Part shown: positions 1 through 64,000 of the stretch, one piece after another
How positions within the stretch are numbered: position 1 is the first letter of the stretch
How the letters are laid out: each line of letters starts with the position of its first letter
Assembly (NCBI RefSeq): GCF_947489565.1
Contig: NZ_CANLEA010000002.1
Span: 186,001 to 250,000, forward strand
Direction of reading: 5' to 3'
Source of the DNA: an uncultured Kordia sp.
GTDB taxonomy: Bacteria > Bacteroidota > Bacteroidia > Flavobacteriales > Flavobacteriaceae
DNA: 64,000 bases
Translations under genes and position numbers: made by a program
The notes under the pieces: model-generated
Database searches by the model: none
Told to the model about the DNA's origin: nothing
What the model saw: only the letters and a program-made list of their open reading frames with translations

Positions 1-2230
1 ATTTACAATCGCCTGGTGTTGGATCGCTTGGTAAATTGACACTTCCATTTCCACAGGTAAAGATAGAATTCTCCATTCCTAACGCTCCAAAATGCCAAAT
101 CATTTTTGGTCCAGGAATCGTTAAAGAAGCTGCTCCTAAAGCAGACATTCTGGATAATGACGTATTCAAATCTTGTACATTATGCGTTGCTAATGCTGTA
201 TTTCCAAACTGCAAGTTTTTATACATTAAGCGCTCTTCATCATGACTTTCAGCATATCCCATCAATCTTGGTCCATTAAAACCTCTACTGTTGTGTCCCA
301 TTCTGGAAATATCTGCATTAGAAGCAAATCCCATCGTCAATTGATTGTATTGATCGGTCATTTTTCCCCACATCATAATTCCTTTTCCTTCACCCAAACG
401 GTAATCTGCCCATTCTTTTTCTTCATTGTCTTGTCCCAAATGCTCAAAAATCACATAATGATCGTCATCCAAACTCCAAGAATAATCTGCATATTGCTTT
501 AATATTGCTACACGATCATTTCTATAACCGTTGGTACAACCTTCGTCACTTGCCGTACATTCTTGTGTGAATCCTTTGGTTAAATCCCAACGGAAACCAT
601 CAATTTTATATTCTTCAATCCAATGTTTTACCACACGTTCTGTGTAATACTGGGTTCGTGTTTGTTGATGATTAAAGTCAGATCCAACACTGTAACTGTG
701 TGTTGCTACCTGATTGAAATATGGATTTTCGGAACTTGGTTCGCCCCAACCATCGTTATCTGGATCGTTCATCCACATACGCACCATTGGATTTCTTCCA
801 AAAGCATGGTTTAACGCGACATCTAAAATCACGGCAATTCCGTTTTGATGACATAAGTCTACGAATTCTTTAAACTTATCTGCGGTTCCGTAATATTTGT
901 CTAATGCTAAGTGAAAAGAAGTATTGTATCCCCAACTTTCATTGCCTTCAAACTCCATGATTGGCATTAATTGAATGGCGTTTACGTTTAAGTTTTTAAA
1001 GTAATCAATACGATCTATTAGGTTTTGATAGTTTCTATCGGCATCAAAATCACGAATTAATACTTCATATACAATTAAGTCTTCCTTTTTTGGCTTTGTA
1101 AAGTTTTGCACTTGCCAGTTGTAAGGTGTCTGTCCCGTTTGCAATACCGTAACTTCACGTTCTTGTCCCGCAGGATATGTTGGAAGGTTTGGATAAGTTG
1201 CTGCCGGAATAAATGGATCGTCAAAAGGCGATAATACTAATGTAGAATATGGATCTGCTGTTTTGACTAATGCTGGCGAATTTGCAATTGGCGTTTCGTC
1301 AATCACCCAATATTGATAAGTGTAGTTTTGTCCTGGAGTTAATCCTGTGATTTCCAACCAAAATTTTCCTGTCGTACCATCTTTTTTCATGGCATAACTT
1401 CCATCTGGTTGCCAATTGTTGAAGCTTCCTGCAATGTATACAAAGTCTTTGTTTGGCGCATCTAATACCAATGTAGCTTTTGACGTATCGGCATCATAGT
1501 TAATTCCATCTTCTAAACCTGCCGCTAATGATTCTGTTACGGTTCCAGGATTGATAATTACATTAAAAGTTTTTGTAATGGTAGTTCCGCCTAAAGTTAC
1601 TTCTAAAGCATAACTTTTATTTTCGGTAATATTTGTATCTGTATACGAATACGAAGCGCCATTATTTGAGTTAATCGTACTTCCATTTGCTTTTAAAACA
1701 TACGCAGCGCTTCCGCCTGTATTATTTGCTGTAATGGTAAAGTTTGAACCTGATGCTAAGATGGTAGTACTTCCATCGTTTGGCGTTACTAAAGTAGATT
1801 GAAACGCTCCTACATCAAAGAAGAAATCAGAACAACCTGTTGCCTTCAGTTCTTGTCCTCCATTTTCGTTTCTAAAAACCATTCCCATTTTGGTAATCGT
1901 TTCTGCTTGTGCTGTTGTGAGTCCGTAATAGGTTTCTGGCACAATGGTAATTTGCCATAATCCGCCACCCATATCGGTCATTTCTCCAACACCATCATCT
2001 TGTCCCCAATTTCCAATAACATAGGTCCAAGGATTGGCGTCAGTTCCTGCACCTGAGTGCATGTATACTTTGTTCGGACTGTTGATTCCATCGCAATCCG
2101 TTGCAGTACTATTAATGTCTACTGTAATTGTAATTGAGTCGTCAACCTCATAAGGTGTTGGCGTAATGGTCACTTGACCAAATGCGATACTCGCAAACAA
2201 TAAACAGAGTATGTGTAGTTTTTTTTTCAT
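1..2230 (-). CDS. GH13 alpha-amylase family protein, secreted (partial; C-terminus beyond window start)
   Basis: Minus-strand frame from ATG at 2230 (MKKKLHILCLLFASIAFGQVTITPTPYEVDDS, signal peptide) running off the window edge; reverse-strand reading gives GH13 motifs GFRWDLTKGF, FEHLG and YAESHDEER. Confidence 0.85.
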   Translation of the reverse strand, partial: MKKKLHILCLLFASIAFGQVTITPTPYEVDDSITITVDINSTATDCDGINSPNKVYMHSGAGTDANPWTYVIGNWGQDDGVGEMTDMGGGLWQITIVPETYYGLTTAQAETITKMGMVFRNENGGQELKATGCSDFFFDVGAFQSTLVTPNDGSTTILASGSNFTITANNTGGSAAYVLKANGSTINSNNGASYSYTDTNITENKSYALEVTLGGTTITKTFNVIINPGTVTESLAAGLEDGINYDADTSKATLVLDAPNKDFVYIAGSFNNWQPDGSYAMKKDGTTGKFWLEITGLTPGQNYTYQYWVIDETPIANSPALVKTADPYSTLVLSPFDDPFIPAATYPNLPTYPAGQEREVTVLQTGQTPYNWQVQNFTKPKKEDLIVYEVLIRDFDADRNYQNLIDRIDYFKNLNVNAIQLMPIMEFEGNESWGYNTSFHLALDKYYGTADKFKEFVDLCHQNGIAVILDVALNHAFGRNPMVRMWMNDPDNDGWGEPSSENPYFNQVATHSYSVGSDFNHQQTRTQYYTERVVKHWIEEYKIDGFRWDLTKGFTQECTASDEGCTNGYRNDRVAILKQYADYSWSLDDDHYVIFEHLGQDNEEKEWADYRLGEGKGIMMWGKMTDQYNQLTMGFASNADISRMGHNSRGFNGPRLMGYAESHDEERLMYKNLQFGNTALATHNVQDLNTSLSRMSALGAASLTIPGPKMIWHFGALGMENSIFTCGNGSVNLPSDPTPGDCK

Positions 2231-2322
2231 CTCTTTCCCTTTTTCAGATAAAATTTGCCATGGAATGCGAACGCGTCATGACCTATTTCATAGCTTTTGT
2301 TTAAATATTGATTCATGAAGAT

Positions 2323-2358
2323 AAAAAAGGCTGTAATGATTGTATTACAGCCTTTTTG
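2323..2358 (-). terminator. Rho-independent-like hairpin after the SusE/F-like gene
   Basis: aaaaaaggctgtaat-gattgt-attacagccttttt inverted repeat between convergent-end position and the amylase start. Confidence 0.7.
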
Positions 2359-2371
2359 AATGATCGTTATA

Positions 2372-3433
2372 TTAATTAAGCGTCAGTGTATATGTGTATT
2401 CTCTTGGATTGCTCAAGTCTAATACCACTGTATAGTTTCCTGCTGCTGGTACTACAATGTTGTCTCCGCCATTGTTTAGTCTTCCGTCAGCTCCAGTATC
2501 TCCATAGTTCCAATCCCAACCGTCGTTTGCTCTAAACTTAATTTCATCAGCAGTTAAGTCGATGGTAATTGAGAATGTTTGTGAATCTGCATCATACGTC
2601 ATGTCGTTATCACTGTCCCAACCTGTTGGTGTTCCAGATCCGATTAATCCCCAATTTGTATATTGAGCAGCACTGTATGTTAAGTTTTCAGTATCTACTT
2701 GTAAGTAGTAATATCCTGGTGTTGTTTGCACGTTAGATTCTCCATCTTCTGTTAAGATTCCTGAGAAGCTTCCATCATCTCCCCAATCCGTATTTCCCCA
2801 AGCGAAGTTTCCAGTATCATCTGGTGCCACAAATTTGTATTCGTTACTTAACCAAACATATCCTTCATAGTCAGAAGCTCCGAATTCAGAAGAAGCTAAT
2901 CTTGGTGCTGTTCCTGGATCCCATCCTTGGTGATCTCCTGGCACAGCAATCATAGGTAATGATGTTGTGTAAGGAGTTACGTTTAATGTCAATGTTTGAG
3001 ACATTTGTTGTTGTGCATCTTGTGTTCCAATAGAAGAAATTACACGGATATCTAAATCACCTGCAACAAATGGACTTAATCCTGCAGCGATTGATACATC
3101 ATTTAATTGTTGGTTAGTCCAAGATATAAATCTCTCATTTGTAGATCCGCCTGCAATTGGTGCTGCAAAATCTGTTCCTCCTAATGCAATTTCTACATCA
3201 TAAGTAACTGACGTTTGTGTATCGTAATCTGCATCGTTCCAAACTAACGTAGTTGCTACATTTTGTTCGTTGGCAGCACTTAAAACGATTGCTGTTCCTG
3301 CTGCTGGTGTAACTAATTCTGGTCCGCCTTGTGGAGAAGCAATGATTAAATTATCATCATCACTACATGCATTGAATCCAACAAAGGCAACAATTGCTAA
3401 AAAGCCTCCTGTTATTTTGTTTAATTTTTTCAT
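2372..3433 (-). CDS. SusE/SusF-like outer-membrane starch-binding lipoprotein
   Basis: Lipoprotein signal (FVGFNACSDDD), position immediately downstream of SusCD, repeated starch-binding-like C-terminal segments (FVAPDDTGNFAWGNTDWGDDG, IKFRANDGWDWNYGDTG). Confidence 0.8.
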   Translation of the reverse strand: MKKLNKITGGFLAIVAFVGFNACSDDDNLIIASPQGGPELVTPAAGTAIVLSAANEQNVATTLVWNDADYDTQTSVTYDVEIALGGTDFAAPIAGGSTNERFISWTNQQLNDVSIAAGLSPFVAGDLDIRVISSIGTQDAQQQMSQTLTLNVTPYTTSLPMIAVPGDHQGWDPGTAPRLASSEFGASDYEGYVWLSNEYKFVAPDDTGNFAWGNTDWGDDGSFSGILTEDGESNVQTTPGYYYLQVDTENLTYSAAQYTNWGLIGSGTPTGWDSDNDMTYDADSQTFSITIDLTADEIKFRANDGWDWNYGDTGADGRLNNGGDNIVVPAAGNYTVVLDLSNPREYTYTLTLN

Positions 3434-3445
3434 ATGAATCTTTTT

Positions 3446-5029
3446 TTAGTAACCTGGGTTTTGAGTTAAATTAGGGTTTGCGGTAATATCTGTAGATGGA
3501 ATTGGGAATAAGTCTCTAAAAGCTTCTGTTGTAGTTCCATTTTCTACATTTCCTTTCCATGGCCATACGCCTTGATCAGAGAATTGTCCGAAACGAATTA
3601 AATCTGTTCTTCTATGTCCTTCCCAGTGCAATTCTTTTGAACGCTCTGATAATAAGAACTCATCTGTAATGTCTGAGAAACCGCCAATTGGATTTGCATT
3701 TGAACGTTGTCTTACTAAGTTTACGTATTGTACTGCCAATCCTTGATCGCCAGTTCCACTTCTTTTTACAGCTTCTGCATACATTAAATACGCATCTGCT
3801 AAACGGAATACTGGGAAATCTGTATCGATAAAGTCACCTGAACTGTCTGATCCAGGAACTCCCATACTTGTTACATTTTTGAATTTTTCTACTGCATATC
3901 CATCGTTAAAGTTGAATACATCTGCAATTTCTAATTCTTGTCCGTCTGTAAAGAAGTTAGCTCTATCGTCTGTTAATAATTCTGAAGCTGAGAATTGATT
4001 TACGAAGGCTTTCGTAGTTCTAATTCCGCCCCAACCTCCGTTGATACCGAAAGCTGCTGCACTCATGCTTCCTCCTACTGGTGCGTGTACTAAGAATGTC
4101 ATTGCTCCAAAACCTTGTGTGTTTAATCCATCAGAGTTGAAAGAGAAAATCATTTCATTTTGTGCTCCATTCGTATCATTATCTGCCAAGAATAATTCGT
4201 CATAATCTGTATGTAAAGCATATCCTGCTCCGATAATATTTTCTAAGTATGGAATTGCTTGTCCACTTTGATCTGTTCCTGTGTATACTTGTGCGTTTAG
4301 GTGTAATTTTGCTAATAACATCCAAACCGCAGCTTTGTCAGCTCTTCCGTATACATTTTGACGTGCATCAATCATCATTGGCTCAATCGCAGTTAATTCT
4401 GAAACAATAAAGTCAAATACTTCTTGTCTGCTTCCTTGAACTGGTAAAAATGCTCCAATTGGATCTGCTTCTGTTACAAAAGGAACATTTCCAAACATAT
4501 CAATAGCATGCCAGTAACTTAATGCTCTTAAGAAACGAACCTCAGCTTTGTATGCTGCTGGTAAAAATTCTGATTCTGGGACATCTGCTGTCGCTCTTAA
4601 GAATTCATTTGAGATTGAAATCTGAAAATAAATTCTGTTATACATTGCAGTAATAAACTCGTTGGCTGGCGTCCATACTTGCCAGTTAAGGTCATGAATA
4701 GTACCATCATTCCAAGCAATTAAAGCTTCATCTGTTGTTAATTGTTGGTGTTTCCAGTATTGTCTCAAATAGTTTGAGAATCCTTCATCGATTCCTGTAA
4801 TATCAGGATTTCCGGCTGGACCTTGCTGTCCACTCACTACAAAACCTGCATAAATTCTTGCAAGAAATTGTTCGTAAGCTGCAGGATCGTCGAATACGTC
4901 TGCTGCTGACTGTTCTACTATTGGCTCTAAGTCTAGCTGATCTTCACAAGACGTAAATCCTATGCTGGCTACGAGTAATAATAGTACAATACCTATACGA
5001 TTTGATTGTTTTTTTAGTGTTTTCATCAT
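3446..5029 (-). CDS. SusD-family nutrient-binding lipoprotein (RagB/SusD)
   Basis: Lipoprotein signal IGFTSCEDQLDLEP; SusD C-terminal motifs (RLADAYLMYAEAV, ELHWEGHRRTDLIRFGQF, LFPIPSTDI). Confidence 0.95.
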   Translation of the reverse strand: MMKTLKKQSNRIGIVLLLLVASIGFTSCEDQLDLEPIVEQSAADVFDDPAAYEQFLARIYAGFVVSGQQGPAGNPDITGIDEGFSNYLRQYWKHQQLTTDEALIAWNDGTIHDLNWQVWTPANEFITAMYNRIYFQISISNEFLRATADVPESEFLPAAYKAEVRFLRALSYWHAIDMFGNVPFVTEADPIGAFLPVQGSRQEVFDFIVSELTAIEPMMIDARQNVYGRADKAAVWMLLAKLHLNAQVYTGTDQSGQAIPYLENIIGAGYALHTDYDELFLADNDTNGAQNEMIFSFNSDGLNTQGFGAMTFLVHAPVGGSMSAAAFGINGGWGGIRTTKAFVNQFSASELLTDDRANFFTDGQELEIADVFNFNDGYAVEKFKNVTSMGVPGSDSSGDFIDTDFPVFRLADAYLMYAEAVKRSGTGDQGLAVQYVNLVRQRSNANPIGGFSDITDEFLLSERSKELHWEGHRRTDLIRFGQFSDQGVWPWKGNVENGTTTEAFRDLFPIPSTDITANPNLTQNPGY

Positions 5030-5051
5030 TGTGTGTATTTGGTATACTTTA

Positions 5052-7979
5052 TTATAAGTTCAAATTAATTCCCATTAAGATGTTTCTTGATCTTGGGTAG
5101 AAGTTGTTATCAATTCCTCCATTGATTTCAGGATCTAATCCATCGTAATCTGTAATTACAAATAAGTTTTGTCCTGTTGCGTATAACCTCATGCGTACAT
5201 CTTTAAAGATATTGTCGAAGCTATAACCAATCGTTAAGTTGTCTAACTTTAAGAAAGAAGCATCTTGTACATAGTAATCAGAGAATAATTGCTGATTTTG
5301 GAAACCTGTATCTAAAATTGATGCATTTACGTTGTTGATAGAATTTGCACCAAATAATGCTTGTACGTTTCCTGTATTAGAGGCTACGTTGTTGTATGCA
5401 AAGTTACCCAAACTAGCTCTCATTGTAAAGCCAAAGTCAAAGTTTCCATATTGCATATTAGAGTTAAATCCTATAACTGCATCTGGGTTTGGACTCTTGT
5501 ATCTATATCTATCGCTCGTATCAACAACACCATCTCCGTTAATGTCTACATACGCTCCTTCAATTGGCGCTCCGCTAGCATCATAAATTTGTTTGAATAC
5601 ATAGAAAGAGTTTGCTTCAAATCCAACCGAGTTGATCTGGATAGTATTTCCAACTCCACCTGCAATTCCTCCTGTTGGCGAACCTGGAGACGTTGGATCA
5701 TCTGTTAAGAATAATTTCGTGATTTCATTGTCGAAGAATGAAATATTGAAGTTTGTATTCCAAGAAAAGTTATCATTTTCTACAATTGTTGCATTCAAAT
5801 TCACTTCCAAACCTCTGTTTTCTAAGTTACCAACGTTTGTAAATAAAGCGTTTGATAAGTTGGTTCCAGCTGGTACAGGAATAAAGTTGATTAAGTCTTC
5901 TACTTTACGCTCATATACTTCTACCGAACCAGTTAAACGATCGTTGAAGAATCCGAAATCCAATCCAATGTTGAATGTTTTAGAACGCTCCCAACGTAAG
6001 TTTTCGTCATATTCTTCTGGACGAAGTGTTGTTACAAAACGTGGCGATCCATCTGCATTGTATCCAAATTGATACTGAACTTGTCCGTCACCTGTGGTAT
6101 AACGTGGAATGTATCCGTAATCTTGTCCAAATTCTTGCTGTCCAGTTTCTCCGTATCCAGCTCTTATTTTTAATTGAGAGAATACTTTAGAATCTTTCAT
6201 AAAGTTCTCATCAATAATATTCCATCCTACTGAAAGTCCACCGAAGAAATCTGAACGATCATCCGGATTTAAACGTGAAGAACTATCGTTTCTTAAGTTG
6301 AATGTGATTAAGTATTTATTGTCATACGCAAAATTCAATCTCCCGAAATACGACTCTAAAGCGTTTTCTGTTTTAAATATATTACCTGTAACTTGATCTA
6401 ATCCTGTTACATTTTGGAATCTGTTAGATCTGTAAAAGCTTTGGAATGAATGTCCAACTGTTAAGTCAATTGTACTCTTAATACTTTCAATATCTTTTTT
6501 ATAGAATGCATATACATCTAATAATCGAGTTCTATTGAGTGTGCTATACGTTCCAAATAATCCTTGGTCGTTAAAGTTAGATGCTGCAACTCCCGGAATG
6601 TTTAAGTTTCCGTCAACTTCCAAATAGTCATAACCTCCTTTTGCGGTTAATTTTAAATCTCTAAAGAATGGTAATGTATAGTCAATTTTTAAACTTCCTG
6701 TACTTCTTTGTGTGTCCGCTCTATTGCTGAACAATTCTTGTAAACCAACTGGGTTACGAACAGCAATTGTATTGATAGAACCATCATTGTTTACATTTTC
6801 AGTATATCCTCCAAAAGGACTGTTTGGGTCAAATACAGACTGCGTTGGATCAAAAGAAACGGCAGCTCCAATAGCTCCTGTATTTCCAAAATTATCATTT
6901 AATAAAGCACCTAATACATTGGCTTCAATGCGAAGGTCATCTTCTAATAATCGTTGTACAAACTTTACAGAACCTGTCCAACGCTCTACTTGAGAGTGTC
7001 TTAATGTACCTGATTGACTTACAAAACCAACAGAAGCTCTATAGTTAGAGTTATCAAAACCTCCAGAAACCGTTACATTGGTATCTGAAGTTAACGATCC
7101 TCTGTAGATTTGATCTTGCCAGTTTGTACTCGTATTTCCTAACTGTGCAATTTGATTTGGATTTCCGTTCGCTGTTACTAAGTCTCTAAATTGAGAAGCC
7201 GATAAAACATCTACTTCATTTACGTTGTTTCCAACAGAAGTAAAATGATTTACATTAATATTTACAGGCTGACCAGATTTTCCAGTTTTTGTTGTAATTA
7301 AGATAACTCCACCTGTTGCTCTCGATCCGTAGATAGAAGCGGCAGAAGCATCTTTTAATACTGTAAATGACTCAATATCGTTTGCATTGATATAGTTTAG
7401 TCCACTACTTCCTTGGTCTAACGGAACTCCGTCGACAACAATAAGTGGCGCAGAACTTGCCGATAACGATGAAACTCCACCTCTAATCTTAATTGCAGAA
7501 CCAGAACCTGGCGCTCCACTTGGTGGTGTTACTTGTACTCCGGCAGTTTTACCTGCAATTAATTGTTCTGGAGAAACAATAGCTCCACCGTTAAAATCAT
7601 CGGATGTAACCGATTCAACAGCTCCAGTTACGTCTTTCTTTACTGCAGAACCATATCCTACTACGACTACTTCATCAAGTTTGGAAGCATCTTCTTCCAA
7701 GGCTACATTTACAGAAGCTTGTCCTGTATATGCGATTTCCTGGGTTTTGTAGCCCACATACGTAAATACGATGGTTTGACCATTCGTAGCGTTTATTTGA
7801 TACTTACCATCAAAATCCGTTGTGGTTCCAGTCGTTGTTCCTTTGATAACTACATTTACTCCTAATAATGGAGTTCCTGTAGATTGCTCAGTAACAACAC
7901 CTGTCACTTTTGTTTGGGCAAGCATTCCAATGGGAATCAAAAAAGCCAAAAACAAAATAAATTTTTGCATTTTCTTCAT
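5052..7979 (-). CDS. SusC-family TonB-dependent outer-membrane transporter
   Basis: Carboxypeptidase-like N-terminal domain, plug motif VVVVGYGSAVKKDVTGAV, ASAASIYGSRATGGVILITTKTGK, C-terminal NLFVITDYDGLDPE; pairs with SusD. Confidence 0.96.
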   Translation of the reverse strand: MKKMQKFILFLAFLIPIGMLAQTKVTGVVTEQSTGTPLLGVNVVIKGTTTGTTTDFDGKYQINATNGQTIVFTYVGYKTQEIAYTGQASVNVALEEDASKLDEVVVVGYGSAVKKDVTGAVESVTSDDFNGGAIVSPEQLIAGKTAGVQVTPPSGAPGSGSAIKIRGGVSSLSASSAPLIVVDGVPLDQGSSGLNYINANDIESFTVLKDASAASIYGSRATGGVILITTKTGKSGQPVNINVNHFTSVGNNVNEVDVLSASQFRDLVTANGNPNQIAQLGNTSTNWQDQIYRGSLTSDTNVTVSGGFDNSNYRASVGFVSQSGTLRHSQVERWTGSVKFVQRLLEDDLRIEANVLGALLNDNFGNTGAIGAAVSFDPTQSVFDPNSPFGGYTENVNNDGSINTIAVRNPVGLQELFSNRADTQRSTGSLKIDYTLPFFRDLKLTAKGGYDYLEVDGNLNIPGVAASNFNDQGLFGTYSTLNRTRLLDVYAFYKKDIESIKSTIDLTVGHSFQSFYRSNRFQNVTGLDQVTGNIFKTENALESYFGRLNFAYDNKYLITFNLRNDSSSRLNPDDRSDFFGGLSVGWNIIDENFMKDSKVFSQLKIRAGYGETGQQEFGQDYGYIPRYTTGDGQVQYQFGYNADGSPRFVTTLRPEEYDENLRWERSKTFNIGLDFGFFNDRLTGSVEVYERKVEDLINFIPVPAGTNLSNALFTNVGNLENRGLEVNLNATIVENDNFSWNTNFNISFFDNEITKLFLTDDPTSPGSPTGGIAGGVGNTIQINSVGFEANSFYVFKQIYDASGAPIEGAYVDINGDGVVDTSDRYRYKSPNPDAVIGFNSNMQYGNFDFGFTMRASLGNFAYNNVASNTGNVQALFGANSINNVNASILDTGFQNQQLFSDYYVQDASFLKLDNLTIGYSFDNIFKDVRMRLYATGQNLFVITDYDGLDPEINGGIDNNFYPRSRNILMGINLNL

Positions 7980-8282
7980 TTGTCTAATTTTTTATTTTCA
8001 AAATTGTCGTAAAATGATCACGATTTTCTTCAATTTTTTCTGAACTATTTTTGATAAAATCCGTGATATTTTTGTTCAAATACTATTATATTTTTACCTC
8101 TCGATGTTAAAACTATGTAAATTTTGAGTAAATAAAAATGCAGTCATAAATTTTGGGGTTACGCAATCGTTTTCGTGTTGACAACTTTTGTAAACATTGG
8201 GTTTTATCCATTAAAAACGGTGTATTTTTAACAAAAAAATAAAAATCCTTAGCTTTAATTATTGATCTTATAACATATCCTC

Positions 8283-9323
8283 ATGAAGCGAAAAGTAACA
8301 CTCAAACAAATAGCCAAAGAATTAGACGTTTCTGTATCAACTGTTTCCAAAGCTTTAAGAAATAGCAAAGAGATAAGTTTGGACACCAGAAGTAAAGTTC
8401 AAGCGTTTGCAAAACTCTATAATTACCGTCCAAATAATATTGCGTTAAGTCTCAAAAACAAGCGTACCAAAACCATTGGTGTGATTATTCCTGAAATTGT
8501 ACATCATTTTTTCTCTAAAGTGATCAGCGGAATTGAAAAAGAAGCCAATAACAGAGGTTATAATGTTATTATTGGATTGTCGAACGAATCATTTGATAAA
8601 GAAGTGATCAACATTGAAATGTTGGCCAATGGAAGTATTGATGGTTTTATACTCTCAGTTGCCAAAGAAACCCTATTACTTCAAGATTACCATCATTTCT
8701 ATGAAACCATCAATCAAGGAATGCCAATTGTTATGTTTGATAGAGTTGTAAATGAAATTGCCTGCGATAAAGTTGTGGTAGATGACAAACTCGGTTCAAA
8801 AAAAGCAGTTGCCAAATTGATAGAAAGTGGTTGCCAAAACATTGCTTTGATTACGACCAAAGATTATGTAAACGTAGGTAAACTCAGAACACAAGGATAT
8901 TTAGAAGCATTAGAAGAACATAAAATTGACCCAAAAGCTTCGCTGATTATTAAGGTAGAAGAAAACAAAGACAAAGAAATAGAGATTGAAACCTTAGAAA
9001 AGGAAATTTCTGCTTTGCTTGATAAAGAAAAATCAATTGATGGAATTTTTGCTGTAAATGAACTCTATGCCATTACAGCCATGAAAATAGCAATTAATAA
9101 AGGCTATAAAATTCCAGAAAACATGTCTATAGTTGCGTTTACAGATGGCGTTTTATCAAAACACGCCATTCCTTCTTTAAGTACCATTAGCCAACATGCA
9201 GTAGAAATGGGCGCAAAGTCTGCAACCATGTTAATTGACAAACTAGAAGAATTAGTAGACGAAGAAAAATATCAAACAGAAGTTATTAGTACAACCTTAA
9301 TAGAACGTGACACCACACGATAA
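8283..9323 (+). CDS. LacI-family transcriptional regulator
   Basis: N-terminal HTH VTLKQIAKELDVSVSTVSKALRNSKEISLDTRSKV followed by a periplasmic-binding-like domain; divergent to susCD. Confidence 0.95.
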   Translation: MKRKVTLKQIAKELDVSVSTVSKALRNSKEISLDTRSKVQAFAKLYNYRPNNIALSLKNKRTKTIGVIIPEIVHHFFSKVISGIEKEANNRGYNVIIGLSNESFDKEVINIEMLANGSIDGFILSVAKETLLLQDYHHFYETINQGMPIVMFDRVVNEIACDKVVVDDKLGSKKAVAKLIESGCQNIALITTKDYVNVGKLRTQGYLEALEEHKIDPKASLIIKVEENKDKEIEIETLEKEISALLDKEKSIDGIFAVNELYAITAMKIAINKGYKIPENMSIVAFTDGVLSKHAIPSLSTISQHAVEMGAKSATMLIDKLEELVDEEKYQTEVISTTLIERDTTR

Positions 9324-9525
9324 TCAGGTGATTTTCAGCTATCAAATTGTTAAATTTTGACAGAATTACAATTCAGATTTGCAATTTAATAGTGGCTGTT
9401 TCAAAAAAACAACTATATTTACACCATAAATATCAAGACTTATATTTTTACCTCTCACCCAAAAAGTAAGTTTTGATAAGTTTAAACGCTTATCGTACAT
9501 AGTTATTAACTAATACATTACGATA

Positions 9526-11100
9526 ATGGAAAAGCGTAAATTAAGTTTCTGGGAAATATGGAACATGAGTTTCGGTTTCTTGGGAATACAATTTGGGTTT
9601 GCCTTACAAGGTGGATTCATGTCTAGAATATTTCAAACTCTTGGTGCAGCAAAAGACGACATTCCCATGTTATGGATTGCAGCTCCATTGACAGGTTTAC
9701 TAGTACAACCAATAATTGGCTATTTAAGTGATAGAACATGGCATCCGCGTTGGGGAAGACGAAGACCTTATTTCCTTATTGGAGCAATTCTAAGTTCTGT
9801 TGCATTATTTTTTGTTCCACATTCACCAGCATTATGGATGGCGGCAGGATTCCTATGGATTTTAGATGCGTCCATCAACGTATCTATGGAACCTTTTAGA
9901 GCATTAGTAGCCGATAAACTACCTGAATCACAACGATCCTATGGCTTTGTTGTTCAAACACTTATTATTGGAATTGGTACTTGGGTTGCAAGTAACTTAC
10001 CTTGGCTTATTTCAGAGTTAGGTGTTAGTGATTCTGCAGCAAGCGGCGTTGTTCCTATGTCTGTAAAAGTAGCTTTTGCCATTGGTGCATTTGTGTTTTT
10101 AGTTAGTATTCTGTATACCGTTTTTACAACATCCGAATATCCTCCAGAAGACATGGAAGAATTCGAAAGAGAGAAAAAACAAAAAAACAGGTTTATTCCT
10201 GATATTCTAGAAAATATTGGTAGCATGCCAACAACGATGAAACGTTTAGGTGTGATTCAATTTTTTAGTTGGTTTGCATTTTTTACGATGTGGAGTATGG
10301 CAAATCCTGCCTTAACCGAACATGTATTCAACACTCCAAATCCTACGAAAGAAATATATAAAAAAACTAAAAAGACCGATGCTTTTAAAAGCGAGAACAG
10401 AACTGCGTTCTTTGAATTAGCCGCAAAAGATAGTGTGTTTGTAAACAATGCAATGAAAGACACATTAATTGCAAATACAGTACTTTCTAAAGAAATCTTT
10501 ACCAAATATGGGGCATTACAAAGTGAATCTGAAAAATTAGCATACTTAAAAGAGAATGTAGATTCATTCCAAGATCAAAAAGTATGGTATTGGGTAAGCA
10601 ATGATAAATTCCAAAAATCATCAAACTTAGTAGGATCATATATGGGAACTTACGGATTATCATCTATGGTTTTTGCGTTGATCCTAGTATTGTACACTTC
10701 TAGAAGAAGAATTAATAGAAAATATGTACACATGTCATCATTAATTCTTGGAGGAATTGGATTTATTCTAATGTATTTTGTTCCATCACCAGACTATCTC
10801 TTTGTAAGCTTTACGCTTATTGGTTTTGCTTGGGGAAGTATTTTATCAATGCCATATGCAATGTTATCAAGTTCTGTTGATCCTAAAAAAATGGGAGTCA
10901 TCATGGGAATATTCAACATGTTTATTGTAATTCCTCAAATTATTGCCGCTTTGGGCGGAATCACCTTTATAACAGGACTATTTGGAGAAGGCGCTATCAA
11001 TGCAATGATCCTAGCAGGAGTAAGTTTAATTATTGCTGGACTTTGCAACTTCCTCATTACCAACAAAAAAGCTATTAGTTACCAAACAGAAGAATCATAA
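9526..11100 (+). CDS. MFS sugar transporter (SLC45/maltose-type)
   Basis: Polytopic protein with LVQPIIGYLSDRTWHPRWGRRRPYFLIGA motif; in operon with pgmB and GH65. Confidence 0.85.
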   Translation: MEKRKLSFWEIWNMSFGFLGIQFGFALQGGFMSRIFQTLGAAKDDIPMLWIAAPLTGLLVQPIIGYLSDRTWHPRWGRRRPYFLIGAILSSVALFFVPHSPALWMAAGFLWILDASINVSMEPFRALVADKLPESQRSYGFVVQTLIIGIGTWVASNLPWLISELGVSDSAASGVVPMSVKVAFAIGAFVFLVSILYTVFTTSEYPPEDMEEFEREKKQKNRFIPDILENIGSMPTTMKRLGVIQFFSWFAFFTMWSMANPALTEHVFNTPNPTKEIYKKTKKTDAFKSENRTAFFELAAKDSVFVNNAMKDTLIANTVLSKEIFTKYGALQSESEKLAYLKENVDSFQDQKVWYWVSNDKFQKSSNLVGSYMGTYGLSSMVFALILVLYTSRRRINRKYVHMSSLILGGIGFILMYFVPSPDYLFVSFTLIGFAWGSILSMPYAMLSSSVDPKKMGVIMGIFNMFIVIPQIIAALGGITFITGLFGEGAINAMILAGVSLIIAGLCNFLITNKKAISYQTEES

Positions 11101-11108
11101 GTATACCA

Positions 11109-11765
11109 ATGAATAAAAAAGGATTTATATTTGATTTAGATGGTGTCATTGTTGATACTGCAAAATACCATTACCTAGCTTGGAAATCCCTTGCCAATGA
11201 ACTAGGTTTTGACATCTCATTAGAACAAAACGAACAACTCAAAGGAGTCAGTAGAGTCCGTTCCCTAGAAATTATTTTAGGCTGGGGAAATAAAACACTC
11301 TCCCAAGAAGCGTTCGATAAATATATGGCAGAGAAAAACGATAACTATTTATCGCATATTGCCCAAATGGATGCTGGAGAAATTCTTCCTGATGTCCCAA
11401 AAACACTAAACTATTTACAAGAAACACAGCAAGGAATTGCACTTGGATCAGCCAGCAAAAACGCACGCAAAATTCTACGAAAAGTAGGACTCTTTGAAGT
11501 TTTTGAAGGTATTGTTGATGGAAATGATGTCAGCAAAGCCAAGCCCGATCCAGAAGTATTCCTAATTGCTGCCGAAAAATTAGACAAAAAACCAACAGAT
11601 TGTATTGTATTTGAAGACTCTGTAGCTGGCGTAACTGCTGCAAATAGCGCAGGAATGATTTCTATCGGAATTGGTTCCGAAGATACACTTGGACATGCAG
11701 ATTATGTCTTCAAAGATTTTACCGAAATACAAACAAGTTTTATAGAAGAATTAATAAATAGATGA
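11109..11765 (+). CDS. pgmB: beta-phosphoglucomutase (HAD superfamily)
   Basis: FDLDGVIVDTAKYHYLAWKSLANELGF and KAKPDPEVFLIAAEKL...VFEDSVAGVTAANSAGM; next to GH65. Confidence 0.92.
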   Translation: MNKKGFIFDLDGVIVDTAKYHYLAWKSLANELGFDISLEQNEQLKGVSRVRSLEIILGWGNKTLSQEAFDKYMAEKNDNYLSHIAQMDAGEILPDVPKTLNYLQETQQGIALGSASKNARKILRKVGLFEVFEGIVDGNDVSKAKPDPEVFLIAAEKLDKKPTDCIVFEDSVAGVTAANSAGMISIGIGSEDTLGHADYVFKDFTEIQTSFIEELINR

Positions 11766-11847
11766 TGGTATTAGGTGTTAGGTGTTAGGAATTAGTGTCG
11801 TGCTATAACCTAAAACCCAAGACCCAAAACCAAACACCCATAAAAAA

Positions 11848-14154
11848 ATGAATCAGAATTATATACAACCAGACAATTGGTCGATCATCGAAGAAGGATT
11901 TGATACAGAAAGTGTCAAATCTTCCGAAAGTCTTTTCAGTATCGGAAACGGTGCGATGGGACAACGAGCTAATTTTGAAGAATACTACTCTGGAGCTACC
12001 TTTCAGGGAAGTTATATTGCCGGAGTATATTATCCAGACAAAACAAAAGTAGGTTGGTGGAAAAACGGATATCCAGAATATTTTGCCAAAGTACTCAATG
12101 CTCCCAATTGGATTGGAATCAATGTAAGCATCAATGATGAAGTACTAGACTTAAATGCCTGCAAAAAAGTAACCGATTTCCGTCGTGAACTCAACATGAA
12201 AGAAGGTTGGTACGAACGTTCATTTGTAGTAACATTACAAAACGATATCGAAATTTCGGTTGCTGCAAAACGATTTCTAAGTTTAGACATTGACGAAGTT
12301 GGTGCCATTGCTTACAGCATACAATTACGCAACAGTGATGCCACTATAAAATATACGCCATACTTAGATTCCGGAATCAAAAATGAAGATGCCAACTGGG
12401 AAGAAAAATTCTGGGAAACCATTCAAGTAAAAGAAGAAAACAATCAAGCGTTTATTGTTGCAAAAACACTAAAAACTGACTTCTATGCATGTACTTTCAT
12501 GCAAACGGAATTAAAATTAAACGGAAAGTCACTTGATGTACCTACGAATGTTTCTGAAAAATCAACGTACATTTCATTCAACTACGCACAAGAAGTAAAA
12601 GCAAACGAAACGCTTACCATTTACAAATATGGCGGCTATACCGTGTGTACAAATCATGACAAATACGAACTCATCTCTGCTGCAAAAAAAGCATTGCATA
12701 ACGCAACTTCACTTGGTTTCGATACACTATTAGAAAACCAAAAAGAAGCCTGGGCAAAAATTTGGGAAATGGCAGACATTACCATTGAAGGTGATGTAAA
12801 AGCACAACAAGGAATCCGTTTCAATATCTTTCAACTGAATCAAACCTATCTTGGAAAAGATTCTCGCCTCAACATTGGCCCAAAAGGATTTACAGGCGAA
12901 AAATATGGTGGAAGTACGTATTGGGACACGGAAGCTTATTGTATTCCTTTTTACATGACTACAAAAGATCAGCAAGTAGCTAGAAACTTATTGCAATACC
13001 GATACAATCACTTAGAAAAAGCGATTGAAAATGCGGAAAAACTAGGATTCAATAATGGTGCTGCGCTATATCCAATGGTAACCATGAATGGCGAAGAATG
13101 TCACAACGAGTGGGAAATTACCTTTGAGGAAATTCACCGAAACGGAGCCATCGCGTTTGCTATCTATAACTATACACGTTACACAGGCGATTACAGCTAT
13201 ATTCCAGAAATGGGACTAGAAGTCATGATCGGAATTGCACGTTTTTGGCATCAAAGAGCAAGTTTCTCTACCGCAAAAAACAAATATGTAATTCTGGGCG
13301 TCACTGGACCTAACGAATACGAGAATAATGTAAATAACAATTGGTACACAAACTACATTGCACAATGGTGTATCAAATTTGCACAAGAACACATCGAAAA
13401 AGTAAAAAATGAATATGCTGCCGATTATGATCGCATCATGCAAAAAGCACGCTTATCCGATCAGGAAATCTCTTCATGGATGGAAGTTGCCGAAAACATG
13501 TACTTTCCATACAGTGAGCAATACGGCGTGTACTTACAACAAGATGGTTTCTTAGACAAAGACTTGGTAAGTGTGGCCGATTTAGATACATCACAACGAC
13601 CAATCAATCAAAAATGGAGTTGGGATCGCATTCTACGTTCACCATACATCAAACAAGCAGATACCTTACAAGGTTTTTACTTCTTTGAAGATCATTTTAC
13701 CAAAGAAGAACTTGAAAAACACTTCAACTTCTACGAACCATTTACCGTGCACGAATCATCACTTTCACCATGTGTTCACAGCATTCAAGCAGCTAAATTG
13801 GACAAAATGAACATGGCGTATACATTCTATCTAAGAACATCGCGACTCGACTTAGACGATTACAACAAAGAAGTCGAAGAAGGCTTACACATTACCTCCA
13901 TGGCAGGAACTTGGATGAGTATTGTAGAAGGTTTTGGTGGCATGCGCATGAAAAATGACACACTTTCCTTTGAACCAAGAATTCCAGAACGATGGAAAGG
14001 ATATTCGTTCAAAGTAAACTATAGAAATCACATTCTTAAAATCAACGTCACGCAAAACGGAACTTCTTTCGAACTTGAAAAAGGAGAAGATTTAGTGATC
14101 TTGGTCGATGGAAAAAAAGTAGCCGTTTCACCAAACGATTTGGTTACAGTTTGA
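11848..14154 (+). CDS. GH65 family glycoside phosphorylase (maltose/kojibiose phosphorylase type)
   Basis: 768 aa; ESLFSIGNGAMGQRANFEEYYSG, GPNEYENNVNNNWYTN, NQKWSWDRILRSPYIKQADTLQG typical of GH65. Confidence 0.92.
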   Translation: MNQNYIQPDNWSIIEEGFDTESVKSSESLFSIGNGAMGQRANFEEYYSGATFQGSYIAGVYYPDKTKVGWWKNGYPEYFAKVLNAPNWIGINVSINDEVLDLNACKKVTDFRRELNMKEGWYERSFVVTLQNDIEISVAAKRFLSLDIDEVGAIAYSIQLRNSDATIKYTPYLDSGIKNEDANWEEKFWETIQVKEENNQAFIVAKTLKTDFYACTFMQTELKLNGKSLDVPTNVSEKSTYISFNYAQEVKANETLTIYKYGGYTVCTNHDKYELISAAKKALHNATSLGFDTLLENQKEAWAKIWEMADITIEGDVKAQQGIRFNIFQLNQTYLGKDSRLNIGPKGFTGEKYGGSTYWDTEAYCIPFYMTTKDQQVARNLLQYRYNHLEKAIENAEKLGFNNGAALYPMVTMNGEECHNEWEITFEEIHRNGAIAFAIYNYTRYTGDYSYIPEMGLEVMIGIARFWHQRASFSTAKNKYVILGVTGPNEYENNVNNNWYTNYIAQWCIKFAQEHIEKVKNEYAADYDRIMQKARLSDQEISSWMEVAENMYFPYSEQYGVYLQQDGFLDKDLVSVADLDTSQRPINQKWSWDRILRSPYIKQADTLQGFYFFEDHFTKEELEKHFNFYEPFTVHESSLSPCVHSIQAAKLDKMNMAYTFYLRTSRLDLDDYNKEVEEGLHITSMAGTWMSIVEGFGGMRMKNDTLSFEPRIPERWKGYSFKVNYRNHILKINVTQNGTSFELEKGEDLVILVDGKKVAVSPNDLVTV

Positions 14155-14300
14155 ATGTAAATTTGAAGCTATTTCCTGCTTTCCGTTGTATCTCCCGAAC
14201 AAATCGGGAGGATGCCACTGCAATCAGGGCTAGTCAGAAACTTTAGTGTTTCATACCAAATATAGATTAATTAGTAGTGAGTATTGAGAACGTTTCTTTA

Positions 14301-14441
14301 TGTCATTCCTGCGAAGGCAGGAATCCATTGGAATTCATACTCAAAACGTCAATTCGAGTGATTTTCATAATAAAATGAAGAAAATCGTATCGAGAAGCAC
14401 TTTGAAAACAACTGTCATTCCTGCGAAGGCAGGAATCCAAT
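14301..14441. repeat. Two copies of tgtcattcctgcgaaggcaggaatcca flanking one acgtcaattcgagtg...gtatcgagaag element
   Basis: Copies at 14301-14328 and 14413-14440; internal palindrome ATTCCTGCGAAGGCAGGAAT. Confidence 0.8.
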
Positions 14442-14490
14442 TGTCTCAATACTCAATACTAAAAGCTCAATACTTAAAAACAACAATCAG

Positions 14491-16413
14491 ATGAAAAAAA
14501 TAATCTTACTTACAGTACTTGCATTATGTTTCTCTTGCAAACAAACGGAAGACAAAGCATCTGATGCCGCATCAAAAACGGAAGTCGTAACCGACATCAA
14601 AAACGATATCGAACGTATAGAACCGCCACATTGGTGGACAGGTTTTCAAAACACCAAACTCCAACTCTTAGTTAAACATCCAAACATTGCCAAAACAACA
14701 CCAAGTATTACAAATACCAATGTTAAGATTGAAAAAATACAAGCAGGAGAAAGTGCAAACTATCTCTTCATCGATTTAGACATTTCTAAAGCAAAAGCTG
14801 GAAAATTCAATATCGAATTTAAACTCGAAAACGGTTCAACACTTACGCAAACCTATGAACTCAAACAACGAACAAAAGCTGCCAAAGAATATATTGGGTT
14901 CAACAGTTCAGACGCGATCTATTTAATCACTCCAGACCGATTTTCCAATGCAAAACCTGAAAATGATGTGTTTGAAAACCTAAACGAAACAACCATTAAT
15001 CGCAAGGATAATTATGCGCGTCATGGTGGCGATATCAAAGGAATCACAAATCATTTAGACTATATTGACGATTTAGGATTTACGGCAATTTGGTCTTGTC
15101 CGCTTCTCACCAACGACATGAAACGCGGTTCGTATCACGGATATGCCATTACAGATTACTATCAAGTAGATCCACGTTTTGGAACCTTTGACGAATACAA
15201 AGAACTGGCAGACAAAGCCAACAAACGCGGAATGAAACTCATCATGGATCAAGTAGCAAACCATTGCGGATTGGAACATTGGTGGATGAAAGATTTGCCA
15301 TTCAACGATTGGGTAAACTATCAAAAAGACTTTGAAAATGGCGAAAAAACAACCTTTTCAAATCATAGACGGACTTCCAATCAAGATATCTACGCTTCCA
15401 AAAGTGATCAAAAAGGCATGACCGACGGTTGGTTTGTCATAACAATGCCCGATCTCAATCAGCGCAATCCATACATGGCAAACTACATCATTCAAAACAG
15501 TATTTGGTGGATTGAATCTCTCGGGCTGAGCGGAATTCGACAAGACACATATCCGTATCCTGACAAGAATTTTATGAGCAAATGGGCTGGCGCAATTATG
15601 ACCGAATATCCAAACTTTTCTATTGTGGGCGAAGAATGGAGTTACAATCCGTTACTTATTGGCTATTGGCAAACTGGCGCCAACAATAAAGATGGATATG
15701 AAAGCAATCTAAAATCTACGATGGATTTTGCAATGCAGCGAAAAACCGTAGAAGCTTTAAACGAAGAAGAATCGTGGGACAAAGGCTTGGTAAAAATCTA
15801 TGAAGGTTTGGCAAACGATTTTCAATATCCAAACCCGAAAGACATTATGATTTTTCCAGACAATCATGATATGAGTCGCATCTTTACACAACTCAAAGGA
15901 GACATTGTAAACACCAAAATGGCATTGAGCTATTTGTTGACTTTACCAAGAATTCCACAACTCTACTACGGAACAGAAATTCTCATGAATGACTTTGAAA
16001 AACCTGGCGATCACGGATTGATCCGAACCGATTTTCCCGGTGGTTGGCAAGGTGATACGGCAAACGCATTTACAGGCGAAGGTTTAACTGCGGCACAAAA
16101 AGACATGCAATCATACCTTAAAAAACTATTGAATTTCCGCAAAAACAGCAACGCCATTCACAAAGGGAAAACCACACATTTTGCACCATTTTTAGGAACT
16201 TATTTCTTGTTTAGAACTTTAGACGACGAAACCATCGTACATATCATCAATAAAAACGAACAACCTATTACCATTGATCTTAAACGTTATGCAGAAATGA
16301 ATTTGAAAGGAAAAACGTTGACGAATATTATTACCGGAAAACAATTTACATGGAATGATGAAATTGAATTCAAAGAAAAAGGAAGTATGATATTAACAAC
16401 GAAATCTAATTAG
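14491..16413 (+). CDS. GH13 alpha-amylase/neopullulanase-like lipoprotein (SusA-like)
   Basis: Lipoprotein signal LALCFSCKQ; GH13 motifs GIRQDTYPY, IVGEEW, MIFPDNHDMSR. Confidence 0.9.
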   Translation: MKKIILLTVLALCFSCKQTEDKASDAASKTEVVTDIKNDIERIEPPHWWTGFQNTKLQLLVKHPNIAKTTPSITNTNVKIEKIQAGESANYLFIDLDISKAKAGKFNIEFKLENGSTLTQTYELKQRTKAAKEYIGFNSSDAIYLITPDRFSNAKPENDVFENLNETTINRKDNYARHGGDIKGITNHLDYIDDLGFTAIWSCPLLTNDMKRGSYHGYAITDYYQVDPRFGTFDEYKELADKANKRGMKLIMDQVANHCGLEHWWMKDLPFNDWVNYQKDFENGEKTTFSNHRRTSNQDIYASKSDQKGMTDGWFVITMPDLNQRNPYMANYIIQNSIWWIESLGLSGIRQDTYPYPDKNFMSKWAGAIMTEYPNFSIVGEEWSYNPLLIGYWQTGANNKDGYESNLKSTMDFAMQRKTVEALNEEESWDKGLVKIYEGLANDFQYPNPKDIMIFPDNHDMSRIFTQLKGDIVNTKMALSYLLTLPRIPQLYYGTEILMNDFEKPGDHGLIRTDFPGGWQGDTANAFTGEGLTAAQKDMQSYLKKLLNFRKNSNAIHKGKTTHFAPFLGTYFLFRTLDDETIVHIINKNEQPITIDLKRYAEMNLKGKTLTNIITGKQFTWNDEIEFKEKGSMILTTKSN

Positions 16414-16464
16414 GGATTAGGTTTTGGGTATTAGTCAAGAACTGAAAACCAATTTGGAAACTAA

Positions 16465-16688
16465 ACGTCAATTCGAGTGTTTTTGAGTGAAGCGAGAAAA
16501 AGTATCGAGAAGTACTTGGAAACGAAAATATAAAATATTAGTCGTGAGAAGTTTTGAAAAATTAAGCAGATCTCGATACAAAATTCTTTCAGAATTCCAC
16601 TCGATCTGACGTAAAGCGTAAACAAATACCAAAACGTCACTTCGAGTGATTTTCGAAATGAAATGAAGAAAATTGTATCGAGAAGTAA
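16465..16688. repeat. Three copies (two direct, one inverted) of dispersed element acgtca-ttcgagtg-ttttc...gtatcgagaag
   Basis: 16465-16516 (+), 16570-16612 (inverted: tctcgatacaaaattc...cactcgatctgacgt), 16633-16688 (+); same family at 14346-14400 and inverted at 34153-34191. Confidence 0.75.
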
Positions 16689-16778
16689 TTTGAAAACATC
16701 TGTTGAGCGCAGTCGAAATGTATAGGAATAAAAAACAATATAACTAAATAGATTCCCGCTTACGCGAGAATAACAAAA

Positions 16779-18848
16779 ATGTCAATGAAACTAAAACTAA
16801 CCTTACTCATAATTTCCGTCTTGTTTTTCTCCTGCAAAGGACAACAAAAAGGTGAGACTCCTCAAGATAAAAAAGTTGCTACAATCGTGGTGAATTTTTT
16901 ACCTAAAGACCACGATTTTTCGAAAGACATCTATATTTCAGGAGATTTTGAAGATTGGTCAGGTGGTAAACCTGAATTCAAAATGGAAAAACTGGGAAAA
17001 CTATACCGAATTAAAATTCCCATGGAAAAAGAAACCATCAATTTCAAATTTACCTTAGGTTCTTGGGAAACAGTAGAACTCGACAGTCAAGGATTTGACG
17101 TTGAAAACAGAACCTACACGTATGATGAAAATTTAAAAACGAGTACATACGCTGTATGGAATTGGTCCAAAGGAAACAAAAATAAAACAGCTTCTACCAA
17201 ACAACCAAATGTAGAAACGTTTGCAGAAACCTTTGAAATACCACAGCTCAACAAAACTCGAAAAATTCAAGTGTATCTACCACCAAATTATGCGAATACT
17301 ACCGAATCATATCCTGTGTTGTATATGCACGACGGACAAAATGTATTTGACAAAGCCACTTCGTATTCTGGCGAATGGGAAGTAGATGAAACACTGAATT
17401 CACTACACCAAACGCACGGTTTAGACGTCATTGTCGTTGCTATTGATAATAGCGAAGAACGCATGCAAGAATATTCAGCATGGACAAGTCCAAAGTATAA
17501 ATTACCACAAGGACAAGAATATGTAATGTTTATTGCAAAAACCTTAAAACCTGCGATTGATGCAAAATACAGAACTAAAAAAGACGCTCAAAATACAGCT
17601 ATCATGGGAAGTTCTATGGGCGGATTAATTTCACATTATGCTGTTTTTGCACATCCAGATGTATTTGGAAAAGCTGGTGTATTTTCACCTTCGTTTTGGT
17701 TTTCAGAAGATACATTTAGTTTCACAAAGGACAATCTAGCGAAAGCTCAACACTCAAAATTATACTACTTAATGGGCGAAAAAGAAGGTGAAGTTATGAT
17801 GGCAAACCTGAATAAAATGTTGAAATTGCTAAATGAAAATGGTTTTCCAAAAGATCAGTTTACTACTAAATTTTCTCCCGATGGCACGCACAGCGAAGCA
17901 TTTTGGCGCAGTGAATTAAAAACGGCCTTGCTTTGGTTGTTTTCTGAAAATATCAAGATTCAACATCACGGCGAACCTGTAGCACAAGAAGTAAAGAATG
18001 TAACCTTGGCAAGCGGAAAACTCATGCGTGTGGTCGATTTTCCATCCAACTATATTCGTCCACGAAATGTAGATGTCTGGTTGCCTGAAAACTATTCAAA
18101 AGAAAAAAAATACAATGTGCTTTACATGCATGACGGACAAATGTTATACGACGCTTCTACAACTTGGAATAAGCAAGAATGGAAAGTTGACGAAGTGGCT
18201 TCCAAATTGATGAAAGAAGGAAAAGTAAAAGATTTTATTGTCGTGTCTCCATGGAATATAGCTGAAATTCGTTGGCAAGATTACTTTCCACAAAAAGCAT
18301 TTACTTATTTAGATGAAGCAACACAAAAGACGTTTCGCGAAGAAGCAGAAAAGAATAATTTTTCGCTCAATTTTAATGCAGACAACTATTTAAAATTCCT
18401 CACGGAAGAACTAAAGCCATATATTGATAACACCTATTCAGTAAAAACAGATCGCGAACATACGTTTGTGGCTGGTTCTAGCATGGGCGGACTAATTTCG
18501 ATGTATGCCATGTGTGAATATCCAGAAATTTATAGTGCAGCCGCTTGTATTTCGACACATTGGGTTGGCGCAAGTCCGAGAGAAGACAATCCAATTCCAA
18601 ATGCATTTTTTGCCTATATGCGTGATCATTTGCCATCACCAAAAACACATCGATTCTATTTTGATTACGGAACAGAAACTTTAGACAAACATTATCCGCA
18701 ATATGCACCAAATGTGGATGAAGTTTTTAAGGAAAAAGGATATACCGAAGCAAATTATACGAATCTAAAGTTTGAAGGCACTAATCATTCCGAGAATGCT
18801 TGGCAAAAACGTTTACACATTCCATTTACATTTCTACTTAAAAAGTAA
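16779..18848 (+). CDS. Lipoprotein with N-terminal glycogen-binding-like domain and two tandem esterase D/enterochelin-esterase-like domains
   Basis: ISVLFFSCKG lipobox; duplicated PVLYMHDGQNVFDKATSYSGEWEVDE / NVLYMHDGQMLYDASTTWNKQEWKVDE and GSSMGGLISHYA / GSSMGGLISMYA. Confidence 0.85.
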   Translation: MSMKLKLTLLIISVLFFSCKGQQKGETPQDKKVATIVVNFLPKDHDFSKDIYISGDFEDWSGGKPEFKMEKLGKLYRIKIPMEKETINFKFTLGSWETVELDSQGFDVENRTYTYDENLKTSTYAVWNWSKGNKNKTASTKQPNVETFAETFEIPQLNKTRKIQVYLPPNYANTTESYPVLYMHDGQNVFDKATSYSGEWEVDETLNSLHQTHGLDVIVVAIDNSEERMQEYSAWTSPKYKLPQGQEYVMFIAKTLKPAIDAKYRTKKDAQNTAIMGSSMGGLISHYAVFAHPDVFGKAGVFSPSFWFSEDTFSFTKDNLAKAQHSKLYYLMGEKEGEVMMANLNKMLKLLNENGFPKDQFTTKFSPDGTHSEAFWRSELKTALLWLFSENIKIQHHGEPVAQEVKNVTLASGKLMRVVDFPSNYIRPRNVDVWLPENYSKEKKYNVLYMHDGQMLYDASTTWNKQEWKVDEVASKLMKEGKVKDFIVVSPWNIAEIRWQDYFPQKAFTYLDEATQKTFREEAEKNNFSLNFNADNYLKFLTEELKPYIDNTYSVKTDREHTFVAGSSMGGLISMYAMCEYPEIYSAAACISTHWVGASPREDNPIPNAFFAYMRDHLPSPKTHRFYFDYGTETLDKHYPQYAPNVDEVFKEKGYTEANYTNLKFEGTNHSENAWQKRLHIPFTFLLKK

Positions 18849-18851
18849 TAC

Positions 18852-21236
18852 ATGAAACTATTTAAAATACTATTCATATCGTTTTTATGCTGTCAGTTTT
18901 CGTTGGCACAGAATGCAGATCGAAAGTTTGTGAGTTATGCTGAAAGCTTGAATGTACACTCCATCAAAGTATCTGATGGAACGTATTTTATTCGGCTGAT
19001 TAATGACAATATTATTGGAACAACCTTTATTCCAAAAGGACAAAAAATTACAGCGCAAAGTCATGCCGTAATTTTAAAAGACATTCAAAAAATAAAGTCC
19101 GTTTCTGAGACAGACACGAGTATTGAGTTGGTTTCTGATGGAATTTCAGCGCATATTCAAAAATCACCATTTCAAATTTCATACAGCTATAAAGGACAAC
19201 CTATTATTTCTGAAAAAACTGGCTATCAAAAAGTAGAAGGTGGCGAAGCGATTGATTTTAATTTGACAAAAGATGAAATTCTCATGGGCGGCGGCGCGCG
19301 TGCGTTGGGAATGAATCGTCGTGGAAATCGCTTGAAACTTTATAACCGAGCGCATTACGGCTACGAAACACGTTCTGAATTGATGAATTTTACACTTCCA
19401 ATTGTAATGTCTTCTCAAAAATACATGATTCACTTTGACAATGCTCCGATTGGTTATTTGGATTTGGATAGTAAAAAAGACAATACGCTTACGTACGAAA
19501 CCATTTCGGGTCGTAAAACCTATCAAGTGATTGCTGGCGATTCTTGGGTTGATGTGATTGATAATTATACCGATTTGACAGGAAAACAACCATTGCCACC
19601 ACGTTGGGCTTTTGGTAATTTTTCAAGCAGATTTGGCTATCATTCTCAAGCGGAAACCGAAGCGACTATTAAAGCGTTTAAGGATGAAGAAATTCCTGTA
19701 GATGCTGTGATTTTGGACTTGTATTGGTTTGGAAAAGAGATTAAAGGAACGATGGGGAATTTAAAAATTCACAAAGATTCGTTTCCCAACGCAAAGCAGA
19801 TGATTAAAGATTTTAATGATCAAGGTGTAAAAACGATTTTCATTACCGAACCGTTTATTCTAACGACTTCCAAACGTTGGTATGAAGCGTCAAATTTGGG
19901 AATTTTAGCGAAAGATTCTATCGGAAATCCGTTTAAGTTCGATTTCTATTTTGGAAATACTGGATTGATTGATATTTACAATCCGAAAGGAGAACAATGG
20001 TTTTGGAATATTTATAAAGAACTTGCAGACTTAGGTGTGGCAGGAGTTTGGGGCGATTTGGGAGAACCTGAAGTGCATCCAGAAAAACTAATGCATCACA
20101 CAGGAACTGCCAACGAGAAGCATAATATTTACGGACACGATTGGGCACGATTGATTTATGAAGGATACGCCAGAGATTTTCCAAACACGCGACCATTTAT
20201 TTTGATGCGTGCAGGATATTCGGGTTCGCAACGTTACGGACTCATTCCTTGGTCTGGCGATGTGAATAGAACTTGGGGCGGATTGCAATCGCAACCAGAA
20301 ATTGCCATGCAAATGGCCATGCAAGGTTTGAGTTATATGCACTCTGATTTAGGTGGTTTTGCTGGCGCGAATTTGGACGATAATTTATACACTCGATGGT
20401 TGCAATACGGCGTTTTTCAACCAATTTACAGACCGCATGCACAAGAAGAAGTACCAAGTGAACCTGTGTTTCGTTCCGCAAGAGCGAAAGCATTAGCAAA
20501 GCAAGCAATTGAATTGCGTTACCAATTATTGCCCTACAATTATACCATTGCTTTTGAGAACAATCAAAAAGGAACTCCGTTGATGCGTCCGTTGTTTTTT
20601 GTAGAAGACCATAACAAAAACTTGTATACAAACACTGCTACGTATTTATGGGGACATGATTTCTTAGTAACTCCGATTGTGAAAGATAGCGTGGACACCA
20701 AAGAAGTTTATTTTCCAAAAGATGCTGTTTGGTTTGACTTTGAAACCGATGAAAAAGTACTTGGCGGGCAAACAAAAATGGTCAACACCAAAGAAAACTC
20801 CATTCCTGTATATGTTCGTGGTGGCGCGTTTATTCCGATAGCTAACCCGATGCAAACCACCGCAGCATACAATCCAAATGTTGTACAGCTTCATTATTAT
20901 CATGATGAAAGTATCTCAGAAAGTGAACGCAAATTGTACAATGACGATGGCGAAACAAAAAATGCATATGAAAAAGGTATGTATGAGTTGTTGACGTTTG
21001 AAAGTGAGTTTGGCAACAATCGTTTGCTTATTGAATTGGAAGCAGAAATTGGTAAAAACTACGCTTCAAGCACCAAAGAAATGGAAGTGATTATTCATAA
21101 TATTCAGAAAAAACCTAGAAAAATAAAATTCCGCGGAAAGCGTGTCAAATTTGATTGGAACAACACTTATAAAACCGTGAAATTTACAATTAGCTGGAAC
21201 ACCAAAAAAGAACGTAAAATTACGATCAAACTATAA
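18852..21236 (+). CDS. GH31 family alpha-glucosidase
   Basis: VDAVILDLYWFG, GVAGVWGDLGEPEVHP, FILMRAGYSGSQRYGLIPWSGDVNRTWGGL motifs. Confidence 0.93.
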   Translation: MKLFKILFISFLCCQFSLAQNADRKFVSYAESLNVHSIKVSDGTYFIRLINDNIIGTTFIPKGQKITAQSHAVILKDIQKIKSVSETDTSIELVSDGISAHIQKSPFQISYSYKGQPIISEKTGYQKVEGGEAIDFNLTKDEILMGGGARALGMNRRGNRLKLYNRAHYGYETRSELMNFTLPIVMSSQKYMIHFDNAPIGYLDLDSKKDNTLTYETISGRKTYQVIAGDSWVDVIDNYTDLTGKQPLPPRWAFGNFSSRFGYHSQAETEATIKAFKDEEIPVDAVILDLYWFGKEIKGTMGNLKIHKDSFPNAKQMIKDFNDQGVKTIFITEPFILTTSKRWYEASNLGILAKDSIGNPFKFDFYFGNTGLIDIYNPKGEQWFWNIYKELADLGVAGVWGDLGEPEVHPEKLMHHTGTANEKHNIYGHDWARLIYEGYARDFPNTRPFILMRAGYSGSQRYGLIPWSGDVNRTWGGLQSQPEIAMQMAMQGLSYMHSDLGGFAGANLDDNLYTRWLQYGVFQPIYRPHAQEEVPSEPVFRSARAKALAKQAIELRYQLLPYNYTIAFENNQKGTPLMRPLFFVEDHNKNLYTNTATYLWGHDFLVTPIVKDSVDTKEVYFPKDAVWFDFETDEKVLGGQTKMVNTKENSIPVYVRGGAFIPIANPMQTTAAYNPNVVQLHYYHDESISESERKLYNDDGETKNAYEKGMYELLTFESEFGNNRLLIELEAEIGKNYASSTKEMEVIIHNIQKKPRKIKFRGKRVKFDWNNTYKTVKFTISWNTKKERKITIKL

Positions 21237-21253
21237 AATTAACATATAAACCA

Positions 21254-22693
21254 ATGAAAAATCTAAACTTATTTTTAATTGTAACGCTTCTTTTCCTATC
21301 GTGCGATACAAAGAAAAAAGAAGCTGTAAAAACACCAGAACCCAAAGCAAAAGAAATTGCAGCTGTTTCAAAAGACATGATGGAAAGCGCCGTAATTTAT
21401 GAAGCAAACATTCGTCAATATTCGAAAGAAGGTTCTTTTGATGCTTTCACGAAAGATATTCCACAGTTAAAACAATTAGGCGTAAAAATTATTTGGCTGA
21501 TGCCGATTTTTCCTATTTCAGAAACCAAACGCAAAGCTACAGGTGACAAGTTTGCCAGTGATATTGAAGATCCTGAAGAGCGTAAAAAATACTTAGGAAG
21601 TTATTATGCCGTTTCTGATTTTACCAAGATCAATCCGGAATTTGGAACGATGGAAGATTTTAGAGAACTCGTAAAAACCGCACATGACAACGGTATTTAC
21701 GTGATTTTAGATTGGGTTCCAAACCATACAGGTTGGGATCATACTTGGATTAAAACGAATCCAGATTTCTATACAAAAAATGCAAAAGGCGAAATTACCG
21801 ATCCGCTAAACGAAGATGGAATACCTGTAGGTTGGGCAGATGTTGCTGATTTGAATTATGATAATAAGGAACTGCGCAAAGCCATGATTAAAGACATGCA
21901 ATTTTGGTTGACAGAAGAAAACGTAGATGGTTTTCGTTGTGATGTGGCAGGATCAGTTCCCACAAATTTTTGGGAAGAAGCTGTACCACAATTACGCGCT
22001 ACCAAAGATATTTTTATGTTAGCTGAAGCATGGGAACCAGAATTATTGAAAGGTAAATTGTTTGATATGGCGTACGGTTGGGACACGCATCACCGAATGA
22101 ATCATATTGCCAAAGGAGAAGAAACTGTTGCCAATTGGGACAAGCGTATGCAGCAAATTGATTCTTTGTATGAAAGCGATGATATTTTAATGAATTTCGT
22201 TACCAATCACGATGAAAATTCATGGAATGGAACTATTGAAGAACGCATGGGAAAAGGCGCTGCTGCATTTACAGCATTGAGTTTTGTGGCACCAGGAATG
22301 CCATTGATTTACTCAGGACAAGAATATGATATGAAGCATCGTTTGAAATTCTTCGAGAAAGATGAAATTCCGAAAGAAAAAGGCGAAATGTGGCCATTAT
22401 TAGAAAAGTTAGGAGCATTAAAGAATACAAATATTGCATTGCACGGCGGAAAAAATCCTGCTTCATACACAAAGTTGCAAACTAGTAAAGCAGCTCAGGT
22501 ATTGGCATTTAAACGTGAAAAAGATGGTAAGCAAGTGTATTATATTGGAAACTTATCTAACGAAGCTGTCATCACAACAATTGACCTTGTTGGAAGCTTC
22601 ACAAATCATATAAATGGCGACACTATTATGTTTAGAGAAGGACAAGATGTAGCCTTGCAGCCTTGGCAATATATGGTGTTAGTTGCTGAATAA
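21254..22693 (+). CDS. GH13 alpha-amylase family lipoprotein
   Basis: LLFLSCDTKKK lipobox; ILDWVPNHTGWDH, VDGFRCDVAG, FVTNHDENSW. Confidence 0.93.
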   Translation: MKNLNLFLIVTLLFLSCDTKKKEAVKTPEPKAKEIAAVSKDMMESAVIYEANIRQYSKEGSFDAFTKDIPQLKQLGVKIIWLMPIFPISETKRKATGDKFASDIEDPEERKKYLGSYYAVSDFTKINPEFGTMEDFRELVKTAHDNGIYVILDWVPNHTGWDHTWIKTNPDFYTKNAKGEITDPLNEDGIPVGWADVADLNYDNKELRKAMIKDMQFWLTEENVDGFRCDVAGSVPTNFWEEAVPQLRATKDIFMLAEAWEPELLKGKLFDMAYGWDTHHRMNHIAKGEETVANWDKRMQQIDSLYESDDILMNFVTNHDENSWNGTIEERMGKGAAAFTALSFVAPGMPLIYSGQEYDMKHRLKFFEKDEIPKEKGEMWPLLEKLGALKNTNIALHGGKNPASYTKLQTSKAAQVLAFKREKDGKQVYYIGNLSNEAVITTIDLVGSFTNHINGDTIMFREGQDVALQPWQYMVLVAE

Positions 22694-22712
22694 TATGTAA
22701 AAAACAGTAAAG

Positions 22713-22789
22713 AAGCTGTCTAAAAAATTTTGAAAAATGTCATCTTGAATTCGATTCGATTTGACGAAAAATTCATTCTTTAGACAGCT
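22713..22789 (+). terminator. Long-loop hairpin at the end of the starch operon
   Basis: agctgtctaaa ... tttagacagct followed by ttttttt. Confidence 0.55.
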
Positions 22790-22802
22790 TTTTTTGAGAA
22801 AC

Positions 22803-22895
22803 CTAAAGTCCAATAACTTCTTCTATAATTGAACCGCCAACTATAAGTTGCGTGTTTTCAATTTGGTGTTGTGCTAATTGATTTATTGTTTTCAT
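22803..22895 (-). CDS. 30-aa GG-containing peptide, copy 1
   Basis: Reverse-strand translation MKTINQLAQHQIENTQLIVGGSIIEEVIGL*; one of four tandem homologous ORFs of identical length. Confidence 0.75.
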   Translation of the reverse strand: MKTINQLAQHQIENTQLIVGGSIIEEVIGL

Positions 22896-22925
22896 CTGAA
22901 TTTGTTTTAAGAGTTTATACTAAAA

Positions 22926-23018
22926 TTAAAGACCTCCACTTTCTTCTATAATTGAACCGCCAACTATAACTTGCTCATTTTCAATTTTATACTGTACTAA
23001 TTGATCTACTGTTTTCAT
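22926..23018 (-). CDS. 30-aa GG-containing peptide, copy 2
   Basis: MKTVDQLVQYKIENEQVIVGGSIIEESGGL*. Confidence 0.75.
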   Translation of the reverse strand: MKTVDQLVQYKIENEQVIVGGSIIEESGGL

Positions 23019-23067
23019 CTAAATTTGTTTTAAAATTTATAATTAAGATTAATGCTGCTGAAAGAAA

Positions 23068-23160
23068 CTAAACTGCTCCACCTTCTTCAATGATAAAACC
23101 ACCAACAATAAGTTGCGTATTTTCAATTTGATATTCTTCTAATTGATGTATTATACTCAT
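23068..23160 (-). CDS. 30-aa GG-containing peptide, copy 3
   Basis: MSIIHQLEEYQIENTQLIVGGFIIEEGGAV*. Confidence 0.75.
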   Translation of the reverse strand: MSIIHQLEEYQIENTQLIVGGFIIEEGGAV

Positions 23161-23192
23161 AAGAATTTGTTTTAAAATTTATAAAATTAGGA

Positions 23193-23285
23193 TTAAATAC
23201 CTCCGTATTCTTCAACAATTGAACCGCCAATGATAAGCTGCTCGTTTTCAATTTGGTATTGTGTTAATTGATTCAATGTTTTCAT
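23193..23285 (-). CDS. 30-aa GG-containing peptide, copy 4
   Basis: MKTLNQLTQYQIENEQLIIGGSIVEEYGGI*. Confidence 0.75.
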   Translation of the reverse strand: MKTLNQLTQYQIENEQLIIGGSIVEEYGGI

Positions 23286-23640
23286 ATTAAATAAGTTTTA
23301 ATGATTTATAATGAAACTAAAGTACTGAAGATCAGTGATAGCAACTAGTAAAGCATCCGCCAATTCCGCGAATTATGTGAGATTAAGTAGTGAAGATTGC
23401 TATTTGTGAATTTTAAAAAAAACAGTGAGTCAATTGAAATAGAAATATGTTTTTATTGAAGATATCTGGTATAAACAATCAATAAACTAAGCAAATTGAA
23501 CGTTTCAATTTTATCTTGACTGTGTTCTATTTGACAATTTAATTCAGTTAAAAAAAGTATCATAGAAAATACTTTGAGCTTTTCATCTACAAAGAAATCA
23601 ACTCAATTTTTGATTTTTCAAAACCGAATATTGTTAAAAT

Positions 23641-23763
23641 AAAAAGAGCCTCCTTGCGGAAGCTCTTTTCTCTTACCAAAAATTGGTTATTCTTATTTGG
23701 GGTCTTAGGGTAATAAGGGAAATAATTTATAACCAATAAATTACTTTAACCATGAAAAAAAGT
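23641..23763 (-). ncRNA. Putative small RNA ending in a terminator hairpin
   Basis: Minus strand: TATATTTG -7-like box (23770-23777), then ...TTTTTTTCATGGTTAAAGTAATTTATTGGTTA..., ending GAGCTTCCGCAAGGAGGCTCTTTTTATTTT. No TTG at the -33 position. Confidence 0.35.
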
Positions 23764-24039
23764 TAAGTCCAAATATAATACCTCTATTTCATAAAACCCT
23801 ATATATTAGACAACAACTTACATTCCTTCGACGAACGTATACTTTTTATAGACGAATGCGCAGCGTAATGTCAAATTAATGTTAAGTCTCTTTCACCAAT
23901 ATGTTCTAAAAGTTAAAAAAAACACCTACAACTTGTCACAGATATGACAACAAGTGTTTTTTTGTTGTATTTGCAACCATATAAAATAATAAAATACTTT
24001 TATGAGTATCTTTGTTTTTTGTTAAATAAAGAAGACTAG

Positions 24040-24579
24040 ATGAAAGAAAAAAATATACAAATTGCCACTATTGGCGGTGGTTGTTTTTGGTGTACAGAAG
24101 CTGTTTTTCAGGAAGTAAAAGGTGTTGAAACCATTGTTTCTGGATATACTGGTGGCACTGTTCCTGGAAAGCCTACGTATAGAGAAATTTGTTCGGGACT
24201 CACAGGACATGCAGAAGTAATACAACTTACTTTTGATGCTGATGTTATTTCCTTTCAGGAGATTTTAATCATTTTTATGGCAACACACGATCCAACGACC
24301 TTAAATCGTCAAGGTGCAGATGTGGGAACGCAATATCGTTCGGTTATTTTTTATCATGATGACATTCAAAAGCAAACAGCTGAAGTTGTCATTCAGGAAC
24401 TTTCTGAATATTATGATGCATCAATTGTAACCGAAATAACTGCGGCAGAAACTTTTTATGAAGCCGAAGTTGAACATCAAAATTATTACAGACAAAACAC
24501 ACAACAAGGATATTGCAGTTATGTGATTACTCCTAAGTTGACAAAACTTCGCAAGCTGTTTGCAGATAAATTGAAATAA
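24040..24579 (+). CDS. msrA: Peptide-methionine (S)-S-oxide reductase
   Basis: ATIGGGCFWCTEAVFQEVKGV, GYTGG, GHAEVIQLTFD, YRSVIFYHD. Confidence 0.97.
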   Translation: MKEKNIQIATIGGGCFWCTEAVFQEVKGVETIVSGYTGGTVPGKPTYREICSGLTGHAEVIQLTFDADVISFQEILIIFMATHDPTTLNRQGADVGTQYRSVIFYHDDIQKQTAEVVIQELSEYYDASIVTEITAAETFYEAEVEHQNYYRQNTQQGYCSYVITPKLTKLRKLFADKLK

Positions 24580-24600
24580 TTTTTATACTTATACTATATA

Positions 24601-24632
24601 AAAAAGAGTACTAAAATATTAGTACTCTTTTT
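24601..24632. terminator. Bidirectional hairpin between convergent msrA and DUF6624-like gene
   Basis: aaaaagagtactaaaatattagtactcttttt, near-perfect inverted repeat with A/T tracts. Confidence 0.85.
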
Positions 24633-24681
24633 AACCACCTTTAATTTAAACTCTAGTCACTAAGGTTCTAGATCTTTTAAA

Positions 24682-25320
24682 CTATTTATGCAATACATAG
24701 TTATTAGTCTTCGCATATTCTTCAATTGAATTGAGTCCTATAGCGCGTCTTCTTTCGTTTACTTTATGAGCATTTGCAATTGGATATATATATGTGAATC
24801 CAGATTTTTTGTCTTTTTTCACTTGAGTACCGTAGTGTTGTTTTTTACCGTTTCGCATTAAAATCCGATCTTTTAGAAAGGCTAAATACCAACCATCAGA
24901 TTCATTATTATTAACCGATGTAACTAAATAGGGTAAATATTTTTCTTGTGTGTCAATTTCTGCATGTTGTACGACCAACCATAAGGTTTGATTCGCCATT
25001 TCTCCTACTTTATTTTTACTAAGCCAACCATAAGTATCAATAATGTGCAACACTTTTTTTTCGTTGATGCTATCTTGTTCATGAATAAGTTTCCATATGT
25101 ATGCTAACTCATCTGAATTTCTTCCAAATTTAGCTTCAGCTTCTGGAAGTAATTGTCGTAAAGTTTGATCTTCGATACGAATAGTTTCCAATTGTGCTTT
25201 GAGCAGTTTGTAATCTATTGGTTTTGCTTGTATTTGCGTTTGACTCTGCATCGTTATTGAACTAATAATAATTGTTATGAAAAGTAGTTGTTTCATGATG
25301 TTGTGCGCTTTTTTAAGCAA
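24682..25320 (-). CDS. DUF6624-like secreted protein at end of grasp-with-spasm operon
   Basis: Signal peptide; QDSINEKKVLHIIDTYGWLSKNKVGEMANQTLWLVVQHAE ... YLAFLKDRILMRNGKKQHYGTQ pattern typical of the family; adjacent to gwsS. Confidence 0.65.
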   Translation of the reverse strand: MLKKAHNIMKQLLFITIIISSITMQSQTQIQAKPIDYKLLKAQLETIRIEDQTLRQLLPEAEAKFGRNSDELAYIWKLIHEQDSINEKKVLHIIDTYGWLSKNKVGEMANQTLWLVVQHAEIDTQEKYLPYLVTSVNNNESDGWYLAFLKDRILMRNGKKQHYGTQVKKDKKSGFTYIYPIANAHKVNERRRAIGLNSIEEYAKTNNYVLHK

Positions 25321-26386
25321 AAACAGTGTTTACACTTTCCACTTTATCTGCCCATTTTCCTGTGTAAGGATCGTATTGACATTTTGCTGGTTTGGAATGT
25401 AAATCTCCGTCTGTTGTATACGCTCTACAATCTGTACAGATGTATCGATATTCGCAATCTCTACAACCATCAATATTATCTTTGTTGATATTCCATGGTT
25501 TTTGGAATTCGGCATCATCGGCAATTTTTGTCAATGAAATGTTGTTTACATGTCCATACGATTTTTGCATAGAAGGACAGTTTTTCACATTTCCTGTTTC
25601 GTCAATAGAAATTTTTCTATTTAAACATCCGTTGTGCTTTATATTTTCGGTAAATCCTTTTACATCTCTAATTCGCATAGAGTTTACATTGATTAATCCG
25701 CAACCTTCGCAACCACTTACTTTTTGTTTGGTATAGCCCAAACTTCCGTGGTAAACTTTTGATCTGTTTTTAGCTTCAGGTTCTTCATCAAAAAGTTCCA
25801 TATCATACGTGTGATAGGTAACCTGAGCAATTTCATATTTATCTAAAAGTGCTTTTATTTCTTTTTCTTTTCCGTCATATTCAATTAAGAAGTCAATTGA
25901 TCGGAAGTTTTTTCCAACGGTCAATGCCAATATTTCTTCTAATCTAGAAACAGGTAATTGGCAATAAGCTCTAATTTGAATGTGATAACACGCCAAGACT
26001 TCTAATTCGTTAAAAATCTTCTCAAAATCGTGCATTTCATCACGGATATCAATAATAGAATTGATAATTTTTGATGGATGATCCCACTCCAGTTCCATTG
26101 CTGGAAATCGATCTAAAGTATCCACTACAATTGCCAACTCTATGTCAACTAAATAATCGATAAAGTCTTTAAAGAAAATGAGATCTTCTTCTCCATCGAG
26201 CATTTCGGCAACAGTACCGATATTATTTTCTTTAAGTACTGATAATAGTTCATAGTATGAATTATCAACAAAGTACACTTTTTGTCTAGAAACATCGCAT
26301 AACATTGTTCTTGTGTGTCCTTTTACAGGAAAACAATCTGCGAACATATAGAGATATTTATCTTTTATGGTGGCTAATTCTTTCAT
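25313..26386 (-). CDS. gwsS: Grasp-with-spasm system SPASM-domain peptide maturase
   Basis: Cys-rich C-terminus (CEGCGLIN, GCLNRKISIDETGNVKNCPSMQKSYGHV, CRDCEYRYICTDCRAYT); partner ATP-grasp adjacent. Confidence 0.85.
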   Translation of the reverse strand: MKELATIKDKYLYMFADCFPVKGHTRTMLCDVSRQKVYFVDNSYYELLSVLKENNIGTVAEMLDGEEDLIFFKDFIDYLVDIELAIVVDTLDRFPAMELEWDHPSKIINSIIDIRDEMHDFEKIFNELEVLACYHIQIRAYCQLPVSRLEEILALTVGKNFRSIDFLIEYDGKEKEIKALLDKYEIAQVTYHTYDMELFDEEPEAKNRSKVYHGSLGYTKQKVSGCEGCGLINVNSMRIRDVKGFTENIKHNGCLNRKISIDETGNVKNCPSMQKSYGHVNNISLTKIADDAEFQKPWNINKDNIDGCRDCEYRYICTDCRAYTTDGDLHSKPAKCQYDPYTGKWADKVESVNTVFA

Positions 26387-26390
26387 CTTT

Positions 26391-26597
26391 TTATCTTTTT
26401 ATTTCAGTAACATCTACAATTTTCGAAATTGGTTTATCGGATCCTGAATAAAAAATGATACTACTATATTTTTCACTATATGCAGTTCTATAAAAAGGAT
26501 CTGAAGGCAGCAACTCATTATATATAAGGTAATTATAAAATAATGGTAAGTTTTCTAGTTGTGGTTCGCTAATTGGTAATTTCTTTAGTTTTATCAT
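26391..26597 (-). CDS. Small uncharacterised protein between gwsS and gwsG
   Basis: 68-aa ORF tightly packed (3-4 bp gaps) between the two maturase genes. Confidence 0.65.
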   Translation of the reverse strand: MIKLKKLPISEPQLENLPLFYNYLIYNELLPSDPFYRTAYSEKYSSIIFYSGSDKPISKIVDVTEIKR

Positions 26598-26599
26598 GA

Positions 26600-27601
26600 T
26601 TACAAGATTTTAGCAATTTTTCGTTCTAAGTAATAATTACAAGGAGCGGACGTCATTCCAAATTGTCCAACAGGATTTACTTCTAAGAAGATGTAATTGT
26701 TGTCTTCATCGACTAAAATATCAATAGAACCTGTGTTTAATTGCAGTTCGTTCATGATGTCAATAAGTCCTTGTTTTACATGTTGTGGTAAATTATATGG
26801 CACTTTACGCTGCGGATTTTCTTGATCGGTATGTTTTCTAAAATCAACTACCGTATCTGCTCGTTTTTGCGAGAATATTGCCATTGCATAGAATTCTTCA
26901 TTGAGATAAAAAACTCTGAGTTCGTATTTTTTCTTGATTTCTTCTTGCAGTAATGATGGAAAAAAGCGATCTGGTAATTCGTCCAAACTTTCTTCAGTAA
27001 TACGCTCGGTATATGAATAATATCCATAATCTGGCGTAAAGTGATATACTCCTTGACTAATCGCTTTGGTTACTACAAAATTTGCATCTGTATTTGCTAA
27101 AATTCTTCGAATTCCTGCTTTTGTGGTCACCACATAACTTTTTGGAATTGGAACATTGTATTTTTTAGCAATTTCTAAGACAATCAGTTTGTTTACATCA
27201 GTACTCACATAATTTCCAATAGCAGTTACATCTTGTTGTAATATGTAATGAAAATACTCTGTGAGCACCTTGTACTCTGAGTTGATGTGATTTTTGTGAT
27301 AGTTTGGTGTATCGAATAAGATTCCTTTTTCAAGTTCGTCAAAATTGATCGCTACATTTTTCAATGAAAAACCTCTTCTTCTGTGCCAAATTGATGAAAT
27401 ATTGAATAAGTTATGTTCTTCTCCATGTTTGGAAACGGTCAATTCTCTATCGTCAATATCGAGAAAATGCAGGCGTGCTTTATCATCGTCGGTATTGAGG
27501 CGAATGTATGGCTTGTTATATTTTACAAGCCATTCAATTACATTGCTCGTACTTCCATCATCTTGACGGCTGAGTACTAATATTTTTTCATCGTTTTCCA
27601 T
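26600..27601 (-). CDS. gwsG: Grasp-with-spasm system ATP-grasp peptide maturase
   Basis: MENDEKILVLSRQDDGSTSNVIEWL, WHRRRGFSL, LQEEIKKKYELRVFYLNEEFYAMAIFSQ, DNNYIFLEVNPVGQFGMTSAPCNYYLE (MvdC/MvdD-like ATP-grasp). Confidence 0.88.
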   Translation of the reverse strand: MENDEKILVLSRQDDGSTSNVIEWLVKYNKPYIRLNTDDDKARLHFLDIDDRELTVSKHGEEHNLFNISSIWHRRRGFSLKNVAINFDELEKGILFDTPNYHKNHINSEYKVLTEYFHYILQQDVTAIGNYVSTDVNKLIVLEIAKKYNVPIPKSYVVTTKAGIRRILANTDANFVVTKAISQGVYHFTPDYGYYSYTERITEESLDELPDRFFPSLLQEEIKKKYELRVFYLNEEFYAMAIFSQKRADTVVDFRKHTDQENPQRKVPYNLPQHVKQGLIDIMNELQLNTGSIDILVDEDNNYIFLEVNPVGQFGMTSAPCNYYLERKIAKIL

Positions 27602-27607
27602 GGTATC

Positions 27608-27790
27608 TTAAAATTTTCCTGGATTGTCATACTCGTACTCAAGATCAACTTCTGTTTCTGCCATCGCTTTTAACGTTTGGGTTTTAGAATAGGTGTCTTG
27701 TGAACTTCTAACTGGTTCTATATTACCAGCTCGAACAGCTGCTAAATCCTTTTTAGACATTTCTTTGATTTTTGTGTTTGCTAATTTCAT
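27608..27790 (-). CDS. Graspetide-type precursor peptide (gws precursor)
   Basis: MKLANTKIKEMSKKDLAAVRAGNIEPVRSSQDTYSKTQTLKAMAETEVDLEYEYDNPGKF directly upstream of gwsG; leader + alternating T/S then alternating E/D core. Confidence 0.8.
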   Translation of the reverse strand: MKLANTKIKEMSKKDLAAVRAGNIEPVRSSQDTYSKTQTLKAMAETEVDLEYEYDNPGKF

Positions 27791-28129
27791 AATGACTGAT
27801 TTTTGTGGTTTATAAAATGTGTTTGTAATATAAATTTGAATCAGTAATACGTATAGGTAACAGTAAATATTCTGTTGTCAGAAACTAAAAGCAAAGTGAT
27901 TTAGAAGATTAGCGTCTTCGTTTAAATTAGTGTGGTAAATATTGTTATATCACTTGGTGCTTAGACAATGTTTCTAAAGGTGTGTGTTTTGAAGAATATA
28001 CTGTATTAACCTTTGTTAAGTACTGATGATTCTTTGTTTTGTAATGTGTAGGTAATACTCATTTATCACCTACACTACAATATTTAGTATATAGCTTGAT
28101 AATTACTTGTGTTTTATACAAATTCAAGA

Positions 28130-28294
28130 CTAATTTCCGTACTCTGCTTCGGCCTCTGCTTCAGACGAAGAACGTGCACTGTATGAATCTGTATTTGTTT
28201 GTGTTTGTCCATCTGAACTTTTAACACCTCCAGCAATCACTTTAAGCTCTTCTGGTAACATTTCTTTGATACCTTCTTTTTTGTTGAGTTTCAT
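28130..28294 (-). CDS. 54-aa graspetide-type precursor paralog
   Basis: Manual translation: MKLNKKEGIKEMLPEELKVIAGGVKSSDGQTQTNTDSYSARSSSEAEAEAEYGN*. Confidence 0.8.
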   Translation of the reverse strand: MKLNKKEGIKEMLPEELKVIAGGVKSSDGQTQTNTDSYSARSSSEAEAEAEYGN

Positions 28295-28317
28295 AAGAAT
28301 TGGTTTAATAGATTAAA

Positions 28318-28482
28318 CTATTTTGTCGGTATTGGTATCTCATATTCCGTTTCTATGGGAGCACGAGCGCTAGCTCTTCTTGAAATAGTATTTGTATCAC
28401 TATTTTGTTCTCTGAAACCACCTCGAATTACTTTTAATTCTTCTGGTTTCATTTCTTCGATACTTTTTTTACTTATCTTCAT
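28318..28482 (-). CDS. 54-aa graspetide-type precursor paralog
   Basis: Manual translation: MKISKKSIEEMKPEELKVIRGGFREQNSDTNTISRRASARAPIETEYEIPIPTK*. Confidence 0.8.
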   Translation of the reverse strand: MKISKKSIEEMKPEELKVIRGGFREQNSDTNTISRRASARAPIETEYEIPIPTK

Positions 28483-28555
28483 GACGTTAGTTTTTTGGTT
28501 ATTTATATACTAATGACTGCTTTTGTGGAAGCAGCCATTAGTTATAAATTAACTA

Positions 28556-28720
28556 TTACTTAGAAGAAGCTTCTGCCTCTGCTTCTGCTTCTGCAGATGA
28601 ACGAGCACTAGCTGTTGCAGTTGCTGTTGCAGTATCTCCACTAATTCTACTTAATCCTCCAGAGATTGCTTCTAATTCTTGAGCTGTCATTTCCTTTACG
28701 TTCTTTTTATTTAATTTCAT
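28556..28720 (-). CDS. 54-aa graspetide-type precursor paralog
   Basis: Manual translation: MKLNKKNVKEMTAQELEAISGGLSRISGDTATATATASARSSAEAEAEAEASSK*. Confidence 0.8.
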   Translation of the reverse strand: MKLNKKNVKEMTAQELEAISGGLSRISGDTATATATASARSSAEAEAEAEASSK

Positions 28721-28741
28721 AATATTAAAGTTTTAAAAAAT

Positions 28742-28790
28742 TTTGGTTCCTACTCTGTTTTAAGGTTTTTCGGATTCCACCTTTTCGTGA
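28742..28790 (-). promoter_or_regulatory. Putative structured 5' leader element (copy A)
   Basis: Minus strand AAGGT-GGAATCCGAAAA-ACCTT-AAAAC-AGAGTAGGAACC, ~24 nt before the ATG at 28720; matches elements at 60204 and 60970. Confidence 0.55.
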
Positions 28791-29197
28791 TTGTTGCAAC
28801 GAATCGACAGTGCTAATTAATGGCGGAATTTCCTATTTATCAAGTGGTTAGTACTGACGTTTATAAATCTCATGCAACGGATTTATAAATCTCACGTTGC
28901 TAAATTTTCCGCAATTGCTTTATCTATAATAGCTTTACGAATATGTGTCTTTATTCTTGCATAAAACGCTATCTTTATACACATTTACAGTAATTTTAAA
29001 GTCACAAATTAATTTTTGTCAATTATACATATGTATTAACCTACAATTTTAATTGAATTTTAACCGTTATAGCTTTTGGAAAAGAGCATTTTTGGCATCA
29101 AATTCTAAATAATTAGAAAAAAGTGAAAAATTATATTCAAAATCTAGCCCCTTTTGCATGCGTTTTCGCAGATTTTTTCCGTAGGAAACATGATTTT

Positions 29198-30934
29198 ATG
29201 CTTAAAATTCACCTTATTTTACTGCTTTTTTGCTCAATTTCTGTTTCTGCACAGCTTGATACTGACTCTTTTGAAGGAATAAAATCTGAGTTTACGAAGG
29301 CTGCTAAAAATTCTGAAGAGGCTTTTAATAGCGCAAAAACGTATCTGGCGAAAGCCAAAGAAGTAAATGAAGTACACCGAATTGTAGAAGGTTATGAATT
29401 GTTTGTTTCCTATTATAGTCATACACCAAAAGCAGTTTCGTATACCGATAGTATTATTTTATTGACCAAAAATGCAAAACTAGAAGACTATCCTGCAGAA
29501 GGATATTTGTCAAAAGGGATCCAGTTATACTACAACTCTAAATATAATGATGCGCTTACCAATTTTGCGACTGCAAATGACATGGCGCTGGCAAATAAAA
29601 ATATTAGACAGCAAATTTCAATTAAGCATTATATAGGTTTACTTAAAAATGTAAGTGAAGAACGCGAGGAAGCTTTAAAGATTTTTCAGGAAAATATTGA
29701 GTTTATCCGTGAGAATAATTTTGAAAAGAAAAATCCGGAGCAATATTTAAAGTCCTTGTTTGCTCTTTCTAATTCCTATAATAAGAATCGTGTGTTAGAT
29801 TCTGCCGAAATTGTAAACAAGCTCGGAATAAAGGTGAGTTTACAACATCCTACCAAATATTTGTATCCTTGGTTTTTAACTTCTTACGGAGTTACTTCCT
29901 ATTATAGAGAGAACTATGCTACTGGAATTGACAGCTTGTTAAAAGCCACCAAATTTTTAAAGAATAACGAAAAAGCATTATGCTCTAATTACCTATATAT
30001 ATATAGGTGTATGGAAAAGTTAGGGAAAAATGATGCTGGTATTTCTTATTTATATAAGGTAGATTCTATTTACAATCAAAAACCAAAGGTCATTTTTCAA
30101 GCCAGAGAAGCGTATGAGTCTTTAAATATAGAACACAAAGCTGCTAAAGATCCTGAAAAACAATTGGCAACTATTGAAAAGTTATTAGCGGTAAATAAAA
30201 TTATTGAAGATGAGTATCAAAATCTGGGAAAAGAGATTGTTCAAAAGTATGATACACATTTGATGATTTCTGAAACCGAAGAACTTATCAATCAAAAAGA
30301 AGAACTCATCAATCAATTACAAGACAAAAACTTTTTATCACAAAAGAAAGTTACGGCACTTGTGATTACATCTATATTGTTCTTAGTCATCATTTTTTAC
30401 TTTTTTAGAAGAAATGTTGTATACAAGAAACGCTTTAAAGCATTGATGGAAGAATACGATCAAAAGAAAGTTGAGAAAGAAAAAGCACAAAATACAAACA
30501 ATACAACTACAGAAAAGGAAACTTTGGTTTCATCGGCACAAAAAGAAAGCATTGGATTGCCAGAAGAAATTGTAGCGCCCATTTTGGTGAAATTGAAAAG
30601 ATTTGAAGATACACATCGATTTACGAAGAAAAATTACACCTTAACAAAACTTGCTAAGGAATTAGATACCAATAGTACTTACTTATCAAAGATCATTAAT
30701 ATGACCAAAGGAATGAATTTTGCAAAGTATATGAATGAAATCCGAATTGATTATGCAATTACACAATTGAAAGAAAATAAACTGTTTCGTTCGTACACAA
30801 TTAAGGCCATTGCACAGGAGGTTGGTTTTAATAATGCACAGTCATTTTCAATCGCTTTTCACAAAAAAACGGGCATTAATCCATCTTACTTCTTAAAACA
30901 ACTTGAAAATCAGAATAAAGTTTCAAGTGGTTGA
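29198..30934 (+). CDS. Membrane-tethered TPR + AraC-type HTH regulator
   Basis: ATG at 29198 gives signal sequence MLKIHLILLLFCSISVSAQ; TPR-like region, TM segment VTALVITSILFLVIIFYFF, coiled coil, C-terminal AraC HTH (YIKAIAQEVGFNNAQSFSIAFHKKTGINPSYFLKQ-like). Confidence 0.85.
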   Translation: MLKIHLILLLFCSISVSAQLDTDSFEGIKSEFTKAAKNSEEAFNSAKTYLAKAKEVNEVHRIVEGYELFVSYYSHTPKAVSYTDSIILLTKNAKLEDYPAEGYLSKGIQLYYNSKYNDALTNFATANDMALANKNIRQQISIKHYIGLLKNVSEEREEALKIFQENIEFIRENNFEKKNPEQYLKSLFALSNSYNKNRVLDSAEIVNKLGIKVSLQHPTKYLYPWFLTSYGVTSYYRENYATGIDSLLKATKFLKNNEKALCSNYLYIYRCMEKLGKNDAGISYLYKVDSIYNQKPKVIFQAREAYESLNIEHKAAKDPEKQLATIEKLLAVNKIIEDEYQNLGKEIVQKYDTHLMISETEELINQKEELINQLQDKNFLSQKKVTALVITSILFLVIIFYFFRRNVVYKKRFKALMEEYDQKKVEKEKAQNTNNTTTEKETLVSSAQKESIGLPEEIVAPILVKLKRFEDTHRFTKKNYTLTKLAKELDTNSTYLSKIINMTKGMNFAKYMNEIRIDYAITQLKENKLFRSYTIKAIAQEVGFNNAQSFSIAFHKKTGINPSYFLKQLENQNKVSSG

Positions 30935-31052
30935 TTTTCAATTATTTATATTTTAATTTTTATCGTGATATTTATAAATACCACTATACTTCATTATAAA
31001 AGGGGTGTGTTTTGATATACATTTACATCGTAATCAAAATAACTTTAACACC

Positions 31053-31226
31053 ATGAAAACTACAAAAAGAAACTTAGGAAAACTTACATTATCTAAATTA
31101 ATGATCGCTCAAGTTGGAGACCCAAGAAAAATATGTGGAGGATCTCTTCCAAGGCCAACAGAAAACTGTACAAGTCAAAATATTTGTACACTATTATGCG
31201 CTGGCGATACCATAGACACACAATAG
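31053..31226 (+). CDS. Lanthipeptide-like precursor (orphan)
   Basis: MKTTKRNLGKLTLSKLMIAQVGDPRKICGGSLPRPTENCTSQNICTLLCAGDTIDTQ; Bacteroidetes class I leader-like LxLxKxxIAxx motif, Cys/Thr-containing C-terminus. Confidence 0.65.
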   Translation: MKTTKRNLGKLTLSKLMIAQVGDPRKICGGSLPRPTENCTSQNICTLLCAGDTIDTQ

Positions 31227-31263
31227 TATAAAGAATTTATATTTCTCTTTTTTCATAATCACA

Positions 31264-31314
31264 AAAATGCTATTTCAAGTGTGATGCACACCCATCCTCT
31301 TGAGGTAGCATTTT
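31264..31314 (+). terminator. Imperfect hairpin after the 57-aa precursor
   Basis: aaaatgctatttcaagtgtgatgcacacccatcctcttgaggtagcatttt then tgttttt. Confidence 0.6.
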
Positions 31315-31348
31315 GTTTTTAGAAAGAAGAACACTCAAAAACTACCAA

Positions 31349-33523
31349 ATGAAATACCCATTCCCTCTTTATTTATTACTTCTTGTTTTTAATACACAAT
31401 GCACTACTAATAAACAAGAACCTCTTTTCGCTACTGAAAAACCTGTAATCAATACGTATTTTTCTACCATAGTTGAAGATCCGTATCAATACCTAGAAAA
31501 TTTAAAAGATAGTGCCGTACTATCCTGGCTGGTTTCTCAAAATGAATATACCAAAACTACATTGCAGCATATTTCTGGACGCCAACAACTTTTGAAAAAG
31601 ATTGAAACCTACGATAACATGGGTTCCGAAGCTACTTATAACCTAAAAGTACTATCACCGTCTGCATATTACTATTTAAAATACGCTAAAAATCATGAAG
31701 CTAATGTTCTGTATTTTAAGAATGGAATTCACGGAAAAGAAATGGAGATTTTTAATTCTGAGAATTATAAGTCAAACTCCAAAGACAAGTATATTATTAA
31801 TTATTTTCAGCCAAGCTGGAATGGTAAAAAAATAGCCATTGGATTTACTAAAAACGACGAAGAATTCTCGGAAGTTGTTATTTACGATGTACCCACAAAA
31901 ACATTTCACAAAGAAATTATTGACCATTGTTGGCCGTCTGAATTAGGCGGAATTAATTGGTTAGATGATAATTCTGGATTCACCTATTTACATATCCCAG
32001 ATATTGATACTACATCGCCTAATTATATCTTAGATTCTGCTACCGTTTTATACCATTTAGGAACAAATCCGAAAGATTTACATATTATTTTTTCCAGAAA
32101 AACACATCCACAACTTCATTTAAATCCTGCCGATTTTCCTATTGTAAATATTTTTGGGAAAGACCAAAAGTATATGTTTGGCAGAGTTGGCGGAATTGGG
32201 TTTAAAGACTATTACTATGCACCCATAAGTGAATTACAGCAAAAAAATGTGACTTGGAAACCGCTGTTTAAAAAGAAACATAAGGTAGAAAAGTTTTTGC
32301 CTCACGGAGAAGAGATCTATTTTTCAAGCGCACAAAAAGTTTCCAACTTTAGCTTGTATAAAACAACTTTTAAAGATATTAATTTTGACTCGCCTTCGGA
32401 GGTAATTCCTACCATAACTGATGAAATCATCAAAGATTTCACCATAACTTCCGAAGGCTTATTCTATACAACTTCCAAAAATGGTGTACTCGCAAGTTTA
32501 TACCATTCCACCAATACAAAAAATGAAAAGATTGCATTGCCTGAAACATCTGGAAGTATTCATTTATCAACGATTGGCACACAATTTCCAGAGTTATGGA
32601 TAGAAACTCAAGGTTGGACAAGTCATAAAAACCGTTATCGCTATTCCGTCAAAAAGAAGACGTTTAAGAAAGAGAATGTAACTCCAGTACTAGATTATCC
32701 AGTATTTAATGATATTGTCATAAAAGAGATTGAAATTACGTCTCACGATGGTGTACAAGTTCCTTTATCGATCATTTATAAGAAAGGAATGATAAAGAAT
32801 GGTAAAAACCGTATGCTGCTGAATGGTTATGGTTGCTACAACTGGATTAATGCGCCTATGTTGTATCCGTATTTATTGTATTGGATTTCCGAAGGTGGCA
32901 TTTACGCGGTAGCTCATGTGCGTGGTGGCGGTGAAAAAGGAGAACAATGGCACAAAAGCGGTTATAAAACAACAAAACCAAATACTTGGAAAGATTTTAT
33001 TGCTTGTACCGAATATTTGATTGATGAAGGATATACTTCTTCAGAACGTTTTGCTGTTTGGGGCGGAAGTGCTGGAGGAATTAATATTGGACGCGCAGTT
33101 ACGGAACGCCCTGATTTGTATGCTGCTGTTGTGATTAGAGTTGGCTTGTTGAATACAGTACGATCTGAGATTGCACCTAACGGACAAAATAATATTAAGG
33201 AATTTGGTACGGTAAAAGATTCTACAGAGTTTGAAGCGTTGTTAGCGATGGATGCCTATCATCATATTGAGAAAAATGTAGCGTATCCTTCGGTGTTTTT
33301 AACTTCGGGCATCAACGATTCGCGAGTGGCAGCTTGGCAACCGGCTAAGTTTGCTGCACGTATGCAAGCAGCTACGAGTTCAGAAAATCCTATTTTATTG
33401 TCTGTCAATTTTTCGGAAGGTCACGGTTTTGATCGTACACAGAAGAGCAAACGTGAAGAACTTGCAGATATTATTTCTTTTGCTTTGTGGCGAACTGGAA
33501 GTGAGAAGTATCGGTTGAAGTAG
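31349..33523 (+). CDS. Prolyl oligopeptidase family (S9) serine peptidase, lipoprotein
   Basis: ATG 31349; lipobox-like LLLLVFNTQC; beta-propeller; VWGGSAGGINIGRAVTERPDLYAAV, GINDSRVAAWQPAKFAARMQ, FSEGHGFD. Confidence 0.9.
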   Translation: MKYPFPLYLLLLVFNTQCTTNKQEPLFATEKPVINTYFSTIVEDPYQYLENLKDSAVLSWLVSQNEYTKTTLQHISGRQQLLKKIETYDNMGSEATYNLKVLSPSAYYYLKYAKNHEANVLYFKNGIHGKEMEIFNSENYKSNSKDKYIINYFQPSWNGKKIAIGFTKNDEEFSEVVIYDVPTKTFHKEIIDHCWPSELGGINWLDDNSGFTYLHIPDIDTTSPNYILDSATVLYHLGTNPKDLHIIFSRKTHPQLHLNPADFPIVNIFGKDQKYMFGRVGGIGFKDYYYAPISELQQKNVTWKPLFKKKHKVEKFLPHGEEIYFSSAQKVSNFSLYKTTFKDINFDSPSEVIPTITDEIIKDFTITSEGLFYTTSKNGVLASLYHSTNTKNEKIALPETSGSIHLSTIGTQFPELWIETQGWTSHKNRYRYSVKKKTFKKENVTPVLDYPVFNDIVIKEIEITSHDGVQVPLSIIYKKGMIKNGKNRMLLNGYGCYNWINAPMLYPYLLYWISEGGIYAVAHVRGGGEKGEQWHKSGYKTTKPNTWKDFIACTEYLIDEGYTSSERFAVWGGSAGGINIGRAVTERPDLYAAVVIRVGLLNTVRSEIAPNGQNNIKEFGTVKDSTEFEALLAMDAYHHIEKNVAYPSVFLTSGINDSRVAAWQPAKFAARMQAATSSENPILLSVNFSEGHGFDRTQKSKREELADIISFALWRTGSEKYRLK

Positions 33524-33579
33524 GGTTTGTTGGGTGTTGGGTCTTTGGTGTTGGGTGTTGGGTCACTGCGTTTTTGTTT

Positions 33580-34120
33580 TTTTGTTTTTCTTGATTTGAT
33601 TTCAAAACATAAACTCTTAAACTGATAAACCTTTTAAACTTCTTATTTGTTTTTTGTCTCTTTGTCTCTCTGTTAATTTGTTTTTTTGTCTGTTTGTTTA
33701 TGTAAAGTTTCCCCAAGATACAGATTACTTCACTTTTGTTTGTAATGACGAAATTCGAAATATACTTTACTTTCCTATGATCGATCTTTGAAGTTTCATA
33801 AACTGATAAACTTATCAACCTTTCAAACTTCTTATTTGTTTTTTGTTGATTTGTTTGTTTGTTTTTCTTGATTTGATCTTAAAACATAAACTCTTAAACT
33901 GATAAACTACCTAAGCAATAATAAACTTTCAATAGAAATCAAATTGATCTTTGAAACTTCATAAACTTATCAACCTTTCAAACTTCTTGTTTGTTTTTTT
34001 GTTGATTTGTTTGTTTGCTTTTCTTGATTTGATCTCAAAACATAAACTGATAAACTACCTAAGCAACAATAACCCTTCAATAGAAATCAAATTGATCTTT
34101 GAAACTTCTCAATACTAACA
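33580..34120. repeat. Imperfect ~150-165 bp intergenic tandem repeat
   Basis: Recurring blocks: gatctttgaaacttcataaac-ttatcaacctttcaaacttcttgtttg..., ttttcttgatttgatctcaaaacataaactgataaac, aatagaaatcaaatt; gatctttgaa at 33783, 33946 and 34094. Confidence 0.75.
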
Positions 34121-34224
34121 TCTCAATACTCAATACTAATTCATAGTGCATTTCAATACAATTTTCTTCAAAAATCACTCGATGTGACGTTTTGGAGCAT
34201 CTAACTACTCTAATAATTTAAACA

Positions 34225-34260
34225 CAAAAAAAGAGCGCTATTGCTAGCACTCTTTTTTTA
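34225..34260 (-). terminator. Hairpin downstream of the DUF5689-like gene
   Basis: aaaaaaagagcgctattgctagcactcttttttt inverted repeat. Confidence 0.75.
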
Positions 34261-34283
34261 TAATGTATTATGTTTCAAGAATC

Positions 34284-35693
34284 TTACATTCCTGTTACTT
34301 TGATATCGTCAATGTGGTATCTTGTTTCAGCTCCACCATCAGCACCTAAATATTTGAATGCTACGTGTACATCTCCATTTAAACAAGAGATATTGATGTT
34401 TGATCCTACAAAGCTTCCAAATCCGCTTCCTCCTACTGGAATGTTAGCGTCAAGTAATGTCCACTCTGTTGTTGTTGGATCTCCAGTATAGTTTTCTGTG
34501 ATGAATGCTTCTAAGATTGTTCCTGTTTCAAAGTTTGCAGAAACTTCAAAAGTTAATTCTTCTTGAGTTGTTCCGTCTAAGTTAATAGCTGGAGTAACTA
34601 ACCAAGCTTCTAATGGGCTTTCACCTGTTCCGAAAGCAGAAATCTTCATGTATCTGTCTCCAGAGAAAGAATTATCTTCATAACGCTCAGAACCACCTGA
34701 AACATTTACGTTTGTCCATCCTAAAGCATCTAATTGTGCTTCGTTTGTAATTGCTTGGAAATCTTCTTCAAATACAGTCATTGCAGTAGAAACTGGTCCT
34801 GTACAATCTAAAACGTTTGGATCACAACGAACCGTATCTGTAAAGTTGATATCTGCTAAAGTATTGATCACTAAAACATTGGCATCATCACCAAAATCTC
34901 TTGTGAAAACTCCTTGAATTGTTCCTTTTTTATCATCAACAGTTAATGATTTGAAATCAGCAAATGTACTTGTTTGTAAAGAAATTACTCCACTATTATC
35001 ACATTCTTCAAGATTTCTAAATCCGTCAAAGTTATCAGAAGCTTCACCAGCATATGTTAATCCGATATTGTTTAATGCAAACTGAACACCTTCTATTTGA
35101 ATAAATGTATTCTCATCAGCTTCTGTCAATTCTCCAATCGTAGTTACTTTAGGAGAAATTTCAGCTACTTCAGTACCACGTACTACAAACTCTTCTAATT
35201 CAAATGGTTGAATTTGATCGATATCGTTTCCATTAGGTTTTCCAATAGCGTATACACCATTTTCAAGTCCAATAGCTAAACCATTCATTTTGATATATAC
35301 TTTTCTACCAAATTCGTAGCTGTTGAATAATGCAGACTGGTTGATATCAACACGGAATCCTAATCTTGGATCTGAATCCGGGTTTGCACCGTCTTTTTTG
35401 TTTTGTATTACTAATTCTTCGAAGAAGTTTCCAGCTTGGTCACTAGATACTACATATCCTTCAATAATAATTTCTGCTTCATCCGTTGCAATGGTTGCAA
35501 TTTGGTCTCCATCACCTACTGCTTGCAGGTATCTTGCTACCATATTTTGGAAAGTAGCATTTGCAGTTAATCCTGGATCAACAGCTGTTGTTCCGTTAGG
35601 AATTGCAAATTCATCGTCTTGAACACAAGAAGTAATAACTAATCCCATAATTCCTAAGACAGCTATTAAACTAAAAATTTTATTTGCTTTCAT
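34284..35693 (-). CDS. DUF5689-like lipoprotein
   Basis: Lipobox GLVITSCVQDDEF; EIIIEGYVVSSDQAGNFFEELVIQNKKDGANPDSDPRLGFRVDINQSALFNSYEFGRKVYIKMNG typical; co-directional with TonB receptor. Confidence 0.8.
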   Translation of the reverse strand: MKANKIFSLIAVLGIMGLVITSCVQDDEFAIPNGTTAVDPGLTANATFQNMVARYLQAVGDGDQIATIATDEAEIIIEGYVVSSDQAGNFFEELVIQNKKDGANPDSDPRLGFRVDINQSALFNSYEFGRKVYIKMNGLAIGLENGVYAIGKPNGNDIDQIQPFELEEFVVRGTEVAEISPKVTTIGELTEADENTFIQIEGVQFALNNIGLTYAGEASDNFDGFRNLEECDNSGVISLQTSTFADFKSLTVDDKKGTIQGVFTRDFGDDANVLVINTLADINFTDTVRCDPNVLDCTGPVSTAMTVFEEDFQAITNEAQLDALGWTNVNVSGGSERYEDNSFSGDRYMKISAFGTGESPLEAWLVTPAINLDGTTQEELTFEVSANFETGTILEAFITENYTGDPTTTEWTLLDANIPVGGSGFGSFVGSNINISCLNGDVHVAFKYLGADGGAETRYHIDDIKVTGM

Positions 35694-35755
35694 TTGTTCG
35701 ATTTTATTTTTCTGCGTCCTATAAAGATACGCAATCTTTAATTTTTTTGTTTTGT

Positions 35756-38560
35756 TTAGAATCTAAAATATAAGTTTAAGAAATACGTTCTTCCTCTACC
35801 ATACCAATATCTGTTACCAAATACTCTTGTTTCTAATGCAGAATCGTCTCTTAATTCTCTGAAGTTAGCATTTCTTCCTTGCTCAAAACCTCCAGTTCTA
35901 TATTCTTTGTCAAATACGTTGTTGATACTTGCAAAGAAACCAACATAATAGTCACCTAGTTTCCATGATTTTCCACCTACTAAGTTTACTAACATGTAAT
36001 CGTCAAATTGTTCTTGTCTTAATAACTCACGTGCCAATTCTGGATCGTAATCATTAAATACTTGTCCATCAAAGTCCGTGTAGAAGTTGCTACTTCTTTG
36101 TAATGGACTTACGTCAATGTATGCATTTGAGAAGAAGTTACTTGTAGCTCCAAACCACCAGTAATCTGGATCTCTATATTCAAAACCAACAGAGAATGCT
36201 CTTTGTGGTCCACCAGCAATTTTATAGTCTTTTAAGCTTACTTCTCCGAAGTCCAATCTACCATCAACAAATCCTGCATTTCTTGCATCAATATTATCTT
36301 CTGTCGTTACAGATAAATTTGGATTGTTTGCGTATGTATATTGTCCAATAGAAGCGACACCTTTTAATTTAATAGTTGATGTTACTTGTGCTTCAATTCC
36401 AAGTTCTCCTCCAACGTGTCTTTTATCTACACCTTTTAAGATTTCTTGAACAAATGCTTGGTTGTCTCCTCCAATTCCGTCTGCGAAGAAGAAAGAGATT
36501 TCATTAGCATCTTCCATTTTTGTGTAATACCCCGTTAATCTCGCTTTTACGATTGGAGATCTGAAGATATAACTTGCATCAATTGATGTAATTTTTTCTT
36601 CTGTAATGTCTGGTACTACATTATTGTTTTCTCTTGAGTTAGAGAATGTATTACGAATTGATGGTGCTTTTGTTAAGTATCCAGCATTTACATCAAATAA
36701 GTGACGACCTGTTAATTTATACGTAAATCCAGCTTTAGCTCCTAAACCAGTGAATGATAATTTTTCACTTTTTCCAAAAGAATTGTCTGGGAAACCACCA
36801 TTTCTGTATAATCCTTCACGTTGGTAGGTTGTATTTTTTACACTAGCTCCAACAAAGAAATCTACTTTTTTGTATTTGAATTGTGCTTGTGCAAAACCTC
36901 CAATAGTGTTTGATCTGATTTCGAAGTTATAACGGAAACGATCTCCTTCTGTAACCACTCTATTTGGGTTGTTTAAGTCGTTTTGTACTGCTCCTGGATC
37001 AATGTTTAAATCGCTTGCAAAAGGATCTACATCTAAATATCCAGTTCCTCCTAATAAATCTACAACTTCTGCAAAGTTTTCAGAAACTAATGAAGTGAAG
37101 TTTACATTTGCGTTGAAGGTAATATTATCGTTGATTACTGAATTCAAAATTGAATTTGCAGTAAACTGTCTGTCATCTGCTCTATCTTCATATACAATAT
37201 TGATAGCGTTTCCGCCAGCAACTAAGTTATTTTGGTTTGCTGTATATAAAGCTGTCCAGTCAATTTGTCCATCTTGTACAAACGCTTCTTGCGCTTGGAA
37301 TGCTAATAATGGATTGTCTGGGAAGTTTCTTCTAAAGTAACTTGGTAATTTTTGGTAGTATGTAGGACTTGGATTTGCAGCATTTCCAACTGGGAAACCA
37401 CTAACATCTAAATCTGTTCCACCAAAATCTAAACGACTTCTTCCTTGCTCACCAAATTGGTAGGCAACATTTGTGTTTAATGTTGTATTTTCTGAGATAT
37501 CCCAATAATGATTTAACATTAAAATTGGTTCAATTACTCTACGTACTCTTGAATTACGCTTTTCACCGTCTTGGTATCCCCAAAATTCGTTGTAACGAAT
37601 TCCTTTTAAGTCGTATACTTCTTGTGTGTTTGCAGAAGATAAACCTCTTCTGTTTGGCGCATAAATTCCAGTAAAGTTAATACTGTGATTGTCGTTTAAT
37701 TGTTTTTCAACTGAAAGAAATAAAGAATTTGCGTCGTAGAAAGTACCGTCGTTAAAACCTTCATCTCCCCATCTTCTTCCTGCTGAAACTGTGTACGCCC
37801 ATCCACTTTCAAGTAAACCAGAAGAATATGTTGCTATAATTCTGTTGGTATAACTTCTGTCTGATGACGAATACGTTACTCTACCACCTTCTCTATATTG
37901 AGAAGCTCTTGTATTGATATTTGTTGTTCCTAAAACACCTCCAAATGTATAATCTGAAGCACTTAAACCATTTGTAAGTTCTTGATTTCTTACAACATCA
38001 TTCAATCCTCCCCAATTACTCCATTGTGGTCTTCCGTTGAACTGCTTGTTCATTTCAATACCATTGATAAGTACTGTTCCGTTTTCTGAGTCCAAACCTC
38101 TTACTCTGAAGAAAGTTGCTCCAAATTCAAAAGCTGCAGTTCTTAGGAATACATCTCTAGAAGATTGTAATAATCCTGAAATGTTGTCTGCTGCTGTTGA
38201 ATCATCATTCAATTCGTCATCAGTCAATGCTATAAGGGTAACATCTTCTTGAGCGAATTTTTTTAACAAAATTGTCCCTAAGTCAATTGCTTGACCATCG
38301 GCAACTGTTACAGGCATTCTCAAAATTGAGTATCCATCTTTTGTGAATACAATATCCACATCTCCTGCTGCAACATTTGTTAACTTAAAAGCTCCAGATG
38401 CATCTGTAACAACTTCCTGTTTGTTGTTACTGGCAACCGAAACCAAAACATTTTGAATTGCGTCATCTGTATTGGCATCAAGTACGATTCCCGTAATTGA
38501 ATTTTGTCCGCTGACAAACCAAACTGATAGCAATCCAAATAAAAAAATAAGTTTTTTCAT
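35756..38560 (-). CDS. TonB-dependent receptor with carboxypeptidase-like regulatory domain
   Basis: Signal peptide, SITGIVLDANTDDAIQNVLVSV, plug domain, beta-barrel, C-terminal YFLNLYFRF. Confidence 0.93.
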   Translation of the reverse strand: MKKLIFLFGLLSVWFVSGQNSITGIVLDANTDDAIQNVLVSVASNNKQEVVTDASGAFKLTNVAAGDVDIVFTKDGYSILRMPVTVADGQAIDLGTILLKKFAQEDVTLIALTDDELNDDSTAADNISGLLQSSRDVFLRTAAFEFGATFFRVRGLDSENGTVLINGIEMNKQFNGRPQWSNWGGLNDVVRNQELTNGLSASDYTFGGVLGTTNINTRASQYREGGRVTYSSSDRSYTNRIIATYSSGLLESGWAYTVSAGRRWGDEGFNDGTFYDANSLFLSVEKQLNDNHSINFTGIYAPNRRGLSSANTQEVYDLKGIRYNEFWGYQDGEKRNSRVRRVIEPILMLNHYWDISENTTLNTNVAYQFGEQGRSRLDFGGTDLDVSGFPVGNAANPSPTYYQKLPSYFRRNFPDNPLLAFQAQEAFVQDGQIDWTALYTANQNNLVAGGNAINIVYEDRADDRQFTANSILNSVINDNITFNANVNFTSLVSENFAEVVDLLGGTGYLDVDPFASDLNIDPGAVQNDLNNPNRVVTEGDRFRYNFEIRSNTIGGFAQAQFKYKKVDFFVGASVKNTTYQREGLYRNGGFPDNSFGKSEKLSFTGLGAKAGFTYKLTGRHLFDVNAGYLTKAPSIRNTFSNSRENNNVVPDITEEKITSIDASYIFRSPIVKARLTGYYTKMEDANEISFFFADGIGGDNQAFVQEILKGVDKRHVGGELGIEAQVTSTIKLKGVASIGQYTYANNPNLSVTTEDNIDARNAGFVDGRLDFGEVSLKDYKIAGGPQRAFSVGFEYRDPDYWWFGATSNFFSNAYIDVSPLQRSSNFYTDFDGQVFNDYDPELARELLRQEQFDDYMLVNLVGGKSWKLGDYYVGFFASINNVFDKEYRTGGFEQGRNANFRELRDDSALETRVFGNRYWYGRGRTYFLNLYFRF

Positions 38561-38698
38561 ACTGTAATTTGCAATTAATTATTATTCGAGTTTAAAAAAT
38601 CTTTAATAACGACGCGCAAATGTACATTATTTATAATTAATAACTACTTTTGGTCTATCTTTTGTATAGATTGTTTAAGATAACATAACATTCAATAA

Positions 38699-39745
38699 AT
38701 GAAAAACCTTAAATCCCTAGTATTACTGACTTTTTTAGTAGTTTTTACCCAGGCATGGGCACAGAAAAAGAAGCAGTATAAAGTGCAAACAATAGCGTTT
38801 TATAACGTAGAGAATCTGTTCGATACTATTAATGATCCATTGAAAGACGATGAGAAGAGTCCGATGATGGAAATTCAAAGAGATCGTTCAAAGATTTATG
38901 AAGATAAACTTTCTAAACTGGCACGTGTTATTTCTGATATAGGATACGATGTTGCTAAAACATCTCCTGCTATTTTAGGTGTTGCCGAAGTTGAGAATAG
39001 GAAAGTATTGGAAGATTTGGTAAATCATCCAAAATTGAAAGATTCTGATTATAGTATTATCCATTTTGATTCTCCTGATAAGCGTGGAATTGATGTTGGT
39101 TTACTGTATAAAGAAGATGTTTTTCAGCCACATAGTTTTTCAAAACATCCTTTATATATATATAATGGTGATAAAAGAGTATATACGAGAGATCAATTAT
39201 TGGTTTCTGGTGTGCTTGATGGAGATGAAGTCCATATTATTGTAAATCACTGGCCTTCAAGAAGTGGTGGAGAAGCAAGAAGTAGACCAAAACGTGTAAA
39301 AGCTGCCGAGTTGAATAAACGTATTATTGATTCTTTACAAGATATTGATAAGAAAGCTAAGATTTTTACGATTGGCGATTTAAACGATGATCCTTTTAAT
39401 GTAAGTATGAAAGAAGTACTTAAAACGAAAGACAAGCGTGAAGATGCTAAAGGAAAAGACCTGTTCAATCCTATGGAAGGAATGGCAAGGAAAGGAAATG
39501 GAACTTTAGCATATAGAGATGGTTGGAATTTGTTTGATCAAATTGTAATGTCTGCTCCATTATTAGAGAAAGACTTTTCAGAGTATCGTTATTATAAAGC
39601 TGGAATTTATAATAAAACGTATTTATCAAACAAACGTGGACGCTATAAAGGATATCCTTTTAGAAGCTTTGCAGGCGGATCGTATACTGGTGGTTATAGT
39701 GATCACTTTCCGGTGTATGTACATTTGATTAAAGAAGTAAAGTAG
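38699..39745 (+). CDS. Endonuclease/exonuclease/phosphatase family protein (secreted)
   Basis: TIAFYNVENLFD, GVAEVENRKVLEDL, VNHWPSRSGG, TIGDLNDDP, YSDHFPVYV. Confidence 0.93.
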   Translation: MKNLKSLVLLTFLVVFTQAWAQKKKQYKVQTIAFYNVENLFDTINDPLKDDEKSPMMEIQRDRSKIYEDKLSKLARVISDIGYDVAKTSPAILGVAEVENRKVLEDLVNHPKLKDSDYSIIHFDSPDKRGIDVGLLYKEDVFQPHSFSKHPLYIYNGDKRVYTRDQLLVSGVLDGDEVHIIVNHWPSRSGGEARSRPKRVKAAELNKRIIDSLQDIDKKAKIFTIGDLNDDPFNVSMKEVLKTKDKREDAKGKDLFNPMEGMARKGNGTLAYRDGWNLFDQIVMSAPLLEKDFSEYRYYKAGIYNKTYLSNKRGRYKGYPFRSFAGGSYTGGYSDHFPVYVHLIKEVK

Positions 39746-39821
39746 TTTAGATTTTAGACCGCTTTGCTGTTAGAACTTAGATATTAGACTTGTTTGGTAT
39801 TTCACTTTACAAGAATAACAT

Positions 39822-39858
39822 AAAAAAATCCTTATCGTACTTGATAAGGATTTTTTTT
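39822..39858. terminator. Bidirectional terminator hairpin
   Basis: aaaaaaatccttatcgtacttgataaggatttttttt. Confidence 0.85.
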
Positions 39859-39880
39859 GTATGCTATATATTGTTTGTTT

Positions 39881-40312
39881 TTAGCTTAAACCTAGCCAAA
39901 TTTTCCAAGGCAATCTTGAAAGAATTAACACCAATCCTATTCCGTAGAAGAGAGCAATTTTCCCAAAGGCTCTTTTAGCTGTTTCTTGTTTTTTGTGTTT
40001 AGACCATCCTATAGTAATAAAGACAATGGCTAAGATTCCTATTATTGGATGTTCTAAAGCTATTAGTCTTGCGCCTCCCATATCTCCTATTTTGGTTGTA
40101 CTGAAAGTTTGCCATCCTTTAGCAGAAGTAAAATATAAAATGATTCCTACTAGTAATTGCAAATGTGTAAAGATGAGCGCAAATAAAGAAATGCGTAAGT
40201 CTTTCGCTGTAAATTTTTTGTTCGTCGTAAACCCTATAACCGCATTGGCTACCGCTATTATTAGCATTAATAATACAAAGTAGGCAAAGTAAGAGTGTAA
40301 ATCTTTTATCAT
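39881..40312 (-). CDS. Small cytochrome b-like membrane protein
   Basis: Four hydrophobic helices with conserved His positions (MIKDLHSYFAYFVLLM, FTHLQLLVGIILYF, ALEHPIIGILAIVFITIGWSKH). Confidence 0.7.
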   Translation of the reverse strand: MIKDLHSYFAYFVLLMLIIAVANAVIGFTTNKKFTAKDLRISLFALIFTHLQLLVGIILYFTSAKGWQTFSTTKIGDMGGARLIALEHPIIGILAIVFITIGWSKHKKQETAKRAFGKIALFYGIGLVLILSRLPWKIWLGLS

Positions 40313-40448
40313 ATTTTGAGAGTATTTGTTTTTAGTTGATACACAAAGGTACTTATTTTTTTGATTGTGTTATTGTTTTGCTAAAGTTTAAAAACCGTAA
40401 GCATTGTTTTACTTTTTGTGCTAATTTTAGACTTTATATGTTTCTTAA

Positions 40449-41510
40449 ATGACAACTAAAGACAACCTATCAGCATTTATTTTACAAAAGCTTCAAGAGC
40501 ATTCTAACACAACTAATGTTGGTATTTTGAATGGACTTGCAGGTGAAAGCTTGTATCATTTTTATAGAAGTGAACTACTAGATGAAGACGCTTCGTATGA
40601 TACTGCTGTATTAAAACTACAACAAGTCATTGAAATTATGAGTAGTGGTCAAGTGCATACTACGTTTTATAATGGTTTGGCTGGTATTGGTTGGTTTATT
40701 TGTCATTTGAACGAAGCTGAAATTGCAGAAATTGATATTGAAGATTTTTTAGATACTTCGGTAGATACACTTTTGTATGAAGATATGATTCAGTTTTTGA
40801 ATATGAATTTGTATGATTTCTTTTATGGCGCCACAGGTATTTGCTTTTATTTTTTAAAAAGATTTATAACGACACAAAATCCTGCTTTAAAAGAAACATA
40901 CAAAACATATATTACTCAATTTCTGTTTTATATAGAATACAGAAGCATTACTGATGTACATGGCAAGTATTGGAAACAGCATTCGTATCCTTTTGAAAAT
41001 GATCAGGGACGTTACCAATTGAGTGCAGCCAATAATATTTCTGGATTGATGTTGGTATTGACTGAAATTGCAAAGATTGCTGATTTTAATCCTGTGTGTT
41101 TGCCTTTGTTGAAAACGTCGAGTAGTTGGTTGTTGTATCAACTGGAAACGGAAGAAAGTATTCGAATGGATCAGGCGTATTGCTTATGGAAAGCTGGAAA
41201 GGTGCTGGAAAACGATTCGCTTCAAGCAAAAGCAATTCAGTTTTTAAAACAGACAACAGACTATCTTTCCCAAGAGAACAGTATTTCATTGAGTAAGTTT
41301 GTACTGATTTACCAAAGCATTGGCCATGAAACAAATGATGCATTCTTCACAGAAAAAGCTACAGAGAGTTTTCAAATCATGAAAGAACAACTCGCACAAG
41401 AAGATGTAAAAGATACTAGCATTTGGAAAGGATATGCAGGCATTGGATTGACTGATCTTTCTGTAAAGTTTAACCTTACTACACATTGGGAAGCTTGTAT
41501 GCTTATTTAA
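40449..41510 (+). CDS. LanC-like (lanthionine synthetase C family) protein, apparently degenerate
   Basis: Repeated NGLAGE..., YNGLAGIGWFICHL, YGATGICFYFL, WKGYAGIGL alpha/alpha-toroid motifs; residual AYCLWKAG but no evident CHG motif. Confidence 0.7.
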   Translation: MTTKDNLSAFILQKLQEHSNTTNVGILNGLAGESLYHFYRSELLDEDASYDTAVLKLQQVIEIMSSGQVHTTFYNGLAGIGWFICHLNEAEIAEIDIEDFLDTSVDTLLYEDMIQFLNMNLYDFFYGATGICFYFLKRFITTQNPALKETYKTYITQFLFYIEYRSITDVHGKYWKQHSYPFENDQGRYQLSAANNISGLMLVLTEIAKIADFNPVCLPLLKTSSSWLLYQLETEESIRMDQAYCLWKAGKVLENDSLQAKAIQFLKQTTDYLSQENSISLSKFVLIYQSIGHETNDAFFTEKATESFQIMKEQLAQEDVKDTSIWKGYAGIGLTDLSVKFNLTTHWEACMLI

Positions 41511-41520
41511 TTTTTTGTTT

Positions 41521-42270
41521 ATGGAGAAAGCACTGGAAAAATTTATATCACATTGGAAACAGCAACCTAACGTAAGAGGCATTTTGCTTACAGGAAGTTA
41601 TGCGGTTGGTATACAGAAAGAAGATTCTGATGTAGATATTCGTTTGATTTTGAAGGATGATGTGCCAGAATCATTTAAAGGACTGGAAACAATTGATGGT
41701 TTTAGCTTTTCTTTTATTGGAAGAAGCAAAGCTGTGACGTTGAAAAAGTTTAACCGACAGTTTTTTTCGCATGTAAAAATGGAAGCGTGCATTTATAATG
41801 TTGGTAAAATTTTACATGATCCTTTTGGTGATATTGCTGAAATTATGAAAGTAGCTAAGATATATGTTGATACACCGCTGGTTGCCAAAGAAATTTCTGA
41901 AGCCGATTTGAAATTGTATATGTATTCATTGCATAAAAAGTACAGTTACATTATGAGCACTGATCCTGATGATCCTTTTTATGTATATAATTATATGATG
42001 TATTTAAAAAGTGCGCTTCATCGTTATGCAGATTTCATAAATGCTGAGATTATGTTTGAGAACGATAGCAAACTGAGTCGTTTTTTAACTGATGAACGTT
42101 ATTTGGCTGCTTATGGATATGAAAAATTTCCAGATCAAGACTTTATGGCTTTATGGCTTGCGGGTTTGAAAGAAAAAAGCACTTCTTGCATTGCAGAAAT
42201 TCACAACTATTTAAGAAAGAATTTGCATAACTTTAACGATAGTAATACTATCATTTCTTGGCATGATTGA
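41521..42270 (+). CDS. Nucleotidyltransferase domain protein
   Basis: GILLTGSYAVGIQKEDSDVDIRLIL (GSxxxG...DSDxD) signature. ORF-track start is 41515 (TTG-initiated); ATG at 41521 (MEKALEKF) is the more likely start. Confidence 0.85.
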   Translation: MEKALEKFISHWKQQPNVRGILLTGSYAVGIQKEDSDVDIRLILKDDVPESFKGLETIDGFSFSFIGRSKAVTLKKFNRQFFSHVKMEACIYNVGKILHDPFGDIAEIMKVAKIYVDTPLVAKEISEADLKLYMYSLHKKYSYIMSTDPDDPFYVYNYMMYLKSALHRYADFINAEIMFENDSKLSRFLTDERYLAAYGYEKFPDQDFMALWLAGLKEKSTSCIAEIHNYLRKNLHNFNDSNTIISWHD

Positions 42271-42300
42271 GTATCTTTGGGTAAATTAAAATTTTAAATC

Positions 42301-42495
42301 ATGAAAAAAAGTAAAACAAAGTTAAACCTAAAAAAGATGTCAATATCTAATTTGGCAACTGTAAAAGGAGGAAGAACTGTTTGGTGTACTATTACTATTG
42401 GTGGTGGTGGCAACTATTCAGCGGGATGTCCTCCGACAGAAGAAAGTCAATGTTGTGACACACGTATGGACTCATACTGTGATCGTGAAACCTGA
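42301..42495 (+). CDS. Lanthipeptide-like precursor
   Basis: MKKSKTKLNLKKMSISNLATVKGGRTVWCTITIGGGGNYSAGCPPTEESQCCDTRMDSYCDRET; LxLxKxxIxxL leader motif, GG, Cys/Thr/Ser-rich core. Confidence 0.75.
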   Translation: MKKSKTKLNLKKMSISNLATVKGGRTVWCTITIGGGGNYSAGCPPTEESQCCDTRMDSYCDRET

Positions 42496-42522
42496 TTTTG
42501 AATCACATTAATTACAAAATAC

Positions 42523-42555
42523 AAGAAAGCCTCGTAAATTTTACGAGGCTTTCTT
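42523..42555. terminator. Perfect terminator hairpin between convergent genes
   Basis: aagaaagcctcgtaaattttacgaggctttctt. Confidence 0.9.
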
Positions 42556-42591
42556 ATGTTTTAAGCTTTCTTTAGCTGTAACTAATTCGTA

Positions 42592-45348
42592 TTAGAATGA
42601 GTAACGTACACTAAAGTTCCAAGTTCTTCCAAATCCGAAGAATGCTTTGTTTGCTGTATTAATTCCGTCATACGTATCGTCTCCAGGATTTGCAAAGATG
42701 TTTGTTTGCGATTCTGCAAGATATGTAGTGTTGAATAAGTTGTTAACGTTTAATCGTAAGTTAACTTTTTGATTTTGTTCTTTTCCAAATAACCATTTGT
42801 ACGAGATACCACCATCAAATAAGTTGTAAGCTGGTAATTGTAACGAACCATTGTTATCTGCTGTATCAAAGTCTTCTGCTCTAATGTCTGCATATAAATC
42901 ATCTGCTCTAAACCATGCAATATCAAACTTTAAGTTTTCTACAGGTTCTACAATTGCAGCAATACGCATTGTAGTTTGTGCAGCGTTTCCAACTTTTACG
43001 TCGTCTAAGAATAATGTGTTTTCTCCAACTACACGCTGGTTATCACTGTTTATGTCAATTGCAGGTCCACTTACTGTTCCTCCATATTCCCAATTACCAA
43101 TAGATAACATTCCTCTAAACGTTAGGAAATCTAACGGACGGTACGTAGTTTCAACTTCAAGTCCTGTATGAACTTGCTCAAGTCCTACTACATTTGTACG
43201 TCCTTGAACTTCTTCCATAGGATCGTCTGGATCAGGGAATGTTCCTGTAATTCTTTGGAATCTATCTTTCCAAGAAGTTCTGTATATGTTTACGTTTGCG
43301 CTTAATTTTTCAGATTTGTATCCGTAACCAAACTCAATTCCTAATACTTTTTCATTTCTATAATCATCATTCAATTCGTTGGTATTGTTTAAGTATACTG
43401 CATCAAACAAAGGTTGCTTTGAGTAGTATCCTGCGTTACCAAATACGTTGTGATTTTCATTGATGTTATAGTTCAATCCACCTTTAATAGTTCCTCCTAA
43501 GATGTTTTCCCAATCTGTACGTTGTCCTTGTGCAGGCGTTAGTAAGAATAAGTCTTCTCTACTAAATCCTTGATTAGACCCAGAGAACTGAACAAATGCA
43601 GAAATATCATCTTTTTTGTATTCTAATTGACCAAAGATTCCTAACCAACGAACATATCCAATGTTGTAATAGTTAATTTTATCTTCGTTATCAATGTCTT
43701 TAAATACATTTACAATAGAAGAAAAATCAGAAGAGTACGTGTTTGTTAAAACAACATTCGGGTTATTTACATTACTATTATCTAAATATCCATCTGCTCC
43801 TAATAAGTTATCCAATCTTCTATAGTGGAAACCTTTATAAGTTCTTGCGTCAAATCCAATATCTAAGGTTATGTTGTCATTTAACTGTGTATTTAAGTTT
43901 GCTAATAAACCAAACCAGTTGTGTGAGTTTATAGAAGCTCTACGAACAATACCATTACTTCTCGATGTTACAAAGTGATTTCCTTGCGCATCAGGTTGTG
44001 TTAATGCAATTTGATCGTCTGCAGTTCCTGTAAAAGAAGTTGATTGTCCAGCATTCCACTGTGCAATTTCATCAAACTTTACAATTCCAGAAGCAGGATC
44101 TCTAAAGGCTAAGCTTGAAGCAAAAGCAGATCGTCCAGCGCCTGTTCTACCTCTACCGATATCTCCAGTTCCTCCACCACGTCCGAAAGAAGCGTAAGCT
44201 ACAGAAGATAATTTTGTATTATCTGTAATATTCCAATCCCAGTTTAATGATAATACTGGTTTGTGGTAAAAGTTTCTTCTCCAGTTAAATTCTTCTCCGT
44301 TTAACGTACCGTTATTAAAGTTGTACTTATCTCCGTACTGTAAGTATTGTGCAATAGTAGCAGCGTTAAAGAAACTCGTTGTTCTTTGGTTGTGAACTTG
44401 TGGCGCACCAGTTAAAGTAAACTGAATATCGTGTGTTCTTTTTTCGTTAGCCCAACCAAATCCTACGAAGTAGTTGAATCCTTCAAAAGCAGTTCCGTCA
44501 ATATATCCATCTCCAGCAGTTCTACTGAATAATCCTGTAAATGCGAATCCATTTTCCATTCTTCCTGTAGAATAGGAAGCGATGGTTTTAAGGTAGCTAT
44601 CGTTACCAACTGTTGTTCCTACAAATCCACCTTCATTTCTTTCGGTAGTTTTAGTAACAATGTTTAAAGTACCACCTACAGAAGAGATGGCTAGTTTAGA
44701 AGAACCTAAACCTCTTTGTACTTGAATTGCAGAAGCTACGTCTGCCAATCCTGTCCAGTTACTCCAGAAAACTGCTCCGTTTTCCATATCGTTTACTGGC
44801 ACACCGTTTATTAATACGGCTGTGTTTCTTTGGTCAAAACCACGAATGTTGATTCTTGAATCTCCAAAACCACCACCAGATTTTGTAGCATACACAGAAG
44901 GTGTTGCATTTAATAATTCTGGTAATTCTTGGTTCCCTAATCTTTCAACGATTTCTTCGGCTTTAATCGTAGATACTGCTACAGGCGTTTCACGCTCTTT
45001 TGCAATATCAACAACACCTACAATTACTACTTCATCCAAAGAATTGTCAGAAGCTAACGTAATTGTTCCTAAGTTTTGTGTTCCACCGTTTACACTAAAA
45101 GGAATTGATTTTGTTCCAAATCCTACGTAAGACACTTCAATAGTTCCGGTTGCACTATTGACATTAATTTTAAAATTTCCATCAAAATCAGCTGATGTAC
45201 CATTTGTTGTTCCCTTCACTACGACACTCGCTCCAGGTAAAGGACCATTTTCATCTACTACTTTTCCAGTAATTGTACCTTGGGAAAAAGCTACCGATGT
45301 TATCAATAACATCATTACTGTAAAAAAGAAATTGTACTGTTTTTTCAT
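42592..45348 (-). CDS. TonB-dependent receptor with carboxypeptidase-like domain
   Basis: GTITGKVVDENGPLPGASVVVKGTTNGTSADFDGNF; plug INIRGFDQRNTAVLINGVPVNDMENG; C-terminal WNFSVRYSF. Confidence 0.93.
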   Translation of the reverse strand: MKKQYNFFFTVMMLLITSVAFSQGTITGKVVDENGPLPGASVVVKGTTNGTSADFDGNFKINVNSATGTIEVSYVGFGTKSIPFSVNGGTQNLGTITLASDNSLDEVVIVGVVDIAKERETPVAVSTIKAEEIVERLGNQELPELLNATPSVYATKSGGGFGDSRINIRGFDQRNTAVLINGVPVNDMENGAVFWSNWTGLADVASAIQVQRGLGSSKLAISSVGGTLNIVTKTTERNEGGFVGTTVGNDSYLKTIASYSTGRMENGFAFTGLFSRTAGDGYIDGTAFEGFNYFVGFGWANEKRTHDIQFTLTGAPQVHNQRTTSFFNAATIAQYLQYGDKYNFNNGTLNGEEFNWRRNFYHKPVLSLNWDWNITDNTKLSSVAYASFGRGGGTGDIGRGRTGAGRSAFASSLAFRDPASGIVKFDEIAQWNAGQSTSFTGTADDQIALTQPDAQGNHFVTSRSNGIVRRASINSHNWFGLLANLNTQLNDNITLDIGFDARTYKGFHYRRLDNLLGADGYLDNSNVNNPNVVLTNTYSSDFSSIVNVFKDIDNEDKINYYNIGYVRWLGIFGQLEYKKDDISAFVQFSGSNQGFSREDLFLLTPAQGQRTDWENILGGTIKGGLNYNINENHNVFGNAGYYSKQPLFDAVYLNNTNELNDDYRNEKVLGIEFGYGYKSEKLSANVNIYRTSWKDRFQRITGTFPDPDDPMEEVQGRTNVVGLEQVHTGLEVETTYRPLDFLTFRGMLSIGNWEYGGTVSGPAIDINSDNQRVVGENTLFLDDVKVGNAAQTTMRIAAIVEPVENLKFDIAWFRADDLYADIRAEDFDTADNNGSLQLPAYNLFDGGISYKWLFGKEQNQKVNLRLNVNNLFNTTYLAESQTNIFANPGDDTYDGINTANKAFFGFGRTWNFSVRYSF

Positions 45349-45490
45349 ATAATAATTTAATTTATTTAATCTTTTAACAATGATTCAGTTAAAAGCACTA
45401 AAAAAGCCGAACCAAAATATGGTTTGACTTTTTTAGTTTTTGAGACAATTCTATTGTATTTATTTTAGAACTGTTTTATTTTCTCTTCTT

Positions 45491-48064
45491 TTAGAAATGA
45501 TATCTTAAAGAAGTGTTGAATGTACGTCCAGTGATTGGGAATGATCCAAATTGGTCAGTATCCTGAATTCCTCTCTTATCAAATGCGTTGAAAACGTTTG
45601 CTCTAAAAGTAAGCTTATTTTCTCCAATACTAAAGTCATAAGTAACACCTAAGTCAACTAATTCAAAAGCATCTAAAGTTGGGAAGTTTCTAGTTTGTGG
45701 TGTTCCATCAAAATCTCTATCATTTGAATAATGATTACTGTAGTACTTAAAGTTTACATCAGCAGATAATCCTGAAATGATTCTTGCTTTAGCTGTAGCA
45801 CCTGCAGTAAATTGTGGAGCAGTAGTAATTTTTACACCATCTCTATTCACACCATTCGTTGAAGAGATTAATACGTTTGTATCATCATTGTAAACCTGAA
45901 CATTACTGTTTCCTTTAAATTGCCAGCTACCAGCAGAAACAAATCCTCTTAAGTCTAACCAATCTGTTGGTCTTGAATCTAATTCTAATTCAACTCCTCT
46001 GTGTACTTGACGAACTCCTCTTTCAAAAACATTGATATTCGTTTCAGAACCATCAGTATTTGTAATTGTTCCTCCAGATAATAATACTCTATTATCCCAG
46101 TCAGTGTGGTAGAAGTTAAAGATTGCTCTGAATACGCCAGGTACTTCGAATTGGTAACCTGCTTCAAATCCAGTGATTTCTTCGTTATCAACTTCTGGTT
46201 GTACTAGCGCATTAGATCTACGGATGTTTGTAAATACGTTATCTAAATATGGCTGTCTTGAATAGTGACCTGTGTTAAGGTATATTTTGTGATCTTCTGC
46301 AAATTCATATCCTAAACCAGCTTTTAAGTTGTAACCAATTTTGCTTAGGTTGTCGGACTTTCCTAAATCTCCCTGAAAACGTCCTTCTCTTTGATACGTT
46401 TGGTTAGAAACTGCTCCTTGGAAGAATGCAGAGAATCTATCTGTAGAGTACTCACCTTGAGCAAATAATCCTTGGTATGTAATTGTTTCAGAGTAGTCAT
46501 AATCAAGTCTATCACCTTCATCAGCAAAGTTAAATAATGCTGCCCATGGATCTGGATTATATTCTGTAGTATATGATACTCCATCCTCTTCCCAAGCTGT
46601 CAATCCATATAAATTAGCTACTTGACGGAAGTGATCTCCTACATAATATCTTAAGTCTGTACCTACGTTAAACGCAAAGTTTTCATTTACTTCATGGTTA
46701 AAGTTAGATACGATTCCGTACCAAGCGTGGTTGTTCATAGAAGCTCTACGGATATAACCAGGACCATCATCTCCTCCCGTTGCTACACCTATAGCTTGAT
46801 TTGACTGTTCAATTGCAAAATAATCAATCTGACCATTTGGGTCTCTAAGTCTACCATCACCTCTTGGCCCAGTTCCACCTCCACGTCCCCATGAAGCGTA
46901 TAATACTGTAGATAAATCAGATTTTTCACTGATATTCCAGTCCCAGTTAATGTTCATTACTGGCTTATGGTAAAAGTTTCTTCTTTCTGAATCGATATCA
47001 GAAGTATAATTATTTCCTTGTAAGTTTGAAGTATAACCCCAATGTTGGTTAAACTTAGGATCGTTTAAGGTAGTTTCAACTCTTTGAGACCATTTTTGTC
47101 CGTGGTACTGTGGTGCTCCTGTGATTAAGAAGTTGAAGTTGTGTCTTTCGTTTGGCTTATATCCTACAGAGAAGAAATAGTTTTGTCCTTGTCCAAAAGT
47201 TCCTTCTGCCCATCTTCTGTGTGCTTGCCAGTGGTCAATTAATACAGAAAAAGCCCAACCTTTTTCGTTGACACCTGTATTGTATTCAGCAGTTCCTTTG
47301 AAGTAACTATCGTTACCTGTTAAGAAACGTACAGATCCACCTTTTTTCTTTTCAGCAGCTTTCATTACGATGTTTACCGTACCACCTACAGAAGAGATTG
47401 CTAATTTAGAAGCTCCTAAACCACGTTGTACCTGAACCGCATTTGCGATATCTGCCATTCCTGCCCAGTTACTCCAGAATACACGTCCGTCTTCCTGTGC
47501 GTTGATTGGCTGACCATTTAAAAGTACAGCAGTGTTTGTGTCATCAAAACCTCTTACTAATAATCGTCCGTCACCAAATCCAGTTTGTCTAGAAACGAAT
47601 ACAGAAGGAGTATACTTGATAATTTCTGGTAATTCAACATTACCAACTGCTCTTTCTTGAATTTCTCTTTTCTTAATAGTAGATACAGCGATAGGAGTTT
47701 TTCTATCTTCGGCTAAATCGATAATTCCGCTACCTACAATAATTACCTCATCGAGAGAGTTGTTTGAAACTAAGGTAATAGTTCCTAAATCTTTTGTTCC
47801 TCCACTAACATTGAAAGTAACTGATTTAGTATCATACCCAATGTATGACACCTGAATAGTTCCTGATGCAGAGTTTACGTCTAGAGAAAATTTTCCATCA
47901 AAGTTGGTTGATGTTCCATTGGTTGTCCCTTTTACAACTACACTAGCTCCTGGAAGTGGTCCTGATTGATCCACTACAGTACCTGTAATTGTTCCTTGAG
48001 AAAAAGCAACTGATGTTACTAAGAACATCGCTACTACAAAAAACAAATTGTTAAACGTTTTCAT
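45491..48064 (-). CDS. TonB-dependent receptor, paralog of the preceding gene
   Basis: GTITGTVVDQSGPLPGASVVVKGTTNGTSTNFDGKF; LLVRGFDDTNTAVLLNGQPINAQEDG; C-terminal FNTSLRYHF. Confidence 0.93.
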   Translation of the reverse strand: MKTFNNLFFVVAMFLVTSVAFSQGTITGTVVDQSGPLPGASVVVKGTTNGTSTNFDGKFSLDVNSASGTIQVSYIGYDTKSVTFNVSGGTKDLGTITLVSNNSLDEVIIVGSGIIDLAEDRKTPIAVSTIKKREIQERAVGNVELPEIIKYTPSVFVSRQTGFGDGRLLVRGFDDTNTAVLLNGQPINAQEDGRVFWSNWAGMADIANAVQVQRGLGASKLAISSVGGTVNIVMKAAEKKKGGSVRFLTGNDSYFKGTAEYNTGVNEKGWAFSVLIDHWQAHRRWAEGTFGQGQNYFFSVGYKPNERHNFNFLITGAPQYHGQKWSQRVETTLNDPKFNQHWGYTSNLQGNNYTSDIDSERRNFYHKPVMNINWDWNISEKSDLSTVLYASWGRGGGTGPRGDGRLRDPNGQIDYFAIEQSNQAIGVATGGDDGPGYIRRASMNNHAWYGIVSNFNHEVNENFAFNVGTDLRYYVGDHFRQVANLYGLTAWEEDGVSYTTEYNPDPWAALFNFADEGDRLDYDYSETITYQGLFAQGEYSTDRFSAFFQGAVSNQTYQREGRFQGDLGKSDNLSKIGYNLKAGLGYEFAEDHKIYLNTGHYSRQPYLDNVFTNIRRSNALVQPEVDNEEITGFEAGYQFEVPGVFRAIFNFYHTDWDNRVLLSGGTITNTDGSETNINVFERGVRQVHRGVELELDSRPTDWLDLRGFVSAGSWQFKGNSNVQVYNDDTNVLISSTNGVNRDGVKITTAPQFTAGATAKARIISGLSADVNFKYYSNHYSNDRDFDGTPQTRNFPTLDAFELVDLGVTYDFSIGENKLTFRANVFNAFDKRGIQDTDQFGSFPITGRTFNTSLRYHF

Positions 48065-48220
48065 AAGTTTTATTAGTTTATTTAATGCCGCAAAAATCGG
48101 GTTTATTGTGCATGCATATATTAAGCGAATGTTAAATGTTTTAACATTATACCAAATTTACATTTTTAACCTATTTGATTGTTTTGCAGCGAATTAAGAT
48201 ATAAACTAAATTATTAACAT

Positions 48221-49864
48221 TTATTTTCTGCTTTTTTTGAAATATTCTAAAAGATTTGTAGTAGAAGCATCATGTTCCGCAATTTCAGAATTCTTAATGT
48301 CTGTTAAAATTTTTGTTGCCAATTGTTTTCCTAGTTCAACTCCCCATTGATCGTAACTGAAAATATTCCAAATAACACCTTGTACAAATATTTTGTGTTC
48401 GTATAAAGCAATTAATGCACCTAAACTTTCTGGTGTAAGTTTGTCTATTAAAATAGTATTTGTGGGTTTGTTTCCTTCAAAGATTTTATACGGAAGTAGT
48501 TTTTCTATTTGAGAAGCTTCCATTCCTTTGGCTGTCAATTCTGCTACGACTTCTTCTTTTGTTTTTCCGTTTAATAAAGCTTCGGTTTGTGCAAAGAAGT
48601 TTGCCATTAGTTTTTCGTGATGCTCCTCATTTCCATGCAATGAATGTATATATCCAATAAAGTCAGCCGGAATGAGTTTGGTTCCTTGGTGAATTAATTG
48701 AAAAAATGCATGTTGCGAATTGGTTCCTGGTTCTCCCCAAATTAATGTTCCTGTTTGATAGTTGACACGGTTTCCTTTTCTATCTACACTTTTACCATTG
48801 CTTTCCATGATACCTTGTTGTAGATATGCTGAAAAACGATGTAAATATTGTGTATACGGAATAATGGCTTCACTTTCGGCATCGTAAAAATTATTATACC
48901 AGATGCTTAATAAAGCTAATACTACTGGAATATTTTGATCAAAAGAAGCTGTTTTGAAATGTGTATCCATTTCATGTGCTCCTGTTAATAGCTTTTCAAA
49001 ATTATCATACCCTGTAGCTAAACTTATAGATAAACCAACGGCACTCCATAAAGAAAAACGTCCGCCAACCCAATTCCACATTGGAAATACATTTTCTGGC
49101 GCAATACCAAATTCATTAATTTTCTCCAAGTTTGTCGAAACGGCTACAAAATGTTTTGCCACAGCTTCTTCAGAAGCATGCGATAAAAACCATTCACGAA
49201 TGGTCATAGCATTGCTTAAAGTTTCTTGCGTGGTAAAGGTTTTTGAAACAATAACAAATAAGGTCGTTTCTGGAGGTAAGTTTTTAATCACTTCTTGTAC
49301 ATGATCGCCATCTACATTGGATACAAAGTGCACATTTAAGTGATTTTTGTAATGTTCTAATGCTTCTGTAACCATTGCTGGACCTAAATCAGAACCACCA
49401 ATTCCAATATTTACAATATCAGTAAATGCTTTTCCTGTATGTCCTTTTTGATTTCCAGAAATAATAGCTTCTGAGAATTCTTTTATTTTTTGTTTGACTT
49501 TATATACTTCCGGAATGACATTTTTACCATCTACATATACTTCGCTGCTTTCTTTTTCGCGCAAAGCTGTATGCAACACTGCTCTACCTTCTGTTTCATT
49601 AATGATATCGCCGCCAAAGTATTTTTCTATGTTTTCTTTCAGATTGACCTCAGCTGCCAATTCCAATAGTAAATCCATCGTTTCCTGAGAGATACAGTTT
49701 TTTGAATAATCTACATAAAAGTCTTTCCATTGAATGGTAAAACGATCTGCTCTTTCAGAATCTGTTGTAAAATAATCTTTTAGCGCAAACGATTTCGTTG
49801 CATAGAAATGCTCCTGAAGTCTTTTCCAAACTTCAGTTTCTGTAGGGTTTATGTTTGTCAACAT
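48221..49864 (-). CDS. pgi: Glucose-6-phosphate isomerase
   Basis: [76 protein letters not shown]. Confidence 0.97.
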
Positions 49865-49870
49865 GATGTG

Positions 49871-51148
49871 TTAGTTTATTGCAGTTATTGGTGCTTCTTC
49901 AATCGGAAGCTCTATTTTTATGCCATCTATTTGAACTTTTAATGGCTTAATATATTCTAAGTAAGATTCTTTAAGCGATGCATCTATTGGGTCTGCATCA
50001 GGTAATTTTTGTTTGAATGGATCTACTTGGCTTCCATTTTTCCAAAAACGGTAACAAACGTGTGGTCCAGAAGTATTTCCTGTCATTCCAACCCAACCAA
50101 TTACGTCTCCTTGCTTTACAAATTCACCCACTTTTACTTTGCGTTTTTTCATGTGCAAATATTGAGTTGTGTACGTACTGTTGTGTTTTACTTTTACATA
50201 GTTTCCGTTTCCTCCTCTACGAGCAGATTCTACCACAACTCCATTGGCTGTAGAAATGATTGGTGTTCCTATTGGCGCTGCAAAGTCAGTTCCTTTGTGT
50301 GGTCGGATACGATTTCCGTATAGCTTGATGCGTCTTCGTAAGTTGTATCGTGATGAAATGCGTACTTGTTTGTAACGTACAGGTGCTTTTAGGAAAGCAC
50401 GACGTAAGTTTTTGGCATTTTCATCGTAAAAATCTACAATTTGCTTTACACTATCCGTCTCAAATTCAAAAGCATAAAACGGTTCTCCATTGTGTTTGAA
50501 ATATGCTGCGTGGATTTTGTCAATTCCCACGTAAGTGGTATCGTTTATATATTTTTCAGTATACACCAATTTAAATTCATCGCCTTTTTGCAGTCTAAAA
50601 AAGTCAATCGTCCAGGCATAAATATCAGACATATCATAGGCAAGTCGCTGACTTAAACCAGCATCATCTAACGAAGCAGACAAAGAACTCAAAATAACTC
50701 CAGAAGCTTCTTTTTCTACAATTTTTACAGGTTTGCTTTCTGTGTAGGCGTTGATAGAGTCTTTGAAATTTATGACTACATAATCGACACTATTTTCTTG
50801 ATAGATAAAACATTCTGGTCGTTGCAAGGAATCTCCTTTTGTACATAAAAGTGTATACGGTTTTCCTGCCACCAGTTTACGAATGTCAAAAGTATCTTTT
50901 GTTTTTTCAGCTATTTGAAAGATTTTGGAATAGCCAATATTGTTTTTTTGTAAAATTTCACCGAAACTATCACCACTTCTCACCGTATCTCGTACAACGA
51001 CATAGTCATTTAGATGAAAACCAAATTCCATCGGATCAGGAGCTGGCGCTTCAATCTGCACGATTTCTTTTTCGTTTTTCTTTTCTCCCGAACACGCATA
51101 AAAACCTGCTAGTAAGAGCGTAAATAGTATAATTTTCCCTATTCTCAT
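49871..51148 (-). CDS. M23 family metallopeptidase lipoprotein
   Basis: Start at MRIGKIILFTLLLAGFYACSG; RIRPHKGTDFAAPIGTPI, TQYLHMKKRKVKVGEFVKQGDVIGWVGMTGNTSGPHVCYRFWKNG. Confidence 0.92.
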   Translation of the reverse strand: MRIGKIILFTLLLAGFYACSGEKKNEKEIVQIEAPAPDPMEFGFHLNDYVVVRDTVRSGDSFGEILQKNNIGYSKIFQIAEKTKDTFDIRKLVAGKPYTLLCTKGDSLQRPECFIYQENSVDYVVINFKDSINAYTESKPVKIVEKEASGVILSSLSASLDDAGLSQRLAYDMSDIYAWTIDFFRLQKGDEFKLVYTEKYINDTTYVGIDKIHAAYFKHNGEPFYAFEFETDSVKQIVDFYDENAKNLRRAFLKAPVRYKQVRISSRYNLRRRIKLYGNRIRPHKGTDFAAPIGTPIISTANGVVVESARRGGNGNYVKVKHNSTYTTQYLHMKKRKVKVGEFVKQGDVIGWVGMTGNTSGPHVCYRFWKNGSQVDPFKQKLPDADPIDASLKESYLEYIKPLKVQIDGIKIELPIEEAPITAIN

Positions 51149-52110
51149 TGTTTCCTTTCTGTATTGAAGATATGGTCTACCCATTCTTTTCCCCATTCGC
51201 TTTTTTCATTTTCGCTCCAAATTTCGGGAAAAAAGATCACTTTTTGAAAACTTGGAGGCAAGTATTCTCTCCAATTTGTTCCGCCAGTGGCTTTAACAGT
51301 CTTTTTTTCACGTCTTAAATAGCGATATGCCGAGCCCATGTGCATGAGTGGCCAATTGACATTTGCATTGAGATCTAGCTGTTTGAGTGCTTCAATAAGG
51401 TTTTTGTTTTGTTTTATCTGTTCTGGCAACGCTAAATAACGGTGATATATTGTGCTTTGTTGTACTTCAGCCGCAATTCTCATGAAACGCGGTGTGTATC
51501 GATACTCAAATTGTTTGAGTGTTAAGGTTTTTTCTCCTGTTTTGCTGTCGGTTGCTCCTTTTTTCCAGTAGATGTTTTCATAAAGATCGTCTAAACTGTC
51601 TGCCGCAGAAAATTGATCGCGTAGTGTGTGATGCACTAAGTTTTCCATTGGTGTTGCATACAATTCAATCATTCTGTATTGTGCCGATTGAAATCCGCTT
51701 GCAGGCAACAAAGACATTCGATAGTTTAAGAATTGTTCTCTTTCCATACCATTGATCATGATTTCGAAAGATGAAATTAACGCCTTAAAGTAGTTGTTTA
51801 TTCTATGAATGCGCTCTGTAAAGAATTTTGCCGTTTGATCTTTATCATCAATGATTTGCTTTTGCTCATGTATGATGAGTTTAAAGTACAACTCTGTAAT
51901 TTGATGATACATGATGAAAATTTCTTCATCAGGAAAAAAGGTACGCGGTATTTGTAGACTTAGTAAGGTATCGAGGTGAATATATTCCCAATACGTTAGG
52001 TATCGTTGGTGTAATAATCCGTCAAGATACGAACCTAAATCTTGTCCAGAATTTGTATATTTTTTATCTAATTTTTCAATTCGCGCTGCAATTTCTGGGG
52101 AAATTTTCAT
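51145..52110 (-). CDS. Tryptophan 2,3-dioxygenase family protein (paralog 1)
   Basis: Y-LHQRYLTYWEYIHLDTLLSLQ, SGFQSAQYRMIE, KATGGTNWREYLPPSFQKVIFFPEIW. Confidence 0.9.
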   Translation of the reverse strand: MKISPEIAARIEKLDKKYTNSGQDLGSYLDGLLHQRYLTYWEYIHLDTLLSLQIPRTFFPDEEIFIMYHQITELYFKLIIHEQKQIIDDKDQTAKFFTERIHRINNYFKALISSFEIMINGMEREQFLNYRMSLLPASGFQSAQYRMIELYATPMENLVHHTLRDQFSAADSLDDLYENIYWKKGATDSKTGEKTLTLKQFEYRYTPRFMRIAAEVQQSTIYHRYLALPEQIKQNKNLIEALKQLDLNANVNWPLMHMGSAYRYLRREKKTVKATGGTNWREYLPPSFQKVIFFPEIWSENEKSEWGKEWVDHIFNTERKQ

Positions 52111-52199
52111 CTGCTTATTTTTTATTTTAGGAATCTTGTCAGATGCAATTTGCCAAGGACCACTTAGTCATTGGCAAAGAGTGTTGGATTCATAACACG

Positions 52200-52985
52200 C
52201 TAGTCTACAACAATTTTAAAAGGATGTTTGAGTCCTTTGAAAGCATCTAAATCCGCTTTTAATGAACCTACCGCAAGTTTTGCTTTGATACGAATTGGAA
52301 CTTTATTCTCGTCATCAGAAACCCAAAGTGTTAAGCTTTCGCTTTCTTTAAATACACGTCCTGCTTGCACATATGGTCTGAATTTTAGACACGGAACTTT
52401 TCCAAATTTAGTTCGCATTGTTTCTCTTCCAAGGAATTTTAACTTGAATTTGAAGTTTTCCTTATCAAAAAACATATTGAGCACTACTTCATCACCTTCT
52501 TTTATGTTGGATACATCATAATTGTTGCGAAGATAGTAAAAAGCAGAAACCATGTCTTGCACATTTTTTTCAATATCAAATTCTGATTTTGTTTTGTGCT
52601 TTTTATTATTGACAAGTGCTTTTTCTTTTTTATAGTTAAAATCGATCTCAACGTCCTTTGTATGTCCGCCTTCATCAATTTTACGTATGAATTTATATGG
52701 TTTTCCAGTGTTTTTGTCAAAATAGCTTTCATAATTGTCGTCTACTTTGAAAAAGATACTAGCAAATCCTGTCGTTTTTCCTTTCCCAACGACATGGTAT
52801 ACGCTTTTTCCATTTAAGTAATCGTCTTTTACTTCAAGTGTTGCATAGCTGGCATTTATGAATCCGTAGTGAATTCTAAATTTAAACCATTCGCCCGTTT
52901 CAAATGCGGCGTCTTTTTTTTGTGCTTGTCCTACGAAACAAAATAACAGTAGGCAAATTATAGTAAGTGTTCGTTTCATGTTCAA
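52200..52985 (-). CDS. DUF3108-like secreted protein
   Basis: Signal peptide; ETGEWFKFRIHYGFINASYATLEVKDD, DVSNIKEGDEVVLNMFFDKENFKFKLKFLGRETMRTKFGKVPCLKFRP. Confidence 0.8.
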   Translation of the reverse strand: MNMKRTLTIICLLLFCFVGQAQKKDAAFETGEWFKFRIHYGFINASYATLEVKDDYLNGKSVYHVVGKGKTTGFASIFFKVDDNYESYFDKNTGKPYKFIRKIDEGGHTKDVEIDFNYKKEKALVNNKKHKTKSEFDIEKNVQDMVSAFYYLRNNYDVSNIKEGDEVVLNMFFDKENFKFKLKFLGRETMRTKFGKVPCLKFRPYVQAGRVFKESESLTLWVSDDENKVPIRIKAKLAVGSLKADLDAFKGLKHPFKIVVD

Positions 52986-53274
52986 TATATAGGTTTGTAA
53001 AAATAATAAAATACTTGTTACTTCTCTGTTAATTTATGTTAGCATTACAATTACTATTCCAAAAAAAAATTAAATTTTTGTTAATGTTAGGGAAGTCAGC
53101 TTTTCCTTAGATGTTTTTTTATTTTTAAGGCGCTAAAGCTGACGATTGCTCGTTTCTATTTTTATGACAGCTTGTAACTATTAAAAATTACGAGCGACAC
53201 ATCATCGTATTCAGTTTTTATATTGTATATTTCTGATCAATTTTTGAGCCGACTTCTTACAAACTAGCACTATC

Positions 53275-55050
53275 ATGAAAAGCATTGTTTGCACACTACC
53301 AATTACTCGAATTCAGGCACGATATTTTAGCCTATTTACGGTATTTTTGCTTGTTTTTAATCTTGCATTAGCACAAGAAAAGGACAGTATTCACGACACT
53401 CTTGTTTCCTCAAAAATGCAATCATTTATTTCTGAATCTGATTCTATTGATGAGATTGAAGAAATCATTGTAGACACATATTACGATCAAGATTTTGATT
53501 TAGGCTTGGCGTATTCTAAGATATATTTAAAAAGAGGTAAAAAAGAAGAGAACGATACAATTCGGCTTTTTTCTAATTCTCATATTGCACGGAACTCTTA
53601 TTATTTAGCACAATATGAAGACGCGTTAAAAACTGCCTATGTAGCTACAATTCTTTCTGAGAAATTAAAAGATACTGCCAATATTGTTTCCAATAATGTA
53701 ACGCTAGGGAGTTCATTTTATATTCTAGGTGATCTCGATAATGCTTTAAAAGCCTATCTCAGAGGAAAAGAATTGGCTTCATTGGTTGGAAATACATCTG
53801 ATGAAATTACCTGTCTGAATAATATTGCTAATATTAACGCCAAACTAGACCAACAGGAAAGCGCACTTGAAAGTTATAATTCTATTTTAAAATTACTTGA
53901 TAAGGAGGAAAAACCGCTTTCTGAACGATCAAAGAATATATATTTAAGCGCACTTCTAGGCAAGTTATTATGCCATGCAGAATTGAAACAATTTGATGAA
54001 GCAAAAGACACCTATGAAATAGGAATGGCCATCGCTGAAAAAGAGGAAATATTGGTTGCAAAAGGACGTTTTACCGTCAATTTGGCAAATATGCATTATA
54101 TAAAAGGGGAATACCTAAAAGCCTTAGATCTTTTGAGACAAGGTAAAAAAATGCTTGATGCTTCCAGCTTACAAAATAATATATACATTACCGATTATTA
54201 TATTGCACGAACCTTAAGTAAGTTGGAGCGATATGAGGAAGCTATTACTTTGATTGACGATGTTTTTGAACGTGTTGGAGATAATACGTTGACTGATAAA
54301 ATTGAGGAAATGTATGATTTGGCTATTGAAATCTCAAAAATTCAAGGCAATCAAGATAAACTGGTTCACTATCTCACTATATCAGATGAAATTGATGATA
54401 AAAAACACGAAAGGGAAAAGGCTGCCCGAGAGTTATTATTTGATAGTAGTATAAAAGAGCAGATACTAAAGAATGAAAAACTAGAAAATGAGAATTCACA
54501 AACGTTGGTAGATAAAAAAATCATCATGGCAGTTTCTATCATTCTAGTTTCAATTTTATTACTGATTTTTTTGTCGTATCACAGAAAAGCCAAATTAAAA
54601 GAGCAAAAGTTTTTAGCAATTATTGACGAAATTTCTAAGAAAACAGCTTTAAAAAAACCTGAAAAGACTCAAAAACCTCAGAATTCTTCCACGATTAAAG
54701 ATGAAAAAGCCAATGCAATTTTAGAAGAATTGGAAACTTTAGAAGAAACTCATTTTTATCTTTCATCCGATGTAACTTTACATACTACAGCAAAACTTTT
54801 GAATACAAATACTACGTACTTATCCAAAGCATTAAATGCTGTAAAAAAACAAACTTTTAGCCAGTACTTAAACAAGCTCCGAATCGACTATGTGTTGATA
54901 AAACTAAAAGAGGATGCCGTATTTAGATCGTATACGATTCATGCTATTTCCAAAGAAATTGGCTATAAAAGTGCTACAACCTTTATTAAGGAATTCAAAA
55001 ACAAAACGGGCTTAAACCCATCGTATTACATCAAAAAAATTGAAAGCTAG
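53275..55050 (+). CDS. Membrane-tethered TPR + AraC-type HTH regulator (paralog of 29198-30934)
   Basis: Signal, TPR repeats, TM IIMAVSIILVSILLLIFLSY, C-terminal YTIHAISKEIGYKSATTFIKEFKNKTGLNPSYYIKK. Confidence 0.88.
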   Translation: MKSIVCTLPITRIQARYFSLFTVFLLVFNLALAQEKDSIHDTLVSSKMQSFISESDSIDEIEEIIVDTYYDQDFDLGLAYSKIYLKRGKKEENDTIRLFSNSHIARNSYYLAQYEDALKTAYVATILSEKLKDTANIVSNNVTLGSSFYILGDLDNALKAYLRGKELASLVGNTSDEITCLNNIANINAKLDQQESALESYNSILKLLDKEEKPLSERSKNIYLSALLGKLLCHAELKQFDEAKDTYEIGMAIAEKEEILVAKGRFTVNLANMHYIKGEYLKALDLLRQGKKMLDASSLQNNIYITDYYIARTLSKLERYEEAITLIDDVFERVGDNTLTDKIEEMYDLAIEISKIQGNQDKLVHYLTISDEIDDKKHEREKAARELLFDSSIKEQILKNEKLENENSQTLVDKKIIMAVSIILVSILLLIFLSYHRKAKLKEQKFLAIIDEISKKTALKKPEKTQKPQNSSTIKDEKANAILEELETLEETHFYLSSDVTLHTTAKLLNTNTTYLSKALNAVKKQTFSQYLNKLRIDYVLIKLKEDAVFRSYTIHAISKEIGYKSATTFIKEFKNKTGLNPSYYIKKIES

Positions 55051-55154
55051 CGCATTTATTTTGATTAAATTTATAAATATGATTACACTTGTGTTGTAGT
55101 GAATATTAAAATATTCATACTTTGTTTTTAAGTATAACTTAAAACTATATTGTT

Positions 55155-56045
55155 ATGAATTCGAAACTTTTCACACTTACAGCACTTTTTTTGTTTTTTA
55201 TTATAAAAATAAATGCCCAAAATGACATCTATCCAACTCCAGATATTCCAATAAGTAATGTGTTAGATTTTACATTATTGGTAGAAGATACAGCAAACGG
55301 TCAGGATTTTCAATTACTAACCGATGATCAGTATTCTGTGTTGCCGTATAATGATCTCTTTTTTAAGATTGATCTTCAGTACAGATCTGAAATTGATAAT
55401 GTAACTTTTTACAGATTGGCATGTAGTTTTGACCGACCACCTTCGTTTCAAGATCCTAACGCACCAGATCATTTTTTCGGAATTACAAATCCTGTACTTA
55501 TTCCGCCTGTTCGAAAAAAGAAAGGTGGCAAATTTGAGCAAGTAGATGAAATATTAAGACCTCTTGGAACGTATCCTTATTTAGCGAAAGCTGAATATGT
55601 GATTCGACCTACTATTTATAAAGTTACTGTGAAGTTATTAGAGTATGCTAATTTTACCGATTACATCAATAATTCTCCTCATTATACTGTAGGACCAACA
55701 GCAAGTTTTATTTTGTTTGCACAAAACAGTCCAAATCCAACTTCAGAAAGAAGTACTTCAGATGCTTTTTCTGTAACAACATTTCCAAACCCAAGCACAA
55801 AATTTGTAACATTTAAATATACACGCGAAGCTTCAGAGAATACAATTTCAGCACAGCTTCCATTAAATGTTGTTATTTATAACGATAAAGGAATTCAGGT
55901 AAGTCAGCATACATTGACGAGCGCCAAAACAAAAATAAATAGTATTTACTACAATTTAGATACCTCACATTTACAAAAAGGAAGTTATTATTTTCAACTT
56001 TTGCACCGTGGTAAAACTCAAGTCAAAACTATTGTAAAACAGTAG
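55155..56045 (+). CDS. T9SS-sorted secreted protein, PVLIPPVRKKK family, copy 1
   Basis: Signal peptide; GITNPVLIPPVRKKKG; C-terminal type A sorting-like domain (TFPNPSTKFVTFKYT...VVIYNDKGIQV...LQKGSYYFQLLHRGKTQVKTIVKQ). Confidence 0.85.
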   Translation: MNSKLFTLTALFLFFIIKINAQNDIYPTPDIPISNVLDFTLLVEDTANGQDFQLLTDDQYSVLPYNDLFFKIDLQYRSEIDNVTFYRLACSFDRPPSFQDPNAPDHFFGITNPVLIPPVRKKKGGKFEQVDEILRPLGTYPYLAKAEYVIRPTIYKVTVKLLEYANFTDYINNSPHYTVGPTASFILFAQNSPNPTSERSTSDAFSVTTFPNPSTKFVTFKYTREASENTISAQLPLNVVIYNDKGIQVSQHTLTSAKTKINSIYYNLDTSHLQKGSYYFQLLHRGKTQVKTIVKQ

Positions 56046-56274
56046 TCTTTTTTATGGTTAAACAAAGAAAGTCATCTATATGTTTATGTAGATGGCTTCT
56101 CTTCTCAAAAAAGAGAAAACGCTAAAACATTCTTAAAATCAACAGCTTACATTAAGAAAACTTTAAGAAAGCAACTACAATTTTATTTAAATTTATAAAT
56201 ATGAACACCTGTAAGTTGTAACACATATTGAAATATTCATACTTTACTTTACGTCTAACTAAAACTATATTGTT

Positions 56275-57132
56275 ATGAATTTAAAACTATTTACACTTAC
56301 AGCACTTTTCTTATTTTTTGTCGTAAAAGTAAGCGCTCAAACCGCTGATCCGGTTGTGCCAATTCCTATTGATAATATTATTGATATTGATTTTTCAGTA
56401 ACTGACGGCATCAATGGACAACACTATGCAATTACTACTGCCGCAGAACATGCCGTACGTAGTGGAGATAATTTTATATTCAAAATAAACCTTAACCACA
56501 ACTCTCAAGATAGTACAGTTCATTATTTTGGAATACAGTATACACTTGAACGCTTGTTTGCTGATGGAACGCGAGAAATTATAAGAGGTATTACTGCACC
56601 TGTATTGATTCCGCCTGTGAAAAAGAAGAATGGAAATTTTGAGGTTAGAATTCACGATATTAGAGCAGAAGCATATCCGTTTTTAATTCATGGAACGCAT
56701 ACTTTACAGAATATTAGGTATGAAATAAAGATGAACTTAGTAAAATATGATTCAAGAGCCGATTATATAAATGAAACTAATAATTATACTCGTATAGAGC
56801 CTGCCATAAATTTTATTTTGGATGCCAGCAATTTTCCGATACCAGGAGATGTTGTATCGCTAAGAACGTATCCAAACCCAAGTATTGATCATGTTATTAT
56901 TGAACAAACAACTATTGCAACAGAAAATACAATTGCACAAAACTCACCTTTGGAAGTTGTTATTTTTAATGATAAAGGAATTAAAATGAATCAGCTTTCA
57001 TTGGCTCACAATAGTAAAAAAGCGAACAGCACTTTGTACACTGTTGATGTTTCACACTTACAAAAAGGAATGTACTTTTTTCAGTTCTCACAAGGAAACA
57101 ACACTCAGGTAAAAACAGTCATAAAAAAATAG
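56275..57132 (+). CDS. T9SS-sorted secreted protein, PVLIPPVRKKK family, copy 2
   Basis: GITAPVLIPPVKKKNG; TYPNPSIDHVIIEQ...VVIFNDKGIKM...LQKGMYFFQFSQGNNTQVKTVIKK. Confidence 0.85.
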   Translation: MNLKLFTLTALFLFFVVKVSAQTADPVVPIPIDNIIDIDFSVTDGINGQHYAITTAAEHAVRSGDNFIFKINLNHNSQDSTVHYFGIQYTLERLFADGTREIIRGITAPVLIPPVKKKNGNFEVRIHDIRAEAYPFLIHGTHTLQNIRYEIKMNLVKYDSRADYINETNNYTRIEPAINFILDASNFPIPGDVVSLRTYPNPSIDHVIIEQTTIATENTIAQNSPLEVVIFNDKGIKMNQLSLAHNSKKANSTLYTVDVSHLQKGMYFFQFSQGNNTQVKTVIKK

Positions 57133-57152
57133 CCGCTACCAACTATTAACAT

Positions 57153-57190
57153 AAAAAGTCATTCACATCATGTAATTGAGTGACTTTTTT
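57153..57190 (+). terminator. Hairpin after copy 2
   Basis: aaaaagtcattcacatcatgtaattgagtgactttttt. Confidence 0.7.
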
Positions 57191-57204
57191 AAAAAAAAAT
57201 TGTT

Positions 57205-58044
57205 ATGAATTCAAGAATTTTCACACTTATACCCGTATTCGTATTGTTTTGTATTGCAAAAGCATTTACACAAAATACGCACGCCAATGCATCGCCTAGT
57301 ACCGTTAACATTATCAACATGACTTTATTAGCAGAAGATTCTACAAAAGGACTGGAATTTAAGTTCCAAACAGATGATGTGTATTATGCGACACCTGATG
57401 CTTCTATTAAGTTGCTTATTGAATTAGATTACCAGTCTCAACTAAAGGACACTTCTTTTTTGGGAATACGATACGCTTTTAAAGAAAAGGATAACAGCTT
57501 ACCTTCTGGACTAACACATGGAATTACAGCACCTGTATTAATTCCTCCCGTGAGAAAGAAAAGACCTAATGAATATAGACCTAGTGGCGAGCCAAATTAT
57601 CCGTTTTCCATAGACACTAATCTTCACCTAGCAACCAAAACATATACGGCTACAATTACCTTGTATAAATACCGTGATATTGACGATTATATAAGTAATG
57701 GGAATAGTAAAGAAATAGCAGAATATACATTTGATATCATTGTAAGTTCGCAAAACTCAACTCCATTAGCGAGTAGAAACTTGGAGAATTCTATGTTGGT
57801 AAAAACCTATCCCAATCCAAGTGCAGATCATATTATTATTGAGCAAATGAATACTACAGCTGCCAATACACCTTTGGAAGTCGTTATTTTTAATGATAAA
57901 GGGATCAAAGTTCGTCAATATCGTTTGACAAGTACAAACAATGCTCCTTACAATTTGAACATCTCACATTTACAAAAAGGAATGTACTTCTTGCAATTGT
58001 CTCAAGGAAATAAAACTCAGGTAAAAACTATTGTAAAAAAATAG
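57205..58044 (+). CDS. T9SS-sorted secreted protein, PVLIPPVRKKK family, copy 3
   Basis: GITAPVLIPPVRKKRP; TYPNPSADHIIIEQ...VVIFNDKGIKV...LQKGMYFLQLSQGNKTQVKTIVKK. Confidence 0.85.
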   Translation: MNSRIFTLIPVFVLFCIAKAFTQNTHANASPSTVNIINMTLLAEDSTKGLEFKFQTDDVYYATPDASIKLLIELDYQSQLKDTSFLGIRYAFKEKDNSLPSGLTHGITAPVLIPPVRKKRPNEYRPSGEPNYPFSIDTNLHLATKTYTATITLYKYRDIDDYISNGNSKEIAEYTFDIIVSSQNSTPLASRNLENSMLVKTYPNPSADHIIIEQMNTTAANTPLEVVIFNDKGIKVRQYRLTSTNNAPYNLNISHLQKGMYFLQLSQGNKTQVKTIVKK

Positions 58045-58063
58045 TTTTACACACGGTTACTAC

Positions 58064-58100
58064 GAAAAGTCATCTGCTCGATCTTCATAGATGACTTTTC
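58064..58100 (+). terminator. Hairpin after copy 3
   Basis: gaaaagtcatct-gctcgatcttcat-agatgacttttc, 12-bp perfect stem. Confidence 0.75.
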
Positions 58101-58206
58101 AATACACAGCTTATTAAAAACAACAAAGCTACTCTTTCCAAAAAAACCGAAAACCACCTAATTGACTTAAAAATCAATTTTTTATGAATCAAAAAACACC
58201 ATTGTT

Positions 58207-59049
58207 ATGAAACTAAAACTTTTTGTATTTACAACACTATTAGCATTCTTTTTTATCTTAAAAACAACTGCTCAAAATAGTACAGCACCTGCAGACAACG
58301 ACTTTATAGATATCAATTTAAAGGTAACTGACGGCTCTCAAAATCAAGATTTCAAAATTAGCACAGAGAGCAAACACTCTTTACCCAATAAAACCAATAT
58401 TGCTTTTAAAATACATCTTGATTATTTGTCGACCGAAGACACCACAAGTTATTTAGGAATACAGTATGAAATTTTTGAACGATTAGTTGATGGATCAGTA
58501 GGTGGAACGCTCAAAGGACTTACCGCTCCAGTATTAATTCCTCCTGTTAGAAAGAAAAAATCAAGAGTTGAAAATAAAGATAAATCATTTCCTTTTTCCA
58601 TTATTGATACCACACAAATAGCAGCAAATATGAGGTATAAGATAGTCATGAACATCGCAAAGTTCGATTCTCAAGATGATTATGAAGACCACAAAAACAA
58701 CAATAATAATACAAACTATGAGATCATATCTTTAATAAGTTTTGATATTAATACATACACTGCCAACGCAGAAAGAGATCCTTTTTTAGTGACTATTTCT
58801 CCTAATCCTGTTACTGACTATATTACTATTCAGCACACGAAAACTAGCATTGAGAAAAGCTTGTTACCAAAAGTCACTTTGGAAGTCCGTATTTTTAATG
58901 ACAAAGGCGTCAAAGTGAGTGAATATAGTTTGACAGATACAGAAAATGCGCCTTATACTTTAGATATTTCGCAGTTACAAAAAGGAGTTTATCACTGTCA
59001 ACTTTCAAACGGAACGGAAACTCAAGTCAAGACCATTGTCAAACAATAG
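58207..59049 (+). CDS. T9SS-sorted secreted protein, PVLIPPVRKKK family, copy 4
   Basis: GLTAPVLIPPVRKKKS; ISPNPVTDYITIQ...VRIFNDKGVKV...LQKGVYHCQLSNGTETQVKTIVKQ. Confidence 0.85.
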   Translation: MKLKLFVFTTLLAFFFILKTTAQNSTAPADNDFIDINLKVTDGSQNQDFKISTESKHSLPNKTNIAFKIHLDYLSTEDTTSYLGIQYEIFERLVDGSVGGTLKGLTAPVLIPPVRKKKSRVENKDKSFPFSIIDTTQIAANMRYKIVMNIAKFDSQDDYEDHKNNNNNTNYEIISLISFDINTYTANAERDPFLVTISPNPVTDYITIQHTKTSIEKSLLPKVTLEVRIFNDKGVKVSEYSLTDTENAPYTLDISQLQKGVYHCQLSNGTETQVKTIVKQ

Positions 59050-59070
59050 TTTTCACTCTTTAATTATTAC

Positions 59071-59107
59071 GAAAAGTCATCTGCTCGATCTTCTTAGGTG
59101 GCTTTTC
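59071..59107 (+). terminator. Hairpin after copy 4 (homologous to that after copy 3)
   Basis: gaaaagtcatct-gctcgatcttctt-aggtggcttttc. Confidence 0.7.
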
Positions 59108-59206
59108 AACACATCGCTTATTTAAAAAAGCAAAGCTACTCTTCTATAAAAAACCGCTTGATTGATTTATAAATCAATTTATTATTAATCAAAAAACGTT
59201 ATTGTT

Positions 59207-60046
59207 ATGAATTTAAAATTTTTCACACTTACAACGCTATTCTTTTTTTTCATTGTAAAAACAAATGCTCAAACCTCAACGACGGCTCAGTACAATAAAA
59301 TAGGCATTACACTATCTGTAGAAGATAGTATTTCTGGAGGTCAAAGCTTTAAATTAACTGCACAAGATGAATATTTAATTTTCCCTTACCGTTCCACATT
59401 TTTTGAAATAGATTTAGAGTATCAATCTACAGAAGATATTGTAAGTTATTTTGGCATCCAATATAAGTTATGCAAAATGAACGAAGGCATTATTGGCGAA
59501 ATTGTACGAGGAGTTACTGTGCCTGTCCTTATTCCACCTGTTCGAAAAAAGAAATCTGGTTTTGAAGCTGGCGCAAGAATCGGTGGGCGACAATATCCTC
59601 ATAAAATTTACACTCGATATGTTACAGAATACACAGATTATTTTGCCAGAATCATATTGGTAAAGTATGATTCTAGACAAGACTATTTGGACGAAACAAA
59701 CAATTTTCAAGAAATAGATACTGTTGAGTTTGATTTAATAAGACATACGAATGATAATCTACTGCTAAATTCTCCAGAATCTTTTACTGTAACGACACAT
59801 CCAAATCCTATTACGAATCAAATAACGATTACAACACAAAATGCTCCATCACCACAAGCACCTATGGAAGTTGTTATTTTTAATAATAAAGGAATTAAAG
59901 TTAGCAATCATACGTTGGTTGTTTTTGAAACTACAGAAAATAGTATTTCATACAATTTAGACACCACACATTTACCAAAAGGAGTGTATTATTATAAATT
60001 TAAACAAGGAACTAAAACGCTAGTCAAAACCATTATAAAAGAATAA
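59207..60046 (+). CDS. T9SS-sorted secreted protein, PVLIPPVRKKK family, copy 5
   Basis: GVTVPVLIPPVRKKKS; THPNPITNQITI...VVIFNNKGIKV...LPKGVYYYKFKQGTKTLVKTIIKE. Confidence 0.85.
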   Translation: MNLKFFTLTTLFFFFIVKTNAQTSTTAQYNKIGITLSVEDSISGGQSFKLTAQDEYLIFPYRSTFFEIDLEYQSTEDIVSYFGIQYKLCKMNEGIIGEIVRGVTVPVLIPPVRKKKSGFEAGARIGGRQYPHKIYTRYVTEYTDYFARIILVKYDSRQDYLDETNNFQEIDTVEFDLIRHTNDNLLLNSPESFTVTTHPNPITNQITITTQNAPSPQAPMEVVIFNNKGIKVSNHTLVVFETTENSISYNLDTTHLPKGVYYYKFKQGTKTLVKTIIKE

Positions 60047-60067
60047 TTACGGATTGTCACTAAAAAA

Positions 60068-60102
60068 GAGAGGCATTTACACGATTTATGTGAATGTCTC
60101 TC
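60068..60102 (+). terminator. Hairpin after copy 5
   Basis: gagaggcatttaca-cgattta-tgtgaatgtctctc. Confidence 0.7.
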
Positions 60103-60180
60103 CAATAAAGGGCTAAACGTCTATTCAATTTTATAAATATGAAAATACTTCGTTTGTTTTCAGCCATTTAGCTACATAAC

Positions 60181-60247
60181 TTTGAATTGTTCTTGATCGA
60201 GACAGGTCGCATCCGAAAAACCTCAATAGAGTAGGAAACAATTCAAA
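60181..60247 (+). promoter_or_regulatory. Putative structured 5' leader element (copy B)
   Basis: Outer stem TTTGAATTGTT/AACAATTCAAA; inner AGGT-CGCATCCGAAAA-ACCT; then AGAGTAGGAAAC; ATG at 60261. Confidence 0.6.
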
Positions 60248-60260
60248 ATCATTAAATGTT

Positions 60261-60866
60261 ATGAAAAAAATGTTATTAAAACCTCGCTTTTTTGTGATGA
60301 TGCTTTCACTAATTATGGTGTCATTATATATTACGAGTTGTCAAACTGACGAAATTGCTAGTGAAGAAGATGCAATTACTGAAACTGCAACAAGCAAAAG
60401 TATTCCTTTAGATCCTGATTATATTCCGCCAAACATTCCTAATCGATTCATTGACGATCATTGTGTGGTAAGACTTGCTTATTTATCATACTTGGAGCGT
60501 TGTCCTGAAAATGCAGGTGTGGTTTCGTATTGGATTAATGTTAGAAGAACACAAGGCTTTGACGCATTGGCTGCAGGATTTATTTCTTCGCCAGAAGCTA
60601 GTCAACGATGGAATTCACGCTATCACCAATACCTAAATAGAAATAATTTAACAAGTTATCAAGTTAACAAAAAAGTATATATCGCATACAGAGGCTTGTT
60701 ATTAAGAGAGCCAGATGTAAACGGAGGAATTTATTGGACTAATATCTTACGAAACACCAACCTTCGCTTTGTTGCAAATGCAATAGCAAGTTCTCCTGAG
60801 TTTGAAAGAAGATTGGCTCGAATTGCTACAGAATGTGCAAACGCAGCAAATCAATGTACTTATTAA
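60261..60866 (+). CDS. DUF4214-like lipoprotein
   Basis: Lipobox YITSCQTDE; tandem AYLSYLERCPENAGVVSYWINVRRTQGFDALAAGFISSPEA / AYRGLLLREPDVNGGIYWTNILRNTNLRFVANAIASSPEF repeats. Confidence 0.75.
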   Translation: MKKMLLKPRFFVMMLSLIMVSLYITSCQTDEIASEEDAITETATSKSIPLDPDYIPPNIPNRFIDDHCVVRLAYLSYLERCPENAGVVSYWINVRRTQGFDALAAGFISSPEASQRWNSRYHQYLNRNNLTSYQVNKKVYIAYRGLLLREPDVNGGIYWTNILRNTNLRFVANAIASSPEFERRLARIATECANAANQCTY

Positions 60867-60960
60867 AAAAATTGCTTTAAAAAACAGCAACTAGACGTAT
60901 CTAAATATTACGGAAACAAACATAACATTTACAATATTTTTCATCAATCAAAATTACGAA

Positions 60961-61010
60961 CAGTTGCCGTATAGCGGAATCCGAAAAGCTTATAGAGTAG
61001 GAATCATTTC
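60961..61010 (+). promoter_or_regulatory. Putative structured 5' leader element (copy C)
   Basis: TATAGC-GGAATCCGAAAA-GCTTATA then GAGTAGGAATC; ATG at 61026. Confidence 0.55.
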
Positions 61011-61025
61011 AAAAGTTTATCAATC

Positions 61026-61292
61026 ATGAAAAAACGAAAAATTCAGAAGTTGGGAATTAACAAATCAACAGTTTCTCAACTAACACAAGATTTATTGACG
61101 GGTGGAGCGACATATACGTGTCACGGTCATTCTTGTTGTCCAACAGAAGGACCAACATGTGCAAATACGTGCGCAAACACATGTGCTAATACTTGTAATG
61201 GTTGTGGGCCAACGGCTGATTGTGCACCAACAATTGGCTGTGGAACCGGAGCACGAACTGTATGTATTTGTCCAACGATACAACTTCCATAA
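61026..61292 (+). CDS. Lanthipeptide-like precursor with TCAN repeats
   Basis: MKKRKIQKLGINKSTVSQLTQDLLTGGATYTCHGHSCCPTEGPTCANTCANTCANTCNGCGPTADCAPTIGCGTGARTVCICPTIQLP; leader LxINKxTVxxL and GG. Confidence 0.8.
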   Translation: MKKRKIQKLGINKSTVSQLTQDLLTGGATYTCHGHSCCPTEGPTCANTCANTCANTCNGCGPTADCAPTIGCGTGARTVCICPTIQLP

Positions 61293-61387
61293 GTTTATTT
61301 ATTTATTTTATTTATTAACAACGATTGAATGATAATAGAAAGGCTGTCAATATATTGGCGGCCTTTCTTGTTGTGAAGAAGCTGTAT

Positions 61388-61500
61388 AAAAAAGAAGCTC
61401 GATCTTACGACCGAGCTCTTTTTTAATTAACCAACCAAAACTTTAAATTATGAAAATCTTTTTTTTCTTAAAGTTGCAAAAGGAAACCACTCGCTTTTGC
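61388..61500 (-). ncRNA. Putative small RNA, tandem copy 1
   Basis: Minus-strand TTG (61532-61534) - 19 nt - TACATTTG (61505-61512) promoter; transcript with GCAAAAG/CTTTTGC 5' hairpin, ends at GAGCTCGGTCGTAAGATCGAGCTTCTTTTTT. Confidence 0.65.
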
Positions 61501-61667
61501 ACTGCAAATGTAAGATGAGAATTTTATTATGCAAGCATAGTATTTTACTTTAACACAATTTTTATATTCACAGCTACATTTTATCGATGATTATTATCAA
61601 ATATTCAATGTTTTCCTACTTTTAATAACAATTACGCAACATCAATTTTATTTTCCAGATCAAAACA

Positions 61668-61781
61668 CATAAAAAAAGCCCGATCTTACGATCGAGCTCT
61701 CTTTTATTTATTAACCAACCAAAACTTTAATTATGAAAATCTCTCTTCTTAAAGTTGCAAAAGGAAACCACTCGCTTTTGC
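61668..61781 (-). ncRNA. Putative small RNA, tandem copy 2
   Basis: TTG (61813-61815) - 19 nt - TATATTTG (61786-61793); same 5' hairpin; ends GAGCTCGATCGTAAGATCGGGCTTTTTTT. Confidence 0.65.
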
Positions 61782-61953
61782 ACTGCAAATATAATACGAG
61801 AACTATACTATGCAAGCACAGTATTTCACTTTAACACAATTTTTATATTCACAGCTGCACTTTATCGATGATTATTATTGAATATTCAATGTTTTTTAGA
61901 TTTCACTAAGAAATATTCAACATTTTCACGTTTTTAAAGATTGGCTTTTTTGA

Positions 61954-62898
61954 TTATTTCAAGGTTTTATAGCCTTCTAAATTGGTAATTCCCCAATTTT
62001 CTAGCTCTTCTTCACTCCAAAGTGCTGGAAAAAAGATTCTTCTTTGATATTTTGGATGCATGTATTTTTGCCAATCACTTCCACCTGTTGCTTCTGCACT
62101 TCCTTTTTCAGAATTTATATACTTCGCAGCAGCATGATAATGGTGCATTACCCAACTAATATTTACAGTATGATCATAATGGCGCATTGCATTGATGAGT
62201 GAAGTATCATTTTGATATTCTCTAGGCAATTGCTTAAACTTTGTCCACAAATTGATCGTATTGTATTCTTTCATCCATGCAATCAGTTCTTTTTTGTATT
62301 TCGCATCAAAGTTGACCATCAATTTACTGCGTTTCCCCGTTTTATGATCGTTTCCTGCAACTTGCCAATACATATTATTATACGCATGCAAATATGGTGT
62401 TTCGCGATCAATGGTTGCTCTAAATCTGTAATCAATTAAATTGATCAGTTCTGTTGATGCAATTTCTATTTTTCGGTATTGTGCCGATTGAAAACCACTA
62501 GCAGGTGTTAAGGTATCGCGGAATTTCATGTATTGCTCTACTTCCATTCCGTCTCCCATAATTTCAAAAGAATTGGAAAGCAAATCGAAATAACGACTAA
62601 TTCGCATTAAATGCATCACAAACTTTTCTGGTAAAATATTTTCTGTGTGTGCTATTTGTTGCATTTCCCACAGAATCATCTTAAATATCAATTCATTTAC
62701 TTGATGATATATAAGAAACACCATTTCATCTGGCAATTGTGTGCGTTGTGTTTGTAATCCTAAGAGTGCATCTACTTGAATAAAATCCCAGTATTTCATG
62801 GGTTCAGCATGCAATAATCCTGAAAGGTGTATATCAGGGTTTTGTCCCATATCCAAATATTTTTTGTCTATGGCGGCGAGTAATTCTTCTCTGGTCAT
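61954..62898 (-). CDS. Tryptophan 2,3-dioxygenase family protein (paralog 2)
   Basis: LLHAEPMKYWDFIQVDALLGLQ, SGFQSAQYRKIE, EATGGSDWQKYMHPKYQRRIFFPALW. Confidence 0.93.
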   Translation of the reverse strand: MTREELLAAIDKKYLDMGQNPDIHLSGLLHAEPMKYWDFIQVDALLGLQTQRTQLPDEMVFLIYHQVNELIFKMILWEMQQIAHTENILPEKFVMHLMRISRYFDLLSNSFEIMGDGMEVEQYMKFRDTLTPASGFQSAQYRKIEIASTELINLIDYRFRATIDRETPYLHAYNNMYWQVAGNDHKTGKRSKLMVNFDAKYKKELIAWMKEYNTINLWTKFKQLPREYQNDTSLINAMRHYDHTVNISWVMHHYHAAAKYINSEKGSAEATGGSDWQKYMHPKYQRRIFFPALWSEEELENWGITNLEGYKTLK

Positions 62899-62939
62899 GT
62901 TGTTGTTTTTTGGAGAGAAAGGTGTCTGTTTTATATTGA

Positions 62940-63015
62940 ATTGTCATATTGAGCGCAGTCGAAATAGTTTTGAATCAAGAGTTTCTAAGTTCTCGACTGC
63001 GCTCGAATTGACATT
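62940..63015. repeat. Inverted dispersed repeat
   Basis: ttgtcatattgagcgcagtcga ... tctcgactgcgctcgaattgaca; partial related copy tgttgagcgcagtcgaaatg near 16702. Confidence 0.8.
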
Positions 63016-63077
63016 GTAGTATTATGATTTACAAATGAATCAACCATTTGCAATGATACACATATATACCGTTTTAC

Positions 63078-64000
63078 TTATAAAGTTCCGCGTGCAGCTT
63101 GTTCTCTTTCAATAGCTTCAAAGAGTGCTTTAAAGTTTCCTACACCGAATGATTGTGCGCCTTTACGCTGAATTACTTCAAAGAACATCGTTGGTCTGTC
63201 AACAATGGTTTTCGTAAAGATTTGCAATAGATATCCTTCTTCATCACGGTCAATTAAGATTCCGTGTTTCCTAAGTTCATCTACATCTTCATCAATATCT
63301 CCAACACGTTCTAATAAGTCATCATAATACGTATCTGGAACATATAAGAATTCAACGCCACGTTCACGCATTTGCGAAACCGTTTCAATGATATTATCTG
63401 TTGCAACTGCAATATGTTGTACACCTGGACCATTGTAAAAGTCTAAATATTCTTCAATTTGTGATTTCTTTTTTCCTTCTGCAGGTTCGTTGATTGGAAA
63501 TTTAATTCTACCATTTCCATTACTCATTACTTTACTCATCAACGCGGTGAAATCTGTAGAAATATCATCGTCTGTAAATGAAATAATTTGCGCAAATCCC
63601 ATCACTTTTGCATAGAATTCACACCATTCTTTCATTTCTCCCCAACCTACGTTTCCTACCATGTGATCGATGAATTTTAGACCGACTGGCTCCGGATTGT
63701 AGTGAGATTCCCATTTTGTATATCCTGGCAAAAAGATTCCGTTGTAGTTTTTACGCTCTACAAAGATGTGAACCGTTTCTCCGTACGTATAAATTCCTGA
63801 ACGCACTACATATCCGTTTTCATCTTCTTCCTTCGTAGGCTCCATATATGGTTTTGCGCCTCTTTTTGTAGTTTCTTCAAATGCTTTTGTGGCATCTTCT
63901 ACCCAAAGTGCTACTACTTTTACACCATCGCCATGTAAATCGACATGTTCGTTGATTTCGCCACCTTTTCCTAATGGAGTTGTAAGCACTAAGCGAATTT
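63078..64000 (-). CDS. hppD: 4-hydroxyphenylpyruvate dioxygenase (partial, 5' end beyond window)
   Basis: IDHMVGNVGWGEMKEWCEFYAKVMGFAQI, GPGVQHIAVATDNIIETV, LLQIFTKTIVDRPTMFFEVIQRKGAQSFGVGNFKALFEAIEREQ. Confidence 0.95.
   Translation of the reverse strand, partial: IRLVLTTPLGKGGEINEHVDLHGDGVKVVALWVEDATKAFEETTKRGAKPYMEPTKEEDENGYVVRSGIYTYGETVHIFVERKNYNGIFLPGYTKWESHYNPEPVGLKFIDHMVGNVGWGEMKEWCEFYAKVMGFAQIISFTDDDISTDFTALMSKVMSNGNGRIKFPINEPAEGKKKSQIEEYLDFYNGPGVQHIAVATDNIIETVSQMRERGVEFLYVPDTYYDDLLERVGDIDEDVDELRKHGILIDRDEEGYLLQIFTKTIVDRPTMFFEVIQRKGAQSFGVGNFKALFEAIEREQAARGTL

Follow-up and report, generated by a model that had tools for sequence, protein, structure and literature searches.

Two-residue ladders of graspetide donors and acceptors in grasp-with-spasm precursors of Kordia

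Nested stem-loop graspetides are known with two to five cross-links, rungs spaced by two residues and an order of closure that runs from the turn to the end (PMC12291112, PMC13003496, PMC13001092, PMC13097080). In amycolimiditide, one of these stem-loop peptides, closure starts at the loop and proceeds down the stem (PMC13003496), and a spacing of two residues is accepted by such ligases, as in rosaritide (S9-D26/T11-D24) and the engineered ThfA29 (PMC13097080, PMC12291112). The grasp-with-spasm cluster type (TIGR04192/TIGR04193) has also been catalogued, as 'branch 5' of PMC8939145, in whose loci the LPL family sits directly upstream of the SPASM gene. It is probably the same as group 14 of PMC13097080, all members of which co-occur with a SPASM protein.

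Here we describe a locus of this type in a 64,000-nucleotide stretch of DNA from an uncultured Kordia sp. (the window), the precursors of which carry ladders that are a longer, two-residue-spaced variant of the known graspetide class. With grasp-with-spasm loci in general it shares the ligase, the SPASM and LPL proteins, GG leaders, several dissimilar precursors at each locus and an origin in Bacteroidota, but the strict two-residue ladder was found here in only one GwsG clade. The likeness to the nested stem-loop set (two cross-links in fuscimiditide, three in OEP6-1, four in amycolimiditide, up to five in SsfA) lies in the nested esters that we infer around a loop. Fuscimiditide is spaced by four residues (T3-D22, T7-D18), whereas the Kordia ladder is spaced by two; graspimiditides have a PIMT methyltransferase, whereas none is present in the Kordia cluster, the neighbours being DUF6624, a methionine sulfoxide reductase and an AraC-type regulator; and the ladder clade has up to seven or eight candidate rungs, against up to five in the nested stem-loop set. 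Rosaritide has acceptors two apart (D22, D24, D26) and two nested links, but its three links include a crossed one, and its partner protein and phylum are different. Plesiocin resembles the ladders in its hairpin-like nested pairs and four-residue turn and differs in having adjacent TT/EE pairs in repeated units. Microviridin is related through its ligase family (MdnC/MdnB relatives) and differs in its TxKxPSDx(E/D) core and PFFARFL leader.

A reading of the window made from the sequence alone had noted that the layout departs from the microviridin and plesiocin motifs. This is correct in so far as none of the four precursors contains either motif, TTxxxxEE included. However, because nesting, two-residue spacing, turn-to-end order and the cluster type had already been described, the Kordia layout is better taken as an extension of the known nested topology. 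A strict two-residue ladder of four to eight residues per arm, confined to one GwsG clade, was not found in the article texts consulted, although individual sequences may be listed in the supplementary tables of earlier surveys; literature searches on grasp-with-spasm names or ladder graspetides returned nothing further.

The Kordia cluster and its surroundings

Judged by its gene content, the Kordia locus is a standard grasp-with-spasm graspetide cluster. Four precursor genes come first, followed downstream by gwsG, the gene of an LPL-family protein, gwsS and the gene of a DUF6624 protein; the P4 gene stops immediately before gwsG.

28556..28720, minus strand: precursor P1, 54 aa; ladder TATATATAS-ARSSA-EAEAEAE at 28571-28633
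28318..28482, minus strand: precursor P2, 54 aa; shortened ladder TNTISRRAS...ETEYE at 28339-28395
28130..28294, minus strand: precursor P3, 54 aa; ladder TQTNTDSYS...EAEAEAE at 28142-28204
27608..27790, minus strand: precursor P4, 60 aa; leader ending in AG; ladder TYSKTQTLK...ETEVDLEYEYD at 27626-27694
26600..27601, minus strand: gwsG, graspetide synthetase (ATP-grasp ligase); TIGR04192, 453.6 bits (cut-off 230)
26391..26597, minus strand: LPL-family small protein, 68 aa, with motif NLPLFYNY; directly upstream of gwsS, predicted accessory
25313..26386, minus strand: gwsS, SPASM protein; TIGR04193, 456.9 bits (cut-off 175)
24682..25296, minus strand: DUF6624 protein, PF20329, 57.3 bits (cut-off 27); graspetide-cluster companion, also adjacent in the more distant genome G308

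The four minus-strand peptide ORFs predicted by the sequence-only reading were all recovered at their positions and lengths (54, 54, 54 and 60 aa), together with the common leader it had described, which ends in GG or, in P4, AG. P1 exceeds the cut-offs of two NCBIfam bacteriocin-leader models and has orthologues in a second Kordia genome, G006 (locus L030), and in Kordia algicida (locus L031). The precursors combine this leader with a core of donor and acceptor residues from which Cys is almost absent. The alternation claimed for all four cores, with Thr/Ser and then Glu/Asp at every second residue, is strict in P1 and P3 (five donors and four acceptors each) and in P4 (six acceptors and five donors, T, S, T, T and K, with Lys as the fifth). 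It does not extend to P2, where Arg at position 6 (TNTISRRAS) breaks the run and three acceptors are present. The triplet SAR does stand at the turn of P1-P3, as had been noted, but it is not a defining feature, because some orthologues carry SFR or SFN there.

GwsG also gives weaker matches to the MvdC/MvdD models, and its solved relatives in the PDB are ligases of the MdnC/MdnB/CdnC type. Its DxR motif is DFR (D253-x-R255), a motif called critical in PMC13097080, and both residues are invariant in 82 aligned GwsG sequences. The ATP-grasp residues K138, K179, R229, D294 and N309 are conserved as well; with the motif residues of the cognate ligase intact, the earlier assignment of the peptides as graspetide precursors stands.

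Upstream of P1 (window 29123-33523, plus strand) lie an AraC-type regulator and, further out, an S9 prolyl oligopeptidase, which is notable in that most characterised graspetides inhibit proteases. Other features of the window include four tandem 30-aa ORFs at 22803-23285 on the minus strand (MKTxxQLxQ.QIENxQLIVGGSIIEExGG.), every one of which has a start of its own and a GG close to its end; one such ORF was seen in G006, in the vicinity of the orthologous cluster (L030). A 57-aa Cys-containing GG peptide at 31053-31226 on the plus strand (MKTTKRNLGKL...GGSLPRPTENCTSQNICTLLC) is conserved in G006 and K. algicida. Also on the plus strand, a LanC-like protein (PF05147) followed by a nucleotidyltransferase is encoded at 40449-42270, with no lanthipeptide dehydratase noticed nearby, and five tandem paralogues of ~280 aa occupy 55155-60046, the first with a type IX secretion sorting tail (PF18962).

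Register and distribution of the ladders

Residues were numbered from the first ladder Thr (position 0), with T/S/K counted as donors and E/D as acceptors. Ten Kordia precursors (four from this locus, five from G006 and one from K. algicida) align without gaps in a register with donors at 0, 2, 4, 6 and 8 and acceptors at 14, 16, 18 and 20. At seven of these nine sites (0, 2, 4 and 8; 14, 16 and 18) the class is kept in 10/10 precursors. Positions 6 and 20 keep it in seven, the exceptions being the same three peptides (R6 with P20), such that donor 6 and acceptor 20 are lost jointly. The in-between positions of the arms are variable, with three to six different residues each. When the cores were shuffled with their composition preserved (20,000 shuffles each), the probabilities obtained were 1.5e-4 (P1), 1.4e-3 (P2), 3e-4 (P3) and 5e-5 (P4), and ranged from 5e-5 to 0.03 over all 14 precursors. 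Across all DNA fetched, ladders of at least 4:4 were present in 12 of 3,416 small ORFs, namely 11 of these precursors and their homologues plus one other gws precursor, and in none of 607 long ORFs.

A GwsG search of 400 genomes of the family identified a 52% identical enzyme in another genus of Flavobacteriaceae (G308). Its precursor, SFSASASLSASLS-LGYT-EVDVEVEAEGEAE, consists of seven Ser, a turn and seven E/D, and is followed by gwsG, LPL, gwsS and DUF6624, as in the Kordia window. When the search was widened to the order, G1055 was found in a second family, and a search of a genus gave G1213 and G1264; the precursors of these three species carry 16-17 Ser, encoded by mixed codons, and then seven or eight alternating D/E. 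The searches covered 1,996 genomes in all, a figure in which some genomes count more than once. A scan of genome contigs for related loci gave a single match, in K. algicida; a precursor profile search of the family returned nothing beyond the ladders already known and, in G134, two leader-like matches; and the ladder-clade GwsG profile detected no further ladder in the second family. No ladder-clade ligase was found on plasmids, since the plasmid relatives are all below 60% identity (best ~33%).

Conservation of the alternation in homologues, proposed earlier as a check, is borne out by the orthologues and by the more distant homologues. So is the suggested covariation of T/S and E/D counts: both rise, from 3-5 in Kordia to 7-8 in the other genera, and donor and acceptor run lengths are correlated (Spearman 0.95, n=9, from few lineages that are not phylogenetically independent).

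Ladders of at least 4:4 occur in seven of 118 distinct GwsG-type loci, and LPL homologues are present in 7/7 of them. In a maximum-likelihood tree of 82 GwsG sequences, a sample enriched for relatives of the Kordia enzyme and with a bootstrap not fully settled, the seven ladder loci form one group (support 100/98, one state change) as against 75 others. The nearest non-ladder enzymes (L148, L156) are accompanied by short DxD-type cores, and the motifs of other gws precursors are short or irregular. A sister core motif, approximately TxTxRRxTxxTGxDxD....DxD, was observed at L033, L034, L089, L150 and L158, which belong to a different GwsG clade. At L035, L041, L042, L045 and L096 the gws precursors bear EF-hand/dockerin-like motifs after the GG (for example, DSNGDGKWNSGE and DNDEDGIWSSGDEF), a resemblance that suggests calcium binding.

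Proposed product and alternative explanations

Since each arm of the related precursors from other genera offers seven or eight cross-linkable positions, one at every second residue, the Kordia peptides probably become hairpins zipped on one face by ester bonds. We consider it fairly probable that GwsG joins the arms of these grasp-with-spasm precursors by nested omega-esters, from the turn outward. The bacteriocin-type leader ending in GG/AG would carry the core to GwsG, which would phosphorylate the Glu/Asp side chains successively, starting at the turn and moving outward, and each phosphorylated residue would be attacked from the other arm by the hydroxyl of a Thr/Ser (or the amine of a Lys). 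The product would be a beta-hairpin with one face stapled by nested omega-ester rungs, about three in P2, four in P1 and P3 and up to five in P4, and about seven in other genera. Removal of the leader would fall to a GG-type C39 exporter whose gene lies outside the cluster; C39 peptidase genes are present elsewhere in the genome.

If four or more residues are required inside the innermost ring, all acceptors of the alternating run find a partner by nested pairing in 11 of 14 cores; one is left over in P4 and in the G006 orthologue of P4, which share an extra E12, and one in the G1055 core. In P2 the nested pairs would be 0-18, 2-16 and 4-14, with one rung fewer and a wider loop, which explains the joint loss of donor 6 and acceptor 20. 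A Thr/Ser-Glu ester spans up to ~4.9 Å from C-beta to C-beta, a distance compatible with cross-strand pairs. The Thr/Ser-Asp ester counts against a nested hairpin, its span of at most ~3.7 Å being tight in a regular one. So do position 8 (S/K), which is invariant and yet stays in the loop in the nested register that uses T0, and the poly-Ser cores, which have no unique register. AlphaFold, run on the G308 precursor in unmodified form, gave an uninformative model without a hairpin (pLDDT 57, 14-row alignment).

The same residues could instead be linked by GwsG in a crossed manner, i to i+14 in Kordia and i+17 in G308, giving an interlocked, microviridin-like cage. A constant offset also accounts for the acceptors of the run, about as well as nesting, and for this reason the counts do not decide the topology. 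Joint loss of positions was tried as a test of the two pairings and both fit, an offset of 14 explaining the paired loss of 6 and 20 position by position. Microviridin cross-links are indeed staggered (PMC12291112), but the known stemmed graspetides have nested links (PMC12291112, PMC13001092), a linker of 2-5 residues (for example, LGYT or YA) would hardly let two extended arms run parallel, and position 8 would be unpaired in most Kordia peptides. We therefore regard crossing as unlikely and prefer nesting, given the very short turns, the nested state of known stemmed graspetides and the closure of amycolimiditide from the loop outward. Somewhat less likely again is a product with one or two esters near the turn, the remaining ladder serving for recognition of the substrate, for solubility or for the binding of metal by the acidic arm. 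The short or irregular motifs of other gws precursors would agree with it, as would rosaritide, in which two Asp, T23 and S25 are left free (PMC13097080); however, donor and acceptor runs grow together, and both arms of the G308 core are strictly spaced over seven positions.

A modification made mainly by GwsS, with radical cross-links and the ladder chiefly as its substrate, seems very improbable. It is true that gwsS accompanies gwsG and that the SPASM cysteines are retained in GwsS homologues, but the barrel CxxxCxxC was found in none of 97 full-length homologues (the one match lies inside the SPASM part), the residues of the ladder are precisely those that act as donors and acceptors in graspetides, and the cores are nearly free of Cys. 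The AlphaFold model of GwsS (mean pLDDT 66, better in the N-terminal part) matches the fold of CteB and SuiB. In Foldseek, the N-terminal part of this mixed-confidence model matched lasso-peptide RREs (TM 0.67-0.74 by target length), and GwsS appears to carry an N-terminal RRE-like domain, for which no Pfam match was obtained. GwsS would accordingly be a leader-binding partner and not a radical enzyme, a reading weaker than the ladder result. Scarcely credible is an origin of the alternation in short tandem DNA repeats (hexanucleotide slippage) with no structural role: the P1 DNA is almost a GCA-GAA/GCA-ACA repeat and a 12-nt unit occurs three times in the G1264 poly-Ser, but P2, P3, P4 and G308 hold the register with varied in-between residues and mixed codons, and the conserved sites are the ladder sites, confined to one GwsG clade. 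Slippage alone was rejected, as conservation of the ladder positions extends to peptides encoded by non-repetitive DNA.

Returning to nested closure, a broader and more doubtful proposal is that enzymes of this GwsG clade act as processive ester zippers, which would make as many rungs as are encoded, seven or more, on a single face of the hairpin; GwsS would then serve in recognition, as a non-radical partner that bears an RRE.

Graspetides described in the article texts consulted have up to five nested side-chain links; should the rungs form, the present ladders would be the longest of this kind. They would also be natural hairpins stapled on one face, the other face being free to vary between paralogues, and as such useful in peptide design. 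The ladder set offers a clean test of whether the ligase counts rungs or reads positions, and it opens the role of GwsS and of the LPL protein to testing.
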